Shown here: piece after piece, positions 1 to 64,000 of the stretch
How the letters are laid out: the number at the start of each line of letters is the position of its first letter
How positions within the stretch are numbered: the first letter of the stretch is position 1
Source: Desulfosudis oleivorans
GTDB taxonomy: Bacteria > Desulfobacterota > Desulfobacteria > Desulfobacterales > SURF-7
Length of the DNA: 64,000 bases
Assembly: GCA_020723325.1 (NCBI GenBank)
Contig: DYJD01000014.1
Span: 62,001-126,000, forward strand
Direction of reading: 5' to 3'
Notes under the pieces: generated by a model
The model's input: only the letters and a program-made list of their open reading frames with translations
Database searches by the model: none
What the model was told of the DNA's origin: nothing
Made by a program: the position numbers and the translations under genes

Positions 1-1274
1 CCCAGCAGTTCCAGCATTTGCCGCCCCAAATTCACCAGCACTTCCTCGTCATCCACCAGTAAAATCTGCTCGGTTCCTCTGGGAAGGTCGGCGGCTTCAT
101 AACCAGCCGGTTTTTCATCAATGACAACCAAGGGAAAATAGACATGGAAAACCGTGCCCTGTCCCGGTTGACTGTGGACGGTGATGGCACCCCCGTGGCT
201 TTTCACAATCCCATGCACAACGGCCAGGCCCATGCCCGTGCCTTCGCCTTTTGGTTTGGTGGTAAAATAGGGCTCGAAAATCCGATCCATGACTGTCCGA
301 TCCATTCCGATACCGCTATCGGCTATGGAGAGTCGCAGATAGGCTCCTTGCCGCATTTCTTCATGGGCGGAAAGTTCCAAGTCGGCAGCAGCCACGGTTT
401 GGATGGTTACTTCCAAGATGCCCCCCGTAGCCCGCATGGCGTGGTGGGCATTGGTGCACAGGTTCATCAGCAACTGGTGGATCTGAGTCGCGTCTGCCAT
501 GACATGGCTGGATTCAACCAGGATATTTTGGCGGATTTCAATGCTGGAAGGCAGTGAAGCACGTAATAATTTCAAGGCTTCTTTTACGATCAGATGCATC
601 TGTACCGGCTTGCGCTTGATTTCACTTTGTCGGCTGAAGGCCAGGATCTGATGGATTAAATCCTTGGCACGGTTGCTGGCGATGAGAATCTGGTCGATTT
701 TTTGATGGGCCGGGTGGGTTGCATCCAGATCGAATTTCACGATTTCCGCATAGCCCATGATGGCTGCTAAAATATTATTGAAATCATGGGCTATGCCCCC
801 TGCCAAGGTGCCGATGGCTTCCATTTTTTGCGACTGACGCAGTTGGCGTTCGATCTGTTTTTGTTTGGTCACATCGCTGATAAACAGGAGGGTTGTCTCC
901 CCATCATCCTTCAGCGGTGCGCGCCGGAAGGTGATTTGCCGGCCGCCCAATTCAACAGGGAAATCTTGACCAAATACCGTGGGATCCGTGGGATGGTTAC
1001 ACAAAAAAGTGCGCAATAGGGACCGATATTGGGGCTCAAAAAAATCTGAAAGCATGAGGCCGTGCAATTCGGCCGGGGTTTTTCCAAGCAGTTCCGCCGC
1101 AACGGAGGTTGCAAAAACGATGCGTTCAAACACGACACCCAAAACCCCTTCCGACATGGCGCCGAGGACGGTTTCAAGATGGCGATTCAAAAAAATATCG
1201 TTAGAGTCCGCCGGATATGAACCCATGACGGCGGATTTTTCCACAAAGCTGTCGGAGGAATAAAGCTGATTCAT
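1..1274 (-). CDS. Hybrid sensor histidine kinase, PAS-HisKA-HATPase-REC (3' end missing)
   Basis: The reading frame opens at ATG 1274 and runs off the left edge, so only about 424 residues are visible. A PAS-like region fills residues ~25-140. The H-box reads GGIAHDFNNIL with the phospho-acceptor His at residue 163. An N-box (NLCTNAHHAM), a G1/F region (DSGIGM, IFEPYFTTK) and a G2 box (GEGTGMGLAVVHGIV) follow. A receiver domain starts near residue 405 (ILLVDDEE) and is cut by the window edge. No membrane segment is seen, so it is probably a soluble sensor that phosphorylates its own receiver. The AHDFNNIL type of H-box is typical of PAS hybrid kinases in Desulfobacterota. It lies 6 bases after the PilZ gene and is probably co-transcribed with it. 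The signal sensed is unknown. Confidence 0.93.
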   Translation of the reverse strand, partial: MNQLYSSDSFVEKSAVMGSYPADSNDIFLNRHLETVLGAMSEGVLGVVFERIVFATSVAAELLGKTPAELHGLMLSDFFEPQYRSLLRTFLCNHPTDPTVFGQDFPVELGGRQITFRRAPLKDDGETTLLFISDVTKQKQIERQLRQSQKMEAIGTLAGGIAHDFNNILAAIMGYAEIVKFDLDATHPAHQKIDQILIASNRAKDLIHQILAFSRQSEIKRKPVQMHLIVKEALKLLRASLPSSIEIRQNILVESSHVMADATQIHQLLMNLCTNAHHAMRATGGILEVTIQTVAAADLELSAHEEMRQGAYLRLSIADSGIGMDRTVMDRIFEPYFTTKPKGEGTGMGLAVVHGIVKSHGGAITVHSQPGQGTVFHVYFPLVVIDEKPAGYEAADLPRGTEQILLVDDEEVLVNLGRQMLELL

Positions 1275-1280
1275 AAGCGC

Positions 1281-1811
1281 CTAATTATAATATGATCGGC
1301 GGTCTTTCCCGCTTCTTCGATCCAAAATATCCACCAGGGTATTTTGCGCACCAAAAAAATCCCGATCCAGACGCTGCCGAAGGTTGCGCCGTTCCGGCTG
1401 CCGTCGGCTGTCCACAATGGGACCATTAGAAAGATTGGCAATAAAATATTCCAAATGGATCAACTGGCTGGAAGTCAAGGCGCCGAATTGCACACAGCGT
1501 TGACGCATTTCCAAAAAAGTGGGTTGAACCGCAAAATCAAGAATGGTTTGAAATGGAATGTTATCCAAGTGAAAATCCCTGGGTGCCAGTAGAATCGTCA
1601 TTTGCGCTTTTTGCGGGAATTCTTCGCATTCCAGGCCGCCGTCAAAATAGCGAAAGGAGAGGCCGCCGATGCTGATATCCAGCAGTTGTCCCATTTTGGT
1701 GTACTGCTCCCTGGATACACCAATGGTGGCGCCGTCCACGCGATAGCGAATATGTTGCCTTCGTTGAACAAATTTTTTGCTTTTGATGGAGCTGATATCT
1801 CTTCTTCCCAT
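1281..1811 (-). CDS. PilZ domain protein (probable c-di-GMP receptor)
   Basis: A 176-residue protein with both PilZ c-di-GMP contact motifs: an RRQHIRYRV stretch (RxxxR) near residues 17-25 and DISIGG ((D/N)xSxxG) near residues 44-49. The C-terminal third is rich in Arg (RRQPERRNLRQRLDRDF, DRRSGKDRR) and looks like a basic tail. No other domain is seen. It sits just upstream of the hybrid kinase with a 6-base gap, so the two probably form one signalling operon. The start at 1811 has AAGGAT upstream as a modest ribosome site. The presence of both motifs supports real c-di-GMP binding; what the protein then acts on cannot be told. Confidence 0.88.
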   Translation of the reverse strand: MGRRDISSIKSKKFVQRRQHIRYRVDGATIGVSREQYTKMGQLLDISIGGLSFRYFDGGLECEEFPQKAQMTILLAPRDFHLDNIPFQTILDFAVQPTFLEMRQRCVQFGALTSSQLIHLEYFIANLSNGPIVDSRRQPERRNLRQRLDRDFFGAQNTLVDILDRRSGKDRRSYYN

Positions 1812-1897
1812 AGTTTCTTATCCTTGTTGAATAAGCATCTGCGCAAATATAGTCTTTCAGCTTTTTACGGCTTATCCGATTTGTTTTTGGCTATCAT

Positions 1898-1936
1898 GGC
1901 CGGGCAGCTCCCTATTTGCCTGCCCGGCCCTTTTTC
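1898..1936 (+). terminator. Strong terminator-like hairpin facing right
   Basis: A perfect 10-bp stem, GGCCGGGCAG at 1898-1907 with CTGCCCGGCC at 1920-1929, has a 12-base loop and is followed by CTTTTTC. The T-run is on the plus strand, yet both flanking genes (dodecin and PilZ) lie on the minus strand. It may stop antisense transcription or end an unseen short plus-strand RNA. Confidence 0.6.
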
Positions 1937-1959
1937 ATCCGTTTTAGGCATGGCGATGA

Positions 1960-2175
1960 TTATTTTTCCGTGTCATATTTGAAAGAGAGATTGACACGGG
2001 TTCGATAGGCAACGACCTTGCCGTTCTCCACTTTCATGTCCATTTTAACCACATCGGCGATCCGAAGATCTTTTAATGATTTTCCCGCTGTTTCAACGGC
2101 TTTTTTAGCCGCGTCTTCCCAAGAGACATCGCTGGTTCCGACCAGTTCAATAATTTTGTAAACACTCTCAGCCAT
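1960..2175 (-). CDS. Dodecin (flavin-binding small protein)
   Basis: A 71-residue protein, the normal dodecin length, beginning MAESVYKIIELVGTS and carrying the family pattern SWEDAAKKAVETA, then LKDLRIADVV and a closing beta strand YRTRVNLSFKYD. Dodecins form hollow dodecamers that store or buffer riboflavin, FMN or FAD in the cytosol; the conserved Trp of SWEDA stacks on the flavin. The start at 2175 is chosen because AAGGAGG lies 5 bases before it; a longer frame from 2214 would put that site inside the gene. The gene stands alone, with the hairpin at 1898-1936 downstream. Confidence 0.93.
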   Translation of the reverse strand: MAESVYKIIELVGTSDVSWEDAAKKAVETAGKSLKDLRIADVVKMDMKVENGKVVAYRTRVNLSFKYDTEK

Positions 2176-2538
2176 TTTACCCTCCTTGTGATTGTGGTTG
2201 ATATTGCCGGACATTTGTGCTGCTATGGCCTATGTCAATCCGGATGATACATTCCGGAGAGTTGAACAATACTCTTTGTCTGCACGGTAAAATCGCCTTT
2301 AGTATCTGAGCATCGATAAAATGCGCTCCACCCAAAGAAGTGCCGCGAACCGCCGAACAAGTCTTCGTCTCGTGAGTACGAAGTATATCGCAATATGAAC
2401 GGTATATGATGATGATTTGAAAGGTTCTGTATTATTTCGGAAGTATAGGATAAAATACCCGAGGTGTCAAAGGAATTCTATAGCGGTGTCCCATGGCCGG
2501 CTGCCGGCCGGAAATTCCGGCGCTGTGATAAAAAAGAA

Positions 2539-2565
2539 TTGCCTTGTGGTATTTCTAAGTATAAT
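2539..2565 (+). promoter_or_regulatory. Possible sigma-70 promoter for the YchF-like gene and recN
   Basis: TTGCCT at 2539 and a perfect TATAAT at 2560 are 15 bases apart, a little short. They lie 58 bases before the start of the YchF-like gene. The rest of the 2176-2622 intergenic stretch shows no gene, tRNA or repeat that I can recognise. No LexA-type box is seen ahead of this operon although it contains recN. Confidence 0.4.
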
Positions 2566-2622
2566 TAGTTCCCGTTAACAGAAACGCTCACATACGTGCA
2601 GGAATTATCAGGAGGGAATAGA

Positions 2623-3642
2623 ATGAAACTCGGCTTTATCGGACTTACGGGGGCCGGCAAATCCACCATATTTTCAGCCGTTACTCGTCAGTTTCAAGAA
2701 TCCGGCAATGTCGCTGAGAACCGCATCGGCACCATCACGGTTCCGGACCATCGTGTCGACCGATTGAGCCAGATGTATAAACCGCGCAAAACCATCTATG
2801 CCAAGGTGGAATATTTTTTACCCGGTGCTGGTGGATCTAAAAAGGACAAAAATCAATATAATGTAGTCAGGGATTGTGATGCGCTCATCCATGTGCTGCG
2901 GAATTTCAAGCCATTCGGACTGGAAGAGCCAAAACCCTTTGAAGATTTACAGCATTCCAATCTGGAAATGATCGTTGCCGACCTGGTTGTGGCCGAAACC
3001 CGTCTGGACCGGATGAATAAGGACAAACAACGGGGTAAAGAAGTCTCCGCGGAAGAATATGGGCTTTTAACCGAATGCTTGAAAAAGCTTGAAAATGAGC
3101 TCCCCCTGCGCAGCGACGCCCAGCTTATGGCTGCGCGGGCCCTAAAGGGTTTTGCTTTCATGTCGGCCAAGCCCCAACTGGTTTTGTTCAACAATGGGGA
3201 CGGGGATCAGCAAATGCCCGTGGGCCCTGAGATTCAATGGGCCGAGGCCATGGTCATCCAAGGCAAGTTGGAATATGAACTGGCCCAAATGTCGGACGAA
3301 GAAATGAAAACATTTTTAACCGAATTCGACATCACGGCTACTGCCATGGACCGTGTGATCCAGAAATCCTATCAGCTCCTTGGCTTGATATCGTTTTTTA
3401 CCGTGGGCGAGGACGAAGTGCGCGCCTGGACCATTGCCGCCGGCACACCGGCGGTGGAGGCGGCTGGCGTCATCCATACGGACATTCAGAAAGGTTTTAT
3501 TCGCGCCGAAGTCCTGGCCTATGACGATCTCATGGTCGCAGGTTCGTTCAATGAGGCTAAAAAAGCCGGAACCGTAAGACTGGAGGGCCGGGACTACATT
3601 GTGCAAAACGGCGACATCATCAATTTCCGCTTTAATGTATAA
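2623..3642 (+). CDS. YchF-like P-loop GTPase/ATPase with TGS-like C-terminus (DUF933)
   Basis: A 339-residue protein. The P-loop is GLTGAGKST near residues 7-15, where classical YchF has GLPNVGKST. The C-terminal ~80 residues match the YchF/DUF933 region closely: GEDEVRAWTI, AAGVIHTDIQKGFIRAEV, YDD, and the ending RDYIVQNGDIINFRFNV. A G4-like NNGD is seen at LFNNGDGD, where YchF carries NxxE. It is therefore a YchF relative or paralogue rather than YchF itself; YchF is a ribosome-linked ATPase, but the role of this variant is not known. The start at 2623 is set by AGGAGGG 6 bases upstream; the frame extends to 2596 but without a ribosome site. recN follows after 30 bases with no terminator, so they are likely co-transcribed. 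Confidence 0.85.
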   Translation: MKLGFIGLTGAGKSTIFSAVTRQFQESGNVAENRIGTITVPDHRVDRLSQMYKPRKTIYAKVEYFLPGAGGSKKDKNQYNVVRDCDALIHVLRNFKPFGLEEPKPFEDLQHSNLEMIVADLVVAETRLDRMNKDKQRGKEVSAEEYGLLTECLKKLENELPLRSDAQLMAARALKGFAFMSAKPQLVLFNNGDGDQQMPVGPEIQWAEAMVIQGKLEYELAQMSDEEMKTFLTEFDITATAMDRVIQKSYQLLGLISFFTVGEDEVRAWTIAAGTPAVEAAGVIHTDIQKGFIRAEVLAYDDLMVAGSFNEAKKAGTVRLEGRDYIVQNGDIINFRFNV

Positions 3643-3672
3643 GCAATTGCCTAAACATGAGATGGTAATGCC

Positions 3673-5385
3673 ATGCTACAGGAACTCGCCATACGAAATT
3701 TCGCCATCATTGAAGACCTGCGAATTCAATTTGCGAGCGGTTTGACTGTGCTGAGCGGTGAAACTGGCGCCGGTAAATCGATTATCATCAATGCGGTCAA
3801 TCTGCTTTTAGGAAGCCGGGCCACGGCCGACCTGGTCCGCAAAGGGGCTGAAAAGGCGGAGCTTGAGGCCCATTTCCGCATCGATCCGGGCAGCAGCATC
3901 GCCCGCACCTTGGAGGCCAATGATTTCAGCGCGGATGCGGAGCTGATCATCCGACGTTTGATTTCCGCCAAGGATCGGCATCGCATCTATATCAACGGCC
4001 GTCTTGCCACCATCCAGCAGCTCGTGGCGATTACCACGAATCTGGCCAGCATTTCCGGACAACATGCCCACCAAAGCTTGTTGATTCCGGATCAGCATCT
4101 GTTTGTTTTGGACCAATTCGGTGCGCTCATGCCCCTGCGTAACGAGATCACCCAGCTTTACCACAAGCTGTTGCCCCTGTTACGTTCTTTAAAGGATCTG
4201 GAAACCAGGCGCAAAAGACAGGCCGAGGAAATGGAATTGCTCGCTTTTCAAAAGCAAGAGATTGAGTCGGCTGCCATTCAACCGGATGAGGACCGGCTGC
4301 TGGAACAGGAACGGATACGTTTGAAAAACGCCGCCCTGCTCTATCAAACCGCTTTTCAGAGCATTGAAGGACTTTATGATGGTTCTGATTCCATTTTTGA
4401 GCGACTGTCGGGCCTGAAGAATGATCTTGAAAAAGCCGGCCGCATTGATTCGTCTTTGGCTCCAATCCTGACCGATATGGCCGGATCACTATACGGCCTG
4501 GAAGACTTGGTGGAAAAGCTGAGAAACTATCTTCGTACCCTGGAAGCAGATGGCGGTCGCTTGGAAGAAGTGGAAAAGCGCCTGGCGGAATTGCAGCAAC
4601 TGAAGCGCAAATACGGCGGGACGCTGGAAAGCGTTGCAGCAAAACTCCAGGAGATTCAGTCATCCATTGCGTGGATCGATACCTTGGGCGACCAGATCGA
4701 TCAAGTACGCAAGGACCTAGATTCGGTTTATGGGCAACTCACAGTTCTATTGCCGGATATTTCCCAAAAACGGGCAAAGGCCGCTGCCGTCTTGTCGAAA
4801 AAGGTGGAACAGGAGTTGGCTGAATTGAAAATGCCCCAGGCCCGCTTTCAAGTTGTAGTGCAAAGTGTCGCTGCAAGTAGCCAGCCAGATTCATCCCCCT
4901 ATCTCTGTATTGATGGCAAACCAATTGACGCCACTGGCTTTGATCAGGCCGTCTTTTTCATTGCACCCAATCCGGGCGAGGATTTGAAACCCCTTGCGGC
5001 CATTGCCTCGGGCGGCGAATTATCACGGGTGGTGCTGGCGCTGAAGGCGATTTTGTCCAAAAACGATATGGTTGAGACAGTGGTTTTTGATGAGGTTGAT
5101 GCCGGTATCGGCGGCGGAACCGCTGAAACCGTGGGGAAAAAACTGGCGGCCCTGGCCGAACATCATCAGGTGATCTGCATCACCCATCTTCCCCAAATCG
5201 CCAAATTCGGCCGGCATCACTTCCGTATTTCCAAACGAACCGAAAGCGGACGAACCTGCACGGAAATCATTCCCCTGGATGAACAACAGCGCGTAACGGA
5301 ACTGGCCCGCATGCTGGGGGGCGAGAATCTGACCGAAACAACCCTGGCCCATGCCCGGGAATTGCTGGAAAGCCGGATCGGCTGA
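3673..5385 (+). CDS. recN: DNA repair protein RecN (SMC-like ATPase)
   Basis: A 570-residue SMC-family protein with the RecN start MLQELAIRNFAII and Walker A GETGAGKS at residues 29-36. Long charged heptad stretches from about 150 to 370 form a short coiled coil. The C-terminal half holds ASGGELSRVVLALKAIL (ABC signature) and VVFDEVDAGIGG (Walker B), then HQVICITHLPQIAKFG, which is characteristic of RecN. RecN acts in double-strand break repair, bringing DNA ends together before RecA-dependent recombination. Length is normal for the family (about 550-570). In many bacteria recN is under LexA; no such box is visible here and the gene seems to depend on the promoter before the YchF-like gene. 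Confidence 0.97.
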   Translation: MLQELAIRNFAIIEDLRIQFASGLTVLSGETGAGKSIIINAVNLLLGSRATADLVRKGAEKAELEAHFRIDPGSSIARTLEANDFSADAELIIRRLISAKDRHRIYINGRLATIQQLVAITTNLASISGQHAHQSLLIPDQHLFVLDQFGALMPLRNEITQLYHKLLPLLRSLKDLETRRKRQAEEMELLAFQKQEIESAAIQPDEDRLLEQERIRLKNAALLYQTAFQSIEGLYDGSDSIFERLSGLKNDLEKAGRIDSSLAPILTDMAGSLYGLEDLVEKLRNYLRTLEADGGRLEEVEKRLAELQQLKRKYGGTLESVAAKLQEIQSSIAWIDTLGDQIDQVRKDLDSVYGQLTVLLPDISQKRAKAAAVLSKKVEQELAELKMPQARFQVVVQSVAASSQPDSSPYLCIDGKPIDATGFDQAVFFIAPNPGEDLKPLAAIASGGELSRVVLALKAILSKNDMVETVVFDEVDAGIGGGTAETVGKKLAALAEHHQVICITHLPQIAKFGRHHFRISKRTESGRTCTEIIPLDEQQRVTELARMLGGENLTETTLAHARELLESRIG

Positions 5386-5410
5386 CTTCAGCTCAGCAGC
5401 AAGGCGAACC

Positions 5411-5438
5411 TTGACAAGCCCGCTTTATCGATTATAGT
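5411..5438 (+). promoter_or_regulatory. Sigma-70 promoter for the FmdB-type gene
   Basis: A perfect TTGACA at 5411-5416 and TATAGT at 5433-5438 with a 16-base spacer, 32 bases before the gene start at 5471. This is one of the clearest promoters in the window. Confidence 0.65.
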
Positions 5439-5470
5439 ACAGAGATGATTTTAAGCAGTAAGGAGATCCT

Positions 5471-5728
5471 ATGCCGATTTATGAATTCAGATGTTTGAAA
5501 TGTGAAGATTTGTTTGAGCTTTTACTGTTAAAGACAGAAGACCAGGCTGAAATGCGCTGCCCGAAATGCCAATCAGAAGAATTTGAGCGGGTGATGAGCA
5601 CCACCAATTACAGCATGAATGGCGCCAGGTCCGGTGGTGCAGCCAAAAGCCAGGGCTCGGCCGAGGCTCAGACGCGGACCTGTTCCGGCGGATCATGCAC
5701 TACCTACAATATTCCAGGCCCGGCCTGA
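5471..5728 (+). CDS. FmdB-type zinc ribbon protein
   Basis: An 85-residue protein starting MPIYEFRCLKCEDLFE, the standard FmdB/CxxC-CxxC regulatory domain. Zinc ligands are Cys8, Cys11, Cys30 and Cys33. The C-terminal ~35 residues are low-complexity (Gly, Ser, Ala) and end in a second Cys-bearing stretch, CSGGSCTTYN. The family was first linked to amide/formamide gene regulation, but members are widespread and their biochemical role is unclear. A good ribosome site (AAGGAG) precedes the ATG, and its own promoter lies at 5411. Confidence 0.88.
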   Translation: MPIYEFRCLKCEDLFELLLLKTEDQAEMRCPKCQSEEFERVMSTTNYSMNGARSGGAAKSQGSAEAQTRTCSGGSCTTYNIPGPA

Positions 5729-5928
5729 GATCCGATCCTTGATGAAGGGTTTATTTATCCATATCAGAGCAGGGAGGGACTTCTCGGAAAGATCTGTTCG
5801 ATATATAATAAATCGCCACAAAGAAAAGCGGTAAACTTGTCACCAAAAGCAATCTGCCTATTAATGAATTTGAAATAAAAGACCAAACATTAAGCCATAA
5901 TCTGAATTGTCGTGACATGTCCCTGCTT

Positions 5929-8298
5929 TCATTCTTTGCCGGTTGTATCGGATACGATTTGGACGGAAACAGGTCCGCATGACAAATCATTCGCAGTATA
6001 TATCTCCCCATACCAATTTCGGTTCGCAAACAGATTGTAATTGCCGACCGCTATGGGCTGCTCGTTATTGTCTTTTTGATCCCAGGTCTCCTCAAATGTT
6101 TTGATTTCGTTGGGTGCAAAATTCAGGTCGGTCAACACATATGAAAAAATCTTGTTCCGGCTCCAGTTCCATACCAGATAATCCTTGGAATCATAAGCTT
6201 CAATTTCATATTGTTGAGTGCTTCGTAAAAGTATTAATTGGTTCTGGTTGGTCAGGTTCTGATAGGTCAAGCTGAAAACAATGGGCTCACCCTGGTTGAA
6301 AACCTGTTTTTCAATGCCGTCCATGCTTTTGGTCTTCAGTACGGCCCGATAGGTGGGGATCTCGGGTATGATCAACTTTTTTATCGTATGTTGAATGTCT
6401 TCTGTTTTGGCGGTGTATACGGCATTTCCCAGCACGGCAAAGATATTATCATCAACGAACAAGCCTCTCAGCCAGTTGGAGTAGATTCCGGAAGTCTCGC
6501 TGTCGGTAATCCGTCCCAATTTTTCAAAGCCTTTTTGTGGTGTAACGCGATACACCTCCAGGCCTCTATAGGGGATTCCAGAACCCCAATTGATGGGGAG
6601 CGCCAAGAGATGTTGCTCAGGAAAAAAAGCAAAGGCCTTGTGGTTGTACATGGCCTCCGTATATGCCCATTGGTCCTCAATCTTGGTCGTAAAAAGGAGC
6701 CGGGGATCGGTAAACTCCTTGACGTCAAAGATGGAAAGCTGAATGCCGTTGGGAGTCAAAACGCCATTTTTTTCCGCAACATCGATTCCAAGGGTAAGAA
6801 GATAGTCTTGATCAAAGGGATGGATGTATTGCGAATATCCCGGCACTTTCAGTTCACCGGCAATTTTTGGAGCAGTGGGGTCGGAAAGATCCAGCGTAAA
6901 AAGGGGATCGATCCTGACAAAGGTTACGAGGAAGCCGCGGGTGTCCACAAACCGGGCTGCATACAGTTGCTCGCCGGGCGCTATGTTTTCAATCTTGCCA
7001 ATGACTGCCAGTTCGCCGTCTTTTTCTTTCAGGCAAAATACATTGGTGCCGGCTTGATTCTGCGGCGAAACCTGCCAAGAAAATGAATCCGTGGCCACTC
7101 GCAGAACCTGGTCATACTCACTCAGGGAGAACTGATTGAGAATATGGCCGTTAATGCGGCCGTCGGCCGAATGGCGAACCGTTTCGCCTTGCAGATCGAA
7201 TTTATGAATGATGGTTTCTGTTTTTGATGTGGAATTCTTCGCAAATGAGAAGTCATAGTTCCAATTGGTTGCGGATACATATAGCGCCCGGGTGGAGGCA
7301 TAGATCGTTTCCGCAGTGGCGATGATACCCACACTCTGCATGGGATCGGAAAGGTGATCCAGGTCAAAGCTAGTAACCGTAACCATGGCAGCGCCTTCGG
7401 TTTCCTGGGGCTTGTAGAAATTCTGGGATTGAATCAGGCGACCGCTCTGAATTGGTTCATCATTTGAAGTTGTGATTTGGAATTTGGGCAGCAGTTCGGC
7501 CAAAGTCAGGTCAGACAGTTTTTTTTGATTCGTGCTGATCGCCTTAGCCCGGCCGGCTTCGGTTCCATCGTAGCTGTATTCAAGGGGCGGCAGGGCGGGC
7601 ATGAACTGTTGCACAATATGGAGCTTTCCACCTGTCTCGCGCGTTGCCACCAGGCTGCCTTCAATGGCCACATCTTTGATCAGCGTTGGATGAGAAGCAT
7701 TGCTCACATCATAGAATGCCACATTGGTTTTGGCCTGGATGGGGATCCAGTACGGCATTCCAATAAGGGGGCCATCGATCACGCGATTATTCATGAAGGG
7801 ATAGATCCCTTGATTCTGGAAATACAAGACCACCAATAATTGATCATTGTAAAGAAAGATTTCATCAACTGTACCGCTGATTGTGATCGTGCTTTCAATC
7901 CGCATGTCAGCAGGATTGGATATATCCGCCACCGTCACCTTTTGATTACCGGTGATATATAGGAGCTTCCCATCCGTCTTGATTTTATCCGACTCGTCAA
8001 CACCTTGCTCCTGAATATTGGTGCGCGAGAAGCTTTCGCTATGGTCCGTTTGGATTCCCGTGTTGACCGGGACATCATTTTTATTCACATACAGTTGATC
8101 CGGAAGGACGCTTTTGGCCATTTGGTCTTTTAAATAGCCTTCCAGTTCCTGATCGCTTTTAAAGGTTTCCATCCCCACCTTGGGATTACCGATTTCCGTG
8201 CCGCCGCCGTAACAGGCGGCAAGGCAGAAAAGGCACAAAAGCAGGATCAGAATCAGGATGGAATCATGTTGATATTTTTTCACATCGGCAGATGACAT
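5929..8298 (-). CDS. Secreted beta-propeller lipoprotein with BsuPI-like C-terminal domain
   Basis: A 789-residue protein with a lipoprotein signal: hydrophobic residues 13-28 then lipobox LAAC and YGGG, so it should be lipid-anchored. Residues ~95-640 match the bacterial/archaeal beta-propeller family (PF09826 type), recognised by GVDESDKIKTDGKLLYITG and repeated blades with VTVADISNPA, FYDVSN and TLDLSDPTAP. Residues ~665-780 resemble the BsuPI proteinase-inhibitor domain (FSLTYQNLTN, YEIEAYDSKDYLVWNWS, then ETWDQ and a GNYNLFA strand). The start has AAGGAGG upstream. It follows the TIGR02147 gene by 14 bases, so that protein may regulate or assist it. The exact role at the envelope is unknown. 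Confidence 0.85.
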   Translation of the reverse strand: MSSADVKKYQHDSILILILLLCLFCLAACYGGGTEIGNPKVGMETFKSDQELEGYLKDQMAKSVLPDQLYVNKNDVPVNTGIQTDHSESFSRTNIQEQGVDESDKIKTDGKLLYITGNQKVTVADISNPADMRIESTITISGTVDEIFLYNDQLLVVLYFQNQGIYPFMNNRVIDGPLIGMPYWIPIQAKTNVAFYDVSNASHPTLIKDVAIEGSLVATRETGGKLHIVQQFMPALPPLEYSYDGTEAGRAKAISTNQKKLSDLTLAELLPKFQITTSNDEPIQSGRLIQSQNFYKPQETEGAAMVTVTSFDLDHLSDPMQSVGIIATAETIYASTRALYVSATNWNYDFSFAKNSTSKTETIIHKFDLQGETVRHSADGRINGHILNQFSLSEYDQVLRVATDSFSWQVSPQNQAGTNVFCLKEKDGELAVIGKIENIAPGEQLYAARFVDTRGFLVTFVRIDPLFTLDLSDPTAPKIAGELKVPGYSQYIHPFDQDYLLTLGIDVAEKNGVLTPNGIQLSIFDVKEFTDPRLLFTTKIEDQWAYTEAMYNHKAFAFFPEQHLLALPINWGSGIPYRGLEVYRVTPQKGFEKLGRITDSETSGIYSNWLRGLFVDDNIFAVLGNAVYTAKTEDIQHTIKKLIIPEIPTYRAVLKTKSMDGIEKQVFNQGEPIVFSLTYQNLTNQNQLILLRSTQQYEIEAYDSKDYLVWNWSRNKIFSYVLTDLNFAPNEIKTFEETWDQKDNNEQPIAVGNYNLFANRNWYGEIYTANDLSCGPVSVQIVSDTTGKE

Positions 8299-8312
8299 AA
8301 GCTTCCTCCTTG

Positions 8313-9143
8313 TTAAATCTGTTTGGACAGGGGAAAAACCTGAAAATTGATTTGAACCACCTGATCAGCCGTTTCATCCTGGCAAGCCATGGTGAGCAAT
8401 TCCTTGCGCAAACCGGCAATCAATTCTTTTATCCGGCTAATTTTTTTTTGGCTAATGCTGATGGTCAGACCGGTGATGTCCCTTTCGGCAGAAGAAAAAC
8501 GATCAATGGATTCTGCCGCGAGCTTCAGCATCTCCTTATGAAAATTGGCAATGATCAGGGATTGCACTTCCGGTCCGGTGGTAATGGAACTGTCCACCTG
8601 ATGCCATTTGCCCTGGTGGTCTTTTTCAATCAGATCAAGCTCGGCCAGGAGATAGAGGGCCTTTTCAGCCTCCTTGGCTGTTATGCGCGGGTGGAGCAGT
8701 TGGGCGATCTGCTCCGGTGAATAATCACCGCCATTGAAAACAGCGATTTCACGAATGGCCGGGTAATACCATTTGGAAAAATACTCATAGCGGGCTTTAT
8801 CGATTTTATGGATTTTCGTAAAGGCTTTGGCCGCCATCATCTTCTGGTAGTAGTGATCCTTTTCACCATGGGTTTCGGCCTGGTTCATGAATACCAGGTT
8901 TTCAAAGAATTCCCGCTCTGCCGTGGACAAGCCGAAACCCTTGGCGATTTTGGCAAGGCTTTCATTGGTGAGATTGCGCCGGCCGTCCAGGACCAGTTTG
9001 ATGAAATTCGGGGAGGCAAAGCCGCAGGCATTGGACAAATAGCGAAAGGAATATTTTTTATCGCCTTGTTTTTTAAATGCCATAAGGTCGCTCAAGAAAC
9101 GGCGATAATCAAGATAATCATACACACTGGGCATTTGGATCAT
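8313..9143 (-). CDS. TIGR02147 family protein (predicted regulator)
   Basis: A 276-residue protein beginning MIQMPSVYDYLDYRRFLSDL, the usual start of the TIGR02147 family. It has an HTH-like part (YSFRYLSNACGFASPNFIKLVLDGRRNLT) and the GFGLSTAEREFFENLVFMNQA signature, then a winged-helix-like middle (ARYEYFSKWYYPAIREIA). Members are common in Fibrobacteres and Desulfobacterota and usually stand next to secreted proteins. The start at 9143 is preferred over 9212 because the family consensus begins there and a GGAG lies upstream. It sits 14 bases before the beta-propeller lipoprotein gene, in the same operon. No membrane segment is present. Confidence 0.85.
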   Translation of the reverse strand: MIQMPSVYDYLDYRRFLSDLMAFKKQGDKKYSFRYLSNACGFASPNFIKLVLDGRRNLTNESLAKIAKGFGLSTAEREFFENLVFMNQAETHGEKDHYYQKMMAAKAFTKIHKIDKARYEYFSKWYYPAIREIAVFNGGDYSPEQIAQLLHPRITAKEAEKALYLLAELDLIEKDHQGKWHQVDSSITTGPEVQSLIIANFHKEMLKLAAESIDRFSSAERDITGLTISISQKKISRIKELIAGLRKELLTMACQDETADQVVQINFQVFPLSKQI

Positions 9144-9500
9144 AAAGCTGCTCCGGTTTTGGACCGATCTGATGGTGCTGTTAAACGGCGTCTTGCTTTT
9201 TCTTGGAATCATTCATATCAAACGGGCCTTTGAAAACAATCAAAATCATCATGAAAATTTAAAATATCGTATTCAATTGAATACGATATTTTAAATATAT
9301 ACTTAATAAACTTATTTAAATTAATGGATATAATTTATTTTAGAATATTTATTCATTAATATATTGTCTATATTTTGAATACATTTTGCTACCCCTGACA
9401 TCCCTGTCTTAGTGTGGGTCTTGATCATCGTTGCGGCCATTCTCCATTGATTATACTTGACCCGCTGTTCGGTTTTCGATAAAAACCAGCCCACAAGCAT
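9144..9500. other. AT-rich divergent intergenic region
   Basis: The stretch from about 9230 to 9370 is unusually AT-rich and includes a palindrome-like AAAATATCGTATTCAATTGAATACGATATTTTAA around 9257-9292. It separates the divergent TIGR02147 and pab genes and probably holds the promoters and operators of the TIGR02147 operon. The palindrome is a good candidate operator. A frame on the minus strand at 9321-9632 shows no family resemblance and is not called. Confidence 0.45.
9457..9485 (+). promoter_or_regulatory. Possible promoter of the pab leader
   Basis: TTGACC at 9457-9462 and TAAAAA at 9480-9485 with a 17-base spacer. The -35 is good and the -10 weak. It would start a leader of roughly 120 bases before pabA, containing the small frame at 9501 and the terminator at 9553. 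Confidence 0.35.
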
Positions 9501-9548
9501 ATGTACTTGCTTGTTATATCCGTTTTGATCGACCGAGTTATGCACTAG
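9501..9548 (+). CDS. Possible 15-residue leader peptide before pabA
   Basis: ATG 9501 opens a 15-codon frame (MYLLVISVLIDRVMH) that stops at TAG 9546-9548, four bases before the 5' arm of the terminator at 9553. The placement is that of an attenuator leader peptide. It is rich in Leu, Val and Ile and has no Trp, Tyr runs or Phe, so a classical amino acid sensor for an aromatic pathway is not evident. No strong ribosome site is seen, so this may be chance. Confidence 0.25.
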   Translation: MYLLVISVLIDRVMH

Positions 9549-9552
9549 GCAC

Positions 9553-9590
9553 AAGCCACCCAGACTCAGTTTGGTGGCTTTTGTTATTTT
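9553..9590 (+). terminator. Terminator/attenuator hairpin ahead of pabA
   Basis: AAGCCACC at 9553-9560 pairs with GGTGGCTT at 9573-9580, with a 12-base loop, followed by TTTTGTTATTTT. It faces right, just 25 bases before pabA, and no plus-strand gene lies upstream. It may attenuate the pab operon or stop read-through from the divergent region. Confidence 0.6.
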
Positions 9591-9614
9591 GGAGGCATGG
9601 GAGGCGATAACGGT

Positions 9615-10232
9615 ATGAGCAATAATAATCAAGCCAAATTGCTGGTGATTGATAATTATGATTCATTTACCTACAATCTGGTGCAGATGTTCCGGCAATA
9701 CCCACTTGATATCAATGTATACCGCTGCGATTGCGTGACCTTGGCCATGGTTGATGAATACCGGCCGGATTATGTACTGATAAGTCCTGGGCCCAAAAAT
9801 CCGGATCATTCCGGCATTTCGATTCCCCTGATTCGATCATTTCACCAACGCATTCCCATTTTGGGGGTCTGCCTGGGCATGCAATGCATCAATGCTGCCT
9901 TTGGCGGCGAAACCGTACGCGCGCCGAAACCCACCCACGGCAAGACCAGTAGCATTCATCATGATCATCGCTTCCTTTTTGAAAATCTGCCCACCCCATT
10001 TACCGCCGCCCGCTATCATTCCTTGATGATCCGGCCGGCCGGTGACGAATTGACCATCACCGCCAAGAGTGAAGACGGGGTGATCATGGGGATTTCCCAT
10101 CGCCGCCACCCCCTGCACGGGGTCCAGTTTCATCCGGAAAGCTTTTTAACCCAATACGGTTTTGATCTGGTGGAAAATTTTTTGAAACTCGGCAAATTGA
10201 ATCTGCCGGTACAAATGAGGAAATGCGCATGA
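9615..10232 (+). CDS. pabA: Aminodeoxychorismate synthase glutaminase subunit
   Basis: A 205-residue class I glutamine amidotransferase. It starts LLVIDNYDSFTYNLVQ, has ISPGPKNPDHSG, the nucleophile Cys86 in GVCLGMQC, and the His173/Glu175 pair in VQFHPES. It hydrolyses glutamine and passes ammonia to the chorismate-binding partner. PabA and TrpG cannot be separated from this sequence alone, but the partner next door is PabB-like, so the folate role is preferred. The start at 9615 leaves a GGAGG 10 bases upstream; the ATG at 9597 has GGAGG only one base away and is unlikely. The stop overlaps the next gene (ATGA). Confidence 0.93.
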   Translation: MSNNNQAKLLVIDNYDSFTYNLVQMFRQYPLDINVYRCDCVTLAMVDEYRPDYVLISPGPKNPDHSGISIPLIRSFHQRIPILGVCLGMQCINAAFGGETVRAPKPTHGKTSSIHHDHRFLFENLPTPFTAARYHSLMIRPAGDELTITAKSEDGVIMGISHRRHPLHGVQFHPESFLTQYGFDLVENFLKLGKLNLPVQMRKCA

Positions 10233-12484
10233 TCCCTGAACTTGAATCCGCCTTGCCCAAAATCAGCGACATTCATGTGGAGCGCCTGGACCTGTCCATG
10301 CCTTTGCAGGATCTTGCCGGTCATTTTACCGCTTTGCCTGGAACCGTGCTGCTCCTGAGCGGCGGCAATCTAGATTGCGCCCGCTATCATCTGCTGGCTG
10401 TCAAACCCTGGCTGCAGTTCACCGGCCACGGCCGGCAAATGTCTGTTGTCATCCATGACCGCAAGTTTGCTTTTGAGGCTGATCCCTTCGACACCCTCGC
10501 CGAGTTGACAGCGGCATTCAACCTGAACCAAGCAGATCTGCCTGGACCGGTAGCCGCCGGTTTGTTCGGCTATCTGGCCTATGATTTAAAGGACCACCTG
10601 GAAAAACTGCCGCGCACTTCCTTGGACCAACTGGGCCTGCCCCAGATTTGTCTGTACGCGCCCCGCCTGCTCCTGATTCAGGACAAGCTCGAAAACTGCA
10701 CCCATTTGTGCCGGCCTTGCTTTGAAGGGGAGAATGATGCCGCCATTCAGTCCGAGCTGGCTGCATTTCACGAGCAGCTCCGCAGGCCCCTGCCCCAGGA
10801 TGGGCACTATGCCGGAAATCCGGCGGGATTCCGCTCGGATTTCCAGGAAGCGGAGTATATACAGGCGGTCCGGTGCATCCGGGAGTACATTGCTGCCGGC
10901 CATGTCTATCAGGTGAACATGTCCCAGCGTTTTGAAATGGAATTCAACGGCGACAGCTTTGCCTTGTTCAAAACCCTCTATGCCGAAAATCCGGCGCCAT
11001 TTTTTGCCTTTATCCAGGCCGGTGATCATGAGATCGTGTCCACTTCCCCTGAGCGCTTCCTGCGACAACAGGGCCGCCGCATCGAAACCCGGCCCATCAA
11101 GGGCACCCGGCCCAGGGCCGCCACAAGGGAAGCAGATGCCGCAGCCGGCCGGGACCTGTTGCAAAGCCCCAAGGACGATGCCGAACTGTCCATGATCGTG
11201 GATCTGCTGCGTAACGACATCGGACGGGTATGCCGCGGCGGCTCGGTAGCGGTGAGCGAACACAAGCGCCTGGAGGCTTATCAAAATGTTTTTCACTTGG
11301 TTTCGGTGGTGACCGGGGAACTGGACCAGGGCAAAAACAGTGTGGATGTGATCCGGGCCACCTTTCCGGGGGGCTCCATCACCGGCTGTCCCAAGATCCG
11401 CTCCATGGAAATCATCGATGAGCTGGAGCCGGTGCGGCGGCATATCTACACCGGTTCCATCGGCTACATCGGATTTCATGAGACCATGGATCTGTCCATC
11501 GCCATCCGTACCGCCACCATATATAATGGCAAGATCATCTTTTCCACCGGCGGCGGCATTGTCTTTGATTCAGACCCGGCCGACGAATACCAGGAAACCT
11601 TGCATAAGGGCCGCACTCTCATGGAAGCCTTGGCCTGCAGCCCCAAAGCCGACCGGTCCGCAGCGCCGGATATCGTCTGGATCAACGGTCGCTATCGTAG
11701 CCGGATGGAGGCCCGCCTGGCACTTGATGATCTGGGTGTACAATATGGTTACGGCTTTTTTGAAACCATCCGGGTTCACCACGGCAAACCTTTGGGCCTT
11801 TCCGCCCATCTGCAGCGTTTCAACCGGACCTGGCAACAATTGTTTCCCTCCCCGTTGCCGGATCTGACCTGGGACATCATCCTTGGGGAAGTCGTCCAGC
11901 GCAACGGGCTTGCGGACAGCATCAGTGCCGTCAAGATCATCGCCACCCGCGGAACCAGCGCCCAAGCGCCCTGGGACCATACCCTGGCGGTGACCGGAAG
12001 ACCTTATAGCCCTCGACCGGCCCTTGTCCAAAAAGCCGGACTGGATGCGGCGGTTTATCCGGAACCGCGCCAGACCCCCCTGGCCGCTTTCAAAACCCTG
12101 AATTATCTTTACTACTACCTGGCAGGCGAATGGGCCCGGCAAAACAGGGCTGATGAAGCCCTGATCCTGAATCCCGACGGCTCGGTTTCGGAAACCAATT
12201 CCGCCAATCTGATTCTCATCAAAAACCAGGTGGCGGTGCTGCCCCTTTCGCCGCCGGCCCTGCCGGGAATCATGGCGGAGCGGGTGGCGGGGTTCCTTTC
12301 CCAAAAAGGCTTTGACATTGCCAGGACCGCGGTGCGGCCCAAGGATTTGTTCAGCGTCGATCTGGTTTTGATGACCAATGCCCTGATCGGCGCCGTGCCG
12401 ATTCTCAGCGTGGACGGCAGACCGTTGCCGAAGCCTTCCGATTTATGGCGGGAGATCAACGCCGGCGTGCTGTCGCCATCTTGA
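10229..12484 (+). CDS. pabB: PabB-PabC fusion: aminodeoxychorismate synthase component I + aminodeoxychorismate lyase
   Basis: A 751-residue two-domain enzyme. Residues ~1-460 are a chorismate-binding (TrpE/PabB) unit with RPIKGTRPR, LLRNDIGRVC, GGSITGCPKIRSMEIIDELE and YTGSIGYIG. The Lys in PIKGT is the PabB-specific residue (TrpE has Ala), which supports 4-amino-4-deoxychorismate rather than anthranilate. Residues ~485-751 are a class IV PLP aminotransferase fold (LGVQYGYGFFETIRV, AFKTLNYLYYYLAGEWA with the PLP lysine, DGSVSETNSANLI), typical of 4-amino-4-deoxychorismate lyase. So with PabA the pair should take chorismate to p-aminobenzoate. The start at 10229 overlaps the pabA stop as ATGA and has GAGG 8 bases upstream. 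Confidence 0.93.
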   Translation: MIPELESALPKISDIHVERLDLSMPLQDLAGHFTALPGTVLLLSGGNLDCARYHLLAVKPWLQFTGHGRQMSVVIHDRKFAFEADPFDTLAELTAAFNLNQADLPGPVAAGLFGYLAYDLKDHLEKLPRTSLDQLGLPQICLYAPRLLLIQDKLENCTHLCRPCFEGENDAAIQSELAAFHEQLRRPLPQDGHYAGNPAGFRSDFQEAEYIQAVRCIREYIAAGHVYQVNMSQRFEMEFNGDSFALFKTLYAENPAPFFAFIQAGDHEIVSTSPERFLRQQGRRIETRPIKGTRPRAATREADAAAGRDLLQSPKDDAELSMIVDLLRNDIGRVCRGGSVAVSEHKRLEAYQNVFHLVSVVTGELDQGKNSVDVIRATFPGGSITGCPKIRSMEIIDELEPVRRHIYTGSIGYIGFHETMDLSIAIRTATIYNGKIIFSTGGGIVFDSDPADEYQETLHKGRTLMEALACSPKADRSAAPDIVWINGRYRSRMEARLALDDLGVQYGYGFFETIRVHHGKPLGLSAHLQRFNRTWQQLFPSPLPDLTWDIILGEVVQRNGLADSISAVKIIATRGTSAQAPWDHTLAVTGRPYSPRPALVQKAGLDAAVYPEPRQTPLAAFKTLNYLYYYLAGEWARQNRADEALILNPDGSVSETNSANLILIKNQVAVLPLSPPALPGIMAERVAGFLSQKGFDIARTAVRPKDLFSVDLVLMTNALIGAVPILSVDGRPLPKPSDLWREINAGVLSPS

Positions 12485-12535
12485 CAGGCCTGCATTTTTT
12501 GAATCATTTTTTTCAAAATTACCTGCATTATTTTA

Positions 12536-12564
12536 TTGACATGGATTCGTCTTCTCTTCATACT
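12536..12564 (+). promoter_or_regulatory. Sigma-70 promoter ahead of kamA
   Basis: TTGACA at 12536-12541 and CATACT at 12559-12564, spacer 17. It lies in the 366-base gap between pabBC and kamA, which holds no gene I can support. A frame at 12612-12854 has no recognisable features. Confidence 0.5.
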
Positions 12565-12719
12565 CCCAAATCAAAAAGAGGATACTTTCCAGCATTCGTC
12601 ACAGGAGCCGAATGACCCTTTTGCCATCTCGAGCGGAGTTTGTTGAGGCAACTATTTTGCGGCACGATAACTGTTTCGGTTACCTCCAATACCATTGTCA
12701 TTTTTTCCGTCTGATTCAC

Positions 12720-12747
12720 TTGCATTTCCGGCCCAAGCCATTATATT
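12720..12747 (+). promoter_or_regulatory. Second possible promoter ahead of kamA
   Basis: TTGCAT at 12720-12725 and TATATT at 12742-12747 with a 16-base spacer. Transcription would begin close to 12754, only about 10 bases before the hairpin at 12763. Confidence 0.4.
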
Positions 12748-12762
12748 GCGCGCTGATGAAAA

Positions 12763-12789
12763 CCGGTGTCAAGAACACCGGCTTTTCTT
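12763..12789 (+). terminator. Short terminator-like hairpin in the kamA leader
   Basis: CCGGTGT at 12763-12769 pairs perfectly with ACACCGG at 12775-12781 around a 5-base loop, followed by CTTTTCTT. It sits 60 bases before kamA and downstream of both candidate promoters, so it could act as an attenuator. Confidence 0.4.
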
Positions 12790-12850
12790 CCACAATAAAG
12801 ACAGGCAACAACAATTATCATCAACCCCAAAAAAACAAGGAGAGCAGAAA

Positions 12851-14173
12851 ATGAAAAACGCCTTCGGCATGTCCGGTCGACCCATCATGGCTGATCCGCC
12901 GAGCACAATGGAAGATAAGGATGACGAACCTCCGGGTTGTAGCACAACCCAAACTTTACCTGCACCCGCATTTCCTACCCCCCCGCCCAAACAGGGCGGC
13001 CTGGTTGTCAAGTTTCCCATTTACCGTACCAACGGTTATCATCCGGCGGCCCGAAAATTTCGCAAACGATTTTTCCCGAACATCCCCAGTAAATTGTGGA
13101 ATGACTGGCAATGGCAAGTCAGTCACCGGATCCGCACGGCCGCCGAGCTGGAAGCCATGCTCCAGTTGACCGAAGCGGAACGGCAAGCCCTGTCTTTAAA
13201 TGCTGCAAAACTTCCATTAGGCATTACACCTTATTACATGAGTCTGATCTCCCCGGACGACCCGCATCAGCCCCTACGCCGCACCGTGGTTCCCACGGCC
13301 CATGAATTTTATCGCGCGGCCGGCGAGGCGGATGATCCCCTTGGGGAAGAGGGCCAAAGCCCCTTGCCGGGTTTGGTGCACCGCTATCCGGACCGGGTCC
13401 TGCTGCTTCTGCAGGATTTCTGTTCAACCTATTGCCGTTACTGCACCCGCTCGCGGGTGGTGGGCCACGGCAAAATCATCCCCAGCCGCAATCGTCTGGA
13501 AAAGGCCCTGGCGTATATTGAGGAAACCAAGACCGTCCGGGATGTCTTGTTGTCCGGCGGCGATCCCTTGGTACAGGGCGATGACCGTCTGGAATGGATC
13601 CTGTCCCGTCTGCGGCGTATCCCCCATGTGGAGATCGTGCGCATCGGCACCAAAGTACCGGCGGTGCTGCCCCAGCGCATCACGCCCAAATTCGTCAAAA
13701 TGCTAAAGAAGTATCATCCCCTGTGGATGAGCCTGCACTTCACCCATCCGGATGAGTGCACGCCGGAAGCCTACCGGGCCTGCGGGATGTTGGCCGACGC
13801 CGGCATTCCCCTGGGTTCCCAGACCGTGCTGCTGAAGGGGATCAACGACAGCGTGGAAGTGATGAAATCCCTGATGCACCATCTGTTGAAAATGCGGGTG
13901 CGGCCCTATTACCTGTATCAATGTGATCCCATCACGGGTTCATCCCATTTTCGCACACCGGTGGAAAAAGGCCTTGAAATTATCCGGGGCCTGCGCGGAT
14001 TCACTTCCGGGTACGCCGTGCCCACCTATGTGGTGGATGCCCCCGGCGGCGGCGGTAAAATTCCGCTGACCACGAATTATGTGCTCGGGCGTGAGGACAA
14101 CGATCTTTTACTGACAAATTATGAAAACGGCCGTTATCGCTATCCAGACGGCCCTTGCAACCAAGAGAATTAA
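12851..14173 (+). CDS. KamA-type radical SAM aminomutase, probably lysine 2,3-aminomutase
   Basis: A 440-residue radical SAM/PLP enzyme. The cluster motif is CSTYCRYC (Cys191, Cys195, Cys198). The PLP lysine is Lys403 in DAPGGGGK. Clostridial lysine 2,3-aminomutase reads the lysine side chain with Asp293 and Asp330; both are kept here as Asp359 (YQCDP) and Asp396 (VVDAPG), with the same 37- and 7-residue spacings. Glutamate 2,3-aminomutase has lost both, so lysine is the likelier substrate. The C-terminal CxCxxC zinc site of the clostridial enzyme is absent; the protein ends soon after NYVLGREDND. The first ~50 residues are Pro-rich and probably disordered. The start has AGGAG upstream. The ATP-grasp/GNAT gene follows after 81 bases containing a terminator. 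Confidence 0.9.
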   Translation: MKNAFGMSGRPIMADPPSTMEDKDDEPPGCSTTQTLPAPAFPTPPPKQGGLVVKFPIYRTNGYHPAARKFRKRFFPNIPSKLWNDWQWQVSHRIRTAAELEAMLQLTEAERQALSLNAAKLPLGITPYYMSLISPDDPHQPLRRTVVPTAHEFYRAAGEADDPLGEEGQSPLPGLVHRYPDRVLLLLQDFCSTYCRYCTRSRVVGHGKIIPSRNRLEKALAYIEETKTVRDVLLSGGDPLVQGDDRLEWILSRLRRIPHVEIVRIGTKVPAVLPQRITPKFVKMLKKYHPLWMSLHFTHPDECTPEAYRACGMLADAGIPLGSQTVLLKGINDSVEVMKSLMHHLLKMRVRPYYLYQCDPITGSSHFRTPVEKGLEIIRGLRGFTSGYAVPTYVVDAPGGGGKIPLTTNYVLGREDNDLLLTNYENGRYRYPDGPCNQEN

Positions 14174-14185
14174 TCAATATAGTTA

Positions 14186-14234
14186 ACGGGGCGTCGGCGG
14201 ATCTTTCACCATCCGGCGCCCCGTCTTTATTTTT
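14186..14234 (+). terminator. Terminator between kamA and the ATP-grasp/GNAT gene
   Basis: ACGGGGCG (14186-14193) pairs with CGCCCCGT (14217-14224), and CGGAT with ATCCG inside it, giving a long bulged stem followed by CTTTATTTTT. It lies only 20 bases before the next start, so it may act as a partial, dose-setting terminator inside one operon. Confidence 0.6.
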
Positions 14235-14254
14235 AAGGCCCTGGAGAAGATACC

Positions 14255-15760
14255 ATGCGTGTCGCCATTGTGCATGATCAAATAACATCTGCTTCCGAGC
14301 CGGATGCAAGGGATGTGCTCGTCCAAGCCCAGGCGGTTCAACAAGGGCTTGACTGCCTCGGACATGAAACCAAGGTGTTTGACTGCGATCTGGATCTTGG
14401 CCGGACCATCCGCGCCCTTAAGGATTTCCAGGCTGCGGTGGTGTTCAACCTGGTGGAATCCATCCAAGGCCATGGCCGTTTGATACATCTTTTTCCCTTT
14501 TGCCTGGATGCTGCAGGCCTGCCGTACACCGGCGCTTCGGCCGAGGCCATGTCGACTACTTCCAACAAAACCGCAGCCAAAATTGGTTTGCGGACCGGCG
14601 GCCTTTCCACCCCTGACTGGGTCGGGCCTTTTCCAGCCGGACCGGGCAGCGGTCTCCATGCCGACGAACAGCCCTCGGATTGGATCATTAAATCCGTCTG
14701 GGAACATGCTTCCATCGGCCTGGATGATGGGGCGGTGGTGCGCAATCGCACAGCCCGGGAGATCATGGCCCTGCTGCCGGCGCGAAGTGGGGTCCTTGGT
14801 AAGGCCTGTTTCGGCGAGCGTTTCATTCACGGCCGGGAATTCAATTTATCGCTTTTGGGAGGCAAAACCGGCCCCCTGGTCCTGCCTCCGGCGGAAATTC
14901 AGTTTATGGATTACGGCCCTGACCGGCCGAAAATCGTGGACTATCGCGCCAAATGGGATGAGCAATCCTTTGAGTATCAGCATACCTCCCGCAGTTTTGA
15001 ATTCAGCGCCGCAGACGAACCTTTGCTCCTGGAACTGCGCCGCCTGGCCCGGCAGTGCTGGGACCTGTTTCGTTTACAGGGCTATGCCCGGGTGGATTTT
15101 CGGGTGGATGCCCAGGGTCGGCCCTGGATCCTGGAAATCAATGCCAATCCCTGCCTGGCGCCGGATGCGGGTTTTGCCGCGGCCCTGGCCCGGGCCGGAT
15201 TGACCTTCCCCCAGGCCCTGGTCCGGATCATGGAGGATATAACCACCTCTCTGGCCCAAAGCCGCAAGGCGCCTCTCAGCAGTCTTGCCCTGCGGGAACA
15301 ACCCAAAGCCGGTGATCCTGGTCGCATCCGCAGGCTGGTTGCGCGCACCGGCTTTTTTTCCAGGGAAGAGGAAGCCGTGGCCGAAGAACTGGTTCAGGAA
15401 AGGCTCGACAAAGGCGAAGCCAGCGGCTATTATTTTGTCTTTGCCGAGGATGCCGGCCGTTTAATCGGCTATACCTGTTTCGGCCCGATCCCCTGCACTG
15501 AATCGAGCTTCGACCTGTACTGGATTGCGGTGGAGCCTGACCTGCAAGCTCAAGGCCTGGGCCGACATCTGCTTTTGGAAAGCGCAAAGCGCATCCGGGC
15601 CGCGGGCGGCAAGCGCATATACGCGGACACGTCCCAGCGGGCCCAATACCAAAGCACACGGGCTTTTTATGAGCGCAACGGCTTTTGCCAGGAAACCATC
15701 CTCGCGGATTTTTATGCCCCCGGGGACGGCAAAGTGATTTATTGTAAGAATCTCGAATGA
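14255..15760 (+). CDS. ATP-grasp ligase (D-Ala-D-Ala ligase-like) fused to GNAT acetyltransferase
   Basis: A 501-residue fusion. Residues 1-~330 look like a D-Ala-D-Ala ligase-type ATP-grasp enzyme: MRVAIVHD start, FNLVESIQGHGR, GLPYTGASAEAM, WIIKSVWEHAS (ATP lysine), GREFNLSLLGG, then the metal-binding end GYARVDFRVD and WILEINANPCLAPD. Residues ~345-501 are a GNAT domain with WIAVEPDLQAQGLGRHLLLESA (acetyl-CoA loop) and a QSTRAFYERNGF end. It could join a carboxylate to an amine and acetylate the product or substrate. In known N-epsilon-acetyl-beta-lysine synthesis KamA/AblA is paired with the GNAT enzyme AblB, so beta-lysine acetylation plus ligation is an attractive but unproven idea. GGAG precedes the ATG. 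The amidohydrolase gene follows after 21 bases. Confidence 0.85.
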   Translation: MRVAIVHDQITSASEPDARDVLVQAQAVQQGLDCLGHETKVFDCDLDLGRTIRALKDFQAAVVFNLVESIQGHGRLIHLFPFCLDAAGLPYTGASAEAMSTTSNKTAAKIGLRTGGLSTPDWVGPFPAGPGSGLHADEQPSDWIIKSVWEHASIGLDDGAVVRNRTAREIMALLPARSGVLGKACFGERFIHGREFNLSLLGGKTGPLVLPPAEIQFMDYGPDRPKIVDYRAKWDEQSFEYQHTSRSFEFSAADEPLLLELRRLARQCWDLFRLQGYARVDFRVDAQGRPWILEINANPCLAPDAGFAAALARAGLTFPQALVRIMEDITTSLAQSRKAPLSSLALREQPKAGDPGRIRRLVARTGFFSREEEAVAEELVQERLDKGEASGYYFVFAEDAGRLIGYTCFGPIPCTESSFDLYWIAVEPDLQAQGLGRHLLLESAKRIRAAGGKRIYADTSQRAQYQSTRAFYERNGFCQETILADFYAPGDGKVIYCKNLE

Positions 15761-15781
15761 CGTTATAAATTAGGAGAAGAC

Positions 15782-17215
15782 ATGCTGCCTGTCAAAGCCA
15801 AAAGGTATTTTCTGTTGCTCGGATCAGCCTTGCTGATATTATCCGGCTGTTTTCATCGCACCAATTTGCCCCTGTTGACCCAGACGGACCAGAAAGCGCC
15901 TTTGATTTTGATTCAAAACGCCGTGGTTTTCACCGGTAATCCGGAAGAAGCCGTGCTGGAAAAAGCCCAGATCCTGATTCAGGACGGTAAAATCGCCCGC
16001 ATCAGCCCGGATGAAATCCAGGCCGAGGGGGCGGTGTGTATCGACGCCACCGGCAAGAGCGTTATCCCGGGTTTGATCGATGCCCATGTCCATACCTGCG
16101 GCTCTGGTGCGCCGCCGGCCTTGAAAGCCCTGCCCAACTCCCGGCGCAACGCCACGGCCTTTCTCTATGCCGGCATCACCACGGTGGTGGACACCGGCGG
16201 CCCGCCTGATGAACTCCAGGATTTGGCCCAGGATGTGGAAGCCGGTGTTTTTGCCGGTCCGCGCCTCTACTATTCCGGTAAAATTCTGACCGCCAAGCAA
16301 GGCCATCCGGCGGCCATGTTCCGAAAAATGGTTGCCTGGCCTTTGAGCGAGTTGGTGGTTGCCAGCCTCACCCATGAAACCGATACAAACGACGATATTG
16401 CCGCCGTCATTCGGGAAAACAAGGCCAAGGGCGGCACCTTTACCAAGATCGTGGTGGATCAGATCCCCTTGGGCATACCCAGTCTGGACTCCACCCAGGT
16501 GGCCCGCATTGTGGAAGCCGCCCAAAAGGAAGGGCAGATCACCATGGTTCACATCGGTACGGAAACGGACATTCGCACGGCCCTGGCCGGTGGCGCACGT
16601 TTGTTCATTCATGGTCCGTACCGTTCCCCCCTGTCCGATGAAACCATTGCCAAAATGCAACAGGCCGACAGCATGGTTGTGCCCACCCTGGCGGTTTTTG
16701 ACAACCTGGTGGCATGGGCGGAAGGAAAAAAGTCTTTTTCAGACCTGGACCAGGAAATCGCCGACCCGGTTATCCTGGCAGCCTATACCCAACCGGCCGC
16801 CCAGGGGGCTGATCCGGACCTCGGCAATTGGGTGCGGCATTCCGCCGAATTCCGGAGCATCAAATACGACAATGTCATTAAAATGAAGGCGGCCGGGATT
16901 CCCTTGATCGCCGGCAGCGACAGCAGCAATGTGGCCTCCTTTCCCGGGGCCACCCTGCACCGTGAGCTGGAATTGCTGGTTGACCGTTGCGGTTTCACGC
17001 CCCTGGAAGCCGTGGCTTCCGCCACCTATATTCCCGGTAAATTGTATCCAAGCCTCACCGGCCAGCCCCGCCTGGGCTATCTGCATGCCGGGCTGCCGGC
17101 CGACCTTGTTATTTTAAACGGTGATTTCCGCAAGGACATCCGCCTGACCCAAAAAATTCATACGGTCATCAGCCGGGGAAAAATGATCCGGCGCCTTCAG
17201 CCGGAACTGAACTGA
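15782..17215 (+). CDS. Lipoprotein amidohydrolase (imidazolonepropionase-like metal hydrolase)
   Basis: A 477-residue protein with a lipoprotein signal (hydrophobic 9-21, lipobox LSGC, Cys23), so it should be anchored in the envelope. It is an amidohydrolase: metal ligands His102/His104 in GLIDAHVHT, TFTKIVVDQI around the likely bridging lysine, MVHIGTETD and FIHGPY carrying the second metal histidines, and GSDSSN with the catalytic Asp. The C-terminal beta sandwich (GLPADLVILNGD) is complete. Substrates of exported members of this family are usually unknown; peptides or cyclic amides are possible. AGGAG precedes the start. It follows the ATP-grasp/GNAT gene closely and may act on the same product. 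Its 3' end overlaps the convergent FAD gene by 19 bases. Confidence 0.85.
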   Translation: MLPVKAKRYFLLLGSALLILSGCFHRTNLPLLTQTDQKAPLILIQNAVVFTGNPEEAVLEKAQILIQDGKIARISPDEIQAEGAVCIDATGKSVIPGLIDAHVHTCGSGAPPALKALPNSRRNATAFLYAGITTVVDTGGPPDELQDLAQDVEAGVFAGPRLYYSGKILTAKQGHPAAMFRKMVAWPLSELVVASLTHETDTNDDIAAVIRENKAKGGTFTKIVVDQIPLGIPSLDSTQVARIVEAAQKEGQITMVHIGTETDIRTALAGGARLFIHGPYRSPLSDETIAKMQQADSMVVPTLAVFDNLVAWAEGKKSFSDLDQEIADPVILAAYTQPAAQGADPDLGNWVRHSAEFRSIKYDNVIKMKAAGIPLIAGSDSSNVASFPGATLHRELELLVDRCGFTPLEAVASATYIPGKLYPSLTGQPRLGYLHAGLPADLVILNGDFRKDIRLTQKIHTVISRGKMIRRLQPELN

Positions 17216-18750
17216 GTCTCAGCAATTTTTGCCGCGATTTTTTGCCCGTCCACGGCGGCAGAGACAATGCCGCCGGCATATCCGGCGCCTTCACCGCAGG
17301 GATACAGGTTGGCCACCTGAGGATGACTGAGACTCACGTCTTCCCGGGGAATACGCACCGGCGAGCTGGTGCGGGATTCCACGCCCAGGACAATTGCTTC
17401 CTGGGTATAAAAGCCCTTCAGTTTTTTTCCAAATTCCACAAAGGCCGCTTGTAAACTGCGGCTCAGGAAGGGCGGCAGTATATCGTGCAGCGGCGCCGGG
17501 CGGATGCCGGGCCGGTAGGAACTTGCCGGCAGATCAGCGGATATTTTTCCTTTAACAAAATCGCCCATGCGCTGGGCCGGCGCCCATAGGTCGGCGCCGC
17601 CGGCATGGTAGGCGCTTTGCTCCAACTCCTGCTGAAAGGCAAGGGCCATGAAAGGGCCATGCCCGCCATAAGCAGCCAGGTCCTCCAGGCGGATTTCCAC
17701 CACGATGCCGGCATTGGCATAGGGGGCATTGCGGCCTGAAAGACTCATGCCGTTGATCACCAGCTCCCCCGGCGCAGTGGCGGCCGGGATGATAAAGCCG
17801 CCGGGGCACATGCAAAAGGAGTAGACCCCCCGGCCGGCAATCTGAGAAGTGACGCGGTAGGCCGCAGCCGGCAAATTTTTATGGCGCGGATGCTGATGGT
17901 AGCGGATTTGATCAATCAGGGCCTGGGGATGCTCCACCCGCACCCCGGCGGCAAAGGGTTTGGCGGCAAGCATGAGCTTGTGCTTGGGGAACAGGGCGAA
18001 AATATCCCGGGCGGAATGCCCGCAGGCCAGGATCACGGCCAGGCCGTGATACTCATTGCCGGAATCTGTTTGCAGCCCCGTCATCCGCCCAGCTTGCATG
18101 ATGAAATCCGTGACCCGGGTCTGGAAATGAATTTCACCGCCCTGGGACAGTATTGTATTCCGGATGCTGGTAATGATCCGCGGCAAACGGTTGGAGCCGA
18201 TGTGGGGCTGGGCATCCACCAGGATATCCGGGTGGGCGCCGTGGGTGACTAGTAGTTGCAAAACCTTGGTCGTATCCCCGCGCTTGGTGGAACGGGTAAA
18301 AAGCTTGCCGTCCGAATAGGCCCCGGCGCCGCCCTCACCGAAACAGTAATTGGAATCCGCTGCCACCAAACCCTGCCGGTGAATCCGGGCCAGATCCTTT
18401 CTGCGGGAGAGCACGTCCTTGCCCCTTTCCAGAATCACCGGCTTCAGGCCTTTTTCAATCAGTTCCAGGGCCGCAAAATAACCGGCCGGCCCGGCTCCCA
18501 CGATGAGCACCGGCTTGTTGGGGTCCACCCGGCCTGAACAAATCCGCGCTTCATGGGGTTTTTCAAGGGGCTGCAGGGCGATTTTCAGAATATAAACCGG
18601 TTTGCGTGGGCGGGCGTCGATGGAGCGCTTGATGATCCGGAACCCCTCCACCGCGGTTGCGTGGGGCAAGGTCCTGCGGATCAGCATCTTTAGATGTTCA
18701 AGATCGTCGATGAATTCCGGCTCCACGGTGATGGATACGGTTTCACTCAT
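17197..18750 (-). CDS. FAD-dependent oxidoreductase (COG2509-type)
   Basis: A 517-residue flavoprotein. An N-terminal ~75-residue domain (SETVSITVEPEFIDDLEHLK, RSIDARPRKPVYILKI) precedes the dinucleotide fold VLIVGAGPAGYFAALEL (GAGPAG 85-90). Further family marks are SNYCFGEGGAGAYSDGKLFTR, VILACGHSARD, and a second NAD/FAD-type end NLYPCGEGAGYAGGIVSAAVDG. This group is widespread and annotated as a FAD-dependent dehydrogenase without a settled substrate. The frame stays open to 18852, but that extension is translated from an inverted repeat (a run of Ile-Pro and Thr-Pro), so the start is placed at 18750 where family homology begins. No clear ribosome site precedes it, only an A-rich run 3' of the hairpin. 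Confidence 0.88.
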   Translation of the reverse strand: MSETVSITVEPEFIDDLEHLKMLIRRTLPHATAVEGFRIIKRSIDARPRKPVYILKIALQPLEKPHEARICSGRVDPNKPVLIVGAGPAGYFAALELIEKGLKPVILERGKDVLSRRKDLARIHRQGLVAADSNYCFGEGGAGAYSDGKLFTRSTKRGDTTKVLQLLVTHGAHPDILVDAQPHIGSNRLPRIITSIRNTILSQGGEIHFQTRVTDFIMQAGRMTGLQTDSGNEYHGLAVILACGHSARDIFALFPKHKLMLAAKPFAAGVRVEHPQALIDQIRYHQHPRHKNLPAAAYRVTSQIAGRGVYSFCMCPGGFIIPAATAPGELVINGMSLSGRNAPYANAGIVVEIRLEDLAAYGGHGPFMALAFQQELEQSAYHAGGADLWAPAQRMGDFVKGKISADLPASSYRPGIRPAPLHDILPPFLSRSLQAAFVEFGKKLKGFYTQEAIVLGVESRTSSPVRIPREDVSLSHPQVANLYPCGEGAGYAGGIVSAAVDGQKIAAKIAETQFSSG

Positions 18751-18761
18751 TTGTTTTTTTT

Positions 18762-18838
18762 TCGGGGTCGGGGTCGGTATCGGTATCGGGATCGAAAACA
18801 CAAATGAAATCCGACTGCGATACCGACCCCGACCCCGA
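18762..18838. repeat. Inverted repeat, TCGGGGTCGG family (copy 1)
   Basis: TCGGGGTCGGGGTCGGTATCG at 18762-18782 is matched perfectly in reverse by 18818-18838, giving a 21-bp stem with a 35-base loop. The left arm goes on with further TATCGG units. It lies 12 bases upstream of the FAD oxidoreductase start. A related pair occurs at 46776-46976. Confidence 0.85.
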
Positions 18839-18886
18839 TGAAAAGGCATCAATGATAAGGGCGCCCTTTGGTTTGCCTGTCATCGG

Positions 18887-19516
18887 CTAGTTATACACCT
18901 TGGTCAGGGAATTGACCACATTGGAAAAAACTTCGTAATTCTTTTCATATTGCGGGGTCTTGGAAATCAGGGTGACCTGTACGGTGCAGGTTTGATCCTT
19001 TCGGCATTTGTTCAACAGATAGCCCCTGGCATAATTGTCGCCGGCTTCGCTGGTGGCGGTTTCGCTGTAAACCAAGGTCGGTCCGTATCCTTCGGAAATT
19101 TCAACCGGATACAGTTGCGAGGTGTAGTCCTGAAATCCGTAACGCTTATCCAGCCGTGCTTTCCACTCTGCGATCTTGGCCTCCAGCTTTTCCTTGAGGA
19201 TGTCTTTATTGTAGCCGATGCTGATGATATCAAAGTCGGATTTTTCAGCGGTAAGCAAAATGATCCCCTCGGTTTGCGGATTGGTCAGCATGAAAACGAA
19301 ATTATCGGCGTATTCCGCGGCAACGCTTTTGGCCAATTCATCCGGAATGTTGCTGTGGCACACCCAGCCGTTGGGGATTTTAAATTTGAATTCAAATTCA
19401 AAATTTTTATAATTATAATTGTCGATGCGCGGTTTGCTATAGATGGTGCAGCCGGCGGCAGTGATCAACAGACTGAGAGCCAACAACCCCATAAGATGTT
19501 TAACGATCGATTTCAT
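18887..19516 (-). CDS. Hypothetical lipoprotein
   Basis: A 209-residue protein with a lipoprotein signal: MKSIVKHLMGLLALSLLITAAGC, lipobox TAAGC, then TIYSKP. The mature part is a mixed alpha/beta region with a striking FEFEFKFKIP strand near residue 40, a central helix rich in Lys and Glu (DILKEKLEAKIAEWKARLDKRYG) and a Cys pair late in the chain (CRKDQTC). Its overall shape recalls PsbP/Mog1-type small lipoproteins that use a GW..YNV end (here SNVVNSLTKVYN), but I cannot assign it to a family. A good AAGGAG site precedes the ATG. It is a single gene with no evident partner. Confidence 0.75.
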   Translation of the reverse strand: MKSIVKHLMGLLALSLLITAAGCTIYSKPRIDNYNYKNFEFEFKFKIPNGWVCHSNIPDELAKSVAAEYADNFVFMLTNPQTEGIILLTAEKSDFDIISIGYNKDILKEKLEAKIAEWKARLDKRYGFQDYTSQLYPVEISEGYGPTLVYSETATSEAGDNYARGYLLNKCRKDQTCTVQVTLISKTPQYEKNYEVFSNVVNSLTKVYN

Positions 19517-19644
19517 TCCACTCTCCTTTGGTTTTTTTGTCAGCGGATTTCTTGCTTGTGAGGCAACAACCGGAGAATATTCTTTTTACAGGCGTAAGTC
19601 AATCGGTAAGGATCAGGTTTATCATGACGGTATCAAAGGACAAG

Positions 19645-19722
19645 CCTTGATCATGGTTTCGGCCGCCCGCCATCGTGGGAGCGGCTTCCAGCCGCAGTAC
19701 GGCCTAAACAGTGACCAAGGCC
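19645..19722. repeat. REP-like repeat, GTGGGAGCGGCTTCCAGCC family (copy 1)
   Basis: A ~78-base unit from CCTTGATCATGGTTTCGGCC to GACCAAGGCC with the core GTGGGAGCGGCTTCCAGCC. Related units lie at 35005-35081 and 55800-55876. It is the main content of the 19517-19931 intergenic stretch; the rest, including a T-run near 19740, shows no gene. Confidence 0.8.
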
Positions 19723-19931
19723 AAAGGATAAAATATTGTCTTTTTTTTTATTCGTGAATATGTTATTGTAACTTCAATAAATTTTTTCAGTTTTAACTCC
19801 CAACGCCGCATGAAAACAACCGGCGGCAAGGCCCCGCCGGTGCCTGTAGCAACGATCCCTCAAATGCTATTCCATCTTGCATTCAAGACGATACCCAAGC
19901 GGCATGGAGGCTGAAAAGGGAGACTTTGAGC

Positions 19932-22583
19932 ATGGACCCAAAACCAAAGCCGGGCGCGGAAACCCAACCACCCCCACCCTTGCGCATCGGGGATATCCTG
20001 GTCAAGGAAGGTTATGTCACCAATGCCGATGTGGAAGAAGCCCTGCGGATTCAAAAGGAAGAAAAAACCCTGACCAGCATTCCCTTGGGTAAGATCCTGG
20101 TGAACATGGGGGTTCTTTCCCAGGATGATCTGGAATCCGCCCTGCAACATCCCAAATTGCGCAAGAATATCGGCTCCATTGCCGTGGAAATGGGCCTGGT
20201 CAAAAAGGAAGACCTGGAATTTTGCCTGATGAACAAGAAAAAAGGTCAAATGACCGGTGAGGCCCTGGTGGATTACGGCTTTTTGACCAACGAGGATGTG
20301 CACGAACTTCTCAAGGCCCAGATCAATTCCCTCAAGCTGGGCGAATTGCTCATCGAGCAACGTCTGATCGCCGACAAAGATCTGCAGGAGGCCCTGCGGG
20401 CCCAGAAATCCCCCCGGGCCCTTGGGGAAATTTTGTGTCAGATGGGCCGGATCACGCCGGAAGATCTGAATTTCGTCCTGGACAAATACAACAAACAGGT
20501 GGAAATTGATGATATCCTCATCAAACTCGGCTTTCTCAGCAAGGAAAAAGCGGAAATCGCCAAGGTCGAACAACGGGAGACCAAGGGGTCTCTGGAGCAA
20601 ATTCTGCTTAAAAAGAAATATATCAATGCTGAACAACTGCAATGTGCCTTGGCTAAAAAACACAATCTTATTTTTGAGCGCCTGACCGATTTTGTCTATG
20701 AGGAACTTGACCGCCAGACCCTTTCCTATCTCATCAGTCGCAAATACGCTGAAAAGCACTTCCTTCTACCGGTGTGGAAAAAACAGGACAAACTCACCGT
20801 GGCGGTGTTCAATCCGACCTATATTCAGAACATCAATGAGTTGAAACGGTTGTTCCCGAACCTGATCATTGAATGTATCCTCATCACCGAAGCCAAATTC
20901 GAAGAGCTTTTTGAAATCCTTTACAGCAAAAGCATCCTGGGCACGGAAACCAATGAAACCAAGGTGGAAGCTGAGATTGATTTTCTGGAGATGGATCTGG
21001 ACGAGGATCTTGAAGGCGAACGCCAAAAGGGTCCGAATCTTACGACCAAGGACGTGGAGGCCGAAGAAATCGTCAACTTCATCGTTAAATACGGCATTAT
21101 GAACGACGCCAGCGATATTCATCTGGAACAGGATCGTGAGGGGGCCCGCCTGCGCTTTCGCATTGACGGTATTCTGCAGGAATCGAATATCCGCTGGTTG
21201 AATAAAAAATTGCTGGAAAAAGTCAACGCCATTATTTCCCGGGTCAAAGTCATGTCCAACCTGGATATTTCCGAAAGACGCTTGCCCCAGGACGGAGTCT
21301 TCCGCATCAACTATTTCGACAAGGCCAAGAGCAAAAATTTTGACCTGGATTTCCGTGTGGCCACCTGTCGCGCCCTGGCCGGCGAAAACCTCACCATCCG
21401 CATCTTAGATTCACGCAAGGCCAACGTGGAATTGGAGAATCTGGGCCATTCCGCCCATGTCCTGGAACCCTTCCGGCGTCTGTTGAAAAGTTCGGCGGGT
21501 ATGGTTCTGCTCACCGGCCCCACCGGCAGCGGCAAAACCTCGACCCTGTATGGGGCCTTGCGACAGATCCACCATCCGGGTGTCAAGATCATCACGGCCG
21601 AGGACCCCATTGAATATAGTTTTCCCGGCATCATGCAGACTCAGATCCAATCCAAAATCGGTCTGACTTTTTCCCGGTTGCTGCGCTCCTTTCTGCGCTT
21701 TGATCCGGATGTGATTCTGGTGGGTGAAATCCGTGACCAGGAAACCGCGGCCATCGCCTTTGATGCGGCCCAGACCGGGCATTTGCTCTTAAGCACCCTG
21801 CATACCAATGATTCCATTTCCGCCCTGCAACGCCTTTCCGACCTCTCTGTGGAAAATGCCCAGATTGCCTCCTGCTTGCTCTGTGTGGTGGCCCAACGCC
21901 TGGTGCGGCGAATCTGCCCTTTTTGCAAAAAGGAATATGTTCCGGAAGAAGATGAATGGGGGCTTTTGTTCGACACCTATCCGGCCCACTTGAATTTTTT
22001 CCATGGGGAAGGCTGCAAGTCCTGCAACTATACTGGTTATAAGGGCCGGACCCTGCTTTCCGAAATATTCGTTATGGACAAGGAAATGGGTAACGGCATC
22101 ATCAAGGGCCTGAACGACATCGAAATCAAGAAAATGGCGGTGGAAGCCGGCATGAAATCCATGCTGGAGGACGGCCTGATGAAATTAAAGGAAACCACCC
22201 TGTATGAAATCCTGCGCACCATTCCCCATGACATGCTCGAAACCTTTAAATTCCGGAAATCCTTTCAGGCCAAGGCCACTGATTTTATCGATCAACTCTT
22301 TGCAGATACTCCGGAAAACGCTTTTCGCAAAGTGACCACGGAAAGCTTCACCCTTTCCAACCCGGAAACGGAAGAGGGGGTCATTGCCGAGATGTTTAAA
22401 AAATACAGCACCCTGAGTTCCCTGGATAAAGGCGGCCCGGCGGTGTCCGACTTGAAAATGTTCCAGGATTTTATTGCTGAAAGTTATGCCGGTATCTGTT
22501 CCCAATATGGTTGCAGCCGGGTAACCTTTACGATTCAACCCACAGAAGACCGGATCGCGTTTTCCGCGTACCCGGAACCATAA
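19932..22583 (+). CDS. GspE/PilB-like secretion or pilus ATPase with repeated N-terminal modules
   Basis: An 883-residue type II/IV pilus-family ATPase. Residues ~12-255 contain about six repeats of a MshEN-like helical unit (LGDILVKEGYVTNADVEEAL-type; e.g. LGKILVNMGVLSQDDLESAL and LGEILCQMGRITPEDL). The ATPase core holds Walker A GPTGSGKTSTLYG, the Asp box ITAEDPIEY, Walker B ILVGEIRDQETA and the His box LLSTLHTNDS. A tetracysteine zinc site follows (CPFCKKE, CKSCNYTGYKGR). About 110 residues extend past the usual end. MshEN modules bind c-di-GMP in MshE, which would fit the PilZ and GGDEF proteins nearby in the window, though the repeats here may not keep that function. The ATG at 19932 is preferred to a TTG at 19926 because GGGAG lies 9 bases upstream. 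The FlhG-like and HDOD genes follow. Confidence 0.9.
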   Translation: MDPKPKPGAETQPPPPLRIGDILVKEGYVTNADVEEALRIQKEEKTLTSIPLGKILVNMGVLSQDDLESALQHPKLRKNIGSIAVEMGLVKKEDLEFCLMNKKKGQMTGEALVDYGFLTNEDVHELLKAQINSLKLGELLIEQRLIADKDLQEALRAQKSPRALGEILCQMGRITPEDLNFVLDKYNKQVEIDDILIKLGFLSKEKAEIAKVEQRETKGSLEQILLKKKYINAEQLQCALAKKHNLIFERLTDFVYEELDRQTLSYLISRKYAEKHFLLPVWKKQDKLTVAVFNPTYIQNINELKRLFPNLIIECILITEAKFEELFEILYSKSILGTETNETKVEAEIDFLEMDLDEDLEGERQKGPNLTTKDVEAEEIVNFIVKYGIMNDASDIHLEQDREGARLRFRIDGILQESNIRWLNKKLLEKVNAIISRVKVMSNLDISERRLPQDGVFRINYFDKAKSKNFDLDFRVATCRALAGENLTIRILDSRKANVELENLGHSAHVLEPFRRLLKSSAGMVLLTGPTGSGKTSTLYGALRQIHHPGVKIITAEDPIEYSFPGIMQTQIQSKIGLTFSRLLRSFLRFDPDVILVGEIRDQETAAIAFDAAQTGHLLLSTLHTNDSISALQRLSDLSVENAQIASCLLCVVAQRLVRRICPFCKKEYVPEEDEWGLLFDTYPAHLNFFHGEGCKSCNYTGYKGRTLLSEIFVMDKEMGNGIIKGLNDIEIKKMAVEAGMKSMLEDGLMKLKETTLYEILRTIPHDMLETFKFRKSFQAKATDFIDQLFADTPENAFRKVTTESFTLSNPETEEGVIAEMFKKYSTLSSLDKGGPAVSDLKMFQDFIAESYAGICSQYGCSRVTFTIQPTEDRIAFSAYPEP

Positions 22584-22627
22584 AACAAATTCCTTTCCGG
22601 ATCCGGCCAACGGAATATCAGGCATTC

Positions 22628-23920
22628 ATGACACGATTGATCACCATAACCAGTGGAAAAGGCGGAGTCGGTAAAACCAACATCAGCATCAATCTGGCCC
22701 TACAATTGGCCGCCCGCGGCTTTCGCACCTGTCTGTTCGACGCGGATCTGGGCCTGGCCAATATCAATGTACTCCTGGGGGTCTATCCCCAGAAAACCTT
22801 GCGCGAGGTCCTGTTCAGCAACCAAAAAATCCAAGAGATCATCATCAACTACCGGGCCGGCGTTCACATTCTGCCCGGCAGCTCAGGGGTGGCTGAAATG
22901 GTGGATCTCAAGCCGGAACAGGTTGAGCAGTTGATTCGCTCCTTTTTGGCCCTTACGGACTATGATTTTTTTCTTTTCGACACTTCCGCAGGCATTGCCA
23001 GGGATGTCCTGGCCTTTTGTCTTGCCGCCCCAGAAGTGCTGGTGGTGATCACGCCGGAACCCACTTCCCTTACCGATGCCTATGCCTTGGTGAAAATCCT
23101 GGTGCTGAGCGGCTTTCACGGCAAAATCAGAATCGTGGTAAACTTGTGCCGGAACGCTTCCCATGCCAAGGCGGCCTACGGCAAATTCAAGGCGGCCGTT
23201 AAAAAGTTTCTCGGCGTGGACATCACTTCCCTGGGCATGATCTATGAGGATGAAATGATGCCGCGGGCCGTTACCCAACAACAACCGGTTTCCATCCTAT
23301 ATCCCAAAGCCCATGCCACCCAATGCATTAAAAAGCTGGCCGACCGTTTGGCTGCTGAATCCGAAGACAGCCTGGAGCCCCGCGGCCTGAAGGCCTTTTG
23401 GGAACAATGCCTGGCCGTGTTGAAACATCCACCGGTGGTCGACGGTAAATTAAAAATCGGGCCTGAAGCCGAGGAAGCGCCTGAAAAGCCGATCCAGATC
23501 CAGGCAGGCCCGGCGGAACCCACAACTGCCGATCCAGCCCGATCAGCTTCCCGGACGCAAACAGAAATCAGCATAACCGCGGAAGACAACCGGCCCGGAA
23601 TGACGCCGCCGGCAGCCATCCGCTCTGAAGTGACGGAGTCCTCACAAACCGATCCCACCATTCCGGGGAACAACAACCCCGACGAACTGATACCTCAAGT
23701 CATAGAAAAGCTGACCGGATCTTTGAACCTGGTGGTGGAAGAACTTGCCAAATTGCGTCAATCCGTGGAAAAGATGGGAAGCCTTTCCCGGCCGGAGAAC
23801 CATACCGACCTTCAGTCCAAGCCGACCAAAGCAGAATCCATTGCCCTTGATTTTGAGACCTATATCAAAAGCAGACAACCCCAAGGAAAGGACTTGCAAT
23901 TGTGGCCCCCAAAACCATAG
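22628..23920 (+). CDS. FlhG/MinD-like ParA-type ATPase
   Basis: A 430-residue ATPase. The deviant Walker A is SGKGGVGKTN at residues 9-18, followed by DADLGLANINVLLG and LFDTSAGIARDVLAF, the pattern of FlhG/YlxH rather than MinD proper. The C-terminal ~170 residues are Pro/Thr/Ala-rich and end in a short coiled coil (VIEKLTGSLNLVVEELAKLRQSV), an extension not found in FlhG of flagellar operons. Such ATPases set the number and place of flagella or pili; next to the PilB-like ATPase it could position that machine. The ATG at 22628 is where homology begins, 44 bases after the ATPase stop. The end overlaps the HDOD gene by 19 bases. Confidence 0.88.
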   Translation: MTRLITITSGKGGVGKTNISINLALQLAARGFRTCLFDADLGLANINVLLGVYPQKTLREVLFSNQKIQEIIINYRAGVHILPGSSGVAEMVDLKPEQVEQLIRSFLALTDYDFFLFDTSAGIARDVLAFCLAAPEVLVVITPEPTSLTDAYALVKILVLSGFHGKIRIVVNLCRNASHAKAAYGKFKAAVKKFLGVDITSLGMIYEDEMMPRAVTQQQPVSILYPKAHATQCIKKLADRLAAESEDSLEPRGLKAFWEQCLAVLKHPPVVDGKLKIGPEAEEAPEKPIQIQAGPAEPTTADPARSASRTQTEISITAEDNRPGMTPPAAIRSEVTESSQTDPTIPGNNNPDELIPQVIEKLTGSLNLVVEELAKLRQSVEKMGSLSRPENHTDLQSKPTKAESIALDFETYIKSRQPQGKDLQLWPPKP

Positions 23921-24783
23921 ATGAATTGGTGAAAAAAATCGATCAGATCCCCACCCTGCCCATGGTGAGCAATCAGATCATGAACCTGCTCAAGGACGAA
24001 AAGGTCTCCTTCAAACAGCTTGCCGACGTGATTGAAAAGGATCAGGCCCTGGCCGTGAAAATTTTAAAACTGGCCAATTCCTCTTTTTATGGTTCTTTTG
24101 CCCAAACCAGTTCCATTGACCGCGCCCTGATGAAACTCGGGCTGGGAGAAGTCAAGGCCATCATGTACGCCTTTTCCATCCATAATTTTTTTTCCCAGAA
24201 GACCGCCACTGGTTTCGACCGCTCCAATTTCTGGAAGCATGCCATCATTTGCAGTCAGATCGCCCGCTACCTGGGGAATCATTTTAATATGGGCAAGGAT
24301 GACACCCTCTTCTTGTCAGGTTTGATCCATGACCTGGGAAAAATTATTTTTGATCAGTATTTTCATGAAGATTTTCTGCAGATCATTCAGTATGTCAATA
24401 ACCATAATGAAAATTTCAGCAAAGCGGAAAAGGCCATTCTGGGTTTCACCCATTATCAAGTGGCGGCCAAGCTCTTGCAGAAATGGCAATTCCCCAAAAA
24501 GATCATCATGCAGGTCTTTTACCATCATGCCCCTTGGAATGACGCCGAGTATTCCGCCGGCTCCATCGTGATTTATCTTGCCAACATCCTGACCAAGCTG
24601 GCCGGATATTCCTGCCTCAATTCTGAAAAAACTATAGACCTGGATGAATTTGCCACCTCCAAAGCCATGGAACACATCGTCAAGAGCGGATTTGATCTGG
24701 ATCGCGCCGGTCTTGAAACCCTGGTGAACAACATCAAGGAATTCATCAGCGAGGAACGGGAAAATATGTTGCGCTTTTTTTAA
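23902..24783 (+). CDS. HDOD domain signalling protein
   Basis: A 293-residue HDOD protein: DQIPTLPMVSNQIMNLL start, DQALAVKILKLANSSFYG, then a degenerate HD region FLSGLIHDLGKIIFDQYF and HYQVAAKLLQKWQFP. HDOD proteins lack phosphodiesterase residues and are thought to work as signalling scaffolds, often near c-di-GMP proteins. The start is GTG with AAGGAAAGG upstream, inside the end of the FlhG-like gene. The three genes from 19932 form one operon in which ATPase, positioning protein and signalling protein go together. Confidence 0.92.
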   Translation: MAPKTIDELVKKIDQIPTLPMVSNQIMNLLKDEKVSFKQLADVIEKDQALAVKILKLANSSFYGSFAQTSSIDRALMKLGLGEVKAIMYAFSIHNFFSQKTATGFDRSNFWKHAIICSQIARYLGNHFNMGKDDTLFLSGLIHDLGKIIFDQYFHEDFLQIIQYVNNHNENFSKAEKAILGFTHYQVAAKLLQKWQFPKKIIMQVFYHHAPWNDAEYSAGSIVIYLANILTKLAGYSCLNSEKTIDLDEFATSKAMEHIVKSGFDLDRAGLETLVNNIKEFISEERENMLRFF

Positions 24784-24811
24784 AGAAGCGCTAGGCTGCG
24801 ACCCTTCACCT

Positions 24812-26731
24812 ATGAGCACAGACACACAAAAACAATTTCCGTCGCGTCCCAAAAGAATCGGTCTGTTTTCAACACCGTGGCCCTTATACAACCGGCCTTC
24901 CATTCAACTCGGCGCCCTCAAGGCTTATCTGAAAAAGCAACAGCCGCAAATCCAGGTGGTTTGCGGCCATTTTTATCTCCAGGTGGCCCAGGCCATGGGA
25001 TACCAGCGCTATCAGGCTATAGCGCGCAAATCCTGGCAGGCGGAGTGCGTCTATGCCGTCCTGTTATACCCGGAACGAATGGAAATCGTGGAAAGACTGT
25101 TCCGCAAAGAGGCGGGCCACCGGGGGGCGGCGTTCAAGGAACCGGATTTTAAGAATATGGTTGCTGGTGTGAAAGCCGCAAGCCAACGGATCATCAGCGC
25201 AACGGACTGGACGGCTTTTGATCTTGTGGGTTTTACTGTCTGCCTGTGTCAGTTTACCTCCAGCTTGTATTTCATACGGGAAATCAAGAAGCGTAGACCA
25301 GAATTGCCGGTGGTCGTCGGCGGCTCCCTGGTTTCCGGAATCAGCCCCCAGGGACTTTTTGAGCATTTTCCGGAAATCGATTTTATTGTGGTCGGGGAAG
25401 GGGAGCGCCCTTTAAACCGCCTTGCCGCCGAATTGCTGGCCGGCCGCTTGTCAGCCAGGATAGTAGGTATTCCCGGCCTCACGGCCCGCTCCGGTGAATC
25501 CGGCGGAAGGCCGACCTTTGATCAACTGCAGGATTTAGCGGTCCTGCCCCATCCGGATTACGATGACTATTTTATGCAACTTTATAAGTTTCCCGCAGCC
25601 GAACGGTTTTTCCCCAACCTGCCGGTGGAAATTTCCAGGGGCTGCTGGTGGCGGGCCGGCCGCAACCTCCCGGAGAAGGATAAAGCCGGCTGCGCCTTTT
25701 GCAACCTCAATCTCCAATGGCGGGGCTATCGGGCTAAAACCGCTAAAGCTGTGGTAGCGGAAATCGATACATTGACTTCACGCCACAAGACCCTTGCCAT
25801 TTCCATTGTGGACAATGTCCTGCCGGTAAAAAACGCCGAGAAAATTTTCGCTGGCTTGCGGCGGCTGAACAAGGATTTCAATTTGTTTTGCGAAGTGCGC
25901 GCGTCCCTGTCCCCGCGTCTGCTGGCGGAGATGCGCAGAACCGGCGTGCGCCAAATTCAAGTCGGTATTGAGGCGCTCAGTTCGCGTCTGCTCCGCAAAA
26001 TGAACAAAGGCACCACGGTCATTCACAACCTTGCGATGATGAAACACTGCGAGGAACTCGGCATTGTCAACACCTCCAACCTGATCCTGCATTTTCCGGG
26101 CAGCGATGAGGAGGATGTGGCGGAAACCTTGCGCTGTCTCGAATTTGTCCGGCCTTTTCGACCGCTGAAAACAGTTGAGTTCAGGCTCGGCCTGGGCAGT
26201 CCGGTCATGCGCAGTGCGGCACAATACGGACTCACAGCCACCTTCAATCATCCCAGCTACCGCATGCTGCTACCGCCGGCCATTTCCGCTTCCATGGCCT
26301 TGATTCACCAAGCCTACCGCGGCAACCTGGTTCATCAAAAAAAAATCTGGCGGCCCGTGGAAGCCAAAGTCGCGGCCTGGCAGGCGGATTATGCGGCCCT
26401 GCGCCGGGACAGCGACCAGGGCCCCATCCTGGGCTATCAAGACGGCCGTGATTTCCTGATCATCCGCCAAAAAAGGCCTGATGCAGAGCCCCTGACCCAC
26501 CGCCTGGAAGGTGTCTCCCGAAAAATCTATCTGTTCTGCCGCCATCACCGCCGGATCGAGCGGATTTTGGCCCATTTCCCCGGCCTGGCCGCTGATAAGC
26601 TGCTCCCTTTTCTGAACATGATGACGGACAAACACCTGATGTATGCCGAAGGTGACTGCTATCTCAGCCTGGCTGTGGCCCTGAATGCCTCCCGGACTTT
26701 TTCCATTCCGCTGCAATCGCCCTTTGACTAG
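24812..26731 (+). CDS. B12-binding radical SAM protein of the RiPP-maturase C-methyltransferase type
   Basis: A 639-residue cobalamin-type radical SAM protein. Residues ~14-230 form a B12-binding-like Rossmann part (FDLVGFTVCLCQFTSSLYFIREIKKRRPELPVVVGG, IDFIVVGEGE). The radical SAM region begins EISRGCWW, with Cys278, Cys294 and Cys297 (GCAFCNLN), then DNVLPVKNAEKIFAGL, EVRASLSPRLLAEMRRTGVRQIQVGIEALSSRLLRKMNKGTT and NLILHFPGSDEED. This matches the TIGR03975-type 'bacteriocin maturation' enzymes, although the spacing between the first two cysteines (15 residues) is long. No precursor peptide is seen next to it. The start at 24812 lies 28 bases after the HDOD stop; no strong ribosome site. Its substrate is unknown. 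Confidence 0.82.
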   Translation: MSTDTQKQFPSRPKRIGLFSTPWPLYNRPSIQLGALKAYLKKQQPQIQVVCGHFYLQVAQAMGYQRYQAIARKSWQAECVYAVLLYPERMEIVERLFRKEAGHRGAAFKEPDFKNMVAGVKAASQRIISATDWTAFDLVGFTVCLCQFTSSLYFIREIKKRRPELPVVVGGSLVSGISPQGLFEHFPEIDFIVVGEGERPLNRLAAELLAGRLSARIVGIPGLTARSGESGGRPTFDQLQDLAVLPHPDYDDYFMQLYKFPAAERFFPNLPVEISRGCWWRAGRNLPEKDKAGCAFCNLNLQWRGYRAKTAKAVVAEIDTLTSRHKTLAISIVDNVLPVKNAEKIFAGLRRLNKDFNLFCEVRASLSPRLLAEMRRTGVRQIQVGIEALSSRLLRKMNKGTTVIHNLAMMKHCEELGIVNTSNLILHFPGSDEEDVAETLRCLEFVRPFRPLKTVEFRLGLGSPVMRSAAQYGLTATFNHPSYRMLLPPAISASMALIHQAYRGNLVHQKKIWRPVEAKVAAWQADYAALRRDSDQGPILGYQDGRDFLIIRQKRPDAEPLTHRLEGVSRKIYLFCRHHRRIERILAHFPGLAADKLLPFLNMMTDKHLMYAEGDCYLSLAVALNASRTFSIPLQSPFD

Positions 26732-26754
26732 TCAATTCAGAAAGGAGCCGTCAA

Positions 26755-27804
26755 ATGAAATGGATCGATCTACGTTCCGACACCGTCACCCAGCCCACCC
26801 CGGCCATGCGTGAGGTCATGGCCCAGGCCGAGGTGGGTGACGATGTATTTGAAGAAGACCCCACTGTCAACCGTCTGGAAGCAATGGCCGCTGAATTGTT
26901 GGGCAAGGAAAAGGCGCTTTTTGTGGTGAGCGGCACCATGGCCAACCTGGTCAGCCTTTTGACCCATTGCGGCCGCGGCAATGAAATTATCATGGGGGAT
27001 CAAGCCCATATTTTTTTATACGAACAGGCCGGCTGCGCAGCCCTGGGCGGGCTCCAGGCCCGCACCGTAAAGAACCAAGCGGACGGTTCCATGGATCTTG
27101 GCGCGATCGAGGCAGCGGTAAGGGCCGACAATGTCCATTTTCCGCGCACCGGTTTGATCGCGTTGGAAAACACACATAATCGCTGCAACGGGAGCCCCCT
27201 CAATGTTGATTATGTTCAGGCGGTGAGCAAGATCGCCCGGCATTACAAGCTGAAACTTCATATGGACGGAGCCCGCATTTTCAATGCCGCCGCGGCCCTG
27301 GGCGTCCCGGCCAAGGATCTGGCCGGGCCTGCCGATTCCGTATCCTTTTGTTTGAGCAAAGGCCTGGCCGCACCGGTGGGCTCGTTGGTTTGCGGTAGTC
27401 ATGAATTCATTGCCCAGGCCCGTCGCAATCGCAAACTGGTGGGCGGCGGGATGCGTCAGGCCGGAATTCTGGCTGCGGCCGGAATAATTGCATTAACGGA
27501 AATGGTGGAACGGCTTGCGGAAGACCATGTCCATGCCCGGCAATTGGCCCAGGGGATTGCGCATATTGAAGGACTAAAAATTGATTTAGGTTCAGTAAAA
27601 ACCAATATTGTATATTTTGAAGTGGCCAACAGTAGAATTGGGGCAAATGAATTCAGCCGTCTGGCAGCAGCCCAGGGCATCCGGGTCATGCCGCTGGGTC
27701 CGCGTCAACTCCGGGCCGTTACCCATTATCATATCTCAGATGCGGATATCAGCCGGACACTGAATTCGTTTCAAGCCATTCTGCATCACAACAAGGCCGT
27801 TTAA
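26755..27804 (+). CDS. ltaE: Low-specificity L-threonine aldolase
   Basis: A 349-residue PLP enzyme with the threonine aldolase marks IDLRSDTVTQPTPAMREVMAQAEVGDDVFEEDPTVNRLE, FVVSGTMANLVS, ALENTHNRCNGSPL, HMDGARIFNAA and CLSKGLAAPVGS, where Lys202 binds PLP. It cleaves threonine or allo-threonine to glycine and acetaldehyde, and may run with other beta-hydroxy amino acids. Length is normal (about 340). AAAGGAG precedes the ATG. The TAA overlaps the ATG of the pseudouridine synthase gene by one base (TAATG). Confidence 0.95.
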   Translation: MKWIDLRSDTVTQPTPAMREVMAQAEVGDDVFEEDPTVNRLEAMAAELLGKEKALFVVSGTMANLVSLLTHCGRGNEIIMGDQAHIFLYEQAGCAALGGLQARTVKNQADGSMDLGAIEAAVRADNVHFPRTGLIALENTHNRCNGSPLNVDYVQAVSKIARHYKLKLHMDGARIFNAAAALGVPAKDLAGPADSVSFCLSKGLAAPVGSLVCGSHEFIAQARRNRKLVGGGMRQAGILAAAGIIALTEMVERLAEDHVHARQLAQGIAHIEGLKIDLGSVKTNIVYFEVANSRIGANEFSRLAAAQGIRVMPLGPRQLRAVTHYHISDADISRTLNSFQAILHHNKAV

Positions 27805-28559
27805 TGTCGAAACCCGTCATCATCTTTCAAAATACTCCCATCCCCATCCTTGCAACCGGTAATGGCTGGCTGGCGGTTGACAAACCCGCCAATGTGAGTG
27901 TCCATAATGAACCTGGAAAAGACCTCTGTTCCATTGTAAACCAGTATATTACCGGTCTGCCTGAGTTGCAAAACCGGTTGGATTTTGAGGCAGAATACGG
28001 TCTGCATCCGGTACATCGTCTGGACCGGGAAACCAGCGGGGTGGTAATACTCGCTTGCCGAAAAGAAATCTTCCGCTATTTTTCCCTTCAGTTCGCAACC
28101 CAAGCCGTGGGCAAAACCTATGACGCCTTGGTGCACGGTGCCTTGGCGGTACCGGAAGGTCGCCCTGACGGCGGCGAGTGGACTTGGCCCTTGTCGCCCA
28201 CTGCCGGCGGACGAAACCAGCCGGCCGGTAAAGGTCCAAAACAATTCTGCCGGACCCGGTTTCGAATTCTGCGGTATAGCCGTCATTACACCTTGATCCA
28301 ATGCGAGCCCCAAACCGGAAGAAGGCATCAGATTCGGCGCCATGCCGCCATGGCCGGCCATGCCATTGTCGGGGATCGCCGTTATGGTTCACGCCGTGCC
28401 TTACATTTTATCAGCACCCAAATGGGTTTCAATCGATTGGCCCTGCATTGCCGGGCAATGACGATAAAGACTCCTGAGAAAAACGAGCCGATAACCATTC
28501 AATCCCAGGAAGGTTTTCATGAAGTGGAAGCCCTATTTCTCAAGGACGGTAAGCCCTGA
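27804..28559 (+). CDS. RluA family pseudouridine synthase
   Basis: A 251-residue RluA-type enzyme with GWLAVDKPANVSVHNE and the catalytic motif HPVHRLDRETSGVVILA; Asp74 is the expected nucleophile. Then YDALVHG, CEPQTGRRHQIRRH and HAIVGDRRYG complete the fold. There is no S4 domain at the N-terminus. It would isomerise a uridine in tRNA or rRNA; which one cannot be told from sequence. Translation is probably coupled to ltaE through the TAATG overlap. Confidence 0.92.
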   Translation: MSKPVIIFQNTPIPILATGNGWLAVDKPANVSVHNEPGKDLCSIVNQYITGLPELQNRLDFEAEYGLHPVHRLDRETSGVVILACRKEIFRYFSLQFATQAVGKTYDALVHGALAVPEGRPDGGEWTWPLSPTAGGRNQPAGKGPKQFCRTRFRILRYSRHYTLIQCEPQTGRRHQIRRHAAMAGHAIVGDRRYGSRRALHFISTQMGFNRLALHCRAMTIKTPEKNEPITIQSQEGFHEVEALFLKDGKP

Positions 28560-28915
28560 CAGAGCAATCTCACGAAAATTTTTTCTTCCTAATCCTATCC
28601 GAGTTACGCCATGTCAGGTCTCGTCTTCCCTACAGGGCTCGTTAGACCTCGGCTCCTCACCTTCCTGATCAGAATGCCTACCCATCCGACTAAAGATAGA
28701 AAAAAAGGATCTTTCTAAGGTGTTCCGCTGATCATTCCAGCGGGGTAACTGTTTCGATATCATGCCTCCATCCCGTGGTCTCCGCCGTTCAGTCCATCGG
28801 TTCCGCCGAAAGTTACTTGTGAAAAATTTAAGTAGGCTTAAGTCCAATTTAATTAGATTTTGCTTAACTCGGCTCATTCAAGCGCATCCCAATACTGAAA
28901 AAGGGGAGTTTGCCA
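28560..28915. other. Intergenic stretch at the start of the accessory patch
   Basis: I see no convincing gene, tRNA or repeat here. A small hairpin CCGCTG-ATCATTC-CAGCGG lies near 28726-28744. A minus-strand frame at 28614-28877 is Arg-rich and shows no domain, so it is not called. The base composition falls towards the right into AT-rich sequence. Confidence 0.5.
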
Positions 28916-30559
28916 ATGAACCAAATAACGAAATCCAAAACCAGCGGCCTGATTGGATGGTGCCGCAAAATTCTTGCAGAAAAAAAATTGGATGATGTCT
29001 GGAAGGCTGGAATTCGCAGGGGTCCCATCAGGTTGATGTATCCGCCGCTAAGAACAATAGCGTCCATCCGGATAGACGCACTTTTTGCGGATTTTATCCC
29101 TATCCCTAAAAATACAGGACACGTCCTGTATAAGGATGGTTCAAGTTTGTCACATATATCTGATGATTCAAAAGGGCGGCAAAGAAGAGATGTACTCATA
29201 TACCTTGTGATAGTTGTACTTGGTTTTTTATTTCAGCTTGCCTTGCAGCATGCGATGAGACCACACGCCGTAAAAGGATTATATTATCATCAACTCTCCT
29301 CAGAGTTACTGATGCAAACGGTCTCAATAGAAGATCTTCGGAGAGCGCCGCTGGAGTCACTCTGGAATTTGCATATCCAGCCCCCTGCTTTGGATATTAT
29401 CAGGGCCGCACTCGCAACTATATGGAACACTGATTACCCTTATTCTTTGCTCCGCAATGTGGACCGTTCCTTGTATATCATCTGGGCCTTATTGTACGGG
29501 ACACTTGGAGCACTCGTTTTCCTGTGGCTTTCCCAGCTTACCCGAATGTGGTATGCTGTAGCAGCAGCGCTGCTCTTTTTGGCCCATCCTGCCGTAATAT
29601 ACTATTCAACCTTCCTTGACGGGACTCTGCTCTCAACGGTTCTCATTGTCTGGACATACTATCTTGTCTGGAGCCTGCGAAAGGATCCCGATCGATCCGT
29701 AATTCCATTGATTTTATCAGTATCGGTGCTGTTCTTTGCGCGCTCCATCTTCCAGTGGCCGTCAGTCCTGCTATTTGCCGCCGTCCTGGGCCTGTTGAAG
29801 TTACCTAAACGCAAGATCGTCGCTTTTCTTGCTGCTTGCGGAGGAGTTGTCGGACTTTATATTGGAAAACAGTACTATAAGTTCGGATTGACCTCAACAT
29901 CTTCTTTTACCGGGCTTAACCTGGAGCAGTCTATAGGTCACACGGGAAACTACATGAATTACTACTGGGATTACTTAGCAAATGTAAAGAATACGGAAGA
30001 AATGCTGCATTCATTGCCGGGTGTTCTCGTGCGGAAAACAAAACTCGAGGGCACACCTAACTTCAACCATATCAGCTATCTTAAGCTTAACAACTATCTC
30101 ATTAACGATCTCCGCACCCGTCTTGCTGCCACCCCGGTAAACGAGCTTGCCTCGGCTTATTGGGAGAATATATCCTTATACTTTCAACCCTCAAGCCGGT
30201 ATTTAGAACATGTCATTGTAGACCGTCTGTTTTGGAGAAACTTCTATGACATGATTTTTTCTGCGCCAGTTTTGCCTGTTCTTCTGCTTTCTGCATTTTT
30301 TATATTTGTTGTACGTTTAAGACGAAATGATTACGCAGCATCTGTTGCCCTTGCCCTGCCGGCATTGTTTGTCTTTTTCATTTCGGTAATATTTGAGAAA
30401 GGAGAGAACATGCGATTAAAGTTCTTTCTGGAGCCGGTCTTTTTCATCTTCATTGCATCACAGATCTATATCGTCAGCGATAAAGTCCGGAAAAAGATAG
30501 ATCGCACGCAAGCCTTATGGATCGCGGAAGCAGTCCATCTAAAGACAGAGATTGCGTGA
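28916..30559 (+). CDS. Polytopic membrane protein, GT-C glycosyltransferase-like, unassigned family
   Basis: A 547-residue membrane protein. After a soluble N-terminal ~95 residues there are about nine to ten hydrophobic segments (for example YLVIVVLGFLFQLAL, IIWALLYGTLGALVFLWL, LFAAVLGLL, PALFVFFISVIF). The first extracytoplasmic loop is large and a late loop between about residues 325 and 440 is soluble. This layout is like GT-C polyprenyl-sugar transferases (EpsG/PMT kind), and AHPAVIYYSTFLDGTLLS and GENMRLKFFLEPVF have the flavour of that group, but no family motif is certain. The gene is AT-richer than its neighbours and stands beside the RAYT and a dead alkB, which suggests transfer. 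GGGGAG precedes ATG 28916. Confidence 0.65.
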   Translation: MNQITKSKTSGLIGWCRKILAEKKLDDVWKAGIRRGPIRLMYPPLRTIASIRIDALFADFIPIPKNTGHVLYKDGSSLSHISDDSKGRQRRDVLIYLVIVVLGFLFQLALQHAMRPHAVKGLYYHQLSSELLMQTVSIEDLRRAPLESLWNLHIQPPALDIIRAALATIWNTDYPYSLLRNVDRSLYIIWALLYGTLGALVFLWLSQLTRMWYAVAAALLFLAHPAVIYYSTFLDGTLLSTVLIVWTYYLVWSLRKDPDRSVIPLILSVSVLFFARSIFQWPSVLLFAAVLGLLKLPKRKIVAFLAACGGVVGLYIGKQYYKFGLTSTSSFTGLNLEQSIGHTGNYMNYYWDYLANVKNTEEMLHSLPGVLVRKTKLEGTPNFNHISYLKLNNYLINDLRTRLAATPVNELASAYWENISLYFQPSSRYLEHVIVDRLFWRNFYDMIFSAPVLPVLLLSAFFIFVVRLRRNDYAASVALALPALFVFFISVIFEKGENMRLKFFLEPVFFIFIASQIYIVSDKVRKKIDRTQALWIAEAVHLKTEIA

Positions 30560-30616
30560 TTTAAAAGGTTCATGAAGGGTTTATATAAGGATTCGGAATA
30601 GGCGTAATGAATCACC

Positions 30617-30648
30617 AAAACCGATAATATCGATCATGATATGGTTTT
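30617..30648. repeat. AT-rich imperfect inverted repeat before the transposase
   Basis: AAAACC..ATATC and GATATGGTTTT form an imperfect stem 34 bases before the RAYT start. It may be an operator or a recognition hairpin of the transposase; there is no T-run. Confidence 0.4.
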
Positions 30649-30681
30649 ATTTAAATTGATTAATTGAACAGGAGGTGGGAT

Positions 30682-31602
30682 ATGCCACGAAGCGCGCGGA
30701 TTGTGATTCCGGATGAACCGGCGGTGTATCATATCATGTCCAGAACAGCCCTGGACGGATTTCCATTGGGGGATGTGGAAAAGGATTTCCTGGTGGATCT
30801 GATCCGACGGCTCAGCCGGATTTATTTTGTGGAAATTTTTGGCTATACAATAATGTCAAATCATTTCCATTTGTTACTCAGAATGATGCCGGAAAAATCC
30901 ATTTCGGACGAGGATGTCAAAATGCATTATGAGCGACTTTACGGTAAGGACAAGATCTTTCTGGACGGACAGATTCCCTTTCTGAAACACAAATGGACCA
31001 GCCTCTCCGAATTCGGCAAAGAACTGAAGCAGACTTTCTCGCGCTATTACAACAAACGCCATGGCCGGCGTGGCTTTTTCTGGGGTGACCGCTTCAAAAG
31101 CCTGATTGTGGAGAAGGGCGAGACCCTGATCAACTGTCTGGCCTATATCGACCTCAACCCGGTGCGGGCCGGGCTGGTGGCCAAACCCGAGGATTACCGC
31201 TGGAATTCCATCGGCTACCATGCCCAGCAGAAAAACAAGGGGGATTTTCTTTCCTTGGATTTCGGCCTTAAAGAATTCGGTGTGCTGGACGCCAAAGAGC
31301 GTTTGCGCCTTTATCGAAAATTCTTGTACGAAGCCGGCGCCATCAAAACGAGTGGAAAGAAAAAAGGCATAGAGCAGAACACCGTGGAAAAGGAGCGGAA
31401 AAAAGGCTATCGCTTCACCCGCGCGGACCGGTTTCTTCATCGCACACGGTATTTTACCGATTCCGGTATCATCGGCTCCAAGGACTTTGTGCGGCAGCAA
31501 TACTCGCGTGTCAAAGATCTATTCCAATCAGCCAAGGAGAAAAAGCCCAAGCCCATATCAGGTTTGAAAGGGCTTTACTCTTTGAAGCGCCTTACAGAAT
31601 GA
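30682..31602 (+). mobile_element. REP-associated tyrosine transposase (RAYT, IS200-like Y1)
   Basis: A 306-residue single-gene transposase starting MPRSARIVIPDEPAVYHIMSR, with the HUH motif in MSNHFHLLLRM and the catalytic region DLNPVRAGLVAKPEDYRWNS typical of the TnpA_REP group. Y1 enzymes nick single-stranded DNA with a tyrosine. The C-terminal third is basic (KKKGIEQN, ERKKGYRF). It is not flanked by terminal repeats, as expected for RAYTs, which are usually fixed and act on short palindromes elsewhere in the genome. Such palindromes occur at 19645, 35005 and 55800 in this window, though a match between enzyme and repeat is not shown. AGGAGG precedes ATG 30682; a TTG at 30664 is less likely. 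Confidence 0.85.
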
Positions 31603-31739
31603 AAATTTCATCAACAACCAGAATCAAAAAACTACTAATCCTATCAACCGAAGCAAATCGAAGTTGGTGATTTCGATTTAATTGAACCAGGCGGCTGAAT
31701 TAATACAGTTAAACCATTGATTGCTCAAAAGTCTTTTCT

Positions 31740-32497
31740 ATGTTTGAAAGGATCTCACCCATGGCCATGTGGTCTAATCCGCTGATTTGTCTTGTACCTA
31801 TCAGTGTTTTATACGGTTATAGCTTGGGAGGCTGGTTCACTTTTTTAACTCCTGCAGTAGTATTCGGACTTGTGCCACTGCTGGATATTATCATCGGCAA
31901 AGATTATCACAATCCTGATGAAACAGACATCAAGAACCTCGAAAACCGAAAAAGTTATCGGATGTTAACCTGGATTTGAGCCCCTTTGCAAGTCTTGATG
32001 ATTCTTTGGAGTTGCCGGACGGTTGCTGCAGGAAATCTATCCTTGCTGGAATTAAACGGGTTAACCATTTCTATTGGAATCTCTTCAGGCATCATGGGCA
32101 GCTTTTTTCAATCGATCTTGCTTGTATGGATTGCTGTTGTTTTGGGAATTACCGGCCTAATATTTTTTATTCTACAGGCTTTTCTGGCCGTGTCTTTGTT
32201 GGAAATCGTCAACTACATCGAACATTATGGTCTAATGCGGAAACCGCTCGACAAAAATCACTATGAAGCAGTGAAACCCTGGCATTCTTGGAATTCCAGC
32301 AACTGGCTGACCAATCGGTTTCTGTTCAATTTGCCGCGCCATTCGGATCATCACTATAAGCCTGGAAGACAATACCAGTCGCTGCCTCATTTTGAGAGAG
32401 CCCGCAATTGCCCACAGGCTATGCCGGAATGGTATTGCTGGCAGCCGTACCCCCCATATGGCGACGGGTGATGGATCAACGGGTCAGGCTTATATGA
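31740..32497 (+). pseudogene. alkB: Decayed alkB-type alkane 1-monooxygenase
   Basis: Three pieces of one AlkB protein lie in order. The first (31740-31976) carries FGLVPLLDIIIGKDYHNPDE and SYRMLTW. An in-frame TGA at 31977 interrupts it, and homology continues at once in the same frame (APLQVLMILW, LLELNGLTISIGISSG). A deletion of roughly 120 residues then removes the HELGHK and EHNxGHH histidine boxes. Homology resumes with EIVNYIEHYGLMRKP, HSWNSSNWLTNRFLFNLPRHSDHH and YQSLPHFE (third histidine box). Near 32408 the frame shifts to LPTGYAGMVLLAAVPPIWRRVMD, ending at 32497. With two of the iron-binding boxes gone it cannot be an active enzyme. Two separate lesions plus a deletion show long decay rather than sequencing error. 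AlkB needs oxygen and is unexpected in a strict anaerobe. Confidence 0.88.
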
Positions 32498-32615
32498 TGC
32501 GAATTGACAAGTAGCAGATGACTGTGTAAAAGGGCTGTCTGGCCAACGGGGATCCCCCAAGCGCCATTTGGTTATGCCCATTCAGGTCCAATTGAGTCAT
32601 ACCCAATGCCTAATT

Positions 32616-34859
32616 TTATGATGGCCTCTCCATATCTTCTGTATTCTGGCTCCTGACTCCTGACTCCTGGGCAGTTCCGGCCGTCACTACCCGGTTGCGT
32701 CCTTTCTTTTTGGCTTGATGCAGAGCCGAATCCGCCGCGCTCAGGGTGGCTTCCGCCGTGCGGCCATGGACCGGAAAAGCCGCCACTCCCATGGAGACGG
32801 TGATGGTATAAATCCTACCCTGGCGGTGGATCGCCAGGCTAGTCTCGATCTTCTTGCGCAGATCCTCGGCCCGGACAAAGGCGTTTTCTAGGGAAGTTTC
32901 CGGCAGAATCAGAACAAATTCCTCGCCCCCATAGCGGCAGATGATATCCTCCTGGCGAATATAGTTTTTCAGAAAATTTCCCAATTCGCATAAAACCGTG
33001 TCCCCGACTTCGTGGCTGTAGGTGTCATTGAAGACTTTGAAATGATCCACATCTACCATAATGATCCCCAGGGAGGTCCCATGGCGCTGGGCGCGGCGGG
33101 CTTCGCTTTGCAGGGCCTCGGTCATGTGCCGGCGGTTGAAAAGACCGGTCAGGGGATCATGGATGGACTGGATTCTCAAGGTCTCGCGCAACCTCAGGTT
33201 GGTCAAGGGCGGTGCATAATGCTCCAGCAGACTGACCACCAGCAAACGCTTGGCCAGGAGCTCCTCGGAATGTTTTTCCTCTGTCCGGCCAGCCTCGGCC
33301 GGTGCAAACCGCAGGTGAATGATTCCCAGCAGTTCGCCCTGGGCGATCATGGGGGCGCATAGATAGGCATTATTTTCATATTCTTTCAAATGCGGACAAA
33401 GGGGATCGATTTCCGGGCTTTTGACCAGATGCAGACTGCCCATGCGGATGGCCCAGCACTGGGTGGGGCCGAATTCCGTGTCCGGCGGGGTGCCGCTGCC
33501 CCAGGAAGCCACAGTGGTCAAGGTTTTGCGGGCTTTATGAAAAATGCTTAGGTAGCCGGAGTCGTTGGGAAACAGCTTGCGGCAAAATCTGGCCACAATG
33601 GTGTAGGTCTCCTCCTCCGTATCGCAGGCCTGCAACAGATCGCCGATCTGATTGAACAGCATGGTCTGATTGGTGCGCAGTTCCAGTTCCCCCACGGTGA
33701 GCCTGAGCTTCTGGTTGGCTTTGCGCAATTCCGAGGTGCGCTCGGTGATTTGGTCCTCTAGTCTTTCCTGGTGTTTTTTCAGCTCCTCCTCAGCTTCGAT
33801 TCTTTCGGCGATATGGTCCGTCGCTGTGGCCACCAGGGCGTCGAATAACTGAATCATGCTTTGGATCTCATTGCCTTTGGTTTCCTTCAGGTCGATGCCG
33901 GAGATGTTGCGGACGGTTTCCTTGGCCTTTTGCTGCAGCATTTTAAGAGGTTTGACCATATAGATCGTAAAGATGATGCCCAGGGAGATGGCGCCCAGAA
34001 GAATAAAAACGGAAAATTTGACAATATGCTTTTTATATTGCTGAACCAATTCGTGGGAGGATTTGGTGTCGATTTCCACCATGACGCTGAACAGCTTTTC
34101 CGCCACTTCCATGGGCGAAAAATGAATGACCTTGAAATCCTCCGGCCGGTCGATGCGAATGGATTTAATTTCCAGAATGCTTTCCTTCATGGAATCGTGC
34201 AGAATATCGTTGCGTTTGTCAAAGGGTAAGGAACTGGCGATGATGCCTTCCAGGGTGCCGAAGGACACATGACCTTCGGTCTCGGAAGCGATGATTTTGG
34301 CAAAATTGTCATCCAGAAAAGTACCCACCAGGATGATTCCGGCAGCCTGGGATTGGGGCGGACTCAACAGGCACATGGACACCAGCACCCATTTGTCGCC
34401 GATGCGGACGGCGGTGGGGCTGTTGGCTTGCCGGCTGATTTTTTCCATTTCCTGGGCAAGGGAAGTACTGTCCGGTGTAAACGGAGCATTGGCGCAATAG
34501 ATCAAATGCCCCTGATTGTCGATCATCTGAAATAAATCAATGCCGACTTGCAGGAAGATGTCATCCATGGCCTTTTTCAGTGGGGTGATATCGCCGGAAG
34601 AGCGCTGAAAATGATTCAATCCTTCCAGCAGGTCCTGATGTTTTTTCAAAGCAATGGAAAGCACGGCAAGCCTTTTTTCCTCTCTTTCGATAAGGCTCTC
34701 CACCACGTAATAGATATCTTCGGCCTTGCTGTTTTCCTTGGTCCACAGGGCGTCGCCGATGGCTTTGATTTGGGCCACATAAAAGGACAAGGTGATGCTG
34801 ATAACAATGAAAAGCATCATGCCGATGATGGGAAAAGCGATACTGAGCTTGCGAAACAC
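32616..34859 (-). CDS. Membrane diguanylate cyclase (sensor-HAMP-GAF-GGDEF)
   Basis: A 747-residue protein: a membrane segment at residues ~7-28, a periplasmic sensor region to ~280 (CHASE4/dCACHE-like), a second segment near 285-305 (FSVFILLGAISLGIIFTIYMV), HAMP, a coiled coil with Glu/Arg repeats to ~395, a GAF-like domain (~400-560) and a GGDEF domain. The active site GGEEF is at 644-648, and RQED five residues ahead is an RxxD product-inhibition site, so it should make c-di-GMP and feed back. The last ~20 residues come from a short direct repeat (CTCCTGA x3 near 32650-32669). No EAL domain. It lies alone, divergent from the SDR gene. Confidence 0.92.
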   Translation of the reverse strand: MFRKLSIAFPIIGMMLFIVISITLSFYVAQIKAIGDALWTKENSKAEDIYYVVESLIEREEKRLAVLSIALKKHQDLLEGLNHFQRSSGDITPLKKAMDDIFLQVGIDLFQMIDNQGHLIYCANAPFTPDSTSLAQEMEKISRQANSPTAVRIGDKWVLVSMCLLSPPQSQAAGIILVGTFLDDNFAKIIASETEGHVSFGTLEGIIASSLPFDKRNDILHDSMKESILEIKSIRIDRPEDFKVIHFSPMEVAEKLFSVMVEIDTKSSHELVQQYKKHIVKFSVFILLGAISLGIIFTIYMVKPLKMLQQKAKETVRNISGIDLKETKGNEIQSMIQLFDALVATATDHIAERIEAEEELKKHQERLEDQITERTSELRKANQKLRLTVGELELRTNQTMLFNQIGDLLQACDTEEETYTIVARFCRKLFPNDSGYLSIFHKARKTLTTVASWGSGTPPDTEFGPTQCWAIRMGSLHLVKSPEIDPLCPHLKEYENNAYLCAPMIAQGELLGIIHLRFAPAEAGRTEEKHSEELLAKRLLVVSLLEHYAPPLTNLRLRETLRIQSIHDPLTGLFNRRHMTEALQSEARRAQRHGTSLGIIMVDVDHFKVFNDTYSHEVGDTVLCELGNFLKNYIRQEDIICRYGGEEFVLILPETSLENAFVRAEDLRKKIETSLAIHRQGRIYTITVSMGVAAFPVHGRTAEATLSAADSALHQAKKKGRNRVVTAGTAQESGVRSQNTEDMERPS

Positions 34860-35004
34860 GCTTTATTCTCCTGTTGGTGCGACAATTGCCGCAAAGCGAT
34901 CCATGGCCCCTTGTGCTCCAAATAAACACAAGTCCGTATAATCGGGCTAAATAGCTATCATATCGGATATCTGATTGCAAATCTCCTGTGATTCGGAAAT
35001 TGAG

Positions 35005-35081
35005 CCTTGATTATTGTTTCGGTCAGCCTTTATTGTGGGAGCGGCTTCCAGCCACGGTAGGGCCGAAAACATGTACAAGGC
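35005..35081. repeat. REP-like repeat, GTGGGAGCGGCTTCCAGCC family (copy 2)
   Basis: A ~77-base unit, CCTTGATTATTGTTTCGG to ACAAGGC, with the same core GTGGGAGCGGCTTCCAGCC and right half (CCACGGTAGGGCCGAAAAC) as copy 1. Confidence 0.8.
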
Positions 35082-35093
35082 TGGAAATTGACT

Positions 35094-35122
35094 TTGACAA
35101 ACCCATTCTTAAATTTTAGGAA
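35094..35122 (+). promoter_or_regulatory. Possible promoter of the SDR gene
   Basis: A perfect TTGACA at 35094-35099 is followed after 17 bases by TAGGAA, a weak -10. It lies 87 bases before the SDR start and directly after the repeat. Confidence 0.35.
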
Positions 35123-35208
35123 TATGCTTCTTCAAACAATGACGACACGGATAAAATCAATTCAACATCACGCCGCCCGGACAGGAGCGGACCACAGCAG
35201 GAGGCAAA

Positions 35209-36048
35209 ATGGATATTCGCGAGCCGCAAATCACCAAAGAACAGATTCTTTATTTGCAGGACGAACGCTTTCAGCCGGAGCGGGTGTGCATTGTCACCGG
35301 CGCAGGCACAGGCATCGGCCGGGCCGTGGCCATTGCCGCGGCGGCCAATGGCTTGACCGTCGCGGGCCTTGACATCAATGCCGCGGAAGGCAACAAGACC
35401 GCTGAGATGGCCGCAGCCCTGGGGGGGCGCATGACTTTTATCCAGACGGACCTATCCAAAGATGCCGAAATCGAGGGCGCCGTGGCCGCGGCCCGCAACC
35501 TCGGCTCCATTCAATTTCTAGCCAATATTGCCGGCTTGCAGCACATCGACTCCATCGAAAACTTCCCCATGGAAAAATACGACCTGATGCAACGGGTCAT
35601 GCTGCGCGCGCCTTTTTATTTGGCCAAGCTGGTCATGCCGGAGATGCGCAAAACCCAGGACGGCACCGGCGCCATCGGCAACATGGGCTCGGTGCATGCC
35701 CATATCTGCACCATGAACAAGCCGGTATATAACATCACCAAATTCGGCCTGCGGGCCTTGAGCCAATCCATTTCCGCCGAAGGCGGCGGCAAAATCAGAT
35801 CCTTCACGGTCAGCACCGGTTTTGTCAAAACACCCCTGGCATTGAATCAGATCCCGGCTCAGGCCCGGCAGAGGGGCATTACCGAGGAGGAAGTCGTCCA
35901 GAATGTCATGCTGGGCAAATCCCGGATAAAGGAAATGATGACGCCCGTGGACGTGGCCAACCTGTTTGTTTTCGGCTTTTCACGGTTCTCCAATTATCTG
36001 GTGGGCGGCGATTTGCTTTTTGATGGAGGGATGGTGAAGACTTACTAG
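35209..36048 (+). CDS. Short-chain dehydrogenase/reductase (3-hydroxybutyrate dehydrogenase-like)
   Basis: A 279-residue classical SDR with TGAGTGIG at residues 30-37, an NIAG variant of the NNAG motif, a Ser-containing NMGSVHAH loop and the catalytic pair Tyr174/Lys178 (YNITK). The C-terminal part GFSRFSNYLVGGDLLFDGG is usual for the family. Substrate binding cannot be read from the motifs; similarity in flavour is to 3-hydroxybutyrate dehydrogenase and related enzymes. It carries an N-terminal extension of ~20 residues before the fold. GGAGG precedes the ATG. No co-transcribed partner is seen. Confidence 0.88.
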   Translation: MDIREPQITKEQILYLQDERFQPERVCIVTGAGTGIGRAVAIAAAANGLTVAGLDINAAEGNKTAEMAAALGGRMTFIQTDLSKDAEIEGAVAAARNLGSIQFLANIAGLQHIDSIENFPMEKYDLMQRVMLRAPFYLAKLVMPEMRKTQDGTGAIGNMGSVHAHICTMNKPVYNITKFGLRALSQSISAEGGGKIRSFTVSTGFVKTPLALNQIPAQARQRGITEEEVVQNVMLGKSRIKEMMTPVDVANLFVFGFSRFSNYLVGGDLLFDGGMVKTY

Positions 36049-36567
36049 GCGTTATTCCAAAAAGAGCTTTCTTTTTCGATCTCGTTCAGACGGCGCTTGT
36101 AGTCGTCGTTTTAAAAACCGACTTGCTCATCGCGCCATCGCCTGTTGATCGATGCGTTGATATGGCCTTCATGGGTTTTACCCGGACCCTACTCATTTTC
36201 TTTTGTTTTTTATGCATATTTTTCCTTGACTTTTATTTCAGTCTTCATTATGTGACGCTATAAAAGCCGAGCAACCAGGTCGACATTCGACTACACCCAT
36301 CAACGCTATTTCATGGTTAATTCCCTTCAAAGGGATTTTTGGGGATATGGTTTCCGATTAATATTTACGAATTCGCGAAAAATGAAGATCAAAACCCACG
36401 GTGGGCGGGCATATCTTTGCCGTCCGGTTTCACAGCTTCATCATGCAGATGAAGGGATATCATTATTTCCGCCCCAAACCAAAAACCAGGTCAGAATGAA
36501 ATCCATGGGCCTGCAGCAGGACAAAGAGAAAGAGGGCGCTCACAATGGAAGAAAAGGAGGCATCACT
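36049..36567. promoter_or_regulatory. Long leader of the cold-shock gene with promoter candidate
   Basis: A ~520-base gene-free stretch. TTGACT at 36226 and TATGTG at 36249 (spacer 17) could start a leader of about 300 bases, as is usual for cold-shock mRNAs, where the 5' untranslated region controls translation by temperature. I cannot identify a cold-box sequence with certainty. Confidence 0.4.
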
Positions 36568-36780
36568 ATGGCTGAAGGGATTGTGAAATGGTTCAATGAT
36601 AAAAAAGGATATGGATTCATCGAGCAGGAAGAAGGCGGCGGCGATGTATTCGTTCATCATACGGCAATCAACATGCCGGGTTTCAGATCCCTTACCGAAG
36701 GGGAACGGGTCAGTTTTGAAATTGAAAAGGGTAATAAAGGTCCGGCAGCAAAAAATGTGGAACGGGTTTTATCCACATAA
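36568..36780 (+). CDS. Cold-shock protein (CspA family)
   Basis: A 70-residue CSD protein with the RNA-binding patterns [17 protein letters not shown] (RNP1) and [10 protein letters not shown] (RNP2), then [27 protein letters not shown]. It should bind single-stranded RNA/DNA and act as an RNA chaperone. The start at 36568 is set by AAGGAGG 7 bases upstream and by family homology; a frame reaching back to 36313 has no such signal. Confidence 0.95.
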
Positions 36781-36831
36781 AGTACTGACTCGTGATTGAG
36801 TTCTAGTTATCAAAAATGGGGAAAGAAATGC

Positions 36832-38589
36832 TCAGCCCTTGATTAGGGCAAGGATCTTCCGCCAGATCTGTTGAACATTTGCAAGGAGGTCGTCTCCGCC
36901 GAAATGAGAAAATAGCAATACACCGGCAGAGAGCAGGAGCAATGTTAAAAGCACTTGAATCCGGCGCAAACCCGGCAAGCTGAACAAGGACCTTACGGAT
37001 CGGCCGGCGGAAGCCGATCCTGAATCAGTCTCAAGCAAGGGCGCCGGCTCTTGAAGACCGGAACTCAACAAGTCGTCAATGGCTGCCAAAACCTGATCAA
37101 AGGTCTGAAAGCGCAAGTCCGGATTCTGGGCAAGCATTTTGGCAACCAGATGTTGAACCTGCCGGGGGAGTTCTTTAAAAGCCTGGTTGGGAGCAATCCC
37201 CTCCCCCTTTGTTTCCGGAATATCGCCGGTGAGCATCTGGTAAGTGATCACACCGGCAGCGTAAATATCGGCCGTCCTTGATTTGGGCTGGTCCTTTGCT
37301 ATGAACCAATTTGAATCCTGCGGGTCTGAAAGATAATGCGCGCTCAAGCCGAAATCGGAAATTTTGATTGTGCCGCCTTCGGAAAACAGGATATTGCTGG
37401 GCCGTAAATTGCCGTGAATGATCCTGTTCTTGTGGGCAAAGGACATACCCCGGCAAACCGGCCGCATAACGGCCAAAGCCTCGTTCCAGGCATAGATCTT
37501 GACCAAACGATCGGAAAGGCTTCCCCCGCTCAGGTATTCCATGACGATGATATATTCTTTTTCAGTTCCGGATACCCCATAAATATTGATCACATTTTCA
37601 TGCTTCAAGGTGGTGAGCATCTGGGCGTCTTTGAAGCCCCCCAGGGGAATGTTGAAGCGTTTGACCACCATCAGACGGTCCTGGATTTTATGTCGGATTA
37701 AAAAAACCGCGCCGAACCGGTTCTCTTTGATCACATCCAGCAGGGTAAAGGTGTCTTCCATCTTGGTCACCCCGCGGAAGGCCTCGCGCTTTTGGGTCTC
37801 GCGAATATGAGCGCCCTGCAGGATTTCCAGCAAGGCGTCTTTCACCAGGTCGGCCGAGGCAGGACGCAGCAGCGGATCAGCTTCCAGACAACGGAGAATC
37901 AACCGGCTCAAATTCGGCGGGAGTTTGGGATCAATTTCCGCGGGCGGCTTGAAATCGGCAAGGGGCTTGCTGCCCACAAACAACTCGTACATGACCACGC
38001 CCAGGGAATAGATGTCGCTGGCGGCTGTGATGGTTTGGGTGCCGCTCTTCTGTTCCGGCGACATGTAGGCCGGTGTTCCCATGATCACATGCTCCTCTTG
38101 CAGTTGCGCTTCCCCATCCACATCCTCAAAAAATTGGGCGATTCCAAAATCGGTCACCAGAACATTGCCTTCCCCATCCACAAGAATGTTGGCTGGTTTG
38201 ATGTCCCGGTGGATCACGCCGTTTTTATGGGCATAGGCCAGGGCCTTGCACACTTGAATCAGGAGGTCGATTTTTTTATTGGTGGTGAAGGTCTTGTCTT
38301 GAAGCAGGGCCGTGGCATCGGATCCGTTCACGAAATCCATTACAAAATACGGCATTCCCGTGGCAGTAAGGCCTCGATCAATTACATGGATGATGTTGGG
38401 ATGGGTCAGGCGCGCGATAATCAGCGACTCGCGTTTGAAGCGCACCACCAACTGTGAATCCTGGGCGAATTTTTTATGCAGGACCTTGATGGCCACAGGT
38501 CGCTTGAGGGACTCCTGAATTCCTTTATATACTGTGGCCATGCCGCCGGAATTCAGCTCTTCCAGAATATGATAGGCGCCGATTTTCAA
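36832..38589 (-). CDS. Tandem kinase-pseudokinase membrane protein (Hanks-type Ser/Thr kinase)
   Basis: A 585-residue protein with two kinase folds in one chain. The first (residues ~5-262) is complete: glycine loop LNSGGMATVYKG, Lys35 (VAIKVL), HRDIKPAN with Asp129, DFG 147-149, GTPAYMSPEQ. The second (~280-515) keeps the VAIK-like Lys310 and DFG 412-414 but has HGNLRPSN in place of HRDxKxxN, so the catalytic Asp is gone, and lacks a glycine-rich loop. It should be a pseudokinase. A single membrane segment lies near 543-565. The first domain should phosphorylate proteins at Ser/Thr in the cytosol; the second may regulate it or bind a partner. The stop/start overlap with the short periplasmic-binding-like gene (ATGA) puts them in one operon. 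Confidence 0.9.
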   Translation of the reverse strand: MKIGAYHILEELNSGGMATVYKGIQESLKRPVAIKVLHKKFAQDSQLVVRFKRESLIIARLTHPNIIHVIDRGLTATGMPYFVMDFVNGSDATALLQDKTFTTNKKIDLLIQVCKALAYAHKNGVIHRDIKPANILVDGEGNVLVTDFGIAQFFEDVDGEAQLQEEHVIMGTPAYMSPEQKSGTQTITAASDIYSLGVVMYELFVGSKPLADFKPPAEIDPKLPPNLSRLILRCLEADPLLRPASADLVKDALLEILQGAHIRETQKREAFRGVTKMEDTFTLLDVIKENRFGAVFLIRHKIQDRLMVVKRFNIPLGGFKDAQMLTTLKHENVINIYGVSGTEKEYIIVMEYLSGGSLSDRLVKIYAWNEALAVMRPVCRGMSFAHKNRIIHGNLRPSNILFSEGGTIKISDFGLSAHYLSDPQDSNWFIAKDQPKSRTADIYAAGVITYQMLTGDIPETKGEGIAPNQAFKELPRQVQHLVAKMLAQNPDLRFQTFDQVLAAIDDLLSSGLQEPAPLLETDSGSASAGRSVRSLFSLPGLRRIQVLLTLLLLSAGVLLFSHFGGDDLLANVQQIWRKILALIKG

Positions 38590-39047
38590 TCTGATATTCT
38601 TATGATCTTCACACCCACTGGCTTGGTGCTGTCGGAAATATACCCAATGGCGCCCCTGGTCAGGGCCACATGGGCCATTAAATCCTTTTCACTTCGAAAG
38701 GTCATGGGGGTTCGCCCTTTGCCTGAAAATACGAGCTTTTTCCAATATCTTCGATATTGGGAAGGTGTTTTCCGGAAGAATTGCCAGACAAAAAGCCGAT
38801 GGGTTTCACCTTCCTGCAGCAAGGTGATGTTGATGCCCTCTTCCTGGTCCCATAAGGTTTTTGTCTGCTTGAAAATATCGATTAAATCGTTCCGCGATAA
38901 GGTGTCAAAGGGCAGGGTCTTGTTGCCGATGATTTGGATTCCCCCTTCTTCCAGGGATGGGTCGGTGGCCATTCCCCGCCCCTCAGCCAGTACAACAGCG
39001 GCAATAACGGCAATATGGAAAAAGATGCGGAGCCTGTTCCGTTCCAA
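38586..39047 (-). CDS. Small periplasmic-binding-protein-like (PstS-like) secreted protein
   Basis: A 153-residue protein with a Sec signal (RNRLRIFFHIAVIAAVVLAEGRGMA) and a truncated phosphate-binding-protein-like fold: IIGNKTLPFDTLSRNDLIDIFKQTKTLW, ITLLQEGETHRLFVWQFF, YWKKLVFSGKGRTP and VALTRGAIGYISD. It lacks the second lobe of PstS. The start at TTG 39047 is chosen because a strong GGAGGGGAGG lies 3-12 bases upstream and a signal peptide begins there; a longer ATG frame from 39095 would have no such site. The end overlaps the kinase start by 4 bases, so the two are translated together and the secreted protein may be the sensor for the kinase pair. Confidence 0.75.
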   Translation of the reverse strand: MERNRLRIFFHIAVIAAVVLAEGRGMATDPSLEEGGIQIIGNKTLPFDTLSRNDLIDIFKQTKTLWDQEEGINITLLQEGETHRLFVWQFFRKTPSQYRRYWKKLVFSGKGRTPMTFRSEKDLMAHVALTRGAIGYISDSTKPVGVKIIRISD

Positions 39048-39170
39048 TGCGCCTCCCCTCCGTTTGGAAACTTGCGTCGGTCCCAGCCAAATCATGGTGT
39101 GCTTTTTGTTTCGTTATAACTGACAGTTAAGAAAATGTCCATCAAAAAGCCAAAATACTTGCACCTGATC

Positions 39171-40247
39171 TTATTCTGCCTTCAGCAGATATATCATTCC
39201 AAAACATAAAAAAATCAAATTGGTGACCCAGGCAGCCAAAAAGGGCGGAATCAATCCGCCATAACCGAGTGATAGGCAAAAACTGTAAAACACCCAATAC
39301 AAAAATGCAATACCGATTCCATAAGAAATACTGACAGCCAGGCCCTTATCCAGCTTGCCCCTTACCGACAGGCTGATGCCGATCAGGCACATGATCACGC
39401 ACACAAACGGGAAGGCTGTTTTGGAATACAGATCCACACGATAATTTGTGGCGTCATAGCCCTCTTCTTCCACCTTATGAATGTAGGCCCGGAGCTCCTG
39501 AAAATTCATTTCCGTGGATTTTTTGACGATTTCCTGAAGATCCCCAGGGCTGAAATCAAAGGCTTCCAAGAGCGCGTCATGAAACAAAATAGTATAATTC
39601 CCCGCTGTTTTGTCAAAACTATGGGTCATGGCGCCGTACAAGCTCCAGCGCCCGTTCTGATAAACGCCCCGCTCCGCATCCGTGCGTTTCACCAACAAAA
39701 AGTTTTCATCAAACGCATAGATGGTTACGCCGCAGATGGCGCTTTCGGAAATTTGGAAATGTTTGATAAAGATGATCCGACGTTTGTCTTTAAGCCAGAT
39801 ATTCTCTTTTTTAAAGGAGGTGACGGTTTCTTTGCGAATTTCACGATACTTGATCTCATTTGATTTTTGCGTGCTGACCGGCGCTAAAAATTCCGCTATG
39901 AAAAGCAAAGCCAGGGTCAGGCCGCCGGCGATCACCAACATGGGTCTGATCAGGGCATAGGTGCTGATCCCACTGCTCTTGAGAATGATGAGCTCATTGT
40001 TTTTAGCCATCAGACCGAAAACAATCAGAACAGCCAGGAGCAAGGCCACGGGAATGAACTGGGTAATCACGAATGGAATTCGCAAGAGCACATACATCAG
40101 CGCCCGTGTAAGGGGGATCTTGGACTGGATGAATTCATCCATGGTCCCGATATAATCTACAGCCACAAAGATACCGACCACCAGGATCAACACCCAGGAA
40201 AAAAATTTCAGCACCTCGCGGCTCACGTATCGGTACAGCAGGTTCAG
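39171..40247 (-). CDS. lptG: LPS export ABC transporter permease LptG
   Basis: A 358-residue LptF/LptG-type permease: membrane segments near residues 13-35, 60-85 and 100-120, then a large periplasmic beta-jellyroll part (~145-260), then three more segments to the end. Motifs are YVSREVLKFFSWVLILVVGIF, LPVALLLAVLIVFG and FPFVCVIMCLIGISLSVR. It forms the LptB2FG complex that extracts LPS from the inner membrane. Family homology starts at LNLLYRYVS; the codon there is CTG, with AAAGGA 9 bases upstream, and the frame runs to 40463 through the lptF gene without another plausible start. CTG is a rare start, so the exact start is uncertain. It follows lptF by 4 bases. Confidence 0.92.
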   Translation of the reverse strand: MNLLYRYVSREVLKFFSWVLILVVGIFVAVDYIGTMDEFIQSKIPLTRALMYVLLRIPFVITQFIPVALLLAVLIVFGLMAKNNELIILKSSGISTYALIRPMLVIAGGLTLALLFIAEFLAPVSTQKSNEIKYREIRKETVTSFKKENIWLKDKRRIIFIKHFQISESAICGVTIYAFDENFLLVKRTDAERGVYQNGRWSLYGAMTHSFDKTAGNYTILFHDALLEAFDFSPGDLQEIVKKSTEMNFQELRAYIHKVEEEGYDATNYRVDLYSKTAFPFVCVIMCLIGISLSVRGKLDKGLAVSISYGIGIAFLYWVFYSFCLSLGYGGLIPPFLAAWVTNLIFLCFGMIYLLKAE

Positions 40248-40251
40248 TGGT

Positions 40252-41445
40252 TCAAATCCTTTCCTTGAAAACGTATCGGGAGCGGCAGCGCTGCCAAAGC
40301 AGCCGGACATGCTGAAACAGGTCCAAACGCAGGGGATTGTCCACAGCGGCGCGGCGCAACAGATATATGCCGATGCCCCCCATGATTGCATTGGGCATCC
40401 ACATTCCCAAAACCGGCGGGTATGCGCCGGACTCACCAAAGGACCAGCCGGCCGACAAGACAATATAGTAGCACAGGAACAGAATAATGCCGGTTACCAC
40501 ACCCAGGGAGCGTCGCTCGGATTTAACCTGCAGCCCCAGTGGGACCGCCAGCACCCCCAAGGCCAAACAGGCAAAAGGAATTGAAAATTTTTCATGATAG
40601 CGCAGCAAGGCGCTGTAATAGCGGTCATCCTTTTTGTCCATGGTGTCAATGGCGCGTTTCAGCTCCATTGGGCCCATTTCCTCCAGTTGCTTGCGGGCCC
40701 CCAGGGCTGATCGCATGGCCTCTTTCAAATCCAAATTGATTTCATAGGAATCAAAAAAGGCGCTGTGGGCCGTCCGGCCGGCCAGGTCCACCTGACTGAT
40801 GACGCCGTTCATCAGTTTTAGATGAAATACATGCTTTTGCGAATCACTGGAAAGAACACCCCGGGGGGCGACAATGGCCACTGTGGTATGACCGACTTTG
40901 CGCTCTTCCACAAAGACATCCACCAGCTCCTTGGTCTGCATGTCGATCTTATTCACATAAAGCATGATGCCGTCAAAATTGTCGTTAAAAGTCCTTTCCT
41001 TGAGCCCGGCATTGATATTTTCCTCGGCTAGCTTAAGGGCGGTTTGCTGAAAAGAACGTTTGCCCCAGGGCATGCCCACCATGGCGATAAATCCGGTCAG
41101 CAGGGTTCCCAGCAAACAAAATGCAAAGACCGCCGGCAGCAATTGATAGAGCCCGATACCACCTGATTTTAGCGCCGTAATTTCGTTGTCGCCGGACATG
41201 CGCAGGAAGGTGAGCAACACGGCCATCATCACCGACATGGGAATGATATAATTCAAAAAAAAAGGCATGGAAAAGGCCAGCATCCACAGCACGGCCGTCA
41301 GGCCGATGCGAAAGTTCACGATCAAATTGGCAATGTCAAGGATTCTGGTCATCAGGAAAATAAAGGTGAAAAAACCCAGATTGATCACAAAGGGCGGGAT
41401 CATTTCCTGAAAAACATACCGATGGATGCGGGCTTGGATTTTCAT
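40252..41445 (-). CDS. lptF: LPS export ABC transporter permease LptF
   Basis: A 397-residue permease with six membrane segments flanking a periplasmic jellyroll: RYVFQEMIPPFVINLGFFTFIFLMTRIL, LNYIIPMSVMMAVLLTFLRMSGDNEITALKSGGIGLYQLL and SIPFACLALGVLAVPLGLQ. The DNEITALKSGG pattern is LptF-like. It pairs with LptG in LPS export. The start at 41445 is where homology begins; the frame extends to 41511. It lies 5 bases after the DprE2-like gene and 4 bases before lptG, so the sugar genes and the exporter permeases are translated from one message. Confidence 0.93.
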   Translation of the reverse strand: MKIQARIHRYVFQEMIPPFVINLGFFTFIFLMTRILDIANLIVNFRIGLTAVLWMLAFSMPFFLNYIIPMSVMMAVLLTFLRMSGDNEITALKSGGIGLYQLLPAVFAFCLLGTLLTGFIAMVGMPWGKRSFQQTALKLAEENINAGLKERTFNDNFDGIMLYVNKIDMQTKELVDVFVEERKVGHTTVAIVAPRGVLSSDSQKHVFHLKLMNGVISQVDLAGRTAHSAFFDSYEINLDLKEAMRSALGARKQLEEMGPMELKRAIDTMDKKDDRYYSALLRYHEKFSIPFACLALGVLAVPLGLQVKSERRSLGVVTGIILFLCYYIVLSAGWSFGESGAYPPVLGMWMPNAIMGGIGIYLLRRAAVDNPLRLDLFQHVRLLWQRCRSRYVFKERI

Positions 41446-41450
41446 GGCAG

Positions 41451-42182
41451 TTACAGCCGCAAGCGTTTGAATACCGGCTCGGGAATGGAGCGGATGACCA
41501 GCATGATCCATTTCCAGAACCAGCGGGTATAGACAATGTCTTTGGATTTTTGAAAAGCCCGGTGAATATCCCGGGCAGCCTCTTCGGGCAAGGCCGTGAG
41601 TTTTTCCGGCAATTCCATGGACTCGGTCATTTTGGTGCGGATAAAGCCCGGCAGAACCGTGATCACTTTCACCCCCCGGGGGGCCAAGCGATTGCGCAAT
41701 CCGCTGAGATAGATGGAAAAGGCCCCTTTGGCCGCCCCATAAAAATAATTGCTCTGGCGGCCCCGTTGGCCGGCCACGGAACTGAGGCCGATGATGAAGC
41801 CGTGCCCGCGCCGCTCAAAATCCGCGGCAACGATTTCCAGGATGCTCACTGCGCCGATAAAATTGGCATGGAAAATCCGGCGGGCCTGATGAAAATCCTT
41901 TTGGGCCGCGGCTTGATCCCCCAGATAGCCAAAGGCCGCAACCACGCCGTCCGGTTTGGGCTTAAGGCTCTCATAAAAATCGGCATGGGACTTGCAATCT
42001 TCCGCATCGAAAAATAAAGGGGTTGCCGTTATTCCATGGCGGATGGTGAGGTCCCGGGCTTTTTTTTCCAGGGCCGTCACATTGCGGGAGGCCAGATAAA
42101 GATCGGCCTTTTCAAATTGGGCAAAGCGCCCGGCCAGGGCAAAGGCCACATCCGAATTGGCTCCAAGAACCAGCAAATTCAT
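41451..42182 (-). CDS. dprE2: DprE2-like SDR (decaprenylphosphoryl-2-keto-ribose reductase)
   Basis: A 243-residue SDR: MNLLVLGANSDVAFALAGRF start, GLSSVAGQRGRQSNYFYGAAKGAFSIYLSGLRNRL with the YxxxK pair (YGAAK), and VLPGFIRTKM. This is the pattern of DprE2, which reduces the 2-keto intermediate made by DprE1 to give polyprenyl-phospho-arabinofuranose. The neighbour DprE1 just upstream (4 bases apart) makes this assignment much firmer than the fold alone would allow. It lacks a membrane segment at the start but ends with a hydrophobic, possibly membrane-facing helix (WKWIMLVIRSIPEPVFKRL). Confidence 0.88.
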   Translation of the reverse strand: MNLLVLGANSDVAFALAGRFAQFEKADLYLASRNVTALEKKARDLTIRHGITATPLFFDAEDCKSHADFYESLKPKPDGVVAAFGYLGDQAAAQKDFHQARRIFHANFIGAVSILEIVAADFERRGHGFIIGLSSVAGQRGRQSNYFYGAAKGAFSIYLSGLRNRLAPRGVKVITVLPGFIRTKMTESMELPEKLTALPEEAARDIHRAFQKSKDIVYTRWFWKWIMLVIRSIPEPVFKRLRL

Positions 42183-42186
42183 GTTG

Positions 42187-43485
42187 TCATACTCCTAGTC
42201 GTTTGGATTGCAGGGAATTGAATTTTCTTTGCTTGTCCCACTTGTCCCGCACGGCCGCAAACAAGTGCAGGCGGGGATAACCTTCTCTGAACACTTGGGC
42301 CGGCATGCGCACATCCTTGGTCAGGTACAGCCGCCCGCCATGATCGAGGACGATGCGGTCCAGCTCATCCAGAAAAGCAAACAAGGGTCGCTCGATTTTG
42401 AAATCAAGGGCCAGGGTATAGCCCTCCATGGGAAAGGACAGGTAGTTGTCGTTTTCCGGGCCGAAGAGTTTCAGCACAGCCAGAAAAGATCCGAAACCGG
42501 CCTTTCCGATGCGATCTAAAATTTTCGTAAGACCTGCAAAGCTGGCGGCCTTGGGCAGGACTAACTGGTATTGGGTGAAACCGGAGGCCCCATACATCCG
42601 ATTCCAGTTGTCGATCCGGTCCAGGGGGTAAAAAAACGGTTCCAACGGCACCAGGCGGTTCTCCACAAAGGCCGGATGAGACCCGTAGTAGATGCGGTTG
42701 AACAGCCGGACCGTGTAACGATTCAAACAGCCTCTTGGAAAGTTCACGGGCACGGACAGGCGCCGCACCGGCGGAAGCTGCCGGGGCCCTGTCTCGGCAT
42801 TTTCTCCCAGCATGAGAATGGAGCGTCCCATTTGACTGCCTTGGGCCAGACAGTCGATCCAGGCCACGGAATAGGTAAAGGCCCGGTGCTGTTCAAAAGC
42901 CCCGCAGACTTCTTCCAAATTGCGGCAGCGCAGGATTGTTTCGCGGATATAGGCGCTTTTTACCGGTTGCAGTTTCAACCTGACCGTCAGGATAATGCCG
43001 GTCAAGCCCATGCCGCCGCAGGTGGCCAAAAAAAGTTCGCGATTTTCCGTGGGACTGCAATGAACAATGCGGCCATCGGCCGACATCAGTTGGAAGGATA
43101 GCACGCAACTGCTGAAACATCCGGCCGAATGGTGGTTTTTACCGTGCACGTCGGCCGCGATGGCACCGCCCACGGAGATCAATTTGGTGCCCGGAGTGAC
43201 CATGAGAAACCAGCCCCTGGGCAGAAAAACATCGATCAACTCCGCCAGGCTGACCCCGCTTTCACATTCCACCACGCCCTGTTGCGGGTCAAAGGCGATG
43301 ATCTTGTTATACCTTCGGGTAGTGATCACTTGCTGATTCAGGGCGCTGTCGCCGTAGCTGCGACCCTTGGCATGGACAATCCATTCCCCTGCGACAGATA
43401 GAACCGCCGGCAGCTCTGCCTCGCTCTCAAATGAAACCGCTTTCGCGTTTATCAAGGGGTAGCGTCCCCAGCCGCTCAATTTCAT
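42187..43485 (-). CDS. dprE1: DprE1-like FAD oxidase (decaprenylphosphoryl-ribose 2-epimerase subunit)
   Basis: A 432-residue FAD-binding oxidoreductase: GRSYGDSA at 41-48, VTPGTKLISVGGAIAADVHGKNHH at 96-119, and TKD with Lys390. This follows mycobacterial DprE1, which oxidises polyprenyl-phospho-ribose at C2. His119 matches His132 and Lys390 matches Lys418 of the mycobacterial enzyme. The inhibitor-binding Cys387 of that enzyme corresponds to Ala359 here (TLALDF), with the same 31-residue spacing to the Lys. The start overlaps the prenyltransferase stop as ATGA. Together with the reductase and the transferase this makes a complete epimerase system. Confidence 0.9.
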   Translation of the reverse strand: MKLSGWGRYPLINAKAVSFESEAELPAVLSVAGEWIVHAKGRSYGDSALNQQVITTRRYNKIIAFDPQQGVVECESGVSLAELIDVFLPRGWFLMVTPGTKLISVGGAIAADVHGKNHHSAGCFSSCVLSFQLMSADGRIVHCSPTENRELFLATCGGMGLTGIILTVRLKLQPVKSAYIRETILRCRNLEEVCGAFEQHRAFTYSVAWIDCLAQGSQMGRSILMLGENAETGPRQLPPVRRLSVPVNFPRGCLNRYTVRLFNRIYYGSHPAFVENRLVPLEPFFYPLDRIDNWNRMYGASGFTQYQLVLPKAASFAGLTKILDRIGKAGFGSFLAVLKLFGPENDNYLSFPMEGYTLALDFKIERPLFAFLDELDRIVLDHGGRLYLTKDVRMPAQVFREGYPRLHLFAAVRDKWDKQRKFNSLQSKRLGV

Positions 43486-44396
43486 GACACCTCGGATCCG
43501 CCGTGCTTAATTAAATACAGCAATACATACACATTCAACAACCAACAAAGAATTACCACCTGCAGAAAAGTATCCTTGAGCAACACCATGGTGGGGGAGC
43601 CGCTGCGCTGCTCCACAAAGGTGATTTGCAAATAGCGCAACAATCCCAGGATCACCCAAAAGGCCGTCAGATACATGTGATGGGTTCCATGCTTGGCCAT
43701 GACTTCAGGGGATACGGTATACAGCAGATAGGCCACGATGATTACCGAGACCATGACCCCCATACTCAGGGAAACAAATTCAAAATTATAGCCGTCCAGG
43801 GATTTGCGGGTGCTGTTGCCCATGTCTTCCAGGAGCAGGTCGTCCCGCCTTTTGGCCAGGGCCAAAAAAAGGGCCAGCAGGAAGGTCATCATGATGATCC
43901 AGGGACTGATGTACACCTCAGCCGCAATGCCGCCGGCCAGAATCCGCAGGACAAAGCCAACGGCAATGCAGACGATATCAATGACCGCAATATGTTTCAA
44001 CCGAAAGGAATAAATCAGGTTCAGCAGCAAATAGGCGCCGATCACCCCTGCAAAGCCAAGGGGCAGCAAGCCCAGGGCAATAATGGCGGCTATAAATACA
44101 AGCATGAAAAACAAAACATAGGCCTCGCCTTCACTGACCAAATTAGCGGCAATGGGTCTCAGTTTTTTCACCGGATGGCGCCGATCTTCTTGCACATCGC
44201 GCAGATCATTGATCATATAGATGCTGCTGGCTGCCAGGCAAAAAGCGAGGAACGCCGCGAAGGTCATCTGCACGGCTTGAATTTGATGTAATTTATTGCC
44301 GAAAAAAAGCGGCAGCCACACAAACCCGTTTTTCAAATACTGGTGGGGCCGCGCCAGCCGTATATAAGCCTTTATTTTTTGCACGACTTTCTCCAT
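43482..44396 (-). CDS. ubiA: UbiA-type polyprenyl-phosphate phosphoribosyltransferase (DPPR synthase-like)
   Basis: A 304-residue polytopic membrane protein with about nine helices. It starts with RLARPHQYLKNGFVWLP and has the DPPR synthase signature INDLRDVQEDRRHPVKKLRPIAA (Asn63/Asp64/Asp67/Asp71), the diphosphate-binding motif of the polyprenyl-phosphate branch rather than of ubiquinone enzymes. It should move phosphoribose from PRPP to polyprenyl phosphate. The second Asp motif is around KRRDDLLLED. The start at 44396 overlaps the HAD gene end by 25 bases; a start further upstream would run deeper into the HAD gene. The stop overlaps dprE1. Confidence 0.88.
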   Translation of the reverse strand: MEKVVQKIKAYIRLARPHQYLKNGFVWLPLFFGNKLHQIQAVQMTFAAFLAFCLAASSIYMINDLRDVQEDRRHPVKKLRPIAANLVSEGEAYVLFFMLVFIAAIIALGLLPLGFAGVIGAYLLLNLIYSFRLKHIAVIDIVCIAVGFVLRILAGGIAAEVYISPWIIMMTFLLALFLALAKRRDDLLLEDMGNSTRKSLDGYNFEFVSLSMGVMVSVIIVAYLLYTVSPEVMAKHGTHHMYLTAFWVILGLLRYLQITFVEQRSGSPTMVLLKDTFLQVVILCWLLNVYVLLYLIKHGGSEVS

Positions 44397-45043
44397 ATGG
44401 CCGTCAGGTCGGCATGACCGCTCCTTGCAAAATACCGTCCCGGCTTTTCTAAAATAAGATAGGGCATGCCAGCCCGCCGGGCGCATTCCCCATCCTTGTC
44501 ATCCCGGTCACCGATGAATAGGCATTCTTCCAGGGGCACATGCATTTTTTCGGCAATCATCCTTAATCCCTTGGGCGCCGGTTTTAAACAGTCCACTTCC
44601 GCATCAACAGCGGAAAGGATCACATCCGCTTCCAATCCCAGGGCCCGCAGTTTTTGGTCGGCCGGATAATCGGAAAAGATGCCGATGGAAATACTCGCGG
44701 CCTTCAAATCGGCAAACAGCTTTGTCACCCCGTTGAATCGGCAAGCGGATAAATACGGCAGGGGCCGCACCAGCATCCATTTCTCCACTGCCTGCCGCAC
44801 CTGATCGGCCGGGACCCTTGAACGTTGCGCCCCCCATTCATACTGTTGCTTGTTGATGCAACCGCAGTTGGTTGCGCTGTTTTCCTCCCGTGCCTTCCTG
44901 AAATCAAAAACGATTTTCATTTCCAAGGCAGACCGTGGTCGGCGCAACATGGTGAAGAACATATCAAATAAGATGCGAATGCGCAATTTGCGTTGATCAT
45001 ATAAGGTCCCATCCACATCGAAAATGACAGCCTTCAAGCGCAC
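44372..45043 (-). CDS. HAD hydrolase, candidate phosphatase of the polyprenyl-phospho-pentose pathway
   Basis: A 223-residue HAD: nucleophile motif FDVDGTLY (Asp9), SDYP in motif II, and Lys/Asp motifs DCLKPAPKGL and GDRDDKDGECARRAGM. Its place between the glycosyltransferase gene (4 bases apart) and the prenyltransferase (25-base overlap) suggests it removes the 5-phosphate of polyprenyl-phospho-5-phosphoribose, the step for which a phosphatase is needed. That is inference: in mycobacteria the proposed phosphatase is of another family. The cap domain (residues ~16-85) is mostly helical. Confidence 0.8.
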   Translation of the reverse strand: MRLKAVIFDVDGTLYDQRKLRIRILFDMFFTMLRRPRSALEMKIVFDFRKAREENSATNCGCINKQQYEWGAQRSRVPADQVRQAVEKWMLVRPLPYLSACRFNGVTKLFADLKAASISIGIFSDYPADQKLRALGLEADVILSAVDAEVDCLKPAPKGLRMIAEKMHVPLEECLFIGDRDDKDGECARRAGMPYLILEKPGRYFARSGHADLTAIWRKSCKK

Positions 45044-45047
45044 TTCC

Positions 45048-46607
45048 CTATTTTGAATTCAATTCCGGAAAATACATGTCATAATAAAAACAATCCCCCC
45101 TGGGCAAAAAAGCAGGGATGTTATACCAATTGCCGGCAATGCGGCTCAAAAATTGTTCCCGGTAAACCCGGTAGCGAAATCCTTTTCCCAGGGTGACATG
45201 AAAAGTCTGCTGCCGGATTAAGAGGGTTTCTTTGGAAATGGAATCAAAATATGGGCTGTAATCCTCTGTAACCGGCAGGGTTGAAAAGACCATGAAATCC
45301 TTGCCGTCCAGCATACGGAAGTCGGTCAAACGATCATCCTGCCGACCGTGTTTGGAATCGTCGTGGAACACAATATAGCGCCGGTTGCTGTGATAGGTCA
45401 TGGCCCCTGAGGTATAATAGCCGTTGGTGGCCGGCACATTATCTTGACCGTATTTTTCCAGCAGCGCGGCTTCAATTTCCCTTCCGTGCAGGCTGAGAAC
45501 CAGATCATGATAATAGGGTTTGCCCTGGAGTATTTCCACCGGCAGCCCGAGGAGAACCACAATCGGAACAAGATGCATCAGGCTGAAAACAGCGGAATAG
45601 CGGATCAGTTTTTTCAAATCCGTTGGGTCCACCTGCATCAGAAACAGGTACAGAAAAGGATAAAAAGAGAGGGTCCAGTGCAGACCGCTGCGGTGAAAGG
45701 CGACAAGGCCCATGACAGCCACCGGAACCGCGAAAAAACAAAACAACAGTTTGCCGTCGGCACGGATTGCCAGGCCGAGTTTTTGCCGATTTTGAAAAAA
45801 ACGCCATAGCAGCCAAGGGGTGGATAGATAGGCTTGGAATCCGAGAAAAGTGAAAAAGCCGGCGATGTTCAAGTGCACATCCCGGTTGCGGTTGATGACG
45901 TTGAAGAGCACGTTGGTCCAGCAATGGTTGTAGTTCCAGTAAAGATGCAGCAGAATCAGCGGAAGCGCCCCGGCCAGCCAGACCAGTCCGTTCATGAGAG
46001 CCCGGCGGTCGCGCCGGATGAGGAGATAGATCAGATAGGCAACCAACAACAGCCCGGCAAAGTATTTGCTTAAAATCGCCAAACCCAAACAAAGACCGGA
46101 AAGGAAAACAATAAAGCGCTTGCTGCGCCGGAGGCCGAGGTCCAACAACAGGCCGCATGCAAAAACAAAAAGAAAGAGGGGGGTATCCGTGGCTATCAGG
46201 ACAAAAAGCATGTGCAGGGGTGACAGGAGATAAAAAAGGGAAACCAGGCAAGCTTTTTCCGTGTTGCCGGTCAACCGGGCCACAAAACCATACATGCCCA
46301 TGGCAACCAGCGCGCCGCATAAAATGGTAAACAGGCGTGGGAAAAAGATATGCCGGCCCAACTGGCTGAACAGATACACCATCCAACCGGTCATGGGCGG
46401 ATGGTCGTAATAGGTGAAATCAGGCCGGCTCACCCAGGTATAAAAATAAGCCTCATCCGAGGTGATGGGGAAGAAATAGGCCAGCAGCAGCTTGATGGCG
46501 ATAACACCGATAAAAATATGACGATAGTTTTTTTCCATAAATGCGTAAACGGCTTTGCCCTGATTCCCCGGCAGGGATGCTTTTGGTTTCATGCTACATA
46601 TACGCAT
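45048..46607 (-). CDS. ArnT-like polyprenyl-sugar glycosyltransferase (GT39/GT83, PMT_2)
   Basis: A ~515-residue GT-C enzyme with about 12 membrane segments. The first outer loop has the catalytic TSDEAYFYTW (Asp/Glu pair) and YYDHPPMTGW motifs of the ArnT/PMT_2 family, and LSPLHMLFVLIATDTPLFLF is also typical. ArnT moves a pentose (4-amino-arabinose) from undecaprenyl phosphate to lipid A. Sitting 4 bases before the HAD gene at the start of the pentose operon, it is likely the transferase for the pentose made by the neighbours. The soluble C-terminal part (from ~365) is periplasmic. The start is uncertain: 46607, 46592 and a later ATG are all possible and none has a clear ribosome site. Confidence 0.85.
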   Translation of the reverse strand: MRICSMKPKASLPGNQGKAVYAFMEKNYRHIFIGVIAIKLLLAYFFPITSDEAYFYTWVSRPDFTYYDHPPMTGWMVYLFSQLGRHIFFPRLFTILCGALVAMGMYGFVARLTGNTEKACLVSLFYLLSPLHMLFVLIATDTPLFLFVFACGLLLDLGLRRSKRFIVFLSGLCLGLAILSKYFAGLLLVAYLIYLLIRRDRRALMNGLVWLAGALPLILLHLYWNYNHCWTNVLFNVINRNRDVHLNIAGFFTFLGFQAYLSTPWLLWRFFQNRQKLGLAIRADGKLLFCFFAVPVAVMGLVAFHRSGLHWTLSFYPFLYLFLMQVDPTDLKKLIRYSAVFSLMHLVPIVVLLGLPVEILQGKPYYHDLVLSLHGREIEAALLEKYGQDNVPATNGYYTSGAMTYHSNRRYIVFHDDSKHGRQDDRLTDFRMLDGKDFMVFSTLPVTEDYSPYFDSISKETLLIRQQTFHVTLGKGFRYRVYREQFLSRIAGNWYNIPAFLPRGDCFYYDMYFPELNSK

Positions 46608-46775
46608 CTGGGCAAATGTGCAAGTTAATCAGTTAATCCGGACAAGGGAATCACATGTAAACTTGGCGCGGAATGTGCGGCCATTAATTACCAATATTTC
46701 ACCCAGCGAATACTATTGCTCGTCAGGACAAAGCGATTCGTGAGCGCTTGAGTATTGTCTCTGTCATCCAAACTC

Positions 46776-46976
46776 TCGGGGTCGGTATCGGAATCGGTAT
46801 CGAGTCTTTTTCTATCAACGGGACGGGTCGGGGCCTCCCGCCGATGGGTAGGGGCGGTTCGCGAACCGCCCTACAGCAAGGCCATCACGCTGGGTCTTGG
46901 GGTCAGCAGGCCCCCCTGGGTTTTCGGAGTCGCTCAACTTATTTTTTTTCGATAGCGATTCCGATACCGACCCCGA
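46776..46976. repeat. TCGGGGTCGG family inverted repeat (copy 2)
   Basis: The arm 46776-46803 and the arm 46949-46976 are inverted copies of 28 bases with one mismatch, about 145 bases apart, enclosing a second small palindrome at 46849-46873. It is related to copy 1 at 18762. The region 46608-47060 between the divergent glycosyltransferase genes otherwise has no gene. Confidence 0.85.
46849..46873. repeat. TAGGGGCGGTTCGCGAACCGCCCTA palindrome
   Basis: A near-perfect 25-base palindrome around TTCGCGAA, nested inside copy 2 of the TCGGGGTCGG repeat. A relative with the same TAGGGGCG ends lies at 48624. Confidence 0.75.
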
Positions 46977-47060
46977 CCCCGAAAAAACGAATTGTCATCC
47001 CCTCTGGGTACTCGAGGTTTTCTCTTGACTTTGCCCAATGCTGGTATAGAGTCCCAGGTC

Positions 47061-48668
47061 ATGCAAAAACCCAGTGAACATTTTTATACTTTTGCCGCCT
47101 GGGCTGTTTTGGCCACGGCCGCCCTTTTCCGCCTGATTTACGCCGGACAATTTCCCCTGGTTCCGGATGAAACCAACTACTGGCAATGGGGCCGCCATCT
47201 GGCCTGGGGCTATCACGACAATGCCCCCATGATCGGCTGGGCCATCCGGCTGGCCACGGAACTCATGGGGCATACGGAAACCGCCGTACGCCTGCCGTCC
47301 GTGCTGGCCATGACCATCGCCTCCATTTACATTCTGCTGGCAGCCCGGCGCTGGTATTCGCCGGCCGTGACCTTTCATGCCGTGCTACTAAGCCAGGGTA
47401 TTCTCGAATTCAATGTGGGTGGTTTGCTGGCCACCACCGACGGTCTCCAGGCGGCCGGCTGGGCCGCGGCCGCCTATCATGTGGCCCGGGCTTATGAGGA
47501 CAATCGCTGGTCTCATTGGCTCCTGGGCGGCATCTGGTTCGGTTTCGGTTTGCTGAGCAAATATACCATGGTGATTTTTCTGCCTGGGGCCTATCTTTTT
47601 GGACTGCTCTCCCAGCAATACCGGCCACGCTTGGCCCAAGCCCGTCCCTATGTGGGCCTGTCTTTGGGAGTGATGCTGTTCGCGCCGGTGATCCTTTGGA
47701 ATATTGTAAATGGATGGAATTCCGCCCGGCATGTGGCCCATCTGGGCGGCGTGGATGAATCTTTTAAGCTGCATTTGAAATATTTCGCCGAGTACTTGGG
47801 CGGCCAGGCCGGTCTGGTTTCACCCCTTATCTTTTTGCTGGTCTTGCTGGCCTGGCACATGGCCTTCTGGTCGAAAAAAAAGCAGTGGGTGAATTCGTAT
47901 CTTTTTTGGACCTCCTTTCCCATGTTCGCAGGGTTTGCCCTGCTGAGCCTGCACACGCGGGTTTACGCCAACTGGCCGGGGACGGCTTATCTGACCGCAT
48001 GTATTCTGGTGGCGGCCTGGTTCAGCCCGGGAGGAGCGCAAACAACCCTTGCCGCTCCGTTGCGGTATTTTGGGCAGCGCCTGTATCCCTGGGGGGTGGG
48101 ACTGGCTTATATCTTGACGGCCCTGCTGCTGATTCATGTGGTCACACCGATTTTTCCGGTTTCCAAGAAAATCGACCGGGTGGCCCGTGAAATCGCCGGC
48201 TGGGACCTTTTGGGCCGCAAGGCTTCCGAAACAATGCAGGCCATGCCGACTCCGCAAAAAACCTTTCTTTTTGGGTTAAAATATCAAATCGCCAGCGAAT
48301 TGGCTTTTTACACCCCCGGCAATCCTGAAACCGTGGCCATCAACAAATGGAACCGGCCCAATGTATATGATTACTGGTTTACGGATGACGATCTGCGGGG
48401 CTGGGATGCGGTGGGGGTCAGCGAGGCCCCCAATGACCATGAAACCAAATTGAACCAGATTTTTGAACGCGTGGATGCCCCTGTGGAAATTAAAGTGTAC
48501 CGGGATGCTCCCTGGCAGCCGGCATCAGCCCTGGAACCGGCCCAGGTGTTTTATTTATATCGGGCTTACGGCTTCAAGGGCGGTTTGCGCTGGCAGCCGT
48601 CAAACCCCGGCGATATCCGAGCTGTAGGGGCGAAAGATTTTTCGCCCCTACATAGGCCGCACCATTAA
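47061..48668 (+). CDS. Second ArnT-like polyprenyl-sugar glycosyltransferase
   Basis: A ~535-residue GT-C enzyme of the PMT_2/ArnT family: VPDETNYWQWGRHLAWGYHDNAPMIGW gives the Asp/Glu pair and the H-D-x-P-M motif of the first loop, and GGLLATTDGLQAAGWAAAAYH is typical. About 11-12 membrane segments are followed by a soluble C-terminal region. It diverges from the pentose operon and may add a second sugar from the same lipid carrier. The start at 47061 is chosen by homology; only a weak AGG lies upstream. The last residues (RAVGAKDFSPL) are translated from a short palindrome at 48624-48651, so the tail may be altered. Confidence 0.85.
   Translation: MQKPSEHFYTFAAWAVLATAALFRLIYAGQFPLVPDETNYWQWGRHLAWGYHDNAPMIGWAIRLATELMGHTETAVRLPSVLAMTIASIYILLAARRWYSPAVTFHAVLLSQGILEFNVGGLLATTDGLQAAGWAAAAYHVARAYEDNRWSHWLLGGIWFGFGLLSKYTMVIFLPGAYLFGLLSQQYRPRLAQARPYVGLSLGVMLFAPVILWNIVNGWNSARHVAHLGGVDESFKLHLKYFAEYLGGQAGLVSPLIFLLVLLAWHMAFWSKKKQWVNSYLFWTSFPMFAGFALLSLHTRVYANWPGTAYLTACILVAAWFSPGGAQTTLAAPLRYFGQRLYPWGVGLAYILTALLLIHVVTPIFPVSKKIDRVAREIAGWDLLGRKASETMQAMPTPQKTFLFGLKYQIASELAFYTPGNPETVAINKWNRPNVYDYWFTDDDLRGWDAVGVSEAPNDHETKLNQIFERVDAPVEIKVYRDAPWQPASALEPAQVFYLYRAYGFKGGLRWQPSNPGDIRAVGAKDFSPLHRPHH
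48624..48651. repeat. GTAGGGGCG palindrome inside the 3' end of the glycosyltransferase gene
   Basis: GTAGGGGCGAAA pairs perfectly with TTTCGCCCCTAC around GATT (12-bp stem). The repeat is in frame and supplies the last coded residues of the gene. Confidence 0.85.
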
Positions 48669-48718
48669 GAAGGAATTTCCAATGCTGAAGGGAGGAAGCA
48701 CAGTGCCCGGCTTGTGTG

Positions 48719-49009
48719 TCAGCCCGCTTCCTTGGGATCGATAGCCTTCGCCGCGCAAGCGCTTTCCTCAAAATCGTCCTTGAAAAAATCAAAAAGACTG
48801 CCGGTATAACCACACTGGAAGGCCTGTTCGATTTTGCGGCGGATGTAATCTTGCGTGGCCTCTTCACCATCGATTTTCAGCCGGACGGCGATGAGCCTTT
48901 GCAGAAAGGTATCCTCACGCTGTTTTCTGGGGATCAGCTCCATTAAGCGGTGAAAGGCCGCCTGAAGCGGCCCTTTCAATTCTTCCATGGCAATCACATT
49001 GTCCGGCAT
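48719..49009 (-). CDS. Small hypothetical protein of the Gld-type operon
   Basis: A 96-residue, mainly helical acidic protein (EELKGPLQAAFHRLMELIPRKQREDTFLQRLIAV, IRRKIEQAFQCG) with two cysteines. No family recognised and no signal peptide or membrane segment. It is 12 bases after the DUF4340 gene with AGGAAACC before its ATG, so it is the last gene of the ABC transporter operon, and may work with that complex. Confidence 0.7.
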   Translation of the reverse strand: MPDNVIAMEELKGPLQAAFHRLMELIPRKQREDTFLQRLIAVRLKIDGEEATQDYIRRKIEQAFQCGYTGSLFDFFKDDFEESACAAKAIDPKEAG

Positions 49010-49021
49010 GGCGGTTTCCTA

Positions 49022-50023
49022 TTATTTTTTGGGGCCCGCTTTATCCGCCGGCGGATCGAAAATCGACATGATATTTTCCGCCTGGCTGCTGTTCAACAAA
49101 AACGGGTAGTTGTTTTGGGAGGATACGGCCGGATAATCTCCCTCTCCGGCTTGGGCCTTGGCATAGATGAACAGGGTGTATTCCTGGCTGCCTTTGATCT
49201 GCGCCGTGTAAATCGGATCAGCCAGATCCTCCTTTTTTTTACCCTCCAGATACCCCTTGCATTTCAATTGGGACAGGGTACTCAGCAAGCGTTCAACCTT
49301 GGTGGTATCCAGATTTTGCCCCTGGGGGTCCTGCCATAGGATTTTCTTTTCCGTAGCCTTTTCTTCAGGCTTTTTTCCGGTTTCGTCTTTCTTTTCCGGT
49401 TTGCTTTCCTGGGCGACTTCCGGTGCCGTTTCCTCCTTTTTGACGGCTTCCACCGCCGCTGACGCCTTTGAAATCTTTATTCCTTGGATTTCGCTCTTCT
49501 CAAAACTGAGGACGGCTTTGTCCCGCAATTGGTCCAGGCTGAGGTCAAAGCGGCTGCGGAAATTTTCCCGGGCGTGGTAAACCCGTGGATCACCCTCCAG
49601 CCGGACAAAGGTATGTTGAAAAGAAGTTGCCGCGCGTCCCACGGAAAGATTGCGTTTGATCGTGTCGCCGCTCCAGGCGCGTACCTGAATGGACTTGCCC
49701 TCATCCAGATCATAGCGGCCGTAATTTCCCGCCTCCGACACCAGATCCGTCAGAGTCAGTTTATCCATGGTATTCAGCATATCCTCAACCTTGGCAGTGT
49801 CGGCCGGGTATTCTTGTTCACCCAGAATCCAGGCCTCGCCTTTGCGCTTGAGCTGGAGCGTCTTTCCAGGGGAAACGATTTCAATCCTGCTGAGCTCCTT
49901 TTTCTCAATGGCCGGCAGCACCGGCAATTGATAATGGGTTTGATTGGAGCCATGCAAAAGCAGATATACAGATAAGCCGGCAATAATGGCAAATAGAATA
50001 AGATATTCCTTTTTCATTTTCAT
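49022..50023 (-). CDS. DUF4340 domain protein
   Basis: A 333-residue protein with one membrane segment at the N-terminus (EYLILFAIIAGLSVYLLL) and a long extracytoplasmic region: repeated DUF4340 units (RIEIVSPGKTLQLKRKGEAWILGEQEYPADTAKVEDMLNTMDKL; SAAV region; LSTLSQLKCKGYLEG). A Glu/Lys-rich linker near residues 195-235 separates two such halves. DUF4340 proteins are regularly found with GldF/GldG-like ABC transporters. The start at 50023 has AGGAGAAGGG upstream. Confidence 0.85.
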   Translation of the reverse strand: MKMKKEYLILFAIIAGLSVYLLLHGSNQTHYQLPVLPAIEKKELSRIEIVSPGKTLQLKRKGEAWILGEQEYPADTAKVEDMLNTMDKLTLTDLVSEAGNYGRYDLDEGKSIQVRAWSGDTIKRNLSVGRAATSFQHTFVRLEGDPRVYHARENFRSRFDLSLDQLRDKAVLSFEKSEIQGIKISKASAAVEAVKKEETAPEVAQESKPEKKDETGKKPEEKATEKKILWQDPQGQNLDTTKVERLLSTLSQLKCKGYLEGKKKEDLADPIYTAQIKGSQEYTLFIYAKAQAGEGDYPAVSSQNNYPFLLNSSQAENIMSIFDPPADKAGPKK

Positions 50024-50037
50024 CGGATCCCTTCTCC

Positions 50038-52266
50038 TTACTTCTGAAAAATCATCTGAATCTGTTTGCGCCTGGCTTGACGCCTGAGCCAAACGAAAAA
50101 CCCGAACAGAATAACCAGCACAGGCATTCCCACGATATTGAATACCTTGATGCCGGTTTTCACCAGCGCATCCGTATCGTACAAGGGATTGAAGCCTTGC
50201 TCCTTGCTGCGCATGGCCGCAATTTCATCCCGGCCGTTAAGGGCATCGATCACGTTCATCAGGAAGGTGGCGTTGGGGGTCTTGCCCTCCTCATCCAACA
50301 TGTTATCTTTCAGCATTTCAGCCGAGGAGATGATAAAAATCTTGGCAGGTTCACTCTTGGCCAGGAAATCACCGGCCCGTTGGATTTTGGACAATTCCGG
50401 TTCCGCTTTTTCACCGGCCTCTTGATCCGTTGACTTGGCCTCCTGGGCGGCAGGGTCGATTTTATCAATATCCATGCCGTTTTCATCCGGTTTTTTCTCT
50501 TCTTTGGGCTTTTCCGGAATGGGTTTGCCGTCGAAAAAGCTCTGGAAGCGACCGCTCAGGAGATAAGCCAAGGGCATGCTGGATTTCTTATCCTGCTCCC
50601 GGGGCGGCTGGATGAACATGGGGTTTAGATTGATCCGGCCCTTCATTTCCCAGGCTTTGTCGGAAGAGGCCAGCAAGCGCTGGGCTTTTACATCACCGGA
50701 TTTGAGGCGCTCTTCTTCCAGGGCCAGGGGCGAAATACGCATGGCTATCAGCCCGTTTACGTTTTTCATAAAGGGCAGATCTTCATTGATGTTTTCCCGT
50801 TTGATCACCGGCGCGAAATACAAAGCGCGCTCGCCGCCACCGAACTGTTGGGGCAGCATCTGCTTGTAGCAATTTTCATCCATGACATAGGATTTGCGAA
50901 CGCTCACCCCATAGTGGGCCAACAGTTTTTCAAGCCCGGTATCCACCGGTACAAAACCGGCTCCCTGGTTGAAAAACTGCTGTTGATTGGGCGCCATGAC
51001 TTCCTTAAATGCATCCAGGAAAACGGCAATACTTCTGCCGCGCATCAGAAACTGATCGATCTGGTATAATGCGAAATCGCTCAATTTTTCCGTGGGCCTG
51101 GCGATCACAAGGCATTTCAGGCTTTCCGGAATGCTGTCTTTCTTAAGAGTTATGGGCTGGACGGAATAATTCTGCGACAACAGCCCATTGAACGCGCCCA
51201 AACCGTCCCCTTGCTGCTCCATGGGATTGAATTGATGTTTGGCTTTCATCTGAAGGGTGTCATGGTCTGCCAGATAGCCGATTTTTTCATTGATATCCAC
51301 CAGGGATTCCACATTGTCATTGATCAGGGTGTCCAAATCCTTCATATCCACCAGCTCATAGCGCGTGCCGATCAAGGGGAATTGAATCACGCTGAGCAGG
51401 GGAATCGTGGCGGTCTTCTGTCCGTAGGTCATGATGAGGCCGATGGTGCCTTCGCCGGCCGGGATGCGGCCGCCGGACAAATCCGGCCACTTCAAGCTCA
51501 TCAATTTATGCGTTTTCACGGCTTCCGCCGCAGCATTGTCCTTGCTGGGATCCACGTGGTTGAAGGCAAGCTTGCCGTAATTTTTGGCATTGAGCTTGTT
51601 GACGGTCTCCGCCAATTTTTCCGGCAGCTCCGGCAAGGCTTTCAGCCCCATGAGGGGCGCCACTTCCTTGAGGGAGGAGGACAGAAAAAGCTGAATGGTA
51701 ATCTTGTCTTTCAAGGCCAGCAGCGCGCTGATCTTGTTGTTCATCTTCTGAATGGTAGTGGTCAGGCGATACTCCAGCCCATCGGTGGAAGTGACAGCCG
51801 GAATGGTTTCAATGATGTCCCCGTGAATCAAGGCAATGCCCATGTAGGCGTTGATGAATTTGATTTCATCCCGCTCAAACTTGCGGATCTGGACCGGATG
51901 AATGCCGTATTCCTGAGCGGATTTCTGATTGCCCGGCTTTCCGGCGCCCAGTTCTTCCTCTTCCGGGCTTACATCGTAGAACTGATAATTAAAATGCCGG
52001 TTGGCGTGAATGGCATACTCGTCCAGCAAATCATGCAGGTAACGTTCGGTATTGTTGTGGGGGGCCGGCAGGTTCTTGGTGAAAAAGACTTTGACGGTCA
52101 AGGGCTCGGACAAAGTCGACACCACCCGCCGGCTCAGGTTGGAAATGGAGTATACCTTGTTGGCGGTGAGATCAAGCCGGAAAAAAAGACTTCTGCCCGC
52201 GATATTGATCAGGGCAACGATTACGAGATAAATACAAAGCTTAAAATATTTTTCAGATCGTGTCAT
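50038..52266 (-). CDS. GldG-like ABC transporter auxiliary protein
   Basis: A 742-residue protein: an N-terminal membrane segment (FKLCIYLVIVALINIAGRSLFF), a periplasmic region of the GldG/ABC_transp_aux type (LTANKVYSISNLSRRVVSTLSEPLTVKVFFTKNLPAP, then YQFYDVSPEEEE), a Lys/Glu/Pro-rich low-complexity linker around residues 565-610, and a second membrane segment near the end (VFNIVGMPVLVILFGFFVWL). The family is defined by gliding proteins of Bacteroidetes; in other bacteria the transporter's substrate is unknown. Confidence 0.88.
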   Translation of the reverse strand: MTRSEKYFKLCIYLVIVALINIAGRSLFFRLDLTANKVYSISNLSRRVVSTLSEPLTVKVFFTKNLPAPHNNTERYLHDLLDEYAIHANRHFNYQFYDVSPEEEELGAGKPGNQKSAQEYGIHPVQIRKFERDEIKFINAYMGIALIHGDIIETIPAVTSTDGLEYRLTTTIQKMNNKISALLALKDKITIQLFLSSSLKEVAPLMGLKALPELPEKLAETVNKLNAKNYGKLAFNHVDPSKDNAAAEAVKTHKLMSLKWPDLSGGRIPAGEGTIGLIMTYGQKTATIPLLSVIQFPLIGTRYELVDMKDLDTLINDNVESLVDINEKIGYLADHDTLQMKAKHQFNPMEQQGDGLGAFNGLLSQNYSVQPITLKKDSIPESLKCLVIARPTEKLSDFALYQIDQFLMRGRSIAVFLDAFKEVMAPNQQQFFNQGAGFVPVDTGLEKLLAHYGVSVRKSYVMDENCYKQMLPQQFGGGERALYFAPVIKRENINEDLPFMKNVNGLIAMRISPLALEEERLKSGDVKAQRLLASSDKAWEMKGRINLNPMFIQPPREQDKKSSMPLAYLLSGRFQSFFDGKPIPEKPKEEKKPDENGMDIDKIDPAAQEAKSTDQEAGEKAEPELSKIQRAGDFLAKSEPAKIFIISSAEMLKDNMLDEEGKTPNATFLMNVIDALNGRDEIAAMRSKEQGFNPLYDTDALVKTGIKVFNIVGMPVLVILFGFFVWLRRQARRKQIQMIFQK

Positions 52267-52281
52267 GGTGGTTCATTCTCC

Positions 52282-52986
52282 TTATTCCTTTTCCTGCATC
52301 GCCAGCTTGGCGCCGTAAAGGGCAATAAATACGACGCTAAGAAAATAGAGGATATCCCTTGAGTCGACAATTCCCTTGGAGATATTTTGAAAATGATTAT
52401 CCGCCCCCAAATAACCGATGACCCCCAGCAAGATTTGGGGGAAAAAGAAAAGCATTTTATCGATCAGGGTCAAAGTGAAGCAGATGGCCATGCCGATGAT
52501 GAAGGCAATGATTTGATTGCGGGTCAGGGAGGAGGCGAAAAGCCCGATGGCGCAATAGGCCGCGCCCAACAGCAGGGCGCCCAGGTAACCGCCGATGACG
52601 GGTCCCCAATCCAGCTTTCCCAGAAAAGCGATGGTGATGGCGTAGGATAAGGTCGGCAGCAGCAGGGCGCCCACCATGGCGATGGCCGCCAGCAGCTTGC
52701 CGATGATGACATCCAGAAAGGTCACCGGCATGGTGAGCAGGATTTCATACGAACCGATATTCAACTCCTCTGAAAACAGCCGCATGGTAATAGCCGGAAT
52801 CACAAAGGAAAAAGTAAGGGGCAACAGGTCGAAAAAATTGCGCAGGCTGGCCTGATTGTAAAGGAAAAAAGTGGAAAAAAAGAACCAGCCCGTCACCAAG
52901 AGAAAAATGGATATGACGATATAGGCAATGGGAGATACAAAGTAGTCCTTAAATTCCTTATTCAGAATGTGGGTAACTTGCCGCAT
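52282..52986 (-). CDS. ABC transporter permease (GldF-like)
   Basis: A 234-residue permease with six membrane segments (YIVISIFLLVTGWFFFSTFF, SFVIPAITMRLFSEEL with the typical IT MRLF Ser/Glu stretch, IIGKLLAAIAMVGALLLPTLSYAITIAFL). The RLFSEELNIGSYEILLTMPVT pattern is characteristic of GldF/ABC-2 permeases. Its stop is 15 bases before the GldG-like gene and its start 1 base after the ATPase stop. AAGGAG precedes the ATG. Confidence 0.9.
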   Translation of the reverse strand: MRQVTHILNKEFKDYFVSPIAYIVISIFLLVTGWFFFSTFFLYNQASLRNFFDLLPLTFSFVIPAITMRLFSEELNIGSYEILLTMPVTFLDVIIGKLLAAIAMVGALLLPTLSYAITIAFLGKLDWGPVIGGYLGALLLGAAYCAIGLFASSLTRNQIIAFIIGMAICFTLTLIDKMLFFFPQILLGVIGYLGADNHFQNISKGIVDSRDILYFLSVVFIALYGAKLAMQEKE

Positions 52987-52987
52987 T

Positions 52988-53926
52988 TCAGTTCTCCTTG
53001 GTCAATTCACGGAAGATCATTTCAAGGGACCGGCTCTCTTGTTGAAACTCCATCAACACCCAGTCCGTGGCCTTAATGGTTTGATAAACGGGCTTGCGCA
53101 GATCCAAGGCTGTTTCACAGGCGAGCTTCAGGGTGAGCAAGCCGTCGTTGTCGGCCTTGTCCGCCTCCACCCGCTTCACGCCGGTGATGGCGGCAAGCTT
53201 GCTTTTGGCTTCGTCGGGATCGGCGTTCAGCAAGCCCAGCCGGATCACGGCCTGTTGATGGGCCGATTGTTTCAGGGCCTCGGTGCTGCCGTCGGCGACG
53301 ATTTTGCCGTGGTTGATGATCACGATGCGATTACAGGTGGCTTCGGCTTCGCTGAGGATATGGGTGGACAGGATGACGGTCTTTTCCTTGCCGATGCGCC
53401 GGATGATTTCCCGGATTTCCACGATCTGGTTGGGATCCAGGCCGGAGGTGGGCTCGTCCAGCACCAGAATTTCCGGATCGGCGATCATGGCATGGGCCAG
53501 GCCGACCCGTTGCTTCAAACCCTTGGATAATTCGCCGATGGTTTTATGCATGATGTTGCCCAGGCCGCACAGATCCACCAACTGCCGGATCCGCGGAATC
53601 CTGCGGTCATGGGCCAGGCCGCGAATGTGCGCCACATAGTTCAGGTAGTCATAAACCAGCATGCTGTGATATAGCGGCGCGGATTCCGGCAAGTATCCGA
53701 TGAGCTTTTTAATCTCCAGGATATTTTCACGGATGGAAAAATCTTTCACGCGCACATCCCCGGAAGTGGGCAGAAAATATCCGGTGAGCATTCTGAGCGT
53801 GGTTGTTTTTCCGGCGCCGTTGGGCCCCAACAGCCCGAGGATCTCGCCGCGCTGGATATCCAGGCTGATCTGATCCACGGCGCACAAGTCATCATAATAT
53901 TTCGTGACATTTTCAACACGGATCAT
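52988..53926 (-). CDS. ABC transporter ATP-binding protein (GldA-like)
   Basis: A 312-residue ATPase with Walker A GPNGAGKT at 34-41, a signature LSKGLKQRVGLAHAMI, Walker B ILVLDEPTSGLD and the H-loop ILSTHILSEAE. The C-terminal ~90 residues form a regulatory domain usual for this subfamily. It drives the GldF-like permease. First gene of the operon (GGGAGGAC before the ATG), followed in order by permease, GldG-like, DUF4340 and the small protein. Confidence 0.93.
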   Translation of the reverse strand: MIRVENVTKYYDDLCAVDQISLDIQRGEILGLLGPNGAGKTTTLRMLTGYFLPTSGDVRVKDFSIRENILEIKKLIGYLPESAPLYHSMLVYDYLNYVAHIRGLAHDRRIPRIRQLVDLCGLGNIMHKTIGELSKGLKQRVGLAHAMIADPEILVLDEPTSGLDPNQIVEIREIIRRIGKEKTVILSTHILSEAEATCNRIVIINHGKIVADGSTEALKQSAHQQAVIRLGLLNADPDEAKSKLAAITGVKRVEADKADNDGLLTLKLACETALDLRKPVYQTIKATDWVLMEFQQESRSLEMIFRELTKEN

Positions 53927-54064
53927 CGCTGTCCTCCCTTATGCTTGTTCCTACACATATATAGGCTCTTTCTTTCATTTTGTTTTATTAAGATTGATGC
54001 GGCCTTTCCTATTATTATATAGCCGCACGGTTTTCAAGAAAAAATCAATGGAACTCCCCCTTGT

Positions 54065-55519
54065 CTATTTTATCAATTTGATCACCAGGAAACCCATATG
54101 GCGACGCTTGATGACCATGGAAACCGCATCCCCTTTTTTCAGCTTTTGCAGGGCCTGCTGATAGTCTTTTACGGTTTTAATCACCTGATGGTTGATTTCC
54201 TTGATGATATCCCCTGGAATGAGCTCTGCTTGCGCGCCTTTGCTGCCCGGTTCCACCCGCTCCACGATGACGCCTTCGGTTTTTTCCACATTCAGACGCG
54301 CGGACAATTCGTCGTTAAGCTCGGCAACCTGGATCCCCAATTCCGCGCCATCGGCTTTGGGCCGGGATGAATCCGCGACTTTTTGATCTTCTCTTTGGGC
54401 AATGGTCACCGGAAAATCCTTTGCCTGACCATCGCGCAGAACCGTAATGGTAATTTGCTTGCCTGCCGGTATGTCGGCGATCAGCTTGCTGAGGGTCCTG
54501 CTCTTAACGACTTTTTGACCATCCACTTTCAGAATGATGTCATTGGGCCGTATGCCGGCTTTATCCGCCGGATCTCCGGCAAAGACTTCCGTCACCAGAA
54601 CACCGGTGTCCTTGTCGATTTTATAATATTCAGCCAGGGAATCATCCAGGGATTGGATGGCGACCCCCAACCAACCGCGGCTGACCTGGCCGCTTTCCTT
54701 GAGCTGCTTGATGACATTTTTGGCGATATTGATGGGAATGGCAAAGCCGATGCCTTGCCCGCCGGCGAAGATGGCTGTATTGATGCCGATGACCTGGCCC
54801 TGCATATTGAGCAGCGGGCCGCCGCTGTTGCCTGGATTGATGGAGGCGTCGGTTTGAATAAAATCATCGTAGGGGCCGGAACCGATCACCCGCCCCTTGG
54901 CGCTGACAATGCCGGCCGTAACCGTGTGATCCAGCCCAAAGGGGTTGCCGATGGCCACAACCCATTGCCCCACCTGAAGCAAATCCGAATCACCCAGTTC
55001 GATAAAGGGAAGATCATTTTCCGCTTTCACATGAATCAAGGCAAGATCCGTATTGGGGTCCCGTCCCACGACTTCCGCCTTGAGTTCTTTTTCATTGCTC
55101 AGTTTCACCACGATCTCTTCGGCATTTTCAACCACGTGGTTATTGGTTACGATATCGCCCTGGCGGTTGATGATAAAGCCTGAGCCAAGACTTTGTTGCT
55201 TGAAATCATGGGGGGGCCTGTTGCCGAAAAAATGCCGGAAAAAATCGTTGAATTCGTCGTCTTCCGGCGCTTCATGCGGACTTTGATGAAATTCGCGGAA
55301 CATGGGGCCGGCCCCTTTGATCCTTTTAACCGTGCTGATATTGACCACAGCCTTGCCGGCCGCATCGGCCAGGGCCGTAAAATTTTCCGGCCCGCCGGCC
55401 CCCTGGGCGGAGACCGGTGGAAATACGAGGGCGATTCCCAGCAGCAATAAGGTGAGGCAGGCATGCAAGTGCGTGGATTTTTTTTGTCTGTCCGGCAATT
55501 TGGGTCGCACCTGATTCAT
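54065..55519 (-). CDS. DegP/HtrA-type periplasmic serine endoprotease (Do family)
   Basis: A 484-residue protease with a Sec signal (LTLLLLGIALVFPPVSAQG). The trypsin-like part has His128 (TNNHVV), Asp158 (DPNTDLALIHV) and Ser232 (INPGNSGGPLL). Two PDZ domains follow (DKAGIRPNDIILKVDGQKV; GAQAELIPGDIIKEINHQV). An acidic, flexible insert (EAPEDDEFNDFFRHFFGN) lies ahead of the catalytic part, as in DegP. It degrades or refolds envelope proteins. The start at 55519 has AAAAGGAG upstream and gives a full signal peptide; the frame runs on to 55585 without a better site. Confidence 0.95.
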   Translation of the reverse strand: MNQVRPKLPDRQKKSTHLHACLTLLLLGIALVFPPVSAQGAGGPENFTALADAAGKAVVNISTVKRIKGAGPMFREFHQSPHEAPEDDEFNDFFRHFFGNRPPHDFKQQSLGSGFIINRQGDIVTNNHVVENAEEIVVKLSNEKELKAEVVGRDPNTDLALIHVKAENDLPFIELGDSDLLQVGQWVVAIGNPFGLDHTVTAGIVSAKGRVIGSGPYDDFIQTDASINPGNSGGPLLNMQGQVIGINTAIFAGGQGIGFAIPINIAKNVIKQLKESGQVSRGWLGVAIQSLDDSLAEYYKIDKDTGVLVTEVFAGDPADKAGIRPNDIILKVDGQKVVKSRTLSKLIADIPAGKQITITVLRDGQAKDFPVTIAQREDQKVADSSRPKADGAELGIQVAELNDELSARLNVEKTEGVIVERVEPGSKGAQAELIPGDIIKEINHQVIKTVKDYQQALQKLKKGDAVSMVIKRRHMGFLVIKLIK

Positions 55520-55720
55520 CGTTTTACTCCTTTTCTTCGCAAAGGCCGAAAATGACAGGTTGGTGACGGCAATGAATACCGCCACACTTTAACCTCATTT
55601 TTGCGGTTGTCAAGGTGCCCTTTATTTTGAAATCGGGGAGTCTTACGTAGTTTGTCCAGGGTCGGGGTCTCAATCGGAATGGAAAGATCAGGAAAGCATG
55701 CTCTTCCATCCCTGGGGGAG

Positions 55721-55757
55721 TTGCTTCCAGGCGGGATTCGGCCGCAATGATGTCAAG
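55721..55757. repeat. Partial REP-like unit (right half)
   Basis: TTGCTTCCAGGCGGGATTCGGCC and GCAATGATGTCAAGG match the right half of the repeat at 55800. It is a degenerate or truncated copy, 45 bases upstream of the full one. Confidence 0.6.
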
Positions 55758-55799
55758 GTCGGTTTTATTTTTATGCTTGTAGCTCGATGAAAAACCCGG

Positions 55800-55876
55800 C
55801 CTTGATCATCATTTCAGCCGGGCGTTCACAGTGGGAACGGCTTCCAGCCGGGATTCGGCCGCAATGATGATCAAGG
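55800..55876. repeat. REP-like repeat, GTGGGA(A/G)CGGCTTCCAGCC family (copy 3)
   Basis: A 77-base unit with perfect 14-bp ends, CCTTGATCATCATT and AATGATGATCAAGG, and the core CAGTGGGAACGGCTTCCAGCCGGG. It starts 10 bases after the THX gene end. With copy 4 it fills most of the 55520-55886 intergenic stretch. Confidence 0.85.
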
Positions 55877-55886
55877 CCGCAAAACC

Positions 55887-55985
55887 CTATTTTTTTTCTT
55901 TGGTTTTCTTCTTTTTCGGACGGCTGACACCGGTGGTGCCGCGCCAAATTTTTCCACGCCGGGTGCGTTTATCTCCTTTTCCCAT
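55887..55985 (-). CDS. Ribosomal protein THX (bTHX)
   Basis: A 32-residue, very basic protein: [19 protein letters not shown] followed by [13 protein letters not shown]. This is the THX family signature, a small peptide that fits into the head of the 30S subunit and was first seen in Thermus. AAGGAGG lies before the ATG. It is too short for usual ORF calling and stands alone between the HtrA gene and a HAD gene. Confidence 0.92.
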
Positions 55986-56086
55986 GATTAAGCCTCCTTA
56001 GGATATTTTAAAAAAGTAGACCATACTCAACCCGCCGGTTTTTGTCAAATTTAAAATTCACCTTTTCCTCACAATGGGTTATATAC

Positions 56087-56704
56087 ATGCCCATGGGAAT
56101 CAATTGCTGTCCGCCCAAAGCCGTCCTTTTCGATTTTGACGGAACCTTGACCCTGCCAGGGGCGCTGAATTTTGCGGAAATCCGGCGGACCCTGGGCTGC
56201 CCGTTGGATAAGCCCATTTTGGAATACATTGCGGATCTGAGCGACAACCGGCAACAGCGGCGGTTGTTGGATATGCTGGAAGCATTTGAAATGCAGGGCG
56301 CTGAAAAATCAGTCCCCAATCCAGGTGCGGAACATGTGGTTCAAGCCCTGCGCGCCCGGGGGATTGCCGTGGGAATCCTAAGCCGGAACGGGATTGAACC
56401 CATTCGCAAGGCTTTCCAACATTTCAACGGGATCTGCAGCTTGGATTTTGATGTCATCATTTCCAGAAACGACCCCTACGCGCCCAAGCCTAGCCCCCAG
56501 GGAATCCATGCTGCTGCCGCGCAATGGGGGATAAGGCCCTGGGAAATGATGGTGGTGGGCGATTACATCTTCGACATCCAGGCCGGGAAAAACGCCGGCG
56601 CCGTAACGGTATTTTTGAAAAATCCCGGAGTTGTTCAGAATTTTGTGGTGGAAAGTGATTTCACGATTGCCAGTTTGGTTGAACTCCTGGCGATCATCAA
56701 CTAG
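56087..56704 (+). CDS. HAD family hydrolase
   Basis: A 205-residue HAD phosphatase: FDFDGTLTLPG (first Asp pair), ILSRNGIEPI (motif II Ser), KPSPQGI (Lys) and VVGDYIFDIQAGKNAGA (acidic motif). It resembles phosphoglycolate-type phosphatases but its substrate is not evident. The start is uncertain: ATG 56087 or 56093; the frame stays open to 56042 from a TTG. No good ribosome site. The end overlaps the convergent ATPase gene by 4 bases. Confidence 0.85.
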   Translation: MPMGINCCPPKAVLFDFDGTLTLPGALNFAEIRRTLGCPLDKPILEYIADLSDNRQQRRLLDMLEAFEMQGAEKSVPNPGAEHVVQALRARGIAVGILSRNGIEPIRKAFQHFNGICSLDFDVIISRNDPYAPKPSPQGIHAAAAQWGIRPWEMMVVGDYIFDIQAGKNAGAVTVFLKNPGVVQNFVVESDFTIASLVELLAIIN

Positions 56705-57468
56705 AAAATTACAATCTCACCATGCCGCCGCCGTTGGCGCCATCCGGCCACAAGGGCTGCAAAAAAGGCGCGGATGCTGCTTTGCTGATTTTTCATCAAG
56801 ATCTGCTTGGCCTCTTCCAGTATTTGTCCCGGCTTGCCAGCGGAAAGTCGATAAATGGTTTTCCGCTGTCGGCGCTCCAGAATCACTGGGCCGCCATGGC
56901 CATCAAAAGCCTTCTGGATCCATTGGGTTAAAAAATCATTGGTTTGGTTTTCCGTGAGGGTCGGCAAATAGATTTTTTTAATGCTGGATTGGGCCGGCAG
57001 CAGGCGCTTAACCTGGGGCAGATATTCCAGCAAGTTGGGTTCACAGAATAGAACGATTTTATCCATTCTATCTTTGGAATCTCCCTCTCGGGCAGACCTG
57101 TCCAGGCACAGCAGATGCAGAACCGCATCCAGGCCGAGCAACTGGGCATCATCGATCATCAATACCTTGGACCCGTTTTTCTTGGCAAGATACGCATCGC
57201 TCTCGCCGGTCATTAGATGCCTGGATTGGTGTTCAAGCTGCTTGCTCTGAAATGAATCCATGGTAATCCGGCAGGGTATCCAGCCGGCACTTGAAGCGGC
57301 GATGTATCTTTCTAAAAAGGTGGTCTTGCCGCTGCCCTGTTCACCGATGACCAGTATCAGGAAATCCTCCCCTTTCATCAACTTACGAAAGATGACATTG
57401 GTTTGATCAAGGGATGGAAAGAAAAAAAAGAATGGACGGTCCACAGTGCTTTTCAGTTCTTTAGCCAT
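56701..57468 (-). CDS. ExeA/MshM-like AAA ATPase
   Basis: A 255-residue P-loop ATPase: PFFFFFPSLDQTNVIFRKL start, Walker A VIGEQGSGKTTF, Walker B VLMIDDAQLLGLD and ILFCEPNLLEYL. It is like the ATPase half of ExeA/GspA (type II secretion and pilus gene clusters) without the membrane segment and peptidoglycan-binding part. Here there is a C-terminal helix (RAFFAALVAGWRQRRR) that could be amphipathic. No secretion gene is adjacent in the window, except for the PilB-like ATPase far upstream. Confidence 0.8.
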   Translation of the reverse strand: MAKELKSTVDRPFFFFFPSLDQTNVIFRKLMKGEDFLILVIGEQGSGKTTFLERYIAASSAGWIPCRITMDSFQSKQLEHQSRHLMTGESDAYLAKKNGSKVLMIDDAQLLGLDAVLHLLCLDRSAREGDSKDRMDKIVLFCEPNLLEYLPQVKRLLPAQSSIKKIYLPTLTENQTNDFLTQWIQKAFDGHGGPVILERRQRKTIYRLSAGKPGQILEEAKQILMKNQQSSIRAFFAALVAGWRQRRRHGEIVIF

Positions 57469-57770
57469 AAGAACCCCTTCCTAGCGTTCCAGCTTGCTAT
57501 CAGGCGACATCCGGTTTCCATTGACAGCCAACTGGAAACCAAGTGACTACAGAAGAAAGCAAAAACCATACCCTTTCAATCAAGAATCGGTTGGTAGATA
57601 TATATTATATTTAAATTCATGCTGTTATCAGAAGATGATTGAAAAAAACCATCCGGCTGCTTTATAGTGGAATCACCGTCCCAACGAAAAAGAGTGCGCA
57701 AAAATGGTTACCGGGCAACGGTTTTTACACCCTGGGCTTGTCCGAAAAATTTCCAGGTCAGGGAGCGGGA
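57469..57770. other. Intergenic region before the radical SAM gene
   Basis: A 300-base gap. The radical SAM frame stays open back to a TTG at 57639 but shows no homology before 57771. AT-rich around 57590-57620; no clear promoter or terminator recognised. Confidence 0.5.
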
Positions 57771-58697
57771 ATGATGACATCTTTTAAAGCGGTTTATCTT
57801 GAAACCAATGCAAGCGGCGACCTGGATTCTAAAATCGCCGAGGCCCGTTCCATCCTGGAGGACTGTGTGCTTTGTCCGCGTAAATGCCGAGTGAATCGCT
57901 CCCAAGGGGAAACCGGAATCTGCAAAACCGGAGCAAATGCCGTGGTGTGCAGCTTTCATCCCCATTTCGGCGAGGAGTCGCCTCTAGTGGGGGCCCATGG
58001 TTCCGGAACCATCTTTTTTTCCCATTGCAATCTGTTGTGCAATTTTTGCCAAAACTACGAAATCAGCCATGGGGGCGAAGGCCGGGAGGTTTCAGATGGG
58101 CAGTTGGCCCGGATGATGCTGGCCCTGCAACAGGAAGGCTGCCACAATATAAATTTTGTAACCCCCTCCCATGTGGTCCCTCAAATTCTTTCGGCATTGA
58201 AGATCGCTGTCAGCGCCGGGCTCCATCTTCCCCTGGTGTACAATACCAGCGCCTATGACCAGGTTGAAACCCTGGGCCTCCTGGAGGGGGTCTTTGATAT
58301 TTACATGCCGGATTTCAAGTTTTGGGACCCGGAAATGGCCCTTCTGACTTGCCAGGCCAGGGATTATCCCGAGGTTGCCCGAACCGCCCTCGCGGAAATG
58401 CAGCGGCAGGTGGGGGATTTGGTGATGGATGCAAACGGATTGGCCCGGCGTGGCATTCTTTTGCGGCATCTGGTGCTGCCCGATGATCTGGCCGGAACCC
58501 GTGAAATCATGGGTTTTGTCTATAAAAACATCTCGCCCCACACCTATGTCAATATCATGCCCCAATACCGGCCCTGCGGCCGGGCCTGGGAAACCAAGGG
58601 CCTGAACCGCGCCATTACGGCGGCTGAATTCGAAGCTGCCATCCAGGCCGCTGCCGGCGCAGGGATCATTCGTTTTGATCAGCGGCGATGGCGATGA
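57771..58697 (+). CDS. Radical SAM protein, PflX/COG1313-type
   Basis: A 308-residue radical SAM protein with the cluster motif CNLLCNFCQNYEIS and an N-terminal Cys set (CVLCPRKCRVNRSQGETGICKTG) that marks the PflX/COG1313 subgroup. Further marks are GTIFFSHCN, INFVTPSHVVPQIL, IYMPDFKFWD and RHLVLPDDLAGT. The subgroup is related to pyruvate formate-lyase-activating enzymes but its substrate is unknown. The start at 57771 (or the ATG 3 bases on) has GGGAG upstream. Confidence 0.88.
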   Translation: MMTSFKAVYLETNASGDLDSKIAEARSILEDCVLCPRKCRVNRSQGETGICKTGANAVVCSFHPHFGEESPLVGAHGSGTIFFSHCNLLCNFCQNYEISHGGEGREVSDGQLARMMLALQQEGCHNINFVTPSHVVPQILSALKIAVSAGLHLPLVYNTSAYDQVETLGLLEGVFDIYMPDFKFWDPEMALLTCQARDYPEVARTALAEMQRQVGDLVMDANGLARRGILLRHLVLPDDLAGTREIMGFVYKNISPHTYVNIMPQYRPCGRAWETKGLNRAITAAEFEAAIQAAAGAGIIRFDQRRWR

Positions 58698-58725
58698 ATA
58701 CCTGGATTTGAATGCCCTGACCTTT

Positions 58726-59322
58726 TCAGCAACAATTACCGGTGGAATTTATCTGACTGTGCAAAAGACCATGCACGGCCTGCATGATCATATGCACCAC
58801 CACCATGTGAACATCCTCCACCTGCTGCATATCGTTTACCGCGGCAATAAACGGTATCCGGGCCATTTGAGCCAGTTTCCCGCCTGAAAAACCGCAAAGC
58901 CCGATGGTGCGGCCCTTGTTTTGATTGGCATATTCAACGGCCCGGAGCACATTGGGTGAATTGCCTGAGCCGGAAATCCCCACCACCAGATCGCCGGGTT
59001 CAAAAAAATTTTTCAACTGCTCCACAAACACCGCTTCATAGGACACATCATTGGCCAGGGCCAGTATCGTGGGCATGTTGTCGTTCAGACAGATCATCTT
59101 GAATTTTTTGGTAAGGTCAAAGCAACAGCCCTTGTTGATGTCGCAGGCCAAATGGGAGGCGGTTGCGCCGCTGCCGCCGTTGCCCATGACAAAGATGCGG
59201 CGGCCGGCCCAGTAGGCCTCCATGAAGGCCTCGATGATTTTGGCAAAGCCCTCATGATCAAAGGCCTCCAATAGGGTTTGTAAACGTTTGATATACCCAT
59301 GGGAGAATGCTTGAAGCGCCAT
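58726..59322 (-). CDS. gmhA: Sedoheptulose 7-phosphate isomerase (SIS domain)
   Basis: A 198-residue SIS-domain protein with VMGNGGSGATASHLACDINKG, VSYEAVFVEQLKN and VGISGSGNSPNVLRAVEYA, the GmhA pattern. It turns sedoheptulose 7-phosphate into D-glycero-manno-heptose 7-phosphate. The His pair near the end (VEDVHMVVVHMIMQ) is typical of the metal/active site. In this operon with hddA and hddC it should feed a GDP-manno-heptose route. Confidence 0.9.
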   Translation of the reverse strand: MALQAFSHGYIKRLQTLLEAFDHEGFAKIIEAFMEAYWAGRRIFVMGNGGSGATASHLACDINKGCCFDLTKKFKMICLNDNMPTILALANDVSYEAVFVEQLKNFFEPGDLVVGISGSGNSPNVLRAVEYANQNKGRTIGLCGFSGGKLAQMARIPFIAAVNDMQQVEDVHMVVVHMIMQAVHGLLHSQINSTGNCC

Positions 59323-59328
59323 TTCTTT

Positions 59329-60069
59329 TCACTTCCTTTCCAGCGGCCATTCTTCCTGGGCCGCGTAATAGGCTGCAAGGGTGCCGATATCCCGCAGATA
59401 CCCCTTGATTCGATAGCCGTACATTTTTCCAGTAAGCCGCGGCAGCACGTCATGCCCCAGGTCCAGCACGGCGGGATCCTGGCGCTGATTTACCGCCGCA
59501 GGAAAAAAATCAAACAGCCTGCGGGAAGCCACATAGATCCCGGCATTGGCCAGGTTCGTGGCCGGATGTGGCGGTTTCTCAACAAAGCTCAAGATCTTGC
59601 CGCGCCCATCCAGTTCGGCGATTCCGCAAGCACTGGGATTTTGCGTATGAAACAGTCCCATGGTCAATACGCAGTCCTTCTCCCTGCGCCCCTGATGATC
59701 GGCCAGCATATCCTTAAGATCCATATCGGTCAAGTTGTCGGCATAGACGATCAGGAAGGTTTCTTCGTCAGCCACGAAATCGCGGTTGGCCCAGATGGTG
59801 CCGCCGCTGCCCAACAGCACCTCTTCCCATACCCAGACCACCTTCAGGTTGTTTGCGGCGCGCCTTTGTCTTTCCTGCAAAAAGGCTTTCACCTGATCCG
59901 CCAGGTGGTGCAGATTGATCAGCACCTCGGCCACGCCGGCGGCTTCCAACCTGGCCAGCCAAATTTCCAGCAAGGGCACGCCCCGGATGGGCACCAGGCA
60001 TTTGGGGACAGTGCTGGTCAACGGTTGCAAACGCGTGCCTTTGCCCGCAGCCAGGAGAAAGGCCTTCAT
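59329..60069 (-). CDS. hddC: Sugar-1-phosphate nucleotidyltransferase (HddC-like)
   Basis: A 246-residue nucleotidyltransferase: MKAFLLAAGKGTRLQPLT (nucleotide loop), PKCLVPIRGVPLLE, VYADNLTDMDLKDML and VEKPPHPATNLANAGIYV. It transfers a nucleotide to a sugar 1-phosphate; with hddA and gmhA it is probably the guanylyltransferase of GDP-D-glycero-manno-heptose synthesis. The start at 60069 overlaps the epimerase stop (ATGA). gmhA follows 6 bases on. Confidence 0.82.
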   Translation of the reverse strand: MKAFLLAAGKGTRLQPLTSTVPKCLVPIRGVPLLEIWLARLEAAGVAEVLINLHHLADQVKAFLQERQRRAANNLKVVWVWEEVLLGSGGTIWANRDFVADEETFLIVYADNLTDMDLKDMLADHQGRREKDCVLTMGLFHTQNPSACGIAELDGRGKILSFVEKPPHPATNLANAGIYVASRRLFDFFPAAVNQRQDPAVLDLGHDVLPRLTGKMYGYRIKGYLRDIGTLAAYYAAQEEWPLERK

Positions 60070-61205
60070 TCGGGCTTTCCCGCCTGACGGATGACATGCA
60101 GGTTTTTCATATGGGTTTTGGCATATTCCAGAATATCGTCGATTTCCTCTTGCTCGGCCAGATAAGCCCAATAGGAGCGGATGCTGTCTTCTATGCCGCG
60201 GGTCGCTTGCCAGCCCAGGGCCTGTAAACGGCCGGTGTCGGAAACAATATGGCGCGTATCCCCATAGCGATAGTACCCGGAGATGACGGGCGGCACGGCT
60301 TTGCCCGTCAGGCCCTGCATGCGGTTGTAGAAATCGAGGACGGTCCAGGCTTTTCCGCCGCCCACGTTGAATACATTGTAGTCGGCCGCAGGATGATCAA
60401 GCACCAGCAGATTGGCAGCCACCACGTCGCTGATGTTGACAAAATCCCGGACTTGACGGCCGTCTTCAAAAATGGTGGGCGGGTGATCAAAATAGAGACT
60501 GAGAGCAAAGATCCGCATGGCGCCTGAATAAGCGTTGTAAAAGGATTGGCGCGGTCCCTGGACAATGGAATAGCGCATAGCCACCGAGGGAATCCCGTAG
60601 CGCCGTCCCAGGTGCAGGGCGATTTGCTCCTGGGTGAATTTGGAAATGGCGTACTGGTTGCACGGTGTGGCCACGCTTTCATCCGAAGGCAGCCATTGCA
60701 GGTTGCGGCCGCAGGCTTCGCAGGCATGCTCCCAAATCCCTTTGGAAAGCTGGGCCTCCAAACGGATGGAAGGGTAAAGGCAACGCTCCTTTTGGGGAGA
60801 ACAGGCCGGGCAGTAGTAACGCCCTTCGCCCATCACCGCCTGGCTGGCAGCCACGATGATTTTTCGAATGCGGTTGGTCCAACCCCGGGCCACGATGAGC
60901 TCATACAAAAGCGCGGTGGAAACGGCATTGACCTGAAAGTAGGTTGAAAAATCCGGCAGATAATCCTGGTAGGCAGCGAAATGATATACCGCTTCCACAT
61001 CTGCCAAGGCGGCCTGCAAGGTGGCTTTGTCGCAGACATCGCCGCGGATGAACTCCGCCTGGGGATGCAGATAAGCGGGTTTGCCCTTTGGGTGGACGGT
61101 GGGTTGCAGAATGTCCAGTATCCGGACTTGATGCCCGGCCTGGATCAGGGCGTCGGTGGTGTGGGAACCGATGAATCCGGCTCCGCCGGTGACAAGAATC
61201 TTCAT
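60066..61205 (-). CDS. NAD-dependent epimerase/dehydratase with a Cys-pair insert
   Basis: A 379-residue extended SDR: GGAGFIGSH at 7-15, and a YxxxK pair in NQYAISKFTQEQ. Between the cofactor fold and the Tyr there is an insertion with CPAC, a later CEACG and another Cys (ATPCNQY), which looks like a zinc ribbon and is unusual for the family. The end has VFNVGGGKAWTVLDF and GYYRYGDTRHIVSD. It may be a GDP-heptose or other nucleotide-sugar epimerase. It overlaps hddC by 4 bases and comes 27 bases after hddA. Confidence 0.85.
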   Translation of the reverse strand: MKILVTGGAGFIGSHTTDALIQAGHQVRILDILQPTVHPKGKPAYLHPQAEFIRGDVCDKATLQAALADVEAVYHFAAYQDYLPDFSTYFQVNAVSTALLYELIVARGWTNRIRKIIVAASQAVMGEGRYYCPACSPQKERCLYPSIRLEAQLSKGIWEHACEACGRNLQWLPSDESVATPCNQYAISKFTQEQIALHLGRRYGIPSVAMRYSIVQGPRQSFYNAYSGAMRIFALSLYFDHPPTIFEDGRQVRDFVNISDVVAANLLVLDHPAADYNVFNVGGGKAWTVLDFYNRMQGLTGKAVPPVISGYYRYGDTRHIVSDTGRLQALGWQATRGIEDSIRSYWAYLAEQEEIDDILEYAKTHMKNLHVIRQAGKPE

Positions 61206-61232
61206 TTGATTGCTCCGGAAAAAGGCTTCATT

Positions 61233-62228
61233 TTATTTGCTGGAATAGGAATGATCCTCGAAGATCACCTTACTGCCGCTTTTTTCCATCATAAAGGGCA
61301 ATTCGCGGTACTCTTTCAAGGCTTCGAAAACGGCATTCTGGTTTTCCCGGGGAACAATCAACAACAAAAAACCACCGCCGCCGGCACCGGCGATTTTTCC
61401 GGCCAATGCCCCGGCGTTTTTGGCTTTGGCATACATCTCATCGATCTGGTCGTTGGAAATTCCCGCAGCCATCTGCTGCTTCAGGCACCAGTTGCGATCC
61501 AGCAGCAAGCCGCAGGTGTGAATATCGCCTTGCTCCATGGCCTGGGCAAAGGGCTCCACCAGCTCGACCATCTTTTTCATGCTCTCCAATTTTTCAGACT
61601 GATTCAAGCCCTGCTGCTGACGGGTGAGAATCTCGTCCGCGCTGCGGGTGATCCCTGTGAAATAGAGCAGCAAGGAGGCGGAGAATTTGCGGAGCACGGC
61701 CGGATCCATTTTTTGGGGGAGCCGTTCCGTTAGGTCGCCGGCCAGAAATCGAAAGCGGTTGACCCCGCCGTAAGCCGCGGCATATTGGTCCTGGCGGCCG
61801 ATGGGCTTTCCCAGAATATCGATTTCAATATGGCAGGCATCCCTGGCCAACTGTTCGGCGGTCACCAGCTCGTTTTGAAAGGCATACAAGGCATGCAGCA
61901 AGGCCACGGTAATGGAACTGGAACTGCCCAGGCCGGAGCCGGAAGAGGGGATGTCCGCCAGGGTGGTGATCTCCACCCCTTTTTCCACGCCAGTGAGTTT
62001 CATGGCTTCCCGCACCAGGTCATGCTCGATCTCGGAAACATGGCCGACACATTCCTTGCGGGAATAATTGATGTAAATCATGTCGTCAAAGCGCTCTTTC
62101 ACAATGGCATAAACGAACTTGTCAATGGCGGTGCAGATCACCTCACCCTGGTGTTTATTGTAGAAACTGCGCATGTCCGACCCGCCGCCCACAAAACTGA
62201 TGCGCAGCGGCGTTTTCACGATGATCAT
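61233..62228 (-). CDS. hddA: GHMP kinase, HddA-type heptose 7-phosphate kinase
   Basis: A 331-residue GHMP kinase: PLRISFVGGGSDM (start), IPSSGSGLGSSSSITVALLHA (ATP loop), IGRQDQYAAAYGG and the C-terminal KIAGAGGGGFLLL. This is the D-glycero-alpha-D-manno-heptose 7-phosphate 1-kinase pattern. First gene of the heptose operon (hddA, epimerase, hddC, gmhA). No gmhB phosphatase is in sight; the HAD at 56087 could not be placed in that step by sequence alone. AAGGGAG precedes the ATG. Confidence 0.88.
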   Translation of the reverse strand: MIIVKTPLRISFVGGGSDMRSFYNKHQGEVICTAIDKFVYAIVKERFDDMIYINYSRKECVGHVSEIEHDLVREAMKLTGVEKGVEITTLADIPSSGSGLGSSSSITVALLHALYAFQNELVTAEQLARDACHIEIDILGKPIGRQDQYAAAYGGVNRFRFLAGDLTERLPQKMDPAVLRKFSASLLLYFTGITRSADEILTRQQQGLNQSEKLESMKKMVELVEPFAQAMEQGDIHTCGLLLDRNWCLKQQMAAGISNDQIDEMYAKAKNAGALAGKIAGAGGGGFLLLIVPRENQNAVFEALKEYRELPFMMEKSGSKVIFEDHSYSSK

Positions 62229-62274
62229 GTATTTTCTCCCTTGTTTCCCTGCCCGGCTGGAGCACTATCCACCC

Positions 62275-62865
62275 TCAGCGGTTCAATGCATGATAATAAT
62301 TCAGCACTTTCTTTACATAATCTTCCGTCTCAGGATAGGGGGGGATCATCCGGTTGTATTGGTCCACGGCGCCCGGCCCGGCATTATAGGCGGCCAGGGC
62401 CAGGGAGAGATTGCCGTCAAAACGATTCAGCATCTCTTTTAAGTAGCAACTGCCGCCCATGATATTTTCCCAGGGACTGAAGGGATCGGTAATGTTCAGG
62501 GCTGAATAATTTTCCGGCATGATCTGCATCAAACCCTTGGCGCCTTTTCTGGAGACGGCTTTGGGGTTGAAATTGGATTCCACCTTGATGAGGGCCTTGA
62601 TCAGGGAAAAATCAAGACCGTGTTTGCGGGAGGCCTGCAGAATAAAGTGATCATACTTGTCCGAGGTGTATACTTCACCGTCGTCTTCGCCCCCCGGCTC
62701 CTCTTTGATGAAAATTTCATAGCCGGAGGAAACCGGTACATTGGTAAAATGGCATACCCCGTTTTTATCAATATAACGATAAATGTCCGCCGCCGCCGGT
62801 GAGGCCCCGAGGGCGGATAACCCGAACGCCAAGCAGGCAAATATCAGTTTACCGGACTTCTTCAC
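62275..62865 (-). CDS. Lytic transglycosylase (SLT domain) with DUF4124 N-terminus
   Basis: A 196-residue secreted protein. A signal peptide (ACLAFGLSALGASPAAA) leads into a DUF4124 part (DIYRYIDKNGVCHFTNVP) and then an SLT transglycosylase domain with the catalytic Glu in IKVESNFNPKAVS, GAKGLMQIMPENYSAL and AYNAGPGAVDQYNRMIPPYPETEDYV. It cuts peptidoglycan. The start is GTG at 62865, with no obvious ribosome site. It lies upstream of hddA with a 46-base gap. Confidence 0.92.
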   Translation of the reverse strand: MKKSGKLIFACLAFGLSALGASPAAADIYRYIDKNGVCHFTNVPVSSGYEIFIKEEPGGEDDGEVYTSDKYDHFILQASRKHGLDFSLIKALIKVESNFNPKAVSRKGAKGLMQIMPENYSALNITDPFSPWENIMGGSCYLKEMLNRFDGNLSLALAAYNAGPGAVDQYNRMIPPYPETEDYVKKVLNYYHALNR

Positions 62866-62972
62866 GCGCTGTTGTACCCAAACCTGAATTCATCAGAAAC
62901 CCTTTTCCCAAATCCCTTGCAACTGCCGACCCCCTTATCATATTATTAACACAGAATAATTTCCAGTATTTT

Positions 62973-64000
62973 TTATGAAAACAGATCCAACTGCACCTGT
63001 TGCGGCTTGTTTTCCGGATTTTCCGATTTCTTGCGCCGGCCGGCTTTTTCCCGGCGGATCAGTTCTTTTTCAATATCGCTGATAAAGGCTGACGGCTCCC
63101 TGGGTACCGTCTCGCCGAATAAACGCCGCATGTTTGCGTAAGTTAGGATCAATTGCTCCTTGGCCCGGGTCATGCCCACATAAAATAAGCGTTTTTCCTC
63201 GGCCAGGTCCTGGCGCCGGCCGGGCCGCTGATACGGCACCAGGCCGTTTTCACACCCGGCAATGAAGACCACCGGAAATTCCAGCCCCTTGGCAGCATGC
63301 AGGGTCATCAAGGCCACGCGCTCGCTTTTGGAAAGGTAAATATCCTGGTCGCTTTGCAAGGCCAGGTTTTCCAAAAAATCCCGGGCCGAGTCGGCCCTTT
63401 CAGCCCGCAGTAGCAAACGGTCGAAAATTTCCCCGGCCTTTGGATCAGCTTCCAGGGCCGCCGCAATCGGTTTGATCTGGTCTTTTAAATACAAGAGCAC
63501 ATCCACCGCTTGCTGATTTTTCAACAGTTTTTTCATATCCAGCAACCGCTGGAAAAATTCCGCCAATTTCGCCTGGTGCTGGGTGCGCAGGCCCTTGATG
63601 GGAAAACGCCCAACATTGACCAGGGCTTCGGCGGCAGGCAGCTTGTTTTGAAAACACCAGGCCAAGAGCAAGTCCAAGGTCTGTTTTCCGATTCCATCCA
63701 CCAGGGCCGTCAGGCTTTGCTCCAGATCAGCATAGGTGCCCTGATCCGACAAGATGCGATACAAGGCCAGGATTTCCCGGATTCCCCGGCGGGAATAGGA
63801 ACGCGCCTTGCTCACAACTTGATAGGGGATGCCGGCCTTTTCAAATATCTCCGAAAAGACCAGCCCTTGTGCATTGGTGCGGAACAATACGGCCATGTCC
63901 CCGAAACTGAGCTCCCGGGAAGCGCGCCAATCTTCCACTTTGCCGAAATCCATGGAATGAAAGCCCATGCCCCCCACCAGTTGCTCGATCATCTTGCCGA
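62973..64000 (-). CDS. UvrD/Rep-type DNA helicase, C-terminal part
   Basis: The frame runs in from beyond the right edge, so the N-terminal helicase domain is missing; about 342 residues are visible. Motifs IV-VI are seen: DMAVLFRTNAQGLVFSEIFEKAGIPYQVV, MTLHAAKGLEFPVVFIAGCENGLVPY and RLFYVGMTRAKEQLILTYA. The extreme C-terminus is VQLDLFS, which fits the QLxLF sliding-clamp-binding motif. It probably unwinds DNA in repair or at stalled forks, guided by the beta clamp. Confidence 0.93.
   Translation of the reverse strand, partial: GKMIEQLVGGMGFHSMDFGKVEDWRASRELSFGDMAVLFRTNAQGLVFSEIFEKAGIPYQVVSKARSYSRRGIREILALYRILSDQGTYADLEQSLTALVDGIGKQTLDLLLAWCFQNKLPAAEALVNVGRFPIKGLRTQHQAKLAEFFQRLLDMKKLLKNQQAVDVLLYLKDQIKPIAAALEADPKAGEIFDRLLLRAERADSARDFLENLALQSDQDIYLSKSERVALMTLHAAKGLEFPVVFIAGCENGLVPYQRPGRRQDLAEEKRLFYVGMTRAKEQLILTYANMRRLFGETVPREPSAFISDIEKELIRREKAGRRKKSENPENKPQQVQLDLFS

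Follow-up and report, generated by a model that had tools for sequence, protein, structure and literature searches.

A candidate pentofuranose-addition gene block adjoining lptF and lptG in Desulfosudis oleivorans

The window (the whole 64,000-nt stretch of Desulfosudis oleivorans DNA that was analyzed) contained a minus-strand block of seven genes in the order PMT_2/ArnT-like glycosyltransferase (GT), HAD phosphatase, PRPP-type UbiA, DprE1, DprE2, LptF, and LptG, with a second ArnT-like gene (GT2plus) diverging from it:

46992..48668, plus strand: GT2plus, second ArnT-like GT-C glycosyltransferase, divergent (PF13231, E = 4.8e-36)
46776..46976, no strand: intergenic element between the divergent GT genes, with 28-nt inverted-repeat arms at 46776-46803 and 46949-46976
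45048..46538, minus strand: GT, PMT_2/ArnT-like GT-C, putative polyprenyl-P-pentofuranose:LPS transferase (Pfam PF13231, E = 3.8e-21)
44372..45043, minus strand: HAD-family phosphatase, putative 5′-phosphatase of polyprenyl-P-ribose-5-P (PF00702, E = 4e-15)
43482..44396, minus strand: UbiA-type polyprenyl-phosphate phosphoribosyltransferase (DPPR synthase/PPPRS; PRK12324, E = 2.2e-67)
42187..43485, minus strand: DprE1, polyprenyl-P-ribose 2′-oxidase (NF053785, E = 2.8e-122)
41451..42182, minus strand: DprE2, 2′-keto reductase, SDR (NF053786, E = 9e-56)
40252..41445, minus strand: LptF, LPS-export permease (TIGR04407, 253.1 bits, cut-off 230)
39171..40247, minus strand: LptG, LPS-export permease (TIGR04408, 307.7 bits, cut-off 240)

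NCBIfam and Pfam matches placed all seven genes on the strand, in the order, and at the coordinates that the earlier note had given, with three starts refined. The GT ORF allows a start at 46607, but homologues begin at 46538; homologue alignments moved the UbiA start from 44486 to 44396 and the LptF start from 41511 to 41445. With these starts, GT and HAD were separated by 4 nt, HAD and UbiA overlapped by 25 nt, UbiA and DprE1 overlapped by 4 nt (ATGA), and the DprE1–DprE2 and DprE2–LptF gaps were 4 nt and 5 nt; the LptF–LptG spacing was approximately 0–25 nt, the LptG start being uncertain (range 40255-40226). The operon-like layout claimed earlier, in which neighbors overlap or lie within 5 bases, was borne out, whereas "fused," used in the earlier title, was too strong and misleading: the genes are adjacent and form no protein fusion. 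Single-protein HAD–UbiA fusions do occur elsewhere (PRK08238 family, e.g., locus L203, 5555-6979). Promoter-like and terminator-like sites in the block did not exceed the number in shuffled sequence, so the scans did not split it, and the seven genes appear to form an operon-like block that may share one transcript. A search of Rfam across 36000–49000 gave no match, and no near DNA match was found in plasmids. Both LptF and LptG exceeded the cut-offs of their equivalog models and were the sole PF03739 proteins of the genome (99.5% complete). The lptFG pair is frequently found in mixed operons, so its coexpression with the cassette could be incidental.

The UbiA protein matched the Rv3806c structure 8j8j (E = 2e-38) and scored 227.6 (cut-off 234) against one PRK12324 model and 210.5 (cut-off 207) against another. 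Ten of 12 residues of the Rv3806c PRPP/lipid site were identical (R22, K28, Y70, N73, D77, K87, R90, Y138, K143, and K208), and the other two were substituted (Q135 to N, Y157 to F). DprE1 matched DprE1 in the PDB (E = 3.5e-84) and scored 409, below the NCBIfam DprE1 cut-off of 500. The equivalents of the active-site residues Y60, H132, Q336, K367, Y415, and K418 were kept in 57/57. The adjoining DprE2 was also below its cut-off (NF053786, 189 bits, cut-off 250), matched the Mycobacterium tuberculosis DprE2 structure 21gq_C (E = 2.3e-28), and contained the YGAAK motif. Because UbiA and DprE1 keep known catalytic and substrate-binding residues, polyprenyl-phospho-D-arabinofuranose is the likely product of these enzymes. 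The set resembles the mycobacterial DPA pathway (Rv3806c, Rv3807c, DprE1, DprE2, Emb/Aft) in its UbiA, DprE1, and DprE2 homologues and their matching active-site residues, but has a HAD phosphatase in place of the unrelated Rv3807c, an ArnT-like GT in place of Emb/Aft, and Ala in place of the mycobacterial DprE1 Cys387. No flippase gene was present within the operon; GtrA-family genes, which are candidate flippases, were found on contigs C85 and C78 of the genome.

The GT appears to resemble ArnT only distantly. Its family profile had a sole PDB match, ArnT 5EZM (E = 0.006), and the GT matched no NCBIfam model, including the ArnT equivalog. The predicted GT model, which was built from six sequences with pLDDT 56 and was therefore used as supporting evidence only, was closest to ArnT (Z = 19.4, 345 residues, rmsd 4.4), and PMT/OST folds scored almost as high (Pmt4, Z = 17.8). 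ArnT, an L-Ara4N transferase, glycosylates lipid A. The GT would share its GT-C fold but, besides the weak sequence similarity, its expected donor is a PRPP-derived D-pentofuranose rather than UndP-L-Ara4N. GT2plus scored 22.1 against the ArnT equivalog model (cut-off 567), and its profile had no match in the PDB. In many relatives without DprE1, it lies next to lptF in divergent orientation, and GT and GT2plus each tracked lptFG separately. The core motif of the inverted-repeat element between the two genes recurs near 18774.

The distribution of these genes was surveyed in 340 genomes of the class, with gene linkage read from contig coordinates. DprE1 was found in 28 genomes and GT in eight, seven of which also had DprE1 (hypergeometric P = 9e-8, kinship of the genomes being ignored). 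GT was a stronger link to lptFG than DprE1: it lay within 7.3 kb of lptFG in 7/8 genomes, including two (G009 and G010) in which the DprE cassette was on another contig, whereas DprE1 and LptFG were joined in 4 of the 27 class genomes that have both. Most class genomes with DprE1 carried the cassette away from lptFG, in many different contexts. The identical GT–HAD–UbiA–DprE1–DprE2–LptF–LptG order was found in another genus (G004); its proteins were 51–65% identical, which argues that the order is not due to chance. One family had the DprE1–lptFG join in two of its genera, and the join recurred in a second family; random placement would be expected to give approximately 0.06 such joins in 27 genomes. 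The lptFG-joined DprE1 proteins probably do not form one clade: they were dispersed within a class-level clade whose inner branching was weakly supported.

Genes neighboring the locus in relatives included LpxK, WaaA, LpxB, and MsbA. In family f49, the genes after LptFG were either LpxK and a heptosyltransferase or WaaA and LpxK. In G305, GT lay in a lipid A gene region, and a UbiA above the PRK12324 cut-off was in a same-strand block with LpxB, MsbA, PAP2, LptF, LptG, and LpxK; DprE1 was undetected in this genome, so arabinose is perhaps dispensable for GT. At three loci (G117, G005, and L113), a nucleotidyltransferase–GT2 fusion was found upstream of DprE1, in the expected place of UbiA, and G117 and G005 had no UbiA match. 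The DprE1 tree rejected the fusion-linked DprE1 proteins as a clade.

At least 581 candidate stretches encoded a DprE1 relative. DprE trios are common in Gram-negatives; this count and the published general pathway (PMC11127046) do not support the earlier statement that related trios are known in "a few" of them. Among loci in other genomes, none of the top 80 had an LptF/G homologue within up to 8 kb, a sample in which contig ends limit some loci (L113 ends directly after DprE2), and the lptFG join was rejected as a general Gram-negative DprE feature. Literature searches found no paper joining lptF, lptG, and DprE1 and nothing useful on Desulfobacter LPS with arabinose. We know of no lptFG link for the genes of pilin arabinosylation in Pseudomonas aeruginosa or Nod-factor arabinosylation in Azorhizobium, which likewise combine DprE1, DprE2, and UbiA in a Gram-negative but differ in their acceptors (pilin and Nod factor, respectively).

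A general UbiA/phosphatase/GT-C pentofuranose pathway has been published, with LPS O-antigen cases among its examples; for Araf-containing glycans, DprE1/E2 have been proposed as the epimerases (PMC11127046). Its three-component extracytoplasmic systems (Citrobacter youngae O1/O2, GT136; Kelly et al. 2024, PMC11127046) share with the window a PRPP-dependent UbiA-type synthase, a HAD phosphatase, an epimerase step, and a GT-C transferase. They differ in that the window and its relatives are tied to lptFG and lipid A/core genes rather than to an O-antigen locus, that HAD and UbiA are separate proteins in the window and the GT is ArnT/PMT_2-like, and that the window operon joins synthase and GT-C without a flippase. 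The main text of PMC11127046 contains no mention of LptF.

We consider it probable that the block is a pentofuranose-addition pathway with LPS as acceptor. HAD would strip the 5′-phosphate, DprE1 and DprE2 would invert C2 to give polyprenyl-phospho-D-arabinofuranose, and a flippase encoded elsewhere, perhaps of the GtrA type, would turn the lipid over. The ArnT-like GT would then move the pentofuranose, in the periplasm, onto the lipid A, core, or O-chain of inner-membrane LPS, and LptB2FG, with permeases LptF and LptG from the same operon, would extract the finished LPS. An LPS acceptor is favored by the position of GT near lptFG even where the DprE cassette is elsewhere, by the lipid A/core neighbors in relatives, and by a predicted fold and profile closest to ArnT; the presence of LpxC, the co-occurrence of GT with DprE1, the DprE1–LptFG join in two families, the G305 block, and the published O-antigen precedent were also counted toward it. 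These points support the earlier proposal of a pentofuranose put onto LPS. The phrase "made and exported together" was loose, since with LPS as acceptor Lpt can act only after the donor lipid has been flipped and its sugar passed on in the periplasm.

The cassette might instead make polyprenyl-P-arabinofuranose for a GT whose acceptor is a type IV pilin, an exopolysaccharide, or an envelope protein, with lptFG merely sharing the promoter. The P. aeruginosa genes have been proposed to act in pilin arabinosylation (PMC11127046), PMT-type GT-Cs, which score near ArnT against the GT model, also modify proteins, and the cassette is distant from lptFG in most class genomes with DprE1; nevertheless, GT stays near lptFG without the cassette in G009 and G010 and lies among lipid A genes in G305, and we regard a non-LPS acceptor as unlikely. 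Still less probable is a sugar other than D-arabinofuranose, either D-ribofuranose used directly by GT or another polyprenyl-P-sugar acted on by DprE1/E2. G305, with GT and UbiA but no detected DprE1, and the fusion at UbiA's place in other genomes would fit this explanation, as would the GT136 enzyme that takes both Ribf and Xylf donors (PMC11127046). The window, however, has UbiA, HAD, DprE1, and DprE2 together, all DprE1 catalytic residues checked were kept, and its genome has no NTP_transferase–GT2 fusion. Least probable, and in our judgment very improbable, is a genome-shuffling accident in which a mobile DprE cassette was inserted upstream of lptFG and is functionally unlinked to it: the varied cassette contexts and the scatter of lptFG-joined DprE1 proteins are consistent with it, but the recurrence of the join across genera and families, its low random expectation, and the separate tracking of lptFG by GT and GT2plus argue against it.

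With LPS as acceptor, the locus points to a defined LPS modification that can be tested for in bacteria that have received little study. It would connect two textbook routes, namely the mycobacterial pathway to the arabinose donor, which is a drug target, and LPS decoration of the ArnT type. The GT family beside lptFG could serve as a genomic marker for spotting pentofuranosylated LPS, and the question is raised of whether LPS decoration and extraction are coregulated. More tentatively, and with somewhat less than even expectation, an ArnT-like enzyme may add a DPA-route furanose pentose to lipid A-core before export in this class, as a built-in LPS maturation step coexpressed with the sole LptFG pair. 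In some relatives, DprE1/E2 might pair with the nucleotidyltransferase–GT2 fusion replacing UbiA, in which case they would epimerize a lipid-linked sugar other than ribose.

The seven genes, gene order, minus strand and tight spacing claimed in the earlier note were borne out by family matches and by the junctions seen after start revision.

46607 to 39171, minus strand: block GT-HAD-UbiA-DprE1-DprE2-LptF-LptG, headed by the ArnT-like (PMT_2) glycosyltransferase gene, GT
46992–48668, plus strand: GT2plus, a second PMT_2 gene, divergent from the operon

With starts revised by homologues (GT, 46538; UbiA, 44396; LptF, 41445), nearly all junctions were overlaps or gaps of ≤5 nt (LptG start uncertain), and consensus scans of the block revealed nothing that would divide it. 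LptF and LptG each scored above the equivalog cut-off and were the sole such genes genome-wide; thus, the cell's LPS extractor relies on this block. LpxC was also found in the genome.

When the same order was sought elsewhere, an identical GT-HAD-UbiA-DprE1-DprE2-LptF-LptG block was found in G004, a genome of the same family (locus L016), with GT2plus again divergent. In a second family (f49), genome G117 showed the order GT2plus (divergent), GT, NTP_transferase–GT2 fusion, DprE1, DprE2, selD-like gene (opposite strand, assigned by eye), LptF, LptG, WaaA, LpxK, and G109 showed GT, DprE1, DprE2, selD-like gene, LptF, LptG, LpxK, heptosyltransferase. Because two families carry the join, it either arose once, long ago, and was then lost in places, or arose twice. 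In the class sample, DprE1 occurred in 28 and LptF in 303 of 340 genomes, and the two lay ≤6 kb apart on the same strand in 4 of the 27 genomes having both (chance ~4e-8 under random placement in 5-Mb genomes, no shared-ancestry correction). The GT family was rare (8/340 genomes), and seven of the eight had DprE1 (hypergeometric P 9e-8, kinship ignored); phylogenetic non-independence overstates the significance of both values, and many sampled genomes are draft assemblies. DprE trios are widespread in Gram-negatives and not confined to the few named in the earlier note: at least 581 candidate stretches carry a gene for a DprE1 relative. Among the best 80 loci from other genomes, none had lptFG near DprE1, and our literature search found no paper joining DprE1 with LptF/LptG.

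GT is the key link of the predicted pentofuranose genes to LPS export. It lay ≤7.3 kb from lptFG in seven of its eight genomes (G000, G004, G109, G117, G009, G010 and G305), the exception being G002 (12-kb contig). Spacing was 0.37 kb in G009 (divergent), 4.2 kb in G010 and ~6 kb from LptG in G305. Since G009 and G010 have the HAD-UbiA-DprE1-DprE2 cassette on another contig, GT is tied to lptFG independently. G305, from another family, carried a lipid A/LPS-export block.

L202:6890-17276, one strand: LpxB, MsbA, PAP2, UbiA, DUF362, LptF, LptG, PAP2, LpxK

Its phosphoribosyltransferase-type UbiA exceeded the PRK12324 cut-off, GT and GT2plus lay a few kb beyond the block, and no DprE1 was detected in G305; the block is possibly a ribofuranose variant.

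GT2plus was present in 40/340 class genomes and was the close divergent neighbor of lptF in at least 10 (G036, G337, G063, G296, G019, G178, G084, G071, G090 and G025), none of which had a DprE1 match. GT2plus is an uncharacterised LPS-linked GT-C family. The most economical account is that GT and the DprE cassette came to be inserted between GT2plus and lptF. Two facts, that GT stays near lptFG and that GT2plus adjoins lptF in genomes lacking DprE1, favor LPS as the acceptor for both GT-C enzymes. At loci L067 and L069, a GT2plus-type ArnT-like gene was likewise divergent beside lptF, with no DprE1 match.

In the PDB, a profile from ten GT sequences matched a single sequence, Cupriavidus ArnT (E 0.006). 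The AlphaFold model of GT (pLDDT 56, pTM 0.59, built from six sequences) also had ArnT as its best structural match (Z 19.4, 345 residues, rmsd 4.4). PMT/OST enzymes scored just under ArnT, and the mycobacterial arabinosyltransferases AftB, EmbB, AftD and AftA gave Z of 14.4 to 11.9. Profile and model support GT as a putative polyprenyl-P-sugar GT-C and are only suggestive of its being nearer to ArnT than to other GT-C enzymes.

The window DprE1 (42187-43485) aligned full-length with M. tuberculosis DprE1 (E 3.5e-84). Across the 57 DprE1 compared (window and 56 homologues), the equivalents of Tyr60, His132, Gln336, Lys367, Tyr415 and Lys418 were identical, and that of Cys387, the covalent benzothiazinone target, was Ala in 57/57, so the binding mode of covalent benzothiazinone-type inhibitors is not expected to carry over. 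The window DprE2 matched its M. tuberculosis counterpart. DprE1 and DprE2 scored below their respective NCBIfam cut-offs, and their specificity is therefore presumptive. UbiA matched the Rv3806c structure (E 2e-38) and kept 10 of the 12 PRPP/lipid-site residues described for Rv3806c (PMC10994848). The HAD protein is plausibly a 5'-phosphatase, because HAD–UbiA fusions exist (L203, PRK08238) and the Citrobacter synthase carries a HAD module (PMC11127046). Polyprenyl-P-D-Araf is well supported by sequence as the predicted donor. At UbiA's place upstream of DprE1-DprE2, three loci carried an NTP_transferase–GT2 (dolichyl-P-hexose-synthase-like) fusion.

L096:11365-12876: fusion in G117
L024:225-1742: fusion in G005
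L113:6526-7956: fusion in locus L113

No UbiA match was found in the G117 or G005 genomes. The fusion's presence where UbiA would lie suggests that the substrate of DprE1/E2 at these loci may be another polyprenyl-P-sugar.

Kelly et al. 2024 (PMC11127046) describe an extracytoplasmic three-component route (UbiA-type synthase with HAD module, flippase and GT-C) by which pentofuranose is put onto LPS O antigens, and they point out DprE1/E2 homologues in candidate systems with Araf. The window's gene set fits this scheme. Unlike those systems, the window operon has no flippase gene (GtrA-family candidates lie on other contigs) and its GT is ArnT/PMT_2-like; the setting there is an O-antigen locus, whereas here it is lptFG, with lipid A/core genes in relatives. 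We infer the transferred sugar, the LPS acceptor, the flippase and a shared transcript of the block.

Between the divergent GT genes lay a 200-nt intergenic element (46776-46976) whose 28-nt arms form an inverted repeat (TCGGGGTCGGTATCGGAATCGGTATCGA, 96%); it may be of a small mobile or REP-like kind, and its core motif was found again near 18774-18826. Approximately 75 nt downstream of lptG came a Ser/Thr kinase, in which two stretches are kinase-like, and a 169-aa ORF with no Pfam match (36832-39095, minus strand), a pair not kept behind lptG in G004.
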